From a virus: a stretch of 34,280 nt of DNA. Position numbers and translations under genes: made by a program. The first letter of the stretch is position 1, and each line of letters opens with the position of its first letter. The stretch covers positions 1-34,280 of the IMG/VR virus record IMGVR_UViG_3300020160_001075. One strand, written 5' to 3'. Below, piece after piece: positions 1 to 34,280 of this stretch. The notes beneath the pieces are model-generated. The model was given only the letters and a program-made list of their open reading frames with translations. It did not search any database and was not told where the DNA came from.

Positions 1-209
1 ACCAATGTTAATTCATCATTTGTAAAAGTATTTCCTGTTGCACTTACTTTAGATAATAGTTGATTATAAAATAAAGTTCCTAATAGTGGTTGTAATTGAA
101 TATCTTGACTAATACCAATTTCAGCACGGATTGTGTCCATGTCCACATTCTTATTTACGTTGGTGAACGCCTTTAATTTATTTTCGCTTACGAGTAAAAC
201 GTTTGCCAT
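1..209 (-). CDS. Partial gene downstream of portal; possible head-tail connector protein
   Basis: Only the first 69 codons are in the window; the gene runs off the left edge. The protein begins MANVLLVSENKLKAFTNVNK and goes on with a helical stretch containing QDIQLQPLLG. Its position directly after the portal gene and this N-terminal pattern recall small head-completion or connector proteins of Bacteroidetes phages (DUF6712-like), but this is from memory and on a fragment. The portal stop and this ATG are one base apart, so the two are probably co-translated. The start is preceded by AATATAAT, the AT-rich context typical of the minus-strand genes here. Confidence 0.55.
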   Translation of the reverse strand, partial: MANVLLVSENKLKAFTNVNKNVDMDTIRAEIGISQDIQLQPLLGTLFYNQLLSKVSATGNTFTNDELTL

Positions 210-210
210 A

Positions 211-1374
211 TTATATTTGTGTTGGGGTTTCTGGTTTATCTACTACTAAAGGTGCTTCATTCACATCACCTGTTTCATATATAGACATTGGTTTAATTTC
301 AAAAGTTGTTGGTACACCAAATTTTAATGTAACCAATTTATCAAATACACCTAATAGTTGTTTTTGATATGGTTGTATAACAGATTTACGGATGAAAGTA
401 ATATGTGTATCAATCTCATCTTTTGAACCTAATTTGTTTGCTGTACTAATACCAAATAATTCTCCACTTGATATTCTGTGACCTGATAAGATTGTTCTTA
501 TAATATCATCATAAATTTGTGAATAGTATTGGTCATTACCTGATGTTGCAATTTGTGTAATTTCAGGACTTAATTCCTTACTTTCATTAAATGATATAAT
601 TGGACGACCAGCGTTATTAACACTTGTAAATTGACTCTCTAACGCTCTTGTTACTAATCGTTGTTCTTCAGGACCTGGTAGTCCGTTATTCATATTAATC
701 CATAATGAAGGCATCATACCATTCATTAAATTATTTGAGTGAAATTCTTTAATCTGTACGTCAATATTAATTGCTGCTAAAGCACCCGAATAATCAGGAT
801 GTGGGTAATACGACTGTGATGGACTATATTGTTTGTAATAATAGATTTGAGATGGTCTTCCGTCTTCTTGACTAAAAGCATCATATTCTGTAACAGGGAA
901 CTTTTTAATGTTAGTCCAATCAGCAGAATAATAATATCTTTCAATCTTATCACTTTCAGGATTAATCTTACCACTTCTTAATCTACTAAAATCAATGTGG
1001 TATATTTCAGCAATACTCTTTCTATCTCTACTCCAAATAACATTTAAAGCGAAACCACCGAATAGAACCAAATCTAACGCACATTTTTCAAACACTTCAT
1101 CCATTCTTTCCTTATCGTTAATAAGATAAATTGTGGCCATTGGATTGTTTAATGAAACAATACCATCACCCATTATCTGTTCTTTTTTTGATGTTACAAT
1201 TGCTTTATGAATTGCACAGTTGTTATATCTACTGATTAGGTATTGAGGCATGATATTACCTTCACCATATAATACATAATCTAATCTGTTTAAAACTTCA
1301 GAAAAGATTGGTAGTAATGGTTCTTGTGTAAATTGTGCTCTACTTAATTGGTATTTTTGTTTTTCTTCACTCAT
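211..1374 (-). CDS. Phage portal protein
   Basis: Probable portal protein, 387 residues, which would form the ring at the capsid vertex through which DNA enters and to which the neck attaches. The order of sequence features fits: an N-terminal helical part, a central region around residues 95-140 with LVLFGGFALNVIW followed by IYHIDFSRLRSGK (the stem-preceding beta region of portals), and a C-terminal helical part with SGELFGISTANKLGS and a long helix resembling the portal crown. It is somewhat shorter than many portals (400-500 residues). Two bases separate it from the upstream gene. It lies far from the terminase genes, unlike the usual order. Assignment is by family resemblance and context. 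Confidence 0.8.
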   Translation of the reverse strand: MSEEKQKYQLSRAQFTQEPLLPIFSEVLNRLDYVLYGEGNIMPQYLISRYNNCAIHKAIVTSKKEQIMGDGIVSLNNPMATIYLINDKERMDEVFEKCALDLVLFGGFALNVIWSRDRKSIAEIYHIDFSRLRSGKINPESDKIERYYYSADWTNIKKFPVTEYDAFSQEDGRPSQIYYYKQYSPSQSYYPHPDYSGALAAINIDVQIKEFHSNNLMNGMMPSLWINMNNGLPGPEEQRLVTRALESQFTSVNNAGRPIISFNESKELSPEITQIATSGNDQYYSQIYDDIIRTILSGHRISSGELFGISTANKLGSKDEIDTHITFIRKSVIQPYQKQLLGVFDKLVTLKFGVPTTFEIKPMSIYETGDVNEAPLVVDKPETPTQI

Positions 1375-1376
1375 AA

Positions 1377-1748
1377 TTATTCTTGAATATAAATGTAATT
1401 GGAATTATCCTCGTCAGGTGAAATATATTGTGTAAATGTATTTCCTTGTTCTGTAGTACCTAATAATCTTACCATACCCGTATATACTAATGTGGTACCA
1501 TTACCGAATATATCTAATTGGTATTGTCCCTCGTAGTTTAAATCATCGGTAAATAAATCTAATACAATCTCACAATACCTAATATTTTCAGCAAACTGAA
1601 GTGGATTAGATGTACTAATTGTATAAGATTTAACCTCTTGTGATAAGATGTTTAAAAAAGTAAGTGTATATCCCGAAAAGTCGGTTCTTGAGTTATTGTT
1701 GATGTTTAACACCAATTCATTAACTTGACCCTTATTTAATAATATCAT
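1377..1748 (-). CDS. Small beta-rich virion-associated protein, function unknown
   Basis: 123 residues, not recognised with certainty. It is rich in alternating hydrophobic and polar residues and aromatic turns (for example YEGQYQLDIFGNG), which suggests a beta-sandwich, and it has no signal peptide or membrane segment. It sits between a terminator hairpin (1799-1815) on its upstream side and the portal gene on its downstream side, so it probably heads a transcript that includes portal. A minor head, head-decoration or neck role is a guess from position only. Confidence 0.6.
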   Translation of the reverse strand: MILLNKGQVNELVLNINNNSRTDFSGYTLTFLNILSQEVKSYTISTSNPLQFAENIRYCEIVLDLFTDDLNYEGQYQLDIFGNGTTLVYTGMVRLLGTTEQGNTFTQYISPDEDNSNYIYIQE

Positions 1749-1798
1749 ATAATACTAAATATAAAAAAAATCTAATTGGAAAGGTATATTTAAAAAAA

Positions 1799-1823
1799 AG
1801 AGGCATAAAGCCTCTCTTTTCAT
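1799..1823 (-). terminator. Intrinsic terminator after the tail-tube-like gene
   Basis: Stem AGAGGC/GCCTCT with a 5-base loop. On the minus strand the stem is followed by a run of eight T, so it should end transcripts coming from the capsid and tube-like genes. On the plus strand it is followed by CTTTTC and could act weakly there as well. Confidence 0.75.
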
Positions 1824-1863
1824 TGGAAGATATAGAAATTGTCCTTTAGGACTAACATTTCAA

Positions 1864-2433
1864 TTAACCATTAATTGTAGAACCTGTAAATACAGCAGCG
1901 ATAAGTGCTTCAGGAGTTGTTCCTGTGTACCCTGCTGGAGCTTCTAAAACTCTACTTGGTTCATTTTCTTGTGCTGTAAAAATCATATTAAATCCGTTTC
2001 TATCACCTAACGCTAAACCTGTGTTTGCGTCACCACCTGATAAATAAGAATAATTAACTTGACCCATTACGTACACAGTATCATTTTGATCAATTACTAA
2101 AATTTGTAAATTGTCGTTTTGACCTAATACTTTTAATTGGTTTCTCTTTTCTTGGTCGTACTTGAATAAAACCGCAGTAAGAACTTGTTCCCAATAAACG
2201 GTTCCATTTTCGTATGATTTTGTTGTAGTTTGTACGTATGAACTTGTATTTCTTTTCAATTCAAAACCGTATAAAGTAACATCACCAGAATCTGTAGCAC
2301 CTGTGACAGCACCATCAGCGTTGTAAGTGTAACCAGATGTAAAACCTGATTGACCTGCAACATATATTTTTTTCACGCCACCGATTGAATCTGAACATCC
2401 TAATGCGGCACCTGAACTAATAAAACATGACAT
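1864..2433 (-). CDS. Putative tail tube / major tail structural protein
   Basis: 189 residues. The N-terminus (GCSDSIGGVKKIYVA), the central YENGTVYWEQVLTAVLFKY and the late ALGDRNGFNMIFTAQE match a pattern I know from Bacteroidetes phage virion proteins thought to build the tail tube: strands with a conserved GD-NGY/F-LTF end. That assignment is by memory and medium in strength. It follows the capsid gene after a 73-base gap holding a hairpin, and it is followed by a terminator, so capsid and this gene may form one strongly expressed unit. A capsid-associated structural protein is the alternative. Confidence 0.6.
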   Translation of the reverse strand: MSCFISSGAALGCSDSIGGVKKIYVAGQSGFTSGYTYNADGAVTGATDSGDVTLYGFELKRNTSSYVQTTTKSYENGTVYWEQVLTAVLFKYDQEKRNQLKVLGQNDNLQILVIDQNDTVYVMGQVNYSYLSGGDANTGLALGDRNGFNMIFTAQENEPSRVLEAPAGYTGTTPEALIAAVFTGSTING

Positions 2434-2462
2434 ATTATATATATTTAATTTTTTGTTTTTAT

Positions 2463-2492
2463 AAAGGGGACTTTCACCCCTTTTGTTTTTTT
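2463..2492 (+). terminator. Hairpin with T-run between capsid and tube-like genes
   Basis: Stem AAAGGGG (2463-2469) and CCCCTTT (2477-2483), loop of seven. On the plus strand it is followed by TGTTTTTTT, a good intrinsic terminator against opposing transcription. On the minus strand, the direction of the neighbouring genes, the trailing sequence is ATAAAAAC, so there it may only attenuate or stabilise the abundant capsid message. Confidence 0.55.
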
Positions 2493-2506
2493 AATCTATT
2501 TTAAAA

Positions 2507-3475
2507 CTACGCTACGTTATTTGTTGCGAAGTAGTTAATTCCTGCGAAAGAAGCAATTGCTGCTGAATAAGAGTAATTAGCTCTAATCTTCATAACATCA
2601 AAATCTCTTGACCAAAACGCATCCATCTTCTCATGGTCAGACATTAAGTCAAATCCACAGAACATATATTGTGCTGGTCCAATTACAACTTTACCGCTAC
2701 CTGCAAGACCTAATGTAGGTAATACTTTTACGTTAGTTGATGGGTGGATTGCACTCATATTATTTGTTACATTAGTTGTACCAATGTAGTTTTGGAAGAA
2801 GTTAGCTTTAACCAACGCTTGGTTGTAAAGACGGAAGTTAGAGTAAGACATAAACACTACTAAATCATCAAACACTAAAGCGTCATCAGATAAAGCAGAA
2901 ATTAATTTATCTACTTCAGTAATTGGGTTACCGTTTGTACCGTAAGCAGCAGTTGAACTAAATGTTGTTCCTGATGCAGAAGCTGCTACAGATGTTTGAC
3001 CTGTTGCAATTAAGTAATTGAAACCATTGAAAGAATCACCGCCAGCAGTAGTTGCTAACCATAATTTTTGTTCAATACGTTGTTGAATTTGCTTAACTTT
3101 TAAAGCGATTATACCATCAAGGAATGGTACAGTTTCAGGGTCTTGACCTGGAGGTAACAATAAAGATTGGTATGTATCCCATAAAGCTTGGAAACATAAT
3201 TCTTCATTTACTTTCTCATGTTGAGAAGCTAAACTTACTTGAGTGAAAGTTGTTGTACCACTTGCATCCCATCCACAAGCTCCTGTTTGGAAAGCTGGTG
3301 CTGAATTTAACAACTGGATTTGTTGTGTACCGCGGATACCTAATTTAATAGTTGTATTTGCGGGAGTTGTTGCTCCGATAAGAGCTTTAGCTATAATTTC
3401 AGTAGAAGATTGGTCTGTGAAACCAGTGATTGAACTTACTACATAACTAAATTCGTCTTTTGAATAAATTTTCAT
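2507..3475 (-). CDS. Major capsid protein
   Basis: 322 residues, the right size for a processed or delta-domain-lacking HK97-fold capsid protein. It is preceded by a scaffold-like gene and a protease gene. The middle has LKVKQIQQRIEQKLW, a long helix like the HK97 spine helix, then Ala/Ser/Gly/Thr-rich stretches. The second half has VVFMSYSNFRLYNQALVK and VLPTLGLAGSGKVVIGP, typical of the A-domain and its loops, and FWSRDFDVMKIRANYSYSAAI near the end. Codon use is richer in GC than in neighbouring genes, as is common for a highly expressed gene. The start at 3475 is the first ATG after a 24-base AT-rich gap from the scaffold stop. Confidence 0.85.
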   Translation of the reverse strand: MKIYSKDEFSYVVSSITGFTDQSSTEIIAKALIGATTPANTTIKLGIRGTQQIQLLNSAPAFQTGACGWDASGTTTFTQVSLASQHEKVNEELCFQALWDTYQSLLLPPGQDPETVPFLDGIIALKVKQIQQRIEQKLWLATTAGGDSFNGFNYLIATGQTSVAASASGTTFSSTAAYGTNGNPITEVDKLISALSDDALVFDDLVVFMSYSNFRLYNQALVKANFFQNYIGTTNVTNNMSAIHPSTNVKVLPTLGLAGSGKVVIGPAQYMFCGFDLMSDHEKMDAFWSRDFDVMKIRANYSYSAAIASFAGINYFATNNVA

Positions 3476-3499
3476 TTTTAATTCGTTTTTGTTTTTTAA

Positions 3500-4249
3500 T
3501 TATTTTTTATTAATTTGTCTGAAAGCCATAAGTGAGTTGAATTTATCATCAGCACTATCTCCAGATATTTTATTAAATTCCGTTTTACCATCAGCAATTT
3601 TCTTGCCAGCTGGTTCAGATTTGAAAGCACTAAACTCATTGTTCATAGCTTCCATTTTAGTTTCCATTTGAGACATTTTTTCACCACATTGGTAGATAAA
3701 ATCTCTTAACATCTTCATCAATTCTACTTGAATTGGGTCACCTGCATCAACACTATCTTCAGGCATTGAGTCTGATTCACCATCCATCATACCTTCAGGT
3801 GATTTTACAGAAACAATCATACCACCATTAGTTTCAATTTCAGTACCGTCTTCTAACATATGTACTCCATCAGGTGCGGCTATACCGTCTGGCATTTCTT
3901 CAGTTACTACTTTAACAGCAGCACCTTCAGCCAAACTATCACCCTCAACCTTAACAACAGTACCATCTTTCAATTTTGCTTCTACGAATATTTCTTTAAC
4001 AGCAGTAATTTCACCGTTGGAAACTTCAATCTCAAAATTCTCTTTTAATTTATATGAACCATCCTCTAAAGCTACCGCTTCAAACGCTTCATTGATTTTA
4101 CTAACTGATTTACCAACTTCCAATTTCTCGGTGTTGATAATAGTATCATCTTCTAATTTAAAAGACAATGGAGTTGCTTCTTCCGTCATGAAACCGAACT
4201 GAACCATTAATTTCTTAATTTCGTTGATAGCGGTTTTTGGATTAGACAT
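3500..4249 (-). CDS. Capsid scaffolding protein
   Basis: 249 residues, very acidic, between the protease side and the capsid gene where scaffolds usually lie. The first 150 residues hold several short beta-hairpin-like modules built on the pattern L-DGT-I/V-V (EDDTIINTEKL, LEDGSYKL, LKDGTVVKVEG, LEDGTEIET). Residues about 170-215 form a helix or coiled coil rich in Met, Glu and Lys, and the C-terminus is basic (FRQINKK), as expected for the part that binds capsid protein. No protease motif is seen in it. The DGT-hairpin repeats are also seen in scaffold-like genes of other Bacteroidetes phages. Function by context and composition. Confidence 0.7.
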   Translation of the reverse strand: MSNPKTAINEIKKLMVQFGFMTEEATPLSFKLEDDTIINTEKLEVGKSVSKINEAFEAVALEDGSYKLKENFEIEVSNGEITAVKEIFVEAKLKDGTVVKVEGDSLAEGAAVKVVTEEMPDGIAAPDGVHMLEDGTEIETNGGMIVSVKSPEGMMDGESDSMPEDSVDAGDPIQVELMKMLRDFIYQCGEKMSQMETKMEAMNNEFSAFKSEPAGKKIADGKTEFNKISGDSADDKFNSLMAFRQINKK

Positions 4250-4342
4250 AATCTATTTGTTTTTTTGTTTATTTATTAATTCTATTACTAAATATATAAT
4301 TGCGTATATATTCCCACTTTTTCCCCATTTATTTTAAAAATA

Positions 4343-4375
4343 TGTGGATAAGTATGTGTATAAGTATGTGGATAA
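4343..4375 (+). repeat. Three tandem 12-bp repeats, each a consensus DnaA box
   Basis: TGTGGATAA at 4343-4351, TGTGTATAA at 4355-4363 and TGTGGATAA at 4367-4375 lie at exact 12-bp spacing, joined by GTA. Each is the reverse complement of TTATnCACA, the consensus DnaA box. The array ends five bases before the -33 element of a plus-strand promoter. A matching pair of repeats precedes another plus-strand promoter at 30972-30992. They could be DnaA-bound operators, operators for a phage regulator, or iterons of an origin. Confidence 0.75.
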
Positions 4376-4380
4376 GTTTT

Positions 4381-4412
4381 TTTGGTAGTTTCAGAAATAT
4401 GGTTTAATTTTG
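4381..4412 (+). promoter_or_regulatory. Bacteroidetes-type promoter for the orphan plus-strand gene
   Basis: TTTG at 4381-4384, 20-bp spacer, TAATTTTG at 4405-4412, an exact match to the Bacteroidetes vegetative promoter form (TTTG, 19-21 bp, TAnnTTTG). Transcription would begin near 4418, giving a leader of about 45 bases before the ATG at 4464. It reads against the head-gene transcript on the other strand. Confidence 0.7.
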
Positions 4413-4463
4413 TATTTCAAAATTAAAAACGGGGACAGGTTAAAATCTGAACATAATATAGTT

Positions 4464-4682
4464 ATGGAAAAAATGTTATTAAATTCAAATGGTGGTAATT
4501 TATTTGAAGTATTGTTAATGGGTCGTGGTCAAGATTATATTCAATATAAAGTTGAGATATGGTCTAAAGAACAAAACAAATGGATAAATTCAGGGATTTA
4601 TTTTAAAACCCTAAAAGATGTAGAAACAGAAAAAGTAATTGAAGTTGCTAAAGAACAAATAGAAAATTCAATATACTCTTAA
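4464..4682 (+). CDS. Orphan plus-strand small protein, function unknown
   Basis: 72 residues, not recognised. It is the only gene on the plus strand within the 28 kb of minus-strand genes, between scaffold and protease. The frame stays open upstream to a TTG at 4410, but that lies inside the promoter -7 element. The ATG at 4464, preceded by TATAGTT, is therefore preferred; the same AGTT-ATG context starts genes at 31080, 31354, 31523 and 32399. The protein looks like a small alpha/beta domain: strand-rich first half (LFEVLLMGRGQDYIQYKVEIW), then a turn with KWINSGIYF, and a C-terminal helix. It has its own promoter and terminator. Expression timing is probably that of the 31-32.7 kb cassette rather than of the head genes. 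Confidence 0.7.
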   Translation: MEKMLLNSNGGNLFEVLLMGRGQDYIQYKVEIWSKEQNKWINSGIYFKTLKDVETEKVIEVAKEQIENSIYS

Positions 4683-4690
4683 AACAAAAA

Positions 4691-4718
4691 ACCCCTCGTA
4701 ATTGAGGGGTTTTATTTT
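4691..4718. terminator. Bidirectional intrinsic terminator
   Basis: Stem ACCCCTC (4691-4697) and GAGGGGT (4704-4710), loop of six, flanked by TTTTATTTT on the right and, read on the other strand, by TTTTTTGTTTT. It ends the orphan plus-strand gene and also the minus-strand transcript from the protease gene, whose stop codon (4717-4719) lies at its edge. Confidence 0.85.
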
Positions 4719-6216
4719 AATATTTCTTTAGTATCTCTACTACTTTCTGTAAAAACATTTCTTCTCTACAGAACGCAGCCACTTCTTCAAACCATCCACT
4801 TACAGAATAACCAGCTAATTCACCTGACTTAACCATCTCCCAAACCTTATCACCTTCATCAGTTTTAGCACATTTCATTGCAACAAACCAAGTACCTATT
4901 GGTAAATCACCATAACCATATTTTGAGGACTTATCATTCTCGTCTTCTTTAATCCAACTCTCAACAACATATACATCTTTTACAGCTGTACCATCGTGCA
5001 TCAAATCATTATTACGAGTGTATTGGTTCTTCATATACTTGTCCGCTATCATCTTGATAGTTTCTGAACTGAAATAAACCTCATACATATTTCCCTCATT
5101 ATCTTTTCTTGGGATTTTTAAATCAGGAACCATTGCAGGTCCAACTATTGTACGTTTTTCTTCATCTTGTGCAAACTTTTGGTCTTTCTTCTTTTTCTTT
5201 TTGATATTAGGGTCTTCATATCCACCTATTGTACCAACATCATAACCAAAATCATTTAATTTACTTTCGGCCCAAGATAAAGCACTCTTACCTCCCCAAC
5301 TATCATACATTAATTTTCCACAACCATCACCATATCCTTTTGAACTTTCTAAATCAACTTCATGACGTGATAAATAACTATACATTCTTTTAACTGTGTC
5401 TATACTGATTGGTTCACCTTTAGCAAGTTGATTAGCTCTAATCTTACCAACTTCAGTTCCACATGAACCCCATCCATTTTCATCAACCCATTTCAATACA
5501 GCTTTAGCGTTATTTTGTACACTTTCAGGATAGTCACTTACACTTTCCATTTTAACCTTACTAAATGAAGGCCACGCTGGTACTACCGTACTTGGTTGTT
5601 CCAATCCTAATACCCTTGTGTCCAATGGTGCTTGTGGGTCAATTTTACCCCTATTTACGGACGCCTTATTTCTAATGGTATCATCATATGAATATTCAAT
5701 ACGAGCCCATAAATGACGACAATTATACCCTCCACGCCATACTAAAGCACTATCACCTTCATCATTTGATAAAGCATCCATATCTTCCAATCTCCATACA
5801 TAATTCTTTTGAATTAATTCTCTACAAAAATCTCTTGTTGTAGGTATAATAGGATTTGTTCCTGCTGCAGGATTTAATACATACTTATATCTAACTCTAT
5901 ATTCCTTTTCATTTTCTGATGATGGTCCGTTTGGGTCAGGTGGAGTTATAAAATCTTCTTTACCATAAGGTGTGATTTTAGAAACAACCCATCCTTCATC
6001 AAAAAGGTCTTGTTCGTTTTGAGCAATTGAAACCAATTTCTCTAAATATTTATTGTCTTCACCATCAGGGATATGAAATTCATGAGGTTTTTCTTTACTG
6101 AAATACATCCAATTAATCTCAATTGCTGGTTCGTCAACAAGGGAAATACTATCAATACCTGATAATTCATCATCTTCTTCTATTTTAAGTTCGTATATTT
6201 TATCTTTCTTAATCAT
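4717..6216 (-). CDS. Prohead protease (XkdF-like) fused to MuF-like head protein region
   Basis: 499 residues, apparently multidomain. The N-terminus carries GIDSISLVDEPAIEINW, a motif that begins many Bacteroidetes phage head proteases. Residues about 125-172 contain RDFCRELI and RGGYNCRH, the pattern of the C-terminal part of MuF-type minor head proteins. Residues about 228-320 contain NNAKAVLKW, CGTEVGKIRANQLAKGE and CGKLMYDSWGG, a small domain of unknown role that I know from phage portal/protease polyproteins. After a six-lysine run (339-344), residues 355-478 match the putative serine protease XkdF: probable catalytic His407 (LMHDG) and Ser471 (GYSVSGWF). It lies upstream of scaffold and capsid in transcription order, as expected for head maturation. 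Confidence 0.78.
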   Translation of the reverse strand: MIKKDKIYELKIEEDDELSGIDSISLVDEPAIEINWMYFSKEKPHEFHIPDGEDNKYLEKLVSIAQNEQDLFDEGWVVSKITPYGKEDFITPPDPNGPSSENEKEYRVRYKYVLNPAAGTNPIIPTTRDFCRELIQKNYVWRLEDMDALSNDEGDSALVWRGGYNCRHLWARIEYSYDDTIRNKASVNRGKIDPQAPLDTRVLGLEQPSTVVPAWPSFSKVKMESVSDYPESVQNNAKAVLKWVDENGWGSCGTEVGKIRANQLAKGEPISIDTVKRMYSYLSRHEVDLESSKGYGDGCGKLMYDSWGGKSALSWAESKLNDFGYDVGTIGGYEDPNIKKKKKKDQKFAQDEEKRTIVGPAMVPDLKIPRKDNEGNMYEVYFSSETIKMIADKYMKNQYTRNNDLMHDGTAVKDVYVVESWIKEDENDKSSKYGYGDLPIGTWFVAMKCAKTDEGDKVWEMVKSGELAGYSVSGWFEEVAAFCREEMFLQKVVEILKKY

Positions 6217-6247
6217 AATATTAAATATAAATTTTTGTTAGTTGTAA

Positions 6248-9200
6248 TTAAATGGTTGATAGATTTTTTAATCTTGCTTGTCTGTGTGCTTCAGTTGTTA
6301 ATTCTTGTGACACCACATATGTTTTTACAATTAATGGTGCTTGTTCTTGTGCTGGATTTGATAATATTGGATTATCCTGTCTTGTGGTCATTAAGTTTGA
6401 ATTGAATGATGTTCCACCACCCGCTTGATTCATTAATGATAATAATGGAGCAAATTGTGTAACGGCACCACGGGTCATAATTGCTTCCCCTTGTTCCGCT
6501 TCAATCATTGTTCCACCTTGAGCATGTCTTTTACCACCTATTAGTCCACCATCAGCGTAGTTTTTACCATAATTAGGTTTGCATGACGCTCCTCCTCCCG
6601 TTCCTCCTGAAGATTCTGATGCACTTAATTCAAGTGATGATTGGTATTGTGTCTTTTTAATTGCTGCGACTTGTTTATAACCAAACACTAAAGCTGCCGC
6701 AGCCGCTACTGGTGCTAATACAGGTCCTACAATAGGTATTGCAATAAGAGATGAGAACGCACCTACTGCTGACTGTAATGTAGCAATAATTGCTTGAGCA
6801 ATTTGTATTTTCTTATTTTCCTCAAACGCCTTTCTCTTTATATCATCTTCTTCCTGTGCAAACTTCTTTTTATTTTCTATTAATTTAGCATCTAATTTTT
6901 CTTGATTTGTAATTGTCTTTTTATCAAGTTCATTTTGTTTGATATACCTTTTAGTTGCTTCTTCCATTGCAACTTGTTGTTCTATTTGAGCAACCTTTCC
7001 AATGTCTTGAGCAATCGTTTGTGCCACACCTAATGTAGCTTGTGCCGCTTGTAATATTGCTTGTAATTCTTGATTAGCAATATCTTTTGAGGCTTTAAGA
7101 TATTTCTTTTTAATATTAAGTTTTTCAGCTTCAATTTGTTCTATTGTAAGTTTTTCTTTTATACCTCTATCTTCCAAATCAGCAAGTTCTTTCTTTTCTG
7201 CAGCTTTAAGTATTGCTCGTTGATTATCAAAAAATGATTTTGTTCCTTCCCTTAACGCATCACCTCTAATCTGTAAGAAATTCAACTCATCAGTTAATCT
7301 CTTTAAATTTTTATCCCTACCTTTTTGTGCCTCATCATCATCTAACTTTTGAAGGTCCTGTTTTAATCCTTTCTCTAATAATAATAATATTCTAATCTTT
7401 TCTTCTGTTGATTGTTTTTGAAATTCTGTGTCCTTTTGTAGTGCCGCAACATCATCCGCATATTTACGTTGTCTTGTTGCTTTATTTCTTCCTATCTCAC
7501 TTTCATCAGCAGCATTCATTATCTCAAATACCTTATCATTATATTCTTTAATCTTCTTTTGACTTTCATCAAATGACTTATTATCTTCCTCTTGTCTTTT
7601 CTTATTTAATTCAATTACCTTTATACCATACTTAATTCTAACTTGTTCAAGTAATTTAGCTCTTAATTCTTCCTTACCTTTTGATAATTTAAGGTTATTT
7701 ATTTCTCTTTCTTCATTTTGTTTATCTATCTTTAATTGTGCATCCTGTTTCTTTCTTTCATCATTTAATTTATTTACACTATTTTCTTGTTGAAGTTTAA
7801 GTAATAAATCCATTGCAATCTTATCATCCGCTATTTCTTTTTCTCTTAATCTTTTACCTTCATCAATAGCCTTTTGTTTAGCTTCAAGAATTTTCTTATT
7901 ATTTTGAGTAATACCATCTAATTCTTTAACTCTAATTTCAGACCTTAAATCTTTTGTTTGTTGTTCTAATTTAGTTCTATCGGCCTCAATCTTTTTATAT
8001 TCTTCACTTGTAGCTCTACCTTCACTTAACGCTTTATTTTGTGCTTTACTAATATCATCCAAGGCGGTTTCGGTTAATGTTAATCTTTCCTTTAACCCAT
8101 CCATCGTTGCTTTATTAACTTCTTTTTCAGTAGCACCCCTTGATTTTAATAAAGCAATATATTCATCATTTCTTCTTTTACTTCCTTTTAAATCTAAATC
8201 TAATAATTCATTTGTTTTATCAATCGTTTTATTAACTTCATCCATCGCCTTTTTAGCTGCGGTAGCACCTGAAGCCCAATTATAAAATTGAGATGTTAAA
8301 TCAGTTATTACAGAAATTAACCCAACAACCGCAGCAATAATAATACCAATTCCTATCGCAGCTAATACCGTGTCTAAAACCACAACTGCAGCCGATGCTG
8401 CCAAGGCGTTAAATCCTAATGTTTTAAGTGCCGTCCCCATTATACCATAAGAAGCGGTTGCTCCTTTTGTTGTATTAGTTGATTGTTTAGTAGCATCATC
8501 TAATACACCTGTTTCAACTGCTGCCTGTGCTTGAGATTCAGTTAATGTAATTAATTTACCATTAGCATCAGTTAATTCATAAGTATATTGTTTAAATCCA
8601 CTACCTGTGATATTAACCGCTCTTGCGGTCATTTCAAATTTACTTGCTAAATCGTCTTGTAATTTTATTGCGTTTGCGGCAGATTCATTTGTTTTAGCTG
8701 CAAGTGCAATAGCATCAATATCAACTCCCCTTCTTCTTGATGCGGAAGAAAGATATTCAAATTGTAAATCATTATTATCTTTTGTTACATTATTTTGTTT
8801 TAACTGTGCAGCAGTTGCCGCATCAGTAGCCACAGTACTTTCACTTAATACTTCACTTTTTTTACTCCTTAAGTCATTATCTTTAATATTTGCTGCGGTT
8901 GAGGCATCTGTAGCTAAAGTACTTTCATCAATTATTTCTATATTTTGTTTTTGAGCACTATTTAAACCATAAAAACTATCTGTAATATTTTTAATATCAC
9001 CGAATAAATTTTTAAATTGGTTTCCAATATCCTTTATACTAAAACCAGAAAAGGTCTTTAATAAACCTATAAGACCATTTAATTTACCAAATATCTCACC
9101 TATTGGACCAGGTATTAATGAAAATGTTGCAAATAATTCCCTTGATTTGGTATTAACTCTTGTTAAATCATCTTTAGTATTATTTAATTTAGCTGATAAT

Positions 9201-9433
9201 AATGTAAATTCATCAGTACCTTCCTTCGTTTTTCTTAATTCAGCAGTTAATATCTTTACCTGTTGTTGTAGGTTTTTTGACTTATCAATAACAACATCCA
9301 ATGGTTTCCCATCAATATCGTATTGTATTTTGAGTCCCTTACCTAAATCTTTAAGTTCACCTAATTTCTTTACCGCTTTATCTAATTGGTCGGTCTTTAC
9401 TTCCGCTTCTATTATGAGTTTTTTAGTTGCCAT
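6248..9433 (-). CDS. Tail tape measure protein
   Basis: 1061 residues. The overall plan is that of a siphovirus tape measure protein: a charged helical N-terminus, a strongly hydrophobic stretch at about 342-377 (two possible membrane helices), then about 500 residues of Lys/Glu-rich coiled coil, a second hydrophobic Ala/Val/Pro stretch near residues 900-945, and a Gly-rich C-terminus with GGLIGGKRHAQGG and EAIMTRGA, as often seen at the end of these proteins. By the usual rule of about 0.15 nm per residue it would give a tail of roughly 160 nm (inference). Residues 169-188 and 198-217 are an imperfect repeat (ESTLATDASTAA, ESTVATDAATAA). The start overlaps the upstream gene's end by 11 bases. 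Confidence 0.88.
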   Translation of the reverse strand: MATKKLIIEAEVKTDQLDKAVKKLGELKDLGKGLKIQYDIDGKPLDVVIDKSKNLQQQVKILTAELRKTKEGTDEFTLLSAKLNNTKDDLTRVNTKSRELFATFSLIPGPIGEIFGKLNGLIGLLKTFSGFSIKDIGNQFKNLFGDIKNITDSFYGLNSAQKQNIEIIDESTLATDASTAANIKDNDLRSKKSEVLSESTVATDAATAAQLKQNNVTKDNNDLQFEYLSSASRRRGVDIDAIALAAKTNESAANAIKLQDDLASKFEMTARAVNITGSGFKQYTYELTDANGKLITLTESQAQAAVETGVLDDATKQSTNTTKGATASYGIMGTALKTLGFNALAASAAVVVLDTVLAAIGIGIIIAAVVGLISVITDLTSQFYNWASGATAAKKAMDEVNKTIDKTNELLDLDLKGSKRRNDEYIALLKSRGATEKEVNKATMDGLKERLTLTETALDDISKAQNKALSEGRATSEEYKKIEADRTKLEQQTKDLRSEIRVKELDGITQNNKKILEAKQKAIDEGKRLREKEIADDKIAMDLLLKLQQENSVNKLNDERKKQDAQLKIDKQNEEREINNLKLSKGKEELRAKLLEQVRIKYGIKVIELNKKRQEEDNKSFDESQKKIKEYNDKVFEIMNAADESEIGRNKATRQRKYADDVAALQKDTEFQKQSTEEKIRILLLLEKGLKQDLQKLDDDEAQKGRDKNLKRLTDELNFLQIRGDALREGTKSFFDNQRAILKAAEKKELADLEDRGIKEKLTIEQIEAEKLNIKKKYLKASKDIANQELQAILQAAQATLGVAQTIAQDIGKVAQIEQQVAMEEATKRYIKQNELDKKTITNQEKLDAKLIENKKKFAQEEDDIKRKAFEENKKIQIAQAIIATLQSAVGAFSSLIAIPIVGPVLAPVAAAAALVFGYKQVAAIKKTQYQSSLELSASESSGGTGGGASCKPNYGKNYADGGLIGGKRHAQGGTMIEAEQGEAIMTRGAVTQFAPLLSLMNQAGGGTSFNSNLMTTRQDNPILSNPAQEQAPLIVKTYVVSQELTTEAHRQARLKNLSTI

Positions 9434-9623
9434 ATTCTTCTAATAGTTCTTTTTTTGTTTCTTTAAAACAAGTTTTTAATATATTCTTATCACCTTTCAA
9501 GTAATTGATTGATGAAAAATCTATATCAATATAGTTTATTTGGTCTCTTTTCTTAATCATTTCACCATAACTAAATAATGAACTGTTAATTTCTGTCTCT
9601 ACTCCATTTATTACTACTATCAT
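9423..9623 (-). CDS. Small protein overlapping the tape measure start, function unknown
   Basis: 66 residues from the ATG at 9623. The frame is open further upstream to 9674, but that start lies inside the preceding gene, so the ATG at 9623 (after ATTTATAGATAT) is preferred. The N-terminus MIVVINGVETEIN followed by SYGEMIKK has the look of a beta-hairpin/helix start of a ubiquitin-like or similar small fold, but I would not name it. Its 3' end overlaps the tape measure gene by 11 bases, so translation of the two is probably coupled. A tail-assembly or tape-measure-associated role is possible from position. Confidence 0.55.
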   Translation of the reverse strand: MIVVINGVETEINSSLFSYGEMIKKRDQINYIDIDFSSINYLKGDKNILKTCFKETKKELLEEYGN

Positions 9624-9646
9624 ATATCTATAAATATTAATTTTTA

Positions 9647-10120
9647 CTAAACGGTAATTGAAAGTGTCTGACATATTGGATAAACTGACTTTAATCCTAT
9701 CATTCTTATCTCAAAATAATATGTCCCTGTTATGAACGTTGTTAAACCCACCATGGATGGGGTTACGGTGACCGTGTTTGACCCCGAATAGGTGGATGAC
9801 CCTGTTGTACCACTTGTGATAATATCTACCAATCTCCACGGTTTATAATAGGTTTGACCGGCTGCCAACATATGGACCGATAATATATGTATATTACCTG
9901 TTGCCGATATAAACACATCAGCACCATTTCTCGCCCAACTCCAATCGTGTGTAAAAGTCATTCCTGTTGACGCTATTGATGTACCAGTGAAATTACTTAT
10001 CGTTCCACTTACACTATTATCGTTTATGTCTTGTACAATTTCAACATCATATTCCGCCAATGTATTATTTGGAAATACGAAATTTGTACTGTTTAATTGT
10101 ATTATGTATTTTTTACTCAT
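9647..10120 (-). CDS. Beta-rich tail protein, function unknown
   Basis: 157 residues, Thr/Ser/Gly-rich with alternating hydrophobic residues, so probably an all-beta Ig-like domain (TYYFEIRMIG near the end looks like the last strands of such a fold). No signal peptide or membrane segment. It lies in a run of adhesin and tail-tip genes directly upstream of the tape measure gene. It may decorate the tail or accompany the preceding adhesin. Specific function unknown. Confidence 0.6.
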   Translation of the reverse strand: MSKKYIIQLNSTNFVFPNNTLAEYDVEIVQDINDNSVSGTISNFTGTSIASTGMTFTHDWSWARNGADVFISATGNIHILSVHMLAAGQTYYKPWRLVDIITSGTTGSSTYSGSNTVTVTPSMVGLTTFITGTYYFEIRMIGLKSVYPICQTLSITV

Positions 10121-10149
10121 AATTTATATTTTTATTTATTAAATAAGTT

Positions 10150-11310
10150 CTAGTATCCATATTTGGATTTATTTGCGTTATAATTATAAAGAACTTCTGC
10201 ATCACTTAATACTCTTGCATATACTTCAAAATCTGCTACCCAATTATTTGAGAATGTAGTACCATATATACCACTATTCCATCCTAATGTTGAGTTTCTT
10301 AAAAACCCTCTTGTTGTTAATGTTGTACTTTCTAATACACCATTTAAATAGAATTTGATTGACGTAGCAGAATCCCATACACCTACAATATAATACCAAG
10401 ATGTTATGTTAGGTATTATTGTGGTTGAATAGGCATATATACCACTAACTGTACCACCACTAGTTAAAGAGGCGGCAGCACCTGCATTAAATTGACCTGT
10501 ACCGTCCATTTCAAGACGTAACCCCCAATCAGAACTTGATTGACCTTTCATCCACATTGTCGGTAGACCACTGTTTAATCTAACCCAACATCCCCACGTA
10601 TAATCAATATTATCTGGTCCATTATAACCAGGAAATTGAATATAGTCATTTACTCCATCGTATTTAAATGAATTAGGTGTACCACCACTAAATAAAGTAC
10701 CATTAATTAAATTACCATTATAACCATTACCACTCAAATCTGTGATAATAGTTCCTGTACCAGGATATGAATGTCCAAGATTGGCATCACCATATATTGT
10801 TAATCCACTTGTAATAATTGGTATAAAACCTGGTGTTGAACTTGGTGTTGGTGTAATAGTTGGTGTATTTGTATTTGTAGGTGTAACAGTTGGTGTTGGT
10901 GTATTAGTAGGTGTAATACTCGGTGTTACACTAATTGTTGGTGTAATACTCGGTGTTACAGTATTAGTTGGTGTATTGGTCGGTGTTACAGTATTAGTTG
11001 GTGTATTGGTCGGTGTTGGTGTAGGAGTAGGTGTTGGGGTTCTTGTTGGTAATGGAAATTCTAATGTAAATCCATCTACAGGTAATTTTCCACAAGGATT
11101 TGAACCCATTCCATCAATTTTAATTTTAGTGGTGCTCATATCAACTTGAATTATAAGACCATTCATAAGTTGTGTTCTTGTTATTCCTGTTAAAACTCCT
11201 ACTGCATAATTATCAAAATCTTGATATACAGCAAAATAATATGTAGTTCCAATTGGATAAATAAATCCTGGACCTAATTCTGTTGTTTGTACTTTTATTC
11301 CTTTATTCAT
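10150..11310 (-). CDS. Adhesin with Pro-Thr linker and C-terminal LamG/ConA-like domain
   Basis: 386 residues. Residues 1-85 form a compact beta-rich N-terminal domain. Residues 88-160 are a low-complexity Pro-Thr(Asn/Val) linker. Residues 165-386 look like a laminin-G/concanavalin-A-like jelly roll (LamG_3 type): [25 protein letters not shown], then [22 protein letters not shown] and the ending [14 protein letters not shown]. Such domains bind glycans, so a host-surface-binding role is likely (inference). The LamG part resembles the separate protein at 17982-18668, which has the same order of motifs and nearly the same last nine residues. Seven bases separate it from the next adhesin gene upstream. 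Confidence 0.75.
10835..11048 (-). repeat. Pro-Thr-coding minisatellite in adhesin gene
   Basis: Units of six or twelve bases, variants of GGTGTA/GGTGTT on the plus strand, encode [14 protein letters not shown] and SITPT on the minus strand. The same unit type occurs in the two neighbouring genes (11740-11928 and 12592-12720). Confidence 0.85.
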
Positions 11311-11316
11311 TATAAA

Positions 11317-12339
11317 TTATGTTATACTATCTTGCCAAAATATATTTATTGTTTGTCCTTCTATAATCTCAACATTTGATGTTGTGTAATTTACAGTAAA
11401 ACATTTACTGTTTGTTGTATTACTATAACCACCTATATTTGTTGAGTTTTGATATACTGATGAACTTGAACTTACAGTTACAAGAAGTCCAGGTATAATA
11501 CAAAATCTTCTTTGAACAAATATTGGTGTATTATATTCATATCCAATAATACTTGATAAATCAATAACAAAAGTTTGATTAGTATCAAAATTAAATCCGA
11601 TTGCTTGTGTAAAAGTTGTTCCTGCAATTGTTACAGTTAAAGTTGTATTTTTTCCATAAGGTGAAACAGTTGCACCAAATGTTGTATAATGTAATAATAA
11701 TGTTGTGTTATTTGTAAAATTACCTGCTATATTACAAATTGGTGTAGGTGTTGGTGTTGGTGTTGGATTATATGTTGGTGTAACCGTATTAGTAGGTGTA
11801 ATAGTAGGTGTAACTGTTGGTGTAACAGTATTTGTTGGAGTTGGTGTAATAGTTTTAGTTGGTGTAACAGTTGGTGTAACAGTATTAGTTGGTGTATTAG
11901 TTGGAGTAGGAGTTGGAGTTACAGGATATTGAACTGATGCACTGACCAAATATTCAAAATTATAATCAAGTGAAATTGGTGAAACTGTAAATGTAACTTC
12001 TAAAGTTGTTGGTGAATTACCTGTAACTCCTGTTATATATACATCTCTAATTCCCATGTCACCACCTTGGTCATCTGTTGTATAATCCCTTCTTGTTACA
12101 TCTATTTCACTAACATTAGATGTTGTTGTTACTAATATTCTAACTACATCACCATTAGATAAAAAAGTTGAATATAAATTATCATTATTATTATGTATTA
12201 ATTTTCTCTCTACAGTATTAACAAAACATTGAACTTGAGAAACATTACTTTCTTGATTTATTTCTTCATATGTAACCAATAACGAACCTATTGCTGTTAA
12301 ATATGTGTCTTGTTGTGAGGGATATATTCTTGCTGTCAT
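11317..12339 (-). CDS. Two-domain tail adhesin with Pro-Thr linker
   Basis: 340 residues. An N-terminal domain (about 1-138) is beta-rich and includes STFLSNGDVVRILVTTTS and TLEVTFTVSP. A Pro-Thr linker at about 140-200 has the same kind of repeats as the genes on both sides. The C-terminal domain (about 201-340) is beta-rich, with two or more Cys residues (ICNIAG, RRFCIIPG, SKCFTV) and no family I recognise. The arrangement of constant-type domain, linker and variable-type tip suggests a receptor-binding or decoration protein on the tail (inference from composition and neighbours). Confidence 0.65.
   Translation of the reverse strand: MTARIYPSQQDTYLTAIGSLLVTYEEINQESNVSQVQCFVNTVERKLIHNNNDNLYSTFLSNGDVVRILVTTTSNVSEIDVTRRDYTTDDQGGDMGIRDVYITGVTGNSPTTLEVTFTVSPISLDYNFEYLVSASVQYPVTPTPTPTNTPTNTVTPTVTPTKTITPTPTNTVTPTVTPTITPTNTVTPTYNPTPTPTPTPICNIAGNFTNNTTLLLHYTTFGATVSPYGKNTTLTVTIAGTTFTQAIGFNFDTNQTFVIDLSSIIGYEYNTPIFVQRRFCIIPGLLVTVSSSSSVYQNSTNIGGYSNTTNSKCFTVNYTTSNVEIIEGQTINIFWQDSIT
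11740..11928 (-). repeat. Pro-Thr-coding minisatellite, second gene
   Basis: Same hexanucleotide-type repeat as in the neighbouring genes, coding for [10 protein letters not shown] and TVTPT units. The DNA similarity between linkers would allow homologous exchange of the flanking domains. Confidence 0.85.
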
Positions 12340-12352
12340 ATTTTATTTTTTT

Positions 12353-15300
12353 TTATATTGCACACGTTAAACTACAGTTAGTTCCTGATGATGCTGAACC
12401 ATCCAAATCTATTGTATAACTTGGTCCACCTACACTACTATTAACCAAATAAACGTAACCATCACCATTATTGTAATAATGTGTATTTGTTAATGAAGTT
12501 GGTGATGTTGTTCTTGCAAATAATCCTGTAACAGGAGATGTACAATATGGACAAGTATATCTTGTTACACTATAATAATTATAACTTCCACCTGTTGGTG
12601 TTGGAGTTGGAGTAGGTGTAGGTGTAGCACTTGGGGATAATCCTGGTGTAGGAGTAGGAGTTGGTGTTACAGTTTTAGTTGGTGTATTTGTAGGTGTAGG
12701 AGTTGGTGTTGTAACACATGGTCCATAATAATCTGATGGACCTACTAATATACCATATGTTGTTGCTGTATTATCAAATTCAGTACAATTTGTAAATAAG
12801 TTTAATCCTGTATAACCACTACCATTCCAAAATGATGGAAGACCTAAACCAAACGCATATACTGTATTTGGAAATACAGGATTTACATAATTCCAAACGT
12901 GTTCTAACATTGTGTCATTAGTCCAATCTACATATCCTGAATTATCATATTCATTTTCTGTAATTTCACTTATTGTAAATGGAACAGCATAACTTGCATC
13001 ACCTGTTCTTACATCTAATAAACAAGCTGTAAATCCTGTTGTTACAGCAGGTAATGTTCCCATCATTTGGTCATAATATATACTCCAACCAAAACTTGTG
13101 TCTCTTAAATTAGGGTTAGTAAAGTCAGTAGCAATCTTAAATATACATCCACCTGTTGACGCATAATCACAATATTGATATTTGAAATATCTTGTTGGAT
13201 ATGTTTGTGGGGTTAAATTTGTTTGTACCAATTCAACCCTTGTTAATTCTCTATTAACTAAATTATATTCTTGTATTTTATTAACATAAAAGAATTGTTC
13301 TTGTATTTTAATAATATCTTTTGGTTCTAAATTAATAATATCTGAATATTTTAAATCAAAAAATCCACTAACAAATCTTGTATTTGAGTTATATAAATTA
13401 CTTATTCTATTATCATAAAATAGATTATAAGCATCATTTTCTGTATATACATTATATGTTTGAACCCCAATATCTATAGGAAATTCAGAACTAAATAATA
13501 TACAAGCACTATCATTATTAATCTTATCATCATCAGCCATACCCATTGGCATCGTGTGTGATATAATTGGTGCAGTTAATAAAGCTATACCAGTTAAATC
13601 ATCTGATGAATTAACACTTATATTAAATGTATTATAGAATGTATTTTCATATACCTCACCCAATGTGTCCAAAAACATATTATGACAACCCAAGAACCAA
13701 AATATTTTTGGTTTTGTTTTTAATCCTCTATAAGCGTAATATGTTTGACTATTACCACCTACAGATTCCGTTGTTGATGATCCCACATAATTAATTCCTA
13801 ATGGTAATAATATACCACCGTTATTTGGTTGGTCAGCTGTGTCCCATTGTCTTAATACTTCAGGTGAGAATATTGTTTCTGTAATTTCTGTTTCAGATTT
13901 AAAATCAGTTGGACCATAAAATAATTGTGTTCCATAAACTTGTTTCTCTCTATCCTTAAATTCTTTATTTCCATAATCTCCATCCTCTTGGTCAGTAAAA
14001 ATTAAGTTACTTGCAATGTAATTCAACGCTGGTTCAACTGAAAATCCTTTATCGTATGATAATTTATCCGTCCAATCATGTACCACACCTGTTCCAATAT
14101 AATAAGAATAAGGTTCAATAATAACATTGTATGGATTAGTTGGGTCAGGTATAAATACCAAATTGAATTTCTTGGCTATAGAAGATATAATATCTATCTG
14201 TTTTATATTTTGGTCTATTACTAAACTAAAATTAACTGCGTCATCTTCTTGAAATATAATTGGTGTTCCTACCGCTGTTGGAAAATATCTTAATGTACTA
14301 ATATCTGCCACAGGTACACCATCAACAGGGAAACCAAAATCAAATCCATATACTGCGTTAATTGTTACTCCACTTAATCCTGTTGCTATTGAACCATATT
14401 CACTATAAGGGAACATATTAGCAAACCCATAATTAATTGTTTCAGAACAATAGCATGGGATGCCTGTACCTCTTTTACAAATTATAATACTCAATGGTGT
14501 TGAATATGTTTGACTACCACTATATATTAATTCAACACCACTCCTTGGAAGATATTCTATTGTACTTAAACTATAACTGAATTTTGTTGCACTTGAACTA
14601 AAGTAACCATACATATATAAGGTCTTCATCCAAGGTGTGTTCATAAAGTCAGATGTAATTGTATATCCGTATGTCTTAAATATTAATTTCAATAAACCCC
14701 ACATACTTAAAGCAGGTTTTAATTGATTGTCAAATATACCTTCACCTGGTGAATTAATTTTATAATGTTGAACACCTGCTGCGTACATTGCTCCACTACT
14801 TGTCCATGCTGATATAGGTCCTGTTGATGTATAGAACCTTGTTTGTTCGTCAGGTGTTCCACCACTCAAGTTAAGTGTTGACCCTGAATATTCATAACCA
14901 TTATGAACCAATGGATAAAAATATAGATATGGTGCTTCTTGATTTAAACCAAAATTAGTTTCCTCATCTTGGTATGGTTCAACTGCGTTATTTAAATTAA
15001 ATGTATGATTGAATGTATATGTAGTGTCATTAAAATCTAAATCTTTTAATAAGTTGTTTCCTATATCTCCAAATAAGTTTGCAACACTACTAAATAAAGT
15101 CACATCATATTCTACCTTACTATCTAATACATTTACTTTATTTAATCTCATGTAACCATTGAAAAAAGATTGACTGTCTATCAATACATCACAAGCTGTC
15201 TTTTTATTACTGAAAAAATATAACCCATCCACATCCACATTAAAGAAACTCTCAAAAAACCTATTGTTCTTTTTAGAACCAGGTAAAGAAAGATTAACAG

Positions 15301-15466
15301 AAAAGTCCGTGTTCTTTTTGGATATGTCCTGTAACTCCGCAAAAGATTTATTAATCTTAATTGGAATATCACTATATAAATCTAAATTGACATATTGTGT
15401 TTCACCACTAATTGTTAAATGTGGTACAGTTGTCTGTACCCTTAATATTGTTTGTTGTTGACTCAT
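12353..15466 (-). CDS. Large tail-tip protein with C-terminal Pro-Thr linker and tip domain
   Basis: 1037 residues. The N-terminal part, with SFAELQDISKKNTDFSVNL then LPGSKKNNRFFESFF and GLYFFSNKKTACDVLIDSQ, follows a pattern of Bacteroidetes phage tail proteins that act at the tail tip or hub. The central 600 residues are beta-rich with ends such as LEPKDIIKIQEQFFYVNKIQ, as in hub proteins. At about 915-958 there is a Pro-Thr linker, then a Cys-rich tip of about 80 residues (YTCPYC and NCSLTCAI). The C-terminal tip probably is an exposed module. It follows the gene at 15470 after a three-base gap; the two large proteins probably form the tail tip together. Confidence 0.65.
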   Translation of the reverse strand: MSQQQTILRVQTTVPHLTISGETQYVNLDLYSDIPIKINKSFAELQDISKKNTDFSVNLSLPGSKKNNRFFESFFNVDVDGLYFFSNKKTACDVLIDSQSFFNGYMRLNKVNVLDSKVEYDVTLFSSVANLFGDIGNNLLKDLDFNDTTYTFNHTFNLNNAVEPYQDEETNFGLNQEAPYLYFYPLVHNGYEYSGSTLNLSGGTPDEQTRFYTSTGPISAWTSSGAMYAAGVQHYKINSPGEGIFDNQLKPALSMWGLLKLIFKTYGYTITSDFMNTPWMKTLYMYGYFSSSATKFSYSLSTIEYLPRSGVELIYSGSQTYSTPLSIIICKRGTGIPCYCSETINYGFANMFPYSEYGSIATGLSGVTINAVYGFDFGFPVDGVPVADISTLRYFPTAVGTPIIFQEDDAVNFSLVIDQNIKQIDIISSIAKKFNLVFIPDPTNPYNVIIEPYSYYIGTGVVHDWTDKLSYDKGFSVEPALNYIASNLIFTDQEDGDYGNKEFKDREKQVYGTQLFYGPTDFKSETEITETIFSPEVLRQWDTADQPNNGGILLPLGINYVGSSTTESVGGNSQTYYAYRGLKTKPKIFWFLGCHNMFLDTLGEVYENTFYNTFNISVNSSDDLTGIALLTAPIISHTMPMGMADDDKINNDSACILFSSEFPIDIGVQTYNVYTENDAYNLFYDNRISNLYNSNTRFVSGFFDLKYSDIINLEPKDIIKIQEQFFYVNKIQEYNLVNRELTRVELVQTNLTPQTYPTRYFKYQYCDYASTGGCIFKIATDFTNPNLRDTSFGWSIYYDQMMGTLPAVTTGFTACLLDVRTGDASYAVPFTISEITENEYDNSGYVDWTNDTMLEHVWNYVNPVFPNTVYAFGLGLPSFWNGSGYTGLNLFTNCTEFDNTATTYGILVGPSDYYGPCVTTPTPTPTNTPTKTVTPTPTPTPGLSPSATPTPTPTPTPTGGSYNYYSVTRYTCPYCTSPVTGLFARTTSPTSLTNTHYYNNGDGYVYLVNSSVGGPSYTIDLDGSASSGTNCSLTCAI
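12592..12720 (-). repeat. Pro-Thr-coding minisatellite, third gene
   Basis: Shorter version of the same repeat, coding for [16 protein letters not shown]-like units broken by GLSPSA, near the 3' end of the large tail-tip gene. Confidence 0.8.
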
Positions 15467-15469
15467 ATA

Positions 15470-17071
15470 TTAAAATCCTTGATTAGCAAAGAATGTGTCT
15501 CCCGACTTAAATGTTATTTTATATTTATTTAACTTCTGATGTTTTTTAGTAATTGTCTGTACTTCAGTTGATAATACTTGTAATGGTCTTAAATCCATAT
15601 ATATTTTATCTTGTCTATCCATTGGTGATATGTAATTAGGTTTAACTTCATACACTTGTGGTGACATAAATAATTGTTCTAACCATTTTCCTGTTGATAC
15701 ATTAATAAAATCTGACTCAACTACTATTTCTTGGTCAACATCTGTTCCAAATGTCTTCACATTTCTACCAAAATTTATATCTGGTCCTGAATTATCTGTT
15801 GAAAAATACCTACTATTATATGATTGTGACTTAATTTTCTTGGTGTCTTGTCTATACGCCTTAAAAGTAAAGTAGTCAAACCCACCTTTTGAGTTTAAAA
15901 AACATACTCTTGTATTTTGTGGAAGACAATTATCGTATAAATAGAAATAGAATGTCTCACTTACAGGACCAACTGGTCCTACTGACGCTCTATTTGCACT
16001 GTTTGTTGGGTATGAATAGAATAATTGAACCGTATAATAGGCCACATTCTCCCATGTTTGACCTGATAAGAATAAATTTGTTATGTCTGCTGGTCCACAA
16101 GGTAAAGAAAATGGTTGTAATGTGTCCGTATATCCTGTTGGTGATGCGTATGTTGTACCACTAAAGTTTAATTCTTGTGACCAATAACCATTAACTGATA
16201 ATTTAGTATTTGATTCATCGTATAAAGTAAAAACTGCGTAGTCCGCTTCTATAACCATTCTGTCTCCTGATTGTCCGTTTAAGTAATATAATACATAATT
16301 TTCGTCAGGTTGTATATACTGGATACGTGGAGCATCAGTTAAAAATCTTGCTGTCTCACTTGCTTCAGGAACACTTGGATAGTCCATCATATATTGTGAT
16401 ATGGGTGATAATCTTCTACTATTGTCTAATGTATTAATTGTTAATCCTGTTCCCATAACAGTACCAATCTCTTGGTCAAAATTTGGAAGGATATATTTAT
16501 TCTCTAACATTTGAAATTGACCACCGATATAATCAAAATATTGTCCTGTGTTTGTAAATCCTGATGCTGTAAATCCTGTTGCAGTAATACAGTTAGGTAT
16601 GTTTGTAAAATGATTTAAATCATTTGTTGGTGTGTTTCCACTATATTCTGTTTCAGTTCCACCCGTTGAATTAACATATCTATATCCATACTTATAATTT
16701 GCTGTAATAATATTTGGATATGGGTTATTAATATTAATTGTATTTGTTGTTGAGTACCAGTTGTTTAACCAATAGTATTGGAAATGTTCTGACTGAACAT
16801 AATTAGACATATAGTTATATGGTCTCAAATTAAAATAATAATAATAAGTTGCACCTGATAATGATGTGTTATAAGGTACTAAACTCATTCTTCCTACTTT
16901 AGTTCCATCTCCATATAAATCTACATCCATCTCCATATCAGATTCATATGTTGAACCTGTTAGAACTATATTATAATTCCCACCTCGTTGATATACCATG
17001 TCGGTACTTCTTCTTAATTGGGTATTATTATTTAATCCATTTGCGTATAATTGTGGGTATCCAAAACTCAT
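15470..17071 (-). CDS. Tail protein (distal-tail / tip type)
   Basis: 533 residues, rich in Tyr, Asn, Ser and Thr and probably all beta. The segment CLPQNTRVCFLNSKGGFDYF followed by TFKAYRQDTKK is a hallmark I know from a widespread tail protein of Bacteroidetes phages and prophages (W/F-x-NxxGGxDyw/fTF). The C-terminus has LEQLFMSPQVYEV and ITFKSGDTFF, also usual there. A distal-tail or tip structural role is likely. It overlaps the neck-like gene upstream by four bases (ATGA), which suggests coupled translation. Confidence 0.68.
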   Translation of the reverse strand: MSFGYPQLYANGLNNNTQLRRSTDMVYQRGGNYNIVLTGSTYESDMEMDVDLYGDGTKVGRMSLVPYNTSLSGATYYYYFNLRPYNYMSNYVQSEHFQYYWLNNWYSTTNTININNPYPNIITANYKYGYRYVNSTGGTETEYSGNTPTNDLNHFTNIPNCITATGFTASGFTNTGQYFDYIGGQFQMLENKYILPNFDQEIGTVMGTGLTINTLDNSRRLSPISQYMMDYPSVPEASETARFLTDAPRIQYIQPDENYVLYYLNGQSGDRMVIEADYAVFTLYDESNTKLSVNGYWSQELNFSGTTYASPTGYTDTLQPFSLPCGPADITNLFLSGQTWENVAYYTVQLFYSYPTNSANRASVGPVGPVSETFYFYLYDNCLPQNTRVCFLNSKGGFDYFTFKAYRQDTKKIKSQSYNSRYFSTDNSGPDINFGRNVKTFGTDVDQEIVVESDFINVSTGKWLEQLFMSPQVYEVKPNYISPMDRQDKIYMDLRPLQVLSTEVQTITKKHQKLNKYKITFKSGDTFFANQGF

Positions 17072-17712
17072 ATTGTTTCTATTTTTGTGCTGATAAAAAT
17101 ATTATCTACCATATTTTCAAATTGTTCAAACGTATATTGTTCCAACGCATCCATAAACACGGTACTTTCTTCTAATTTATCATAAAATTTATCTTCTATA
17201 TCTGCTGGTAAAATACCAAACTCTTTTATATTTCGTTGTATAGCAAACGCCATACCCTTTTGTAAATCAATATTAAACCTTACATTCTTTTCTTTAATCC
17301 AATCAAGCAATACTTTCATGGGTAAAGCTTTCTTACCTTTCTTTATTCTTGACCTATTGATAATATACGCCGTAGAAACTTGAGATTGTAGTGATTTATA
17401 TTTTACATTACTTACATCTGTTGCAAATATTCCCCTTGCGTTCATCCAATCTAATATTGCATCAATAGGAACACCTTTTTTTCCTGCTGCTCTACCTGAT
17501 TGTATCCATTGGAAATAATCATTTGCGAAGATTTGGAAACTAATAACACCTTTTTTTGATGTAGGTACTACCATGATTGATGCACGAAGTGAACCTGAAG
17601 CAACTTTATTGCCAGTTCCAAATCTTCGTTTTGCTGAATAGGGATACTCTTTAAGGTCCAATACTCCTTTCAATACATCATCCATTATAGTTGTTATAGT
17701 TTCTATATCCAT
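17068..17712 (-). CDS. Neck / tail-completion protein (HK97 gp10-like)
   Basis: 214 residues. The motif GSLRASIMV, then FQIFANDYFQWIQSGRAAGKK and PIDAILDWMNARGI, resembles the HK97 gp10-like family of tail-completion proteins, in which a short beta region is followed by a residue pattern for the exposed helix. The rest is helical with a charged C-terminal part. It lies among tail genes and is translated with the gene at 15470 (four-base overlap). An alternative is a minor tail protein of another fold. Medium-strength assignment. Confidence 0.6.
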   Translation of the reverse strand: MDIETITTIMDDVLKGVLDLKEYPYSAKRRFGTGNKVASGSLRASIMVVPTSKKGVISFQIFANDYFQWIQSGRAAGKKGVPIDAILDWMNARGIFATDVSNVKYKSLQSQVSTAYIINRSRIKKGKKALPMKVLLDWIKEKNVRFNIDLQKGMAFAIQRNIKEFGILPADIEDKFYDKLEESTVFMDALEQYTFEQFENMVDNIFISTKIETI

Positions 17713-17713
17713 A

Positions 17714-17992
17714 TTAATTTTCTGTTGTTCCTGTTACAGGTTTTGACCATTCATTTGTATCCATTACAATTAAAATCTCATCGTAAGTATAAACTGGTGA
17801 TTTTGTTTGTAAAGAAGAAATAAATGAAGGTTCTTCTCCATTATTCCAAGAAATTAAAAATCTTGTTTTATTATTATTTTCTCTAACAGTTTCTTCACTA
17901 TTTTGTAATACTTGTGAAAAATCTATTAGATTAATTTCATCCATTCCTACGGTCATATATGACCTTTCTTCTGCTGTTGTGTTAATATCCAT
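17714..17992 (-). CDS. Small protein between LamG and neck-like genes, function unknown
   Basis: 92 residues, acidic, without a recognised domain. It has a possible two-strand core (KTRFLISWNNGEEPSF and YTYDEILIVMDTNEW). The start overlaps the end of the LamG gene by 11 bases and the next gene begins two bases after its stop, so it belongs to the same transcript. It may be a minor tail or neck component. No further statement is possible from sequence. Confidence 0.6.
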   Translation of the reverse strand: MDINTTAEERSYMTVGMDEINLIDFSQVLQNSEETVRENNNKTRFLISWNNGEEPSFISSLQTKSPVYTYDEILIVMDTNEWSKPVTGTTEN

Positions 17993-18668
17993 ATCTTGAT
18001 TTTTGAGCGTTATAATTTTGAATTATTTCGGCATCTGTTAATACCGTATTATATAGTCTGGCTATTGAAATATTACCTATTAAAAATTCACCTCCACCAC
18101 TATCACCTATTCTTATTGTTGCGGCATTGTAAAAACCGGTTTTTGCTGTTGTTGTTTGTAATGTAGAATTAAAATAAACTTTAACATTTGCACCATCATA
18201 TGTTGAAGAACAATATACCCAATTACCAGTATTAACATTTGATGTACTTAATACAAATCCCCAAGGAGTATCAAATTGACCTGATATACCTAATTTAACC
18301 TGACCTCCAGATGGTCTTGAACCGAAGTAAATTCCTCTTGAAGGTGATTGTCCTATAAAACAATCTGTGGCGGTTGTGGTAGTTTGAACCCAACATTCTA
18401 TAGTAAAACCTGTACCAACATTTAAAGATGGTCCTTGTGCAAAATCATTTACACCATCAAACGCAAAATAACCACCACTACCTGAATTATAAATTGGACC
18501 ATTGGTTAATGTAAAATTTCTTGCGTTACCACTTAAATCAGACCAAGTTGTTCCTGTTCCTGGATAAGATGATGTGTTACCAGCATCAACATAAAATACC
18601 AATCCAGTTGTAATAACTGGTGGTGTTGCTGTAACTTGTTGTTTATAAGCAAAAGGTGCAAATATCAT
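17982..18668 (-). CDS. Stand-alone LamG/ConA-like lectin protein
   Basis: 228 residues, almost all one jelly-roll domain of the LamG_3 type: GLVFYVDAGNTSSYPGTGT, WSDLSGNARNFTL, FDGVNDFAQG, FTIECWVQTT, NWVYCSSTYDG, VKVYFNSTLQ and the ending IIQNYNAQKSRYGY. There is no signal peptide and only a short N-terminal extension that may attach it to a fibre. Its closest relative in the window is the C-terminal domain of the protein at 10150-11310. It directly follows the long fibre gene (one base between), which suggests that it tips or decorates the fibre. Glycan binding is inferred from the family. Confidence 0.75.
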   Translation of the reverse strand: MIFAPFAYKQQVTATPPVITTGLVFYVDAGNTSSYPGTGTTWSDLSGNARNFTLTNGPIYNSGSGGYFAFDGVNDFAQGPSLNVGTGFTIECWVQTTTTATDCFIGQSPSRGIYFGSRPSGGQVKLGISGQFDTPWGFVLSTSNVNTGNWVYCSSTYDGANVKVYFNSTLQTTTAKTGFYNAATIRIGDSGGGEFLIGNISIARLYNTVLTDAEIIQNYNAQKSRYGY

Positions 18669-18669
18669 A

Positions 18670-21537
18670 TTATATAAAGTTTTTAACGTTTGCTAAATAA
18701 AGTGATGAACTATCAAAACTTATTAATGTTATTACATCCTTACTTGTTGTTATTGTTGGAACATACGCTGAACCTGAAATTTGTTTAACTGTTGTTGGGA
18801 ACGAAACTGTTGCTGAACCTGTTGTTGATAATAATACATTTACAGTTTGACCAGGTTTAATGTTAGATGGTTCAATACGAGTATTACTACCACTAACTAA
18901 TTGAAGTGTAAAGAAGTTACCATCATTTAAGTTTAGAGACGCAGTGTTAGATGCTATTGATAAAGCCGATATATTACCTTGAACTGAACCTGTTATATTT
19001 ATTGAACCACTAATAATTAATGAACCTGTTATAGATTGTGAACCAGCTATTGAACCTGTGGTAATTAAACCATTTCTATTACTACCATCAGGTGCGTATG
19101 ATGCTGATATTGCAAATGATGCTGTACCTTGTAATGAACCTGTAATACCATTTGTAACATTTAATGAACCTGTTATTCCTAATCCTCTCAACATTTGTGG
19201 TGTTGGATTATCACCATTATTTGGTGCTAAACTCATATAGGGAGAAGAAACTAATCCACTATTATCCCAATCTTTAAATAATGAACCTGATGATGTTATT
19301 TCAAGTTGTTGTTCTACATCTACTGTTCCATCTAAATTATATACACCTTTATATTCATTGTAGGTCATTGTATTATCACTACCAACACCTTGTCCGTATA
19401 TTTGACTTTCTATACTATTTTGATTAAAAATAGTTATACCTACTGCTGGTGATATTGTAACCTGTCCCTCACCAACTACACTACTTGATTGATATAAAGT
19501 AATTTGTCCTGGACTTAATTGTGATGTTCCTCGTCTTGTTGCTGACCTATAACCTACCACATTAACTTGTGGTTGTGTTGTTGTTCCTGTTGCTGCTACT
19601 AATGAACTACTCACCCATATTTGTCCGTCAACAATAACATCTTTTTGAATTGATGATGAAACATATAATGAACCTGATATATCAGTATTTTTAAGTAAAG
19701 TAATTCTACCATCAGTATAGTTTGCTTTATCTTGAAACCCAATCATCGCAGGGTAATTATCAGTTGGGTCATTAGTATATATTGCTGGTCCCTTCGTCCA
19801 ACCTGAAACAGACCCACTATCAACAGTAAAACCAATTTCATCAAATGTTGCGTTTTTGTAAGCAAATGTAGCAAAAGGATTTAATTGAGCTGTAAATGTT
19901 GTATTTGTAGTAACAATACTATTTCTACTAATAGTTGTATTACCACCTGAACCTGAAAGGAATATACGCGGTGCTCGTGTAGTGTTGGTGTCCATATTAC
20001 TAATCAACATCTGTCCGTTTAAGTTAATATCATATTGACCTGAACCTGAAACATTTAATGAACCTGTAATTTTTGTTGTTCCATTAATATCTAATGAACC
20101 TGTTATACCAACATTATTTGTTGTGTTCCATATACTACCTGTTAGTGCGAATAAACTATCACCACTCGTTCCTGAAGAACCATTAGTTCCTGATGTTCCA
20201 CTCGTTCCCGATGGAGTAGTAATAACAATAAATAACATATCGTGGTTATTAGGAAACGAATATGTTGCTGTTTGTAATGTAACAGGGAACGTCCAATATG
20301 TTCCATTATCAACTCCTGTACCTAATGTCCACTCTTGATAATTTAAATGACTTGATTGGTCTTGTAAAGATATTGTTGAACCTGATGCTAAATTGGATAA
20401 AAATATATCCACGTTATTTCCTAATTGGTCTATATCACTTACGTTAATAGATGTTGCACCTGATTGTATTGCGTTGTCCCAAATAATATGTCCTGAACCA
20501 GGGTTACCACTTGTAATTGTGTCTTTTGCTTTATAGTTAAAAAATGAACTTGATAATCCACTTGTTCCTGAAGAACCATCTGTACCGTTACTTCCTGACG
20601 TTCCTGAACTACCATCTGTACCGTTACTTCCTGACGTTCCTGAACTACCATCACTACCACTTGAACCTGATGTACCTGAACTACCATCAGTTCCATTTGA
20701 ACCAGATGTACCACTACTTCCATCACTTCCTGACGTTCCTGAACTACTTGCGTTTGTTTTTCTTTCTAATACATTTGTTGATGTATTATATACTACCACT
20801 TCATTTGATGAAGAACCTGATTGTATATCACTTACTACTAATGAACCAGTAATTTGAACTGAACCTGAAACATATACACCATTATCAGCTACAATATCAA
20901 TACGTTTAACTGAACCGTAATTATCAACTTTAACATACGTTACATCATTACCCAAAAATATTTGACCACCACTTGCTGTAATATGTGTGTCGGTTGGTGA
21001 TGTATTATATATTTCTAAAAATCTTGCATCAGATTGATTTGGTTGTAAAAATAAACTACCTGTTCCTATAATATTTGTTGAGTATAATGAACCTGTAATT
21101 TCTGTATTACCACCTTTTACTTTTAAGTTATTCTGCCACGCGGAGTAACCAATTACTACATCACCTTCACCACCATCACCGTTAAGATATAATGTTCCTT
21201 GATTTAATGATGAAAGATATAACGTTCCTGATATATTATCAGTTGATACAAAACTATTACTTGGGAATGTTACATTACCAACTATTGTTTGGTTTCCAAT
21301 GAATGTATTACTACCTGTGGTTGCAAATGAACCTGTATTAGTAAATTCAATCGGTGCACCATTGACGGTTAATGAACCTGATATGTTCACTTCAGTTAAA
21401 CTCATTTGTAATGGACTATTACTTCCATCACCACCTTGTACCGTTTGTAGCGTACTTGTTAATCCTGTAGTACTATCAGTCATTTTTAATAGACCTTGAA
21501 AGGAACTACTAACATATAAATTATTTAATTGGCCCAT
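18670..21537 (-). CDS. Long tail fibre with collagen-like Gly-X-Y segments
   Basis: 955 residues. The first 260 residues hold repeated short strands of the kind GSLTVNG, TGSLYS and SGSVQITGSL, a usual beta-fibre pattern. Residues about 267-328 are strict Gly-X-Y triplets using Ser, Thr, Asn and Asp and no Pro (GTS GSD GSS GTS GSN GTD and so on), with a second short stretch at 444-460. Further GSL-type repeats follow up to about 860, and the end is a compact beta region. No C-terminal intramolecular chaperone motif is visible. The protein most likely forms a trimeric fibre and is followed by a LamG protein that may be its tip (inference). Confidence 0.72.
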   Translation of the reverse strand: MGQLNNLYVSSSFQGLLKMTDSTTGLTSTLQTVQGGDGSNSPLQMSLTEVNISGSLTVNGAPIEFTNTGSFATTGSNTFIGNQTIVGNVTFPSNSFVSTDNISGTLYLSSLNQGTLYLNGDGGEGDVVIGYSAWQNNLKVKGGNTEITGSLYSTNIIGTGSLFLQPNQSDARFLEIYNTSPTDTHITASGGQIFLGNDVTYVKVDNYGSVKRIDIVADNGVYVSGSVQITGSLVVSDIQSGSSSNEVVVYNTSTNVLERKTNASSSGTSGSDGSSGTSGSNGTDGSSGTSGSSGSDGSSGTSGSNGTDGSSGTSGSNGTDGSSGTSGLSSSFFNYKAKDTITSGNPGSGHIIWDNAIQSGATSINVSDIDQLGNNVDIFLSNLASGSTISLQDQSSHLNYQEWTLGTGVDNGTYWTFPVTLQTATYSFPNNHDMLFIVITTPSGTSGTSGTNGSSGTSGDSLFALTGSIWNTTNNVGITGSLDINGTTKITGSLNVSGSGQYDINLNGQMLISNMDTNTTRAPRIFLSGSGGNTTISRNSIVTTNTTFTAQLNPFATFAYKNATFDEIGFTVDSGSVSGWTKGPAIYTNDPTDNYPAMIGFQDKANYTDGRITLLKNTDISGSLYVSSSIQKDVIVDGQIWVSSSLVAATGTTTQPQVNVVGYRSATRRGTSQLSPGQITLYQSSSVVGEGQVTISPAVGITIFNQNSIESQIYGQGVGSDNTMTYNEYKGVYNLDGTVDVEQQLEITSSGSLFKDWDNSGLVSSPYMSLAPNNGDNPTPQMLRGLGITGSLNVTNGITGSLQGTASFAISASYAPDGSNRNGLITTGSIAGSQSITGSLIISGSINITGSVQGNISALSIASNTASLNLNDGNFFTLQLVSGSNTRIEPSNIKPGQTVNVLLSTTGSATVSFPTTVKQISGSAYVPTITTSKDVITLISFDSSSLYLANVKNFI
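20554..20739 (-). repeat. Collagen-like repeat DNA in fibre gene
   Basis: Codons for GTSGSDGSS and GTSGSNGTDGSS units repeat with nine- to twelve-codon spacing. Long open frames on other frames and strands across this part are by-products of the repeat. Confidence 0.8.
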
Positions 21538-21557
21538 GTTATATTAATATTTTTTGT

Positions 21558-22562
21558 TTATACTTTTTTCCATACTTTAGATATTGTGTTCCATAATTCT
21601 GCCAGCTCATACCATTTCTTATTTGTGTAGAATGGTAATTCAGGAAGAACACATCTATTATAATCAAATGGTTGTGTTATTTGTAAATTCATTGTCCATC
21701 CTCCCAATACCGTTTCAAACCTTTCAAGGAATGGTTCACACGTTGCGTTCCAATTACACTCATACTCACTTAAATACAATACAGTAAATACATCCTTACA
21801 AATTTCTAAACCATCGTTCATCACATCTCGTTGATTTGAATAGTCATCTTCCACTATATCTGATATTATTATTTGAAAGTTATATATCATTTCATTCTGT
21901 GCCAGTGTTGTTTGACCTGGTACAATATACATCCTCGTATATAACGGTTCTTTATTGGTCTCAATATCTAATGTTAATTGTGTTACATCACCAAACCCAT
22001 AAGAGTTAATCTGTTCATGTGCTCTTGCTATTTCTTTTAAATCATCCAATATTAATTTGTAATTAACTTCATTCACCGATGTTGGTAATGTTAATCCTGA
22101 TATTGGTAATACACAAGTATTATAATCAAACGGTTGTTCTATTGTTATGTTCAATGTCCATCCACCGAGTAATGTCTCATATCTTTCCAAGAATGGTTCA
22201 GCAGGACTATTCCATAATGGTTCATAATCTATACTGAATCCACCAAAATCTTTTGTATATGATTGATATAATATGGTCCATATATCTTTAACCGTTTCCA
22301 ATGTGTCGGACATAACATCTTCCTGATTGGATAGGTCAGCATTAATAATATCACATATGATAATTGAGAAATTATAGTCCAATCTATTCTGTGCTAATAC
22401 AGTTTGACCTGGTACCACATACATTTTCATATATACAGGTTCCTGTTTGGTCTCTATATCCATTGTAAGTTGGGTAATATCACCATAACCAAAAGAATTA
22501 ATCTGTGGGTTATAATAAGCAATACCACTTAAATCCTGAATAATCTGTTTGTAGTTCACCAT
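21558..22562 (-). CDS. Tail protein made of two tandem homologous domains
   Basis: 334 residues. Residues 1-150 and 164-310 are clear repeats of each other: NSFGYGDITQLTMDIET against NSYGFGDVTQLTLDIET, VVPGQTVLAQN against IVPGQTTLAQN, PFLERYETLLGGWTLNI against PFLERFETVLGGWTMNL, and QPFDYN in both. Single-copy relatives are known to me from Bacteroidetes phages, usually near the neck or tail genes, where a tail-terminator-like role is plausible but unproven. The C-terminal 25 residues are an extra helix. It lies between the chaperone-like gene and the long fibre gene. Confidence 0.65.
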   Translation of the reverse strand: MVNYKQIIQDLSGIAYYNPQINSFGYGDITQLTMDIETKQEPVYMKMYVVPGQTVLAQNRLDYNFSIIICDIINADLSNQEDVMSDTLETVKDIWTILYQSYTKDFGGFSIDYEPLWNSPAEPFLERYETLLGGWTLNITIEQPFDYNTCVLPISGLTLPTSVNEVNYKLILDDLKEIARAHEQINSYGFGDVTQLTLDIETNKEPLYTRMYIVPGQTTLAQNEMIYNFQIIISDIVEDDYSNQRDVMNDGLEICKDVFTVLYLSEYECNWNATCEPFLERFETVLGGWTMNLQITQPFDYNRCVLPELPFYTNKKWYELAELWNTISKVWKKV

Positions 22563-22592
22563 ATTAGTAAATATAAAAAAACTAAAAGCGTA

Positions 22593-23407
22593 TTATGAAT
22601 TACGAGCTTGCATCATAATTCTTTCTTGTTCTTGGTCGTAGTTTATTAAATAGGATAGTTGGTTTAGAACTTCCACCACCGTTTTTTCGTAGATGTACTC
22701 GTGTTTTGCAAAATCATTTCCAGCCAATTTATTGACGACAATGAACCAGCCATAGACCGATTGAAAAGAGCGGCTACTATTATCTTCCTCAAGGACCATA
22801 CGAGCTTTATCCTCATCCATATTGGCAATCTCGGAGTCAAAGACAGCTGGAAATAATTTGAATATCTGTTTGCGAAGTTGATAAAAAAAAACTGTGCCGA
22901 TAATATGACACCTACATCTAATTTATTTTTGAATAGTTCTGCCCGTTTCTGCATGGTCTTAACATCATACTTCTCAATATCAAAATCATGACGGGACCTT
23001 TCACTTATAATTGGTCTATACATTATTGCACATAAGATGTGTAGCATATCTAATACCTCATCTTCTTTCTTGGTACTGATTGTATCCATATCCACATATT
23101 CTGCAAACGATAGGTCCTCCCACTTGGGAAAGAACCCATAACTTACTCCATCCAAATCAAATCTATCTTTAAACTTGGGTCTTTCTGTTGGTATTAGTTT
23201 TACAATTTCTGATGCTAAATAATTAACCTTCTCAAAATCTGTCTCTAATAAATCTTCAACAGGTGCTCCTGTAAATAAATTCACCAACTTCGCTGCGTAA
23301 TAATCATCCGAGAATAAATCTTTTAACTTATACATCTTAACATAATGACCTATCGTCATCACTTCAGGTATTTCGTATTGTTTATCTTCTATCTTAAATT
23401 TTATCAT
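22593..23407 (-). CDS. Putative tail assembly chaperone, split by a -1 frameshift
   Basis: The upstream frame starts MIKFKIEDKQYEIPEV (ATG at 23407, overlapping the previous stop as ATGA) and codes for about 175 residues. At 22883-22891 there is a run of nine T on the coding strand. The same frame continues to 22664 but becomes unlike a protein (RLPIWMRIKLVWSLRK and a Ser/Thr-rich end). The -1 frame continues directly with YQLRKQIFKLFPAVFDSE and then MDEDKARMVLEEDNSS, and ends at 22593 with GWFIVVNKLAGNDF and VVEVLNQLSYLINYDQEQE, a pattern seen at the end of chaperone-like proteins of this phage group. A fused product would have about 271 residues from this start. Programmed or transcriptional slippage is possible, as in other tail chaperones, but a homopolymer error or mutation could also explain it. 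Confidence 0.6.
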
Positions 23408-23616
23408 TTTCTTCCCCATTTTTTATCTTTATTACTAATCTTGTAGTTACATCCACACGATTTAGTATTATTCCTTTCAACATTCTGTATTATAACCATC
23501 TTCTCATTACCACAATCACATTGGAATATACCTGTCCTATAATTCTTATTACCCGATTTAATAATACCTGTACGTTTGATGAGTGTTAGTTTGTTTTGTT
23601 TTTCTCCTATATCCAT
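23404..23616 (-). CDS. HNH-endonuclease-like N-terminal zinc-binding fragment
   Basis: 70 residues from the ATG at 23616 (a GTG at 23631 is less likely). It has GEKQNKLTLIKRTG, then CDCGNEK and NNTKSCGC, the N-terminal Cys4 pattern of phage HNH-type proteins. The gene at 33381-33866 has the same pattern (FNRLTLVEEA, CECGKEK, GKIKSCGC) followed by a full nuclease part, which is missing here. It is therefore probably a decayed homing endonuclease or a retained DNA-binding fragment between the terminase and the chaperone-like gene. It overlaps the next gene by ATGA. Confidence 0.65.
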   Translation of the reverse strand: MDIGEKQNKLTLIKRTGIIKSGNKNYRTGIFQCDCGNEKMVIIQNVERNNTKSCGCNYKISNKDKKWGRK

Positions 23617-23637
23617 ATGAATAATATACACTTTATA

Positions 23638-24957
23638 TTAGATAAAGGAAATTGAATATTTACCTGTGTTCTTATGTGTACTAACTTCAAATAACATTTT
23701 CATCATCACGGCATCACTTATATCGGGTGATGTTCCCAATATCTTTTTCATTTCATCCTTACTATGAACACCAATCTTATTGTCCTTATCTGTATCTTTT
23801 AATCTTACACTTAATAGTTCTTGTGTTAATGTGTCTATTGTATTTGGGTCCATAACATTGATTGATATTTTTCCTTCCTTAAACATCTCACTTAATTTAA
23901 TGTAACATTGACTTTTGAGATTGGTATAGTTTTGTTTATGTAATGGACTTGCATTGTTTATAAAGTTCTTTCCACGGATTTGGTCTGCTACTCCACCACC
24001 AACGCCATCACTATCTACCACAATGTTCTGTGGATGTACCCCGTATTTCTGTATTAGACCCCTTATTTCTTCACTCAAATCTGTTGTTGATAGTTTGGTA
24101 TAGGTAAGTATTTCGGTGATGACATTACCCACCCATATCACCACTACGGACCTATCACTACCGAACCTTGCTACGTCCACACTCATAAACTTCTTATCAT
24201 CCACATTTGGTGCTGACTTGAATATACTTGAACTGATTGTATCAAAATCAAATAAACTATCTTCTTCCATTTCATAATTCCAATCACCAAGATATAAACG
24301 TTTCATTTGTTTTGGTGGTAGGTTTCTTAATATCTCCAAATATTCTGGTGGTAAATTTTTATTATCTTTCGGGAGTGCCTGTACAAAAACTTTATATGGT
24401 TCTAATGTTTGATTAATATGTGGTGTATAAAATTCTGACTTTAACCAACTATTGGTTGGGTTACAACTCATAAACAATTTTGGTGTTAGTTTATATTCAT
24501 TAATCTTATATCTTAATAATGAACGGACCACATCATACGCTTGTCTTGAGACCTGACTAATCTCATCTATAAAAGCAATAGTAACTTCTAATCCTCCCAA
24601 GCTATCGTAGTTAGGGTCTGATGGATTGTATTGTAAATCTCTAAACACTATCTCACTTCCATTGTAGAACTTAATTTCGTTAGATTGTTGGTTATAGGTA
24701 TAATGTTCAGGCGTGATTCCATGGTCCTTAAATAGGTCTAATAATGTCTTTATCGTGGTCACTCGTAGTTGTGTTAAAACTGTACGACCAATCAACGCCC
24801 TAATACCAGGATAAGTAACGCACATATATAGAACCCATACAGAACCCAAATAGGATTTGCCGCTTCCTTTAGCACCGCCATATAAAACTTCTCGGTGAGT
24901 TTTATCAAGTAATAACTTAAACGTTTCATATTGTTTCTTATGTAAATTAATTTCCAT
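23638..24957 (-). CDS. terL: Terminase large subunit
   Basis: 439 residues; packages DNA into the prohead with an ATPase and an RNase H-like nuclease. Visible motifs: Walker A GGAKGSGKS (27-35), Walker B IAFIDE (127-132), coupling motif SCNPT (164-168). Nuclease acidic residues are probably Asp261 (MSVDVARFGSDRS), Asp315 or Asp317 (VVDSDGVGGG) and Asp415 (SPDISDAVMM). The length is typical. Its ATG overlaps the stop of the small upstream gene as TAATG, which suggests coupled translation. It is separated from portal by about 22 kb of tail and head genes. Confidence 0.95.
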   Translation of the reverse strand: MEINLHKKQYETFKLLLDKTHREVLYGGAKGSGKSYLGSVWVLYMCVTYPGIRALIGRTVLTQLRVTTIKTLLDLFKDHGITPEHYTYNQQSNEIKFYNGSEIVFRDLQYNPSDPNYDSLGGLEVTIAFIDEISQVSRQAYDVVRSLLRYKINEYKLTPKLFMSCNPTNSWLKSEFYTPHINQTLEPYKVFVQALPKDNKNLPPEYLEILRNLPPKQMKRLYLGDWNYEMEEDSLFDFDTISSSIFKSAPNVDDKKFMSVDVARFGSDRSVVVIWVGNVITEILTYTKLSTTDLSEEIRGLIQKYGVHPQNIVVDSDGVGGGVADQIRGKNFINNASPLHKQNYTNLKSQCYIKLSEMFKEGKISINVMDPNTIDTLTQELLSVRLKDTDKDNKIGVHSKDEMKKILGTSPDISDAVMMKMLFEVSTHKNTGKYSISFI

Positions 24958-25109
24958 TAACTGGTTTTATTCTTGACTATAGTTGATAGATAATGTAAGT
25001 GTGTGATTTTTTGTTGGTCAGTCATCTTACTCATCTTTCTAATTTCCATTTCATACATCTTCTTTACATCTCTTTCCTTTTGTCTCTTGTGTCTTCTTAC
25101 TATTCCCAT
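24957..25109 (-). CDS. Small basic protein between the terminase subunits
   Basis: 50 residues, beginning MGIVRRHKRQKERDVKKM, strongly basic and helical in its first 30 residues. The stop overlaps the terL start as TAATG. The upstream side is an AT-rich 57-base gap after the small terminase gene. The tight coupling to terL supports a real gene; a DNA-binding or terminase-associated role is possible but not shown. No family recognised. Confidence 0.6.
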   Translation of the reverse strand: MGIVRRHKRQKERDVKKMYEMEIRKMSKMTDQQKITHLHYLSTIVKNKTS

Positions 25110-25166
25110 ATATATTGTATTTGATTTTTGCCAAAAACGAAGTTTTGGTCAATCTTATTTAAAAAA

Positions 25167-25571
25167 TTATTGGTCCAAATTTATTGATATGGTTATTGGG
25201 TTTCCACCTGACGTTATGTCCATCTTAACTGGTTGGTCCAATCCATATATCTTACTAATGTCTCTTAACACTTCTGCTTCAACTCTTTTATTGTTTCCTA
25301 TCCTTGAACGATTTAGAAGGTCGTACAGCCGGTTTAATTGTTCGGACAGTATTTCCTCTCGTTCTTGTGAGAAACGTTCTTTAAGACGGTTCCTACAGTC
25401 AGTCCACATACTTTCTGCTGTTCTTGTTGTTACCTCAAATTCTTTTGAAGCTATATCTCTAAATTCTGTAAATGATTTTTTCTCATATACTATTAGTTCA
25501 AACACCCTAACCATCTTTTCTTCATACTGAAGTTCGTTGGATTTACGTCCACCTGCTGCTACTTTTGCCAT
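25167..25571 (-). CDS. terS: Terminase small subunit
   Basis: 134 residues. The N-terminal half contains a helix-turn-helix-like region (ELIVYEKKSFTEFRDIASKEFEVTTRTAESMWTD in pieces), then a long charged helix (EREEILSEQLNRLYDLLNRS) and RVEAEVLRDISKIYGLDQP, a common oligomerisation-end pattern of small terminases. It lies upstream of terL with one small gene in between. The role is recognition of the packaging site and regulation of TerL (family knowledge). Confidence 0.8.
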   Translation of the reverse strand: MAKVAAGGRKSNELQYEEKMVRVFELIVYEKKSFTEFRDIASKEFEVTTRTAESMWTDCRNRLKERFSQEREEILSEQLNRLYDLLNRSRIGNNKRVEAEVLRDISKIYGLDQPVKMDITSGGNPITISINLDQ

Positions 25572-25572
25572 A

Positions 25573-25797
25573 TTATATTAATTTTAATTGTTTAGCCATA
25601 TAATCCAATTTGATAAAAGCTTTATTCTTACAACAACTATAAACTACATCCTCACCGAATATAACTTTATATATACTGTTTGCTCTATCCTTATATTCTT
25701 GTGTTGCTCCTGATGCTTTTAATACCATATGAGCAAATAGAATATCTTCGTTGGATATATTACTTGTTATTGTTTGTTCCTGTATTTTCTTCTTCAT
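25573..25797 (-). CDS. Small protein upstream of terS, function unknown
   Basis: 74 residues, helical, with a Cys pair (SCCKNKAF) and a repeated-looking AHMVLKASGATQEYKD. The first ATG overlaps the end of the preceding gene by 38 bases; an in-frame ATG at 25728 is an alternative start. The stop lies one base before the terS start. No family recognised. Confidence 0.5.
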   Translation of the reverse strand: MKKKIQEQTITSNISNEDILFAHMVLKASGATQEYKDRANSIYKVIFGEDVVYSCCKNKAFIKLDYMAKQLKLI

Positions 25798-25945
25798 TAA
25801 TTGATTCTATTATATCTATATTGTTATACCAATCATCCACCAAGTTTATTTCTTCTTTAGTTGGTTCTCTTTCATCCACCTTTACTAACTTAACTGTTTT
25901 TGGATTCTGTATTACCTTTTCTTTCTTACCGCAATTACATCCCAT
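25760..25945 (-). CDS. Small acidic protein with N-terminal MGCNCGKK
   Basis: 61 residues beginning MGCNCGKKEK, a start that I know from short proteins in many Bacteroidetes phages, followed by a charged, Glu/Asp/Asn-rich and probably disordered C-terminus. The two Cys near the N-terminus could bind a metal or form a bond, but no function is known to me. It begins two bases after the sigma-like gene ends, in the same transcript. Confidence 0.55.
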   Translation of the reverse strand: MGCNCGKKEKVIQNPKTVKLVKVDEREPTKEEINLVDDWYNNIDIIESINEEENTGTNNNK

Positions 25946-25947
25946 CT

Positions 25948-26469
25948 TTAATTGTTTATTTTGTTTATTATATCTGTCTTTACTTGCTTTCTTATTTCAT
26001 TAATATAACGACTAATTGATTGATTTGGTATGTTTGTTTTTCTACTCACCGCTTTCATACTTCTATTGAGAGAGAGGTACAAGTCCAATAAGGATTTTTT
26101 AAACCAATCTAATTCTGAATAGTTTAATTCCAATAGTTGATATATCTGTTCTTGTTCAAATTCTTCTTGTTCATATGATAAGTCCCAACAGGTTGCAACA
26201 TCCACATTCATTATCTGTCTTTCCCTTCTTATACGATAGTGGAACGGACTGGTCTTACTGAAGTAATTAATCCTCATCACCGCTACGATATAATACTTTA
26301 TACTATTATCATCATAACTCTTTAGAGTTATAACCTCCTTATCGTAGAGTTGTATTATACATTCATGTAACAAGTCCCTCGTTAATGGGTCTTGCTTGGT
26401 CATCTTCATTGCTATATTATATAAATGATAATAGTTTTTTTGTATATAATCCTCTATTTCTTTAATCAT
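25948..26469 (-). CDS. Sigma-70-like factor, probable late-gene regulator
   Basis: 173 residues. The first half resembles sigma region 2: YYHLYNIAMKMTKQDPLTRDLLHECIIQLYD in pieces, then IKYYIVAVMRINYFSK, which fits helices of the core-binding and -10-binding parts. The end (residues about 130-160: LYLSLNRSMKAVSRKTNIP then SISRYINEIRK) looks like the region-4 helix-turn-helix. It lies directly upstream of the terminase and structural genes, where a phage sigma that switches on late genes would be expected. A sequence-divergent ECF-type sigma is the best description; late-gene control is an inference. Confidence 0.6.
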   Translation of the reverse strand: MIKEIEDYIQKNYYHLYNIAMKMTKQDPLTRDLLHECIIQLYDKEVITLKSYDDNSIKYYIVAVMRINYFSKTSPFHYRIRRERQIMNVDVATCWDLSYEQEEFEQEQIYQLLELNYSELDWFKKSLLDLYLSLNRSMKAVSRKTNIPNQSISRYINEIRKQVKTDIINKINN

Positions 26470-26728
26470 TAATTAATTTTCTACAATCAAACAAGACCTG
26501 ACATACAGTATATTCTTCGTCTTCTTCGTTTGTCATCAAACTACTTTCCAATACATCATCAAGGAAACTAATTCGGTTTATGGTTGGATCTAAATTTTTA
26601 TCAATGTGTTCTAATAATACATCTATGATTTTTATACATACAGCTTTCTTTTGTTTAACTGTAAAATCAGCATAAGCTTTAGGTATATCAAAATACCCAA
26701 GTTCAATATGTTCTCTACTTCTTGTCAT
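26462..26728 (-). CDS. Small helical protein, function unknown
   Basis: 88 residues, acidic and helical, beginning MTRSREHIELGYFDIPKAY. It overlaps the zinc-finger gene upstream by 14 bases and the sigma-like gene downstream by 8, so it is part of the same transcript. No domain recognised. A partner or regulator of the sigma-like factor is conceivable from position only. Confidence 0.6.
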   Translation of the reverse strand: MTRSREHIELGYFDIPKAYADFTVKQKKAVCIKIIDVLLEHIDKNLDPTINRISFLDDVLESSLMTNEEDEEYTVCQVLFDCRKLIND

Positions 26729-27440
26729 AATTATCTTTTATAATTCTCATAACCGTTGCTGGTGATATACCATAAATATCTCCTATCTTAATATAAGTCA
26801 TTCCCCTTTCTCTTAATTCCAATAATTCATTTCTTTTTAAATATACTGGTGACCTTTCACTTCCTTTATAATTTCCAAGATTTATATATTTAAATTTCTT
26901 AATTGGTTTCTCCCATACCTTATCTTTTGTCTTAAATCCTTTCTTGCTCCATACACCATTTGGATTTAGTTTCCAACCTAACGCTGTTAGAAATTCTGTT
27001 ACCTGTTGTTCTTGATATATATCAGCATAATCTCCCGGTGTTTGTTTAACCCTTTCAGAACCACCATTATTGATTTTACGCTCCAAACTTTCTTTTCTTC
27101 TATATGTTGCTTCCTTTTCTCTTACACATACAATACATTGGAACCTATTTATATAAAATTCATTCATATTCTTAATTTCATTACAATCCTTACATCTACG
27201 TTGACCTTTCAATACCTCCTGTTGTGATTCTGGAACCACTGGTTGGATTATCTTTTCTTGTTGAGGTACTTGTTCCAATAGTTTTTTTTGTTGTCTTAAT
27301 TTGAGTTTATATTCTCTTGCTTGTTGTCTTGTACAATCTAAACAAATTAATCTTGTATAAAACTTTTTATGACCAGAATGATAATAAGTATAATACTCTT
27401 TCTCATCTTTTTCAACCTTACACTTGGAACATATCTTCAT
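26715..27440 (-). CDS. DNA-binding protein with two zinc-finger motifs and C-terminal HTH
   Basis: 241 residues from the ATG at 27440 (an upstream TTG at 27461 is unlikely because it lies in the T-run of a terminator). Two Cys4 zinc motifs of the kind CSKCKVEKDEKEYY...CLDC and CKDCNEIKNMNEFY...CIVC lie at about 3-33 and 83-105. A Gln/Glu-rich link joins them. The C-terminus has NELLELRERGMTYIKIGDIY then GISPATVMRIIK, a resolvase- or sigma-like helix-turn-helix. Probably a regulator of the late block that begins with it. A similar single zinc motif begins the protein at 32053-32388. Confidence 0.65.
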   Translation of the reverse strand: MKICSKCKVEKDEKEYYTYYHSGHKKFYTRLICLDCTRQQAREYKLKLRQQKKLLEQVPQQEKIIQPVVPESQQEVLKGQRRCKDCNEIKNMNEFYINRFQCIVCVREKEATYRRKESLERKINNGGSERVKQTPGDYADIYQEQQVTEFLTALGWKLNPNGVWSKKGFKTKDKVWEKPIKKFKYINLGNYKGSERSPVYLKRNELLELRERGMTYIKIGDIYGISPATVMRIIKDNYDKK

Positions 27441-27458
27441 ATAAATACTTCTATAAAT

Positions 27459-27499
27459 CAAAAAACCTGATACCCCATTTTTTAATTAGGATACCAGGT
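27459..27499 (-). terminator. Intrinsic terminator or attenuator before the zinc-finger gene
   Basis: On the minus strand, ACCTGGTATCC (27499-27489) can pair with GGGTATCAGGT (ending near 27465) through eleven positions with two G-U pairs, and is followed by TTTTTT. A second copy of ACCTGGTA lies upstream at 27518-27511 and could pair instead, so attenuation is possible. It separates the early regulatory genes from the late transcript. Confidence 0.65.
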
Positions 27500-27543
27500 C
27501 AGGAGTTTATTACCAGGTATGATAATAAATAAATATAAACTAT

Positions 27544-27759
27544 CTAATCTATATCATCAAGTGATAAGAATTGTTTTGTTTGTGTAATTACTTTTGAATA
27601 TTGGTTGAGGATTATTTCATCACCAGAACTTCTTTCTGTTGAGGTTAGTTTCTCTAGCATGGAAACATATTCATTCCTTGCGGTTGAAGGTAAATTATAA
27701 AATTCCTTCAACGATAGTTCTTTATCTCTCCAGCACCAGCCTTTCTTTTCTTTAGTCAT
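27544..27759 (-). CDS. Small helical protein, function unknown
   Basis: 71 residues, charged, beginning MTKEKKGWCWRDKELSLKEF. No domain recognised. It has its own possible promoter just upstream (27778-27809) and ends just before a terminator, so it may form a single-gene or two-gene transcript with 27800-28294. Confidence 0.55.
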   Translation of the reverse strand: MTKEKKGWCWRDKELSLKEFYNLPSTARNEYVSMLEKLTSTERSSGDEIILNQYSKVITQTKQFLSLDDID

Positions 27760-27777
27760 AATCTTTATATATGTATA

Positions 27778-27809
27778 TAAATATATGTAAAATTATTTAT
27801 TATTCCAAG
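27778..27809 (-). promoter_or_regulatory. Possible promoter for the 27544-27759 gene
   Basis: On the minus strand CTTG, 20 bp, TATATTTA: one mismatch in each element against TTTG / TAnnTTTG. The region is very AT-rich, so this match could be chance. Confidence 0.3.
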
Positions 27810-28294
27810 ATTCTTAATTGTTTTAATTTACCATTACCATCATAAGTAAATCTAATAGTAAATCCAGCTAACAATCTATACTTTAAAGAAATGAAGCAGG
27901 TATATATTTCTTCTCTATCGTTGAATTTAATCTCATAAGAAACATATTGACCACCTTGCCATTCTACTTGATTATTTGATAGTATTTCAGATATTTGTTC
28001 TCTATATACATTATCAACAATAAATTGACTTTTCACCTTCGGTGGTTGAGTATTGTTTAATTCAATTAATTGTTCTTGCACATATTCTTCAAATTTACCT
28101 TGTGCAGCAAAAATTTGTAAAACTAATTTCTCAAGTTCTTTATGTTGATTAAGTAACCTGCTGTGTGCGGTCTTCATCATTTTTAAATCTTCTTCAACTG
28201 TAGCCATAATTTTAATATTTGTTTTATAATAATTTTTACAACCTTTTAACCAATTATCTAAATATTGATTAAATACAATATCATTAGTTTCCAT
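27800..28294 (-). CDS. Coiled-coil protein, function unknown
   Basis: 164 residues from the ATG at 28294, which overlaps the winged-helix gene by 11 bases; an ATG at 28207 (MATVEEDLKMMKTAHSR) is an alternative start preceded by an AT-rich leader. Residues about 30-75 form a coiled coil (ARL/HKELEKLVLQ type), followed by an alpha/beta part with REEIYTCFISLKYRLLAG. No family recognised. Its position next to a putative replication or regulatory winged-helix protein may indicate a joint role. Confidence 0.6.
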   Translation of the reverse strand: METNDIVFNQYLDNWLKGCKNYYKTNIKIMATVEEDLKMMKTAHSRLLNQHKELEKLVLQIFAAQGKFEEYVQEQLIELNNTQPPKVKSQFIVDNVYREQISEILSNNQVEWQGGQYVSYEIKFNDREEIYTCFISLKYRLLAGFTIRFTYDGNGKLKQLRILE

Positions 28295-28751
28295 TTTCTT
28301 TTTGTTTTTGATATTGATATAAAGATGTTCCTCCAGTAATATGTAATGTTTTATCTAATGATTGATTTAATGAATCTAATATAATAGTGCCAACTTCACT
28401 TGAAGGGGGGTTTAAACTTGACCGACTATCTCCTTTAACTTCACCGACTACCTCATTTAACTTGACCGACTCCTTTTCCTTAAATGTAGGTATAATTTTT
28501 CTAAATGTTTTATTATTAAATGTATAAGAACTTGTCTCAATGTAACCTAAACCCTTTAATTTAGTTATTCTTTCGGATGCTGCGGTTCTACTAATATTAA
28601 ATAATTTACCCAAATAAGAATTAGAGATAAGACAACCATTCTTTGCTTTATCTAATGATTGTATTAATGCCAATAATAGTTTATCACCATCTTTTAAATC
28701 TTTTATATTCAATAATGAATATGAAACCATTAAGAATTGTTCTTTCTCCAT
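28284..28751 (-). CDS. Winged-helix DNA-binding protein (HTH_36-like)
   Basis: 155 residues. Residues about 17-75 (LKDGDKLLLALIQSLDKAKN, CLISNSYLGKLFNISRTAAS, ERITKLKGLGYIETS) are a winged helix like those at the N-terminus of phage replication-organiser or regulatory proteins. The rest is Ser/Asn-rich and unlike the helicase-loader part, so a regulator or an initiator with a divergent C-terminus are both possible. It is the first gene of the leftward transcript and lies opposite the first plus-strand gene across a 145-base regulatory gap. Confidence 0.65.
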   Translation of the reverse strand: MEKEQFLMVSYSLLNIKDLKDGDKLLLALIQSLDKAKNGCLISNSYLGKLFNISRTAASERITKLKGLGYIETSSYTFNNKTFRKIIPTFKEKESVKLNEVVGEVKGDSRSSLNPPSSEVGTIILDSLNQSLDKTLHITGGTSLYQYQKQKENGN

Positions 28752-28822
28752 ACTGCTAATTTACTATAAATATTTGAAATATCAAAAAGATTAATTTATT
28801 TTATAAACATACCTATTTTAGA

Positions 28823-28878
28823 TGTGGAAAAAGATTTATCAAAAGATTTTGTAATATCGGTGAAGTTTCATATATTTA
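28823..28878 (+). promoter_or_regulatory. Promoter region for rightward early genes, with a DnaA-box-like site
   Basis: TTTG at 28848-28851, 19 bp, TATATTTA at 28871-28878 (one mismatch to TAnnTTTG). A TGTGGAAAA at 28823-28831 differs by one base from the TGTGGATAA repeats upstream of two other plus-strand promoters, and lies 16 bases before the -33 element (15 bases in the 31008 promoter). Transcription would start near 28885, about 12 bases before the first ATG. Confidence 0.45.
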
Positions 28879-28896
28879 TGTATAAACAATTATATT

Positions 28897-29184
28897 ATGA
28901 GTTACCACAACACAACTATTGAAAGAGACCCTACTCTTAAACAATTTCAAAAGGACGCTAAAAAACAAGAGGATGTAGTATTAAGAATGTTTGAGGTTTA
29001 TGAACCCCAACAAATAAAGTTTAGTAAATGGGATATGGTTGACCTATATCCATGTTTCATATTACCAACATCAGTAGGTAGATGTTTAACTGATTTAACC
29101 AAGGAAGGTAAGTTAATTAGATTAGGCGAGAAGAAGACAAGTAAGTACGGAAGACCTGAACATTTTTATCAACTTAAAAAATAA
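28897..29184 (+). CDS. Small winged-helix-like protein, first rightward early gene
   Basis: 95 residues. PTSVGRCLTDLTKEGKLIRLG followed by KYGRPEHFYQL (in pieces) is the usual recognition-helix and wing pattern of small phage winged-helix proteins. It is first in a run of seven plus-strand genes with very short gaps and lies divergent to the other winged-helix gene. A regulatory role is likely; target unknown. Confidence 0.6.
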   Translation: MSYHNTTIERDPTLKQFQKDAKKQEDVVLRMFEVYEPQQIKFSKWDMVDLYPCFILPTSVGRCLTDLTKEGKLIRLGEKKTSKYGRPEHFYQLKK

Positions 29185-29190
29185 AACAAA

Positions 29191-29442
29191 ATGGCTAATT
29201 ACAAGGACCTTGAATTAGGTTTCAACAGAACTCAACTCTTTAAGGAAGAAGTACAACCACAGATTAACAGATGTTCAGCACTAAACGCTGTGTTGGACTT
29301 TTGTAAATTAAATGACTTAACTTTAACCACGTCAGATATGAACCTTCTGACCAAACGATTCATCAATTATATTGAAACTGGTGATGATGGTTGGATGGAA
29401 AAGTTTGATGAACATATTAAAAAGAATTATAAAACTAAATAA
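29191..29442 (+). CDS. Small helical protein, function unknown
   Basis: 83 residues, beginning MANYKDLELGFNRTQLFKEE. Helical and charged, without a recognised domain. Start context AACAAA-ATG. Six bases after the preceding gene, one base before the next. Confidence 0.6.
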   Translation: MANYKDLELGFNRTQLFKEEVQPQINRCSALNAVLDFCKLNDLTLTTSDMNLLTKRFINYIETGDDGWMEKFDEHIKKNYKTK

Positions 29443-29443
29443 T

Positions 29444-29659
29444 ATGAACGATAAAGAATTAAATTATTTACTAACCAACTTTGCTTGTGACCGTTTAGAT
29501 GAATTACAAATATGGTTAGAAGAAAAGGATTGTGATAGACAATTTATCTACGAGGTAATTGACGCGTCATTAAACCTATCAATTAAAAATGTAGAAGAGC
29601 AAAATTTTAGAAATAAAAAATTACTTGAAGAAGTAAAAAATAGATTTAAAGAAGATTAA
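29444..29659 (+). CDS. Small acidic helical protein, function unknown
   Basis: 71 residues from the ATG at 29444, preceded by AACTAAATAAT. An upstream in-frame ATG (29372) would overlap the previous gene by 71 bases and is not preferred. Acidic with helices (LDELQIWLEEKDCDRQFI). No family recognised. Confidence 0.6.
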   Translation: MNDKELNYLLTNFACDRLDELQIWLEEKDCDRQFIYEVIDASLNLSIKNVEEQNFRNKKLLEEVKNRFKED

Positions 29660-29660
29660 T

Positions 29661-29798
29661 ATGGAAGAACTAATTAAGTTCACAGCGGACAACTACGATG
29701 GGTTATACGAGATATACTCAACACAGATTGACCCACATGAAATGACGTTTGATGACTTTTGTATGAAGATGTTTATCGCTCACATTAAAAATAAATAA
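29661..29798 (+). CDS. Very small acidic protein, function unknown
   Basis: 45 residues, beginning MEELIKFTADNYDGLYEIYS, short, acidic and probably helical. The close spacing to neighbours (one base each side) and the shared AT-rich start context support a real gene. Function unknown. Confidence 0.55.
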   Translation: MEELIKFTADNYDGLYEIYSTQIDPHEMTFDDFCMKMFIAHIKNK

Positions 29799-29799
29799 A

Positions 29800-29976
29800 A
29801 TGAAAAAACCACAAGAAGATTATTTTAAGGAGTTTCAAAAGATGTTAGATGGGGTTCAAACTCTTATTGAACAGGATAAAACTATTTTACAAAACAAAAA
29901 GTTTATCAGATTTATGAAAAAGTTTGGATATAGGTATGATGGTAATAAAGTGTATTTTGTATTTGATAATAATTAA
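29800..29976 (+). CDS. Small helical protein, function unknown
   Basis: 58 residues, beginning MKKPQEDYFKEFQKMLDGVQ, a helical charged first half, then KFGYRYDGNKVYFVFDNN with two short strands. Start context AATAAA-ATG as in the genes after it. No family recognised. Confidence 0.55.
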   Translation: MKKPQEDYFKEFQKMLDGVQTLIEQDKTILQNKKFIRFMKKFGYRYDGNKVYFVFDNN

Positions 29977-29986
29977 AATAAATAAA

Positions 29987-30457
29987 ATGAAAAAACAAAT
30001 TAGGGTGTACGACATTAAATGGTTTTACAATTATGAAGACCATACTGACCAACCGAAAGAAGAATATGATGCTACCTTTAACGCAGAACCAACTGAAATG
30101 ATTATTGATGTTTCCGATTGGGATGAAAAACATTTACAGAATGATTGGATTGAAGACAGAATATCTGATTATATTTCTGATGAAAGTGGATATTACCACG
30201 AGGGTTATTCTTTTGAGTGGGTTAAACAAGAAACCATCCAAGGTGTTATTACCAAACCAATTATGATTGTCTCGGAAGAAGATATGAAAGAAATTAAATT
30301 AACAAAAAGTGAAGTATCTTCATTTAGAGGAGCACTGTACCTTGCGTGGAAAGAATCTGAAAGGTGGATGGGACTTAAAGAAAGGCAAGAATTAGAAAAA
30401 GATTTAGATTCTATTTATATTAAACTTCGTGAACCATCACCAAAAATAAACAAATAA
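29987..30457 (+). CDS. Early protein, function unknown, with ETIQGVITKP motif
   Basis: 156 residues from the ATG at 29987 (the in-frame ATG at 29924 lies inside the preceding gene). The first 80 residues look alpha/beta with acidic patches (DVSDWDEKHLQNDWIED). Residues about 82-91 are ETIQGVITKP, which is also present in the next gene and is encoded there by an almost identical DNA stretch. The C-terminus is helical. Function unknown. Confidence 0.6.
   Translation: MKKQIRVYDIKWFYNYEDHTDQPKEEYDATFNAEPTEMIIDVSDWDEKHLQNDWIEDRISDYISDESGYYHEGYSFEWVKQETIQGVITKPIMIVSEEDMKEIKLTKSEVSSFRGALYLAWKESERWMGLKERQELEKDLDSIYIKLREPSPKINK
30228..30252 (+). repeat. 25-bp direct repeat, first copy (second copy at 30613-30637)
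   Basis: The 25 bases at 30228-30252 and 30613-30637 are identical and in the same codon phase, coding for ETIQGVIT in both genes. The flanks diverge after one more mismatch. The distance between copies is 385 bases. Confidence 0.85.
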
Positions 30458-30458
30458 G

Positions 30459-30695
30459 ATGAAAAGAAATAAATCGGTTTATCTAACCAAATGGGAAAAA
30501 CAAATAATTACAGGAATAATTAAATCACACTTGGAAAATGTTAAAACTAATCCTTATTTTGAATTTATTGAAGATGAATTTCAACGAGTGATAAACAAAT
30601 TAGAAGTTAAAGAAGAAACCATCCAAGGTGTTATTACAAAACCTAAATCACAGTTAGAAGATTTGATTGAACACTCAAAAAAAATGGTTGAATAA
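30459..30695 (+). CDS. Small early protein with ETIQGVITKP motif
   Basis: 78 residues, beginning MKRNKSVYLTKWEKQIITGI. Helical, with EETIQGVITKP near residue 54 as in the preceding gene. The end is charged (SQLEDLIEHSKKMVE). It is the last gene of the first rightward group; a possible promoter for a short RNA starts three bases after its stop. Function unknown. Confidence 0.6.
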   Translation: MKRNKSVYLTKWEKQIITGIIKSHLENVKTNPYFEFIEDEFQRVINKLEVKEETIQGVITKPKSQLEDLIEHSKKMVE

Positions 30696-30697
30696 TA

Positions 30698-30729
30698 TTT
30701 GGTATTTCAAATTCTTTTTCTTATATTTA
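30698..30729 (+). promoter_or_regulatory. Possible promoter for a short RNA
   Basis: TTTG at 30698-30701, 20 bp, TATATTTA at 30722-30729. Same form as the 28848 promoter, with one mismatch in the -7 element. Transcription would begin near 30735, at the first of four complementary G/C-rich segments. The sequence is AT-rich, so confidence is low. Confidence 0.35.
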
Positions 30730-30734
30730 TTATA

Positions 30735-30867
30735 CGATGGGGGTGGATGTATAGTTTTATTACTTATTGCCATTTGTATATTGATTATCCTTCCCCCATC
30801 TTTTAATATGTTTCGTATTGATGGTTTGTTCATAACTCCCTCATCGTTTATTCGGTGGGGGTTTTTT
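30735..30867 (+). ncRNA. Candidate structured small RNA or attenuated leader
   Basis: This stretch has four segments that can pair in more than one way: GATGGGGG (30736-30743), CCCCCATC (30793-30800), CCCTCATCG (30837-30845) and CGGTGGGGG (30853-30861). Segment 1 pairs exactly with 2, and 3 with 4 through G-U pairs. The alternatives 1 with 3 and 2 with 4 are also good. Segment 4 is followed by TTTTTT (30862-30867), so 3:4 is an intrinsic terminator. No protein-coding pattern is convincing here. It could be a terminated small RNA of about 130 bases, or an attenuator ahead of the cassette. No known RNA family is recognised. Confidence 0.4.
30837..30867 (+). terminator. Intrinsic terminator before the cassette
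   Basis: Stem CCCTCATCG / CGGTGGGGG with two G-U pairs and a loop of seven, followed by six T. It closes the early rightward transcript or the candidate small RNA. Confidence 0.7.
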
Positions 30868-30908
30868 ATTTGGATTGTACGGAAGGTGTCGGTGGAATAA
30901 AATTTGAA

Positions 30909-30957
30909 TGTTGTCTGGCAAAATCCCCCACCCTTATATTCTTGCCAAACAATATTG
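30909..30957. repeat. Imperfect palindrome, left copy, bounding the cassette
   Basis: AATGTTGTCTGGCAA and TTGCCAAACAATATT are complementary arms (13 Watson-Crick pairs, one G-T pair, one mismatch) around a 19-base loop with CCCCCACCC. The same arms, with a four-base loop, occur at 32806-32841. The copies share AATGTTGTyTGGCAAAATC and CTTGCCrrACAATATTG and flank the gene group 31080-32728. Confidence 0.75.
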
Positions 30958-30971
30958 GGACAGATCACAAA

Positions 30972-30992
30972 TGTGGATAAGTATGTGGATAA
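30972..30992 (+). repeat. Two tandem DnaA-box repeats upstream of the cassette promoter
   Basis: TGTGGATAA at 30972-30980 and 30984-30992, joined by GTA, with a 12-bp period, the same unit as at 4343-4375. They end 15 bases before the -33 element, ten bases (one helical turn) further away than in the 4381 promoter. Confidence 0.75.
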
Positions 30993-31007
30993 GTTTCTTA
31001 AAATATA

Positions 31008-31039
31008 TTTGGTGGGTAAGTTAGGATATACTAATTTTG
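31008..31039 (+). promoter_or_regulatory. Bacteroidetes-type promoter of the 31-32.7 kb cassette
   Basis: TTTG at 31008-31011, 20 bp, TAATTTTG at 31032-31039, an exact match to the consensus and identical in both elements and spacer length to the 4381-4412 promoter. The leader to the ATG at 31080 would be about 35 bases. Confidence 0.7.
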
Positions 31040-31079
31040 TGTCTTAATAACATCAGGTAGATGTTTAAAACAAAAAGTT

Positions 31080-31295
31080 ATGAGAGCAAATTACGATTTT
31101 ACCATCATTGGTACAGAAATTGACTATCGTGGTTGGACAACCTTTATTATTAAAGGTGAAGAAAGACGAATTACACATTTCGTTAATAACCATTTAAAGA
31201 CAGATTTATTAACTCCTGTTATGAATCAGTTTTGGTCTTTTGAAGACACCTACGAAATTACATTGGTTCCTAAAGATGATGAATTAGAAAATTAA
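31080..31295 (+). CDS. First cassette gene, small alpha/beta protein, function unknown
   Basis: 71 residues, beginning MRANYDFTIIGTEIDYRGWT, with a beta-rich first part (TFIIKGEERRITHF) and a charged C-terminus. Start context AAAAGTT-ATG, shared with 31354, 31523, 32399 and the orphan gene at 4464. No family recognised. Transcribed from the promoter at 31008. Confidence 0.6.
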   Translation: MRANYDFTIIGTEIDYRGWTTFIIKGEERRITHFVNNHLKTDLLTPVMNQFWSFEDTYEITLVPKDDELEN

Positions 31296-31304
31296 AACAA
31301 ATTT

Positions 31305-31329
31305 GGTGGGGGACTAACAATCCCCTACC
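31305..31329 (+). other. Intercistronic hairpin
   Basis: GGTGGGGGA (31305-31313) and TCCCCTACC (31321-31329) form a nine-pair stem with one G-U pair and a seven-base loop, in the gap between the first two cassette genes. There is no T-run after it, so it is probably not a terminator. It may protect or control the message. GGTGGGGG is also segment 4 of the structured stretch at 30735-30867. Confidence 0.6.
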
Positions 31330-31353
31330 TTTACAAAAATCAAATAAAAAGTT

Positions 31354-31515
31354 ATGAAAGAAAGATATAATTTAGTTTTAAGTCCACAACAAATACAATA
31401 TTTGTTGCAAGCATTAACCCAATCAATTGAAATTGAAAGTGGTTTGGAACAACCAGACGAAACCTTTTTAGACACTATCCTTAAATTAAGAAACCGACTT
31501 ATCCAAAATAAATAA
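31354..31515 (+). CDS. Small helical protein, function unknown
   Basis: 53 residues, beginning MKERYNLVLSPQQIQYLLQA, amphipathic helical with Gln and Leu, perhaps a dimerising or protein-binding peptide. Start context AAAAGTT-ATG. It follows the hairpin at 31305. Function unknown. Confidence 0.6.
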   Translation: MKERYNLVLSPQQIQYLLQALTQSIEIESGLEQPDETFLDTILKLRNRLIQNK

Positions 31516-31522
31516 TATAGTT

Positions 31523-32047
31523 ATGTCAAGTAGAGCACAAAAAAGATTAGCTGAACGTGAAACACGTAGAGAAGCTACATCAAGAATGTTTAACGAAATG
31601 GGTTTAAACACATTAGTTGGTATTGGTTGGTTTTATAAACACGACACAGAAGATGGTTGGGGTTTATTTGCATTAGAAGGTATGGAAAATTGGGATGGTA
31701 TTAAATACATTCACGATACTTGTGAACAAGTATATAAGAATGAAATGAACGCCATTGAAAAACAAGTTAATGGTTATAATATTTCTTTAGAAGAATTTCA
31801 AAAAGAAACTAAATCAAACTTAAAACAATATATTAAACAATTTTATATTTTATTAGGTTTTAAAGATGGTAAGCAACCATTAGGTCAAACTATTAAATGG
31901 GAAATGAGTGAAGATATTGGTCAATTAACAGCATTAATTTGTATCCAAATATTCTATCTTTATAAATGGGGTATGATTCCAGATGATACATATAATGGTA
32001 TGTCTTACCAATATATGAATGAATCAATTTTAGCAACACAAATTTAA
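31523..32047 (+). CDS. Cassette protein of unknown function
   Basis: 174 residues, beginning MSSRAQKRLAERETRREATS, a very basic N-terminus, then a core with LVGIGWFYKHDTEDGWGLFA and, after a helical middle, SEDIGQLTALICIQIFYLYK, aromatic and hydrophobic enough to be a buried or membrane-near helix. No family recognised. Start context ATAGTT-ATG. The largest protein in the cassette. Confidence 0.6.
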   Translation: MSSRAQKRLAERETRREATSRMFNEMGLNTLVGIGWFYKHDTEDGWGLFALEGMENWDGIKYIHDTCEQVYKNEMNAIEKQVNGYNISLEEFQKETKSNLKQYIKQFYILLGFKDGKQPLGQTIKWEMSEDIGQLTALICIQIFYLYKWGMIPDDTYNGMSYQYMNESILATQI

Positions 32048-32052
32048 TTAAT

Positions 32053-32388
32053 ATGAAAGAATCAAAAGAATGTACTAACTGTAATGAAATTAAACCTCTT
32101 GGAGAATTTAATAAACATTACCGTACAAATGATGGATTATCTTATTATTGTAAAGATTGTCTACATATAAAACAAAAAAAATATTATATAAAACCTGATG
32201 AAACTGTTAATACGGTTGGTCGTGTTAAATCTTATAAAAAAGTATCACTTCAAATAGACGATATTAAATTATTAAAAGAATGTATTGATAGTCATATTAA
32301 GACAATTCAAAATGATAATAGTGATGAATATTTTAATATCATCTACAATTTTAAATTAATACAATCTAAATTAAATCACGCAGTTTAA
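32053..32388 (+). CDS. Small zinc-finger protein
   Basis: 111 residues. The N-terminal CTNCNEIKPLGEFNKH and, after DGLSYY, CKDC make a Cys4 zinc motif like those in the protein at 26715-27440 and, more widely, in HNH-type phage proteins. The C-terminal half is helical (DIKLLKECIDSHIKTIQ) and has no nuclease motif. A nucleic-acid-binding role is likely. Its start context is TAATTAAT-ATG, unlike the AGTT of its neighbours, and it may have been acquired separately. Confidence 0.65.
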   Translation: MKESKECTNCNEIKPLGEFNKHYRTNDGLSYYCKDCLHIKQKKYYIKPDETVNTVGRVKSYKKVSLQIDDIKLLKECIDSHIKTIQNDNSDEYFNIIYNFKLIQSKLNHAV

Positions 32389-32398
32389 ATTAATAGTT

Positions 32399-32728
32399 AT
32401 GAAAAAAGAACAATCAGTAAATAGCTTCGTAAAAGACGGAGATTTTGGTAAGAAACTTACTAATTTATGTTTAAAATTAGAACAATCAGTTAATGATTTA
32501 AATATGGATATTCACGATTCATGGAGTGATTTTCAACCATCCTATTGTGTGGCTAATAAAAGTAGAGAAGAAAGATTTGATATTATTGTTGTCCACCCAA
32601 GAATTGAAAAAGGTAAGGAGTATTTTGTAATTCAAGACCAACGAAGAAACTCACCTACCTTTAGTCCTTTAGGTATGGATAATAATTTCACATTTGATGA
32701 AGTAATAGATTTTATTAAAACATTATAA
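32399..32728 (+). CDS. Last cassette gene, function unknown
   Basis: 109 residues, beginning MKKEQSVNSFVKDGDFGKKL. The middle has ERFDIIVVHPRIEKGKEYFV, suggesting a beta sheet, and the C-terminus is helical. Start context ATAGTT-ATG. Followed at once by hairpins and a terminator. No family recognised. Confidence 0.6.
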   Translation: MKKEQSVNSFVKDGDFGKKLTNLCLKLEQSVNDLNMDIHDSWSDFQPSYCVANKSREERFDIIVVHPRIEKGKEYFVIQDQRRNSPTFSPLGMDNNFTFDEVIDFIKTL

Positions 32729-32730
32729 AT

Positions 32731-32792
32731 AGATTAGGTTTTTCATAACTGTATCCTAATCTTACCCTGTCGTCTCTACGATGGGGTTTTTT
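32731..32792 (+). terminator. Double hairpin with T-run ending the cassette
   Basis: First AGATTAGG (32731-32738) pairs with CCTAATCT (32755-32762). Then CCCTGTCG (32765-32772) pairs with CGATGGGG (32779-32786) with two G-U pairs, followed by TTTTTT. The second hairpin is a good intrinsic terminator. The element shares TTCATAACT and the G-run/T-run ending with the terminator region at 30829-30867. Confidence 0.75.
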
Positions 32793-32805
32793 GTGCGCTG
32801 TTCCA

Positions 32806-32841
32806 AATGTTGTTTGGCAAAATCTTGCCGGACAATATTGA
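32806..32841. repeat. Imperfect palindrome, right copy, bounding the cassette
   Basis: AATGTTGTTTGGCAA and TTGCCGGACAATATT form a 15-position stem with three G-T pairs around the loop AATC. It matches the palindrome at 30909-30957 in both arms. Together they enclose the promoter, five genes and terminator of the cassette as direct copies about 1.9 kb apart. Confidence 0.75.
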
Positions 32842-32860
32842 AAAATGACGATTTAAGACC

Positions 32861-33130
32861 TTATTCTTCGTCCTTAACACAATTTGGAACCATACGACCA
32901 TCCAATTCTTTTAGACCAATTGCGGTGTATCCTGGCCAACATGCGTTCTCCAAACTATCACCTTCAGCAAATGATTTTTTCATTCCCGCTTTAATTGCTC
33001 CACATACCTTCTTTGCGGTTTCTTCATCACCATATCTTGCCATTTGGTCAGTCATACATTCGTCCCATGGATAGGCTCCCATATCAGTTGCTTCACCAAA
33101 TTTCAATTTAATAATTTGTTCTAATTTCAT
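32861..33130 (-). CDS. Small Cys-containing protein with YPWDEC and VPNC motifs
   Basis: 89 residues. YPWDECMTDQMARYGDEETA with CGAIKAG following, and at the end the motif GLKELDGRMVPNC, are two short sequence motifs I know as parts of larger phage head/portal polyproteins in Bacteroidetes phages, with no known function. Here they form a stand-alone protein with four Cys. The start overlaps the upstream stop as TAATG, so it is translated with the membrane/coiled-coil gene. Confidence 0.6.
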   Translation of the reverse strand: MKLEQIIKLKFGEATDMGAYPWDECMTDQMARYGDEETAKKVCGAIKAGMKKSFAEGDSLENACWPGYTAIGLKELDGRMVPNCVKDEE

Positions 33131-33384
33131 TATATACTACCTTTTAATTTTTTATTCTCTTGTTTTAAACTTTCAATCGTTTGTTCCAATCTTACAATGT
33201 GAGTGGTTAATTCTTCAACCTTTTTGGATAGGTCATCAATAATTATTTGATATACCTTTAAGGACTTTTCAAGATTTTCTAACCTGCCGCCCTCAATTTC
33301 ATTTTTTGATTTACGGAAACCAGCAACATAACCGATGATGGTTGTTGCAATTGCCCCGATAATTTGATATATATATTCGTTCAT
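33130..33384 (-). CDS. Small membrane protein with coiled coil, possible holin or spanin-like
   Basis: 84 residues: an N-terminal membrane segment at about 5-23 (YQIIGAIATTIIGYVAGF), a basic turn, then a coiled coil from about 35 to the end (LSKKVEELTTHIVRLEQTIE). This plan fits holin-like or spanin-like proteins, but no lysozyme gene is visible next to it and the function is not shown. The gene overlaps the HNH gene upstream by ATGA. Confidence 0.5.
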   Translation of the reverse strand: MNEYIYQIIGAIATTIIGYVAGFRKSKNEIEGGRLENLEKSLKVYQIIIDDLSKKVEELTTHIVRLEQTIESLKQENKKLKGSI

Positions 33385-33866
33385 CTTCTATTGTTCGCTT
33401 GTTCTTTTGGTGTTGACCATTTACAGTTAGTTGGACCGTAATTTCCGTCAACGTTTATTCTATCTATACTGTAAAATTTATCTGGTTTTAATCCCATATC
33501 TTTTACAAAATTATTAAACCCTTCTTCACCTAACCAAACATCTTCAACCTTTATTCCACGACCACCATATAAACGATAATCACTTCTTTTTTCGTTATAA
33601 CATCTACGTTTCATGTTGTAGTATGTTTGCCATAATGGATGATGCCAATTTCCGTGTATAATTCTTAATTTTGATCTTTCACTTGTTACTTCAGAATTAT
33701 AACAACCACAAGATTTTATTTTACCACTTTGCAAATGTTGTAAAAATATTACTTTTTCTTTCCCACATTCACACTTACATAAAAACCTTCTTTTTGTTTG
33801 CTTACCATATTTTACTTTTTCAGCTTCTTCAACTAATGTTAAACGATTAAATTTTTTTCCTATCAT
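33381..33866 (-). CDS. HNH-type homing endonuclease
   Basis: 161 residues. N-terminal zinc motif (CKCECGKEKV and KSCGC), then LWQTYYNMKRRCYNEKRS, YGGRGIKVEDVW, a DMGLKP segment and the end IDRINVDGNYGPTNCKWSTP followed by EQANNRR. This is the well-known order of a phage HNH-like nuclease family, with the DRI/D and N-x-CKW parts in the active site. Such genes move by homing. It seems to have its own promoter. A related, shorter fragment lies at 23404-23616. Confidence 0.8.
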   Translation of the reverse strand: MIGKKFNRLTLVEEAEKVKYGKQTKRRFLCKCECGKEKVIFLQHLQSGKIKSCGCYNSEVTSERSKLRIIHGNWHHPLWQTYYNMKRRCYNEKRSDYRLYGGRGIKVEDVWLGEEGFNNFVKDMGLKPDKFYSIDRINVDGNYGPTNCKWSTPKEQANNRR

Positions 33867-33879
33867 AATATATTTTTTA

Positions 33880-33907
33880 CAAATATACGTAAAAATAATT
33901 TAAAAGT
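33880..33907 (-). promoter_or_regulatory. Possible promoter of the HNH gene
   Basis: On the minus strand TATATTTG (33887-33880) is an exact match to TAnnTTTG. The sequence 19 bases before it is TTGA rather than TTTG. Transcription would start near 33873, close to the ATG at 33866. Confidence 0.4.
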
Positions 33908-33931
33908 CAATAACAATCAATAACAATCAAT
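33908..33931. repeat. Short tandem repeat after the edge gene
   Basis: TCAATAACAA occurs twice in a row and is followed by TCAATA. It lies just 3' of the edge gene's coding end. No terminator-like hairpin is visible in it. Confidence 0.5.
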
Positions 33932-34274
33932 ACCCACAATCCATACAGGGGGGGTCGTAATGTGCTCTATCACTATACACATCCAAATTTCTCATTGATT
34001 GAGCCAATGAATATCCATAACGAGATGTATGATTTAAAAATATTGGTGAGTTGTATTTGTCCGATTTGTCCGGTAGCATCCCGTCCCTTGTATTTTGTGA
34101 TAAGTACGCAGGAAATAATCCTTGACCATATCCAATAATAAGATAATCTTGCAACCTCATCATATAAAAATCTGAACGTTGTTTTTGAATGGTACGAAGA
34201 TATTTCATTGTCTCAATATCAACACCATCTCTACCACCATCAACAGCACCAGCTTTAACTATACCAACATTCAT
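33927..34274 (-). CDS. Edge ORF, function unknown, possibly the end of a longer protein
   Basis: 115 residues from an ATG at 34274, but the frame is open to the right edge of the window, so the true start may lie outside. The sequence has VKAGAVDGGRDGVDIETMKY and a Tyr/Arg/Gly-rich end with CMDCGY. No family recognised. No membrane segment or signal peptide. Same strand as the HNH gene, with a 60-base gap that holds the repeat and promoter. Confidence 0.5.
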   Translation of the reverse strand: MNVGIVKAGAVDGGRDGVDIETMKYLRTIQKQRSDFYMMRLQDYLIIGYGQGLFPAYLSQNTRDGMLPDKSDKYNSPIFLNHTSRYGYSLAQSMRNLDVYSDRAHYDPPCMDCGY

Positions 34275-34280
34275 TGTTCT

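Follow-up and report, generated by a model that had tools for sequence, protein, structure and literature searches.

A phased upstream activator site on the promoters of Bacteroidota phages is well supported by the sequence comparisons described here. The site is the 9-mer TGTGGATAA, whose exact complement is the DnaA box TTATCCACA. It is probable that these phage promoters are activated by a protein bound to TGTGGATAA, most likely the host DnaA, and that they drive units of the moron type. These data suggest that small accessory genes of many Bacteroidota viruses may be switched on via DnaA.

Box arrays and promoters in the window

The DNA analysed here (the window, 34,280 nt) is a virus record of 34.3 kb with terminase, portal, and tail genes. 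Among named terminases, the closest comes from Flavobacterium phage 11b (42%), and no relatives of the window DNA or of two cassette genes were found among the named phages searched. Rfam and tRNA searches of the window gave no match either.

Exact matching in the window revealed five TGTGNATAA boxes, four of them TGTGGATAA and one TGTGTATAA; expressed as DnaA boxes (the 9-mer TTATCCACA or a close variant), these are four exact copies and one TTATACACA. All five fall within two arrays with a period of 12 bp, each located ahead of a promoter (Table 1). Both promoters match exactly that of σABfr, the primary sigma factor of Bacteroidota, whose consensus consists of TAnnTTTG at -7 and TTTG near -33, with around 20 bp between them (PMC7366714). 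The original prediction of five boxes in two 12-bp arrays, followed at 5 and 15 bp by TTTG-N20-TAATTTTG, was borne out at the same coordinates. With 5 copies in the window versus 3.7 expected, the TGTGNATAA box shows no enrichment by itself, and for this reason box counts were dropped and the arrangement was used instead. The box-to-promoter pattern yielded three matches at two promoters, versus none in 100 shuffles.

A third site had been proposed at 28823. A box does lie there, 16 bp before a promoter, but the site is weak, as its -7 element has one mismatch and the box TGTGGAAAA, retained in a 93% relative, is lost (TGTGAAAAA) in an 81% relative. Divergent from this promoter is encoded an HTH_36 protein (28284-28751) similar to phage replication-initiation proteins.

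Table 1. Coordinates of the features at the two box loci and at the weak third site of the window.
Feature	Position	Strand	Description
Triple DnaA-type box array	4343..4375 (boxes 4343-4351, 4355-4363, 4367-4375)	+	Exact matches, 12-bp period
Locus-1 σABfr promoter	4381..4412	+	TTTG 4381-4384, N20, TAATTTTG 4405-4412; gap 5 bp from last box
Inverted repeat over the -7 element	4403..4427	+	TTTAATTTTG-tattt-CAAAATTAAA; possible operator
Locus-1 leader	4428..4463	+	Shared element CGGGGACAGG...AATCTGAACA; same element in leaders of unrelated genes
Cassette gene, 72 aa	4464..4682	+	ORF; relatives in L095 and L096; no Pfam or PHROGs match
Intrinsic terminator ending the cassette	4688..4713	+	11-bp stem and T run
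Weak third site	28823..28878	+	TGTGGAAAA 28823-28831, gap 16, TTTG 28848-28851, N19, TATATTTA 28871-28878; -7 element with one mismatch
Double DnaA-type box array	30972..30992 (boxes 30972-30980, 30984-30992)	+	Exact matches, 12-bp period
Locus-2 σABfr promoter	31008..31039	+	TTTG 31008-31011, N20, TAATTTTG 31032-31039; gap 15 bp from last box
Locus-2 leader hairpin	31050..31064	+	ACATC-AGGTA-GATGT; common to unrelated genes in L012, L156, L175
First gene after promoter 2, 71 aa	31080..31295	+	ORF; no Pfam or PHROGs match

Recurrence and helical phasing among viruses

In the IMG/VR viral collection, the tandem-box pattern was found in 18 contigs and its reversed control in none, while the box-promoter pattern was present in 75 contigs, many of them unrelated, in records of up to 245 kb. 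The gaps between box and promoter are bimodal, with 32 at 5-7 bp, 32 at 14-16 bp, and only two between, and 54 of the 66 related sites have a promoter spacer of 20. Since this first pattern was restricted to gaps of about 4-17 bp and required [C/G]TTT after the box, a second scan was carried out with the gap free from 1 to 31 bp. Among the matches listed, 60 distinct sites (pairs at least ~76% alike being collapsed) peak at 5-7, 14-16, and 25-27 bp, with a period of 10-10.5 bp (Rayleigh p ~6e-10). The same three peaks appear when all the loci gathered are considered (97 distinct sites). Reversed boxes occur five times at the same promoters, which had been gathered with the forward box, and none of them is phased.

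This arrangement, with whole-turn distances from the core promoter and a set orientation, corresponds to the geometry of class I/II upstream activators. The proposal that the 5- and 15-bp gaps differ by one helical turn, as would fit a bound protein touching RNA polymerase, is therefore strongly supported, and it extends to gaps of 5-7, 14-16, and 25-27 bp in unrelated phages. In-phase boxes favour an A before the 9-mer and CTT or ATT after it, and boxes with one mismatch gave no clear phase signal. The module has also been found in a microvirus (ssDNA) from flamingo faeces; the gap there is 6, and another, degenerate box lies 12 bp farther upstream. This occurrence indicates that the module is independent of the replication mode.

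Bacterial chromosomes offer a different picture. The pattern has only four matches, a background level, in 395 Bacteroidota genomes, none of them of typical form (the reversed box gives one), no triple box arrays were found in the five Bacteroidota genomes searched for them, and matches in the genome collection outside Bacteroidota show flat gaps. On the basis of this background and these flat gaps, the architecture belongs to phages and not to host promoters, and the background level in the 395 genomes led to the rejection of a host-promoter usage. As a separate observation, several Pedobacter chromosomes (L235, L241, L251, L285) have a conserved TGTGGATAACTTT element located 23 bp upstream of a TTTGG-N19-TAGTTTTG promoter, a distance that does not match the phase of the phage sites.

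A short-DNA search of named phages retrieved two Bacteroides phages with the core promoter and no box, along with T5-like and Lactococcus phages with boxes and no σABfr promoter. In phage BF23 (L430) and Lactococcus phage AM1 (L431), unrelated phages of Proteobacteria and Firmicutes, respectively, TGTGGATAA is repeated in tandem with a 12-bp period and no Bacteroidota promoter. No report of such promoters was found in the literature searched, which covers few subscription journals.

Locus 1 as a mobile one-gene cassette

A phage moron is a cassette in which a single small gene, equipped with a promoter and a terminator of its own, sits between phage genes in some relatives and is missing from others. 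Locus 1 shows this organization, with a lone rightward gene within a leftward structural block, boxes and promoter before it, and a strong terminator after it (two terminator-like sites were found versus 0.1 in shuffles). In relatives with a 96% identical neighbouring protein (L097-L099), the flanking genes adjoin, and the entire unit of boxes, promoter, leader, gene, and terminator is absent. Other relatives hold boxes and promoter with a different gene at this position. A box cassette with many non-homologous genes was found here in 21 distinct relatives and none in 36 of 57, counts that include loci found through the motif and whose ratio is not a frequency. The unit is thus present or absent between relatives at one and the same site, and locus 1 has the features of a mobile, recombining one-gene cassette of the moron type rather than of an origin. 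This nature of locus 1 as a mobile one-gene cassette had been missed in the original prediction. Another record (L152) holds a divergent pair of box-bearing promoters (684-729 and 613-669), one of which drives a homolog of the gene at window positions 3500-4249.

The -7 element of locus 1 is overlapped by an inverted repeat that resembles either a hairpin or the operator of a repressor. Similar repeats were found at 13 of 38 promoters with a gap of 5-7 bp, versus none of 150 promoters without a box. In the window and in five other records (L128, L137, L168, L182, L347), the repeat has a 5-nt loop and is centred just 3' of the -7 element, and its arms vary in step with the nn of TAnnTTTG.

Leaders and downstream genes

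Leaders such as CGGGGACAGG...AATCTGAACA and ACATCAGGTAGATGTTTAAAACAAAAAGTT are common to unrelated genes and have been swapped between loci. Three types can be distinguished, CGGGGACAGG..AATCTGAAC, a ACATCAGGTAGATGT hairpin, and a GAGGGATATTCCTC hairpin (window 4428-4463 and 31050-31079; L007, L012, L084, L128, L137), and they could be recombination or translation-control elements.

The genes downstream of in-phase sites belong to 62 protein families, one of which recurs in three phages that differ in their gap (5, 16, and 26). Most encode small uncharacterised proteins; SprT-like, homing-endonuclease, and single-strand-binding proteins account for a few. Box promoters also precede a very small hydrophobic ORF (e.g., MSHTLSILPYFIVAAVVIYKFN) in five records (L160, L163, L193, L194, L197), a possible family of small membrane proteins.

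As for locus 2, the expectation that relatives would keep the repeats beside the promoter held only in part: the array is retained in L007, L018, and L084, but it is lost in L083 (a 93% relative), where gene and promoter are retained without boxes.

Identity of the bound protein and alternative explanations

The occurrence of one site in phages with little else in common indicates a host factor. Of the binders originally put forward, we infer the host DnaA from the exact box, the breadth of the phages, and the conserved residues of DnaA domain IV; a phage's own protein is unlikely because the identical site occurs in very different phages, including the ssDNA microvirus. DnaA tolerates some one-mismatch boxes, and we take R399, R407, Q408, H434, and T435 to be, by number and role, the base-contacting residues of domain IV in the E. 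coli protein. When a Flavobacterium DnaA is aligned to the structure of this domain (1J1V), the first four are kept and T435 is replaced by alanine. A tight intergenic cluster of TGTGGATAA is also present in one Bacteroidota chromosome. The points that weigh against DnaA are the T435 replacement, the one-mismatch boxes without clear use, and the L083 locus-2 promoter and gene without boxes; a further point against the proposed explanation is that chromosomal promoters in the 395 Bacteroidota genomes make no use of the box arrangement.

A different activator, either widespread among hosts or present in many phages, might read the DnaA-box sequence with DnaA uninvolved. The lack of clear use of one-mismatch boxes speaks for such a protein, as do the preferred bases on both sides of the 9-mer, which imply a footprint longer than nine bases, and the window encodes DNA-binding proteins of its own, including the HTH_36 protein. 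We nevertheless consider this explanation rather unlikely, since siphoviruses, a microvirus, and contigs as long as 245 kb all have the exact DnaA box, a breadth that suggests a protein universal among hosts. DnaA could also bind and repress, keeping the cassettes silent, or be soaked up by the boxes to restrain host replication. In E. coli it has mostly been described as a repressor (PMC6015884), and arrays can bind several molecules; however, boxes upstream of -33, in one orientation and at whole-turn distances, have the geometry of an activator site, and neither titration nor occlusion would need a phase, so that repression or titration is improbable.

The arrays could instead be a replication origin, which the original prediction had offered as the alternative, or serve some other step of DNA handling, as the injection stop signal of T5 does, with the promoters being incidental. 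DnaA boxes are listed within that signal (PMC13250531), and similar tandem TGTGGATAA arrays exist in T5-like and Lactococcus phages without such a promoter. The boxes of the window, in contrast, are phased to the promoter. Nor is an origin supported, because close relatives lack the locus-1 cassette and no such site exists anywhere in five of the eight relatives of at least 31.9 kb, records whose completeness is uncertain; the site is therefore not kept in the phage lineage, as it would be if it served as an origin. Overall, a DNA-handling role has very little probability. It is even harder to believe that the spacing merely reflects multiple copies of a handful of related sequences. Kinship is evident among some of the cassettes, and the T-rich spacers resemble one another, but similar sites were collapsed before counting, the downstream genes fall into dozens of families, one of them behind all three phases, and the controls are empty or unphased, which leaves this explanation a negligible chance.

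Proposed mechanism and implications

Under activation by a box-bound host protein, array and promoter would together form a phage promoter read by the host RNA polymerase with the primary sigma factor of Bacteroidota. The protein on TGTGGATAA would sit on a fixed helix face upstream of -33, in one of three positions spaced by single turns, and host DnaA, the most likely candidate, would act as an upstream activator in contact with RNA polymerase, with extra boxes at 11-12 bp aiding its cooperative loading. The promoter would drive self-contained accessory units that move between phages, made up of boxes, promoter, leader, and gene, plus a terminator in the window cassette. By relying on a protein that every host possesses, such a unit could function in whatever phage genome it occupied and would track the replication state of the host. 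We infer both that DnaA activates rather than represses and any role in timing.

In its broadest form, the proposal is that Bacteroidota phages with dsDNA and ssDNA share a portable promoter module with host DnaA as the activator, through which exchangeable accessory genes would follow the replication-initiation state of the host in any phage genome entered; the chances for and against it seem evenly balanced. If true, the protein that starts chromosome replication would also be a common activator of accessory genes across Bacteroidota viruses, and the module would provide a clean, phased promoter system for the contact between DnaA and RNA polymerase in a phylum with poorly known activators. 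It would likewise explain the continued expression of one-gene cassettes after their transfer between unrelated phages, and it would supply a sequence signature for finding accessory genes in uncharacterised phage sequences.

Comparison with known systems

In class I/II activator promoters of the CRP type, the activator binds ahead of the core promoter, at sites separated by single helical turns. The phage module shares with them a site placed upstream of the core promoter at one-turn steps, but its 9-mer is a DnaA box that always faces the same way, and its core promoter is a Bacteroidota one. Locus 1 resembles phage morons in having a small gene with its own promoter and terminator among phage genes, variable between relatives. 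Unlike them, it bears DnaA-type boxes and leaders common to unrelated genes. Bacterial oriC clusters hold the same clustered 9-mer, whereas the boxes of the window all point in the same direction, are phased to the promoter, and form a site that the phage lineage can do without.

The terminal repeat of T5-like phages also contains tandem TGTGGATAA with a 12-bp period, although no σABfr promoter follows the boxes, which have been discussed within the injection stop signal (PMC13250531). In phage lambda, DnaA stimulates transcription through RNA polymerase from boxes near the promoter (PMC3985674). The lambda origin (pR, pO region) is thus similar to the proposal made here, since in both cases the host DnaA would act on phage transcription from boxes close to a promoter, by touching RNA polymerase. 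However, lambda uses sigma-70 promoters with boxes that have been described downstream of pO, while in the phages described here exact boxes lie upstream of σABfr promoters, at whole-turn distances, and precede exchangeable accessory genes.
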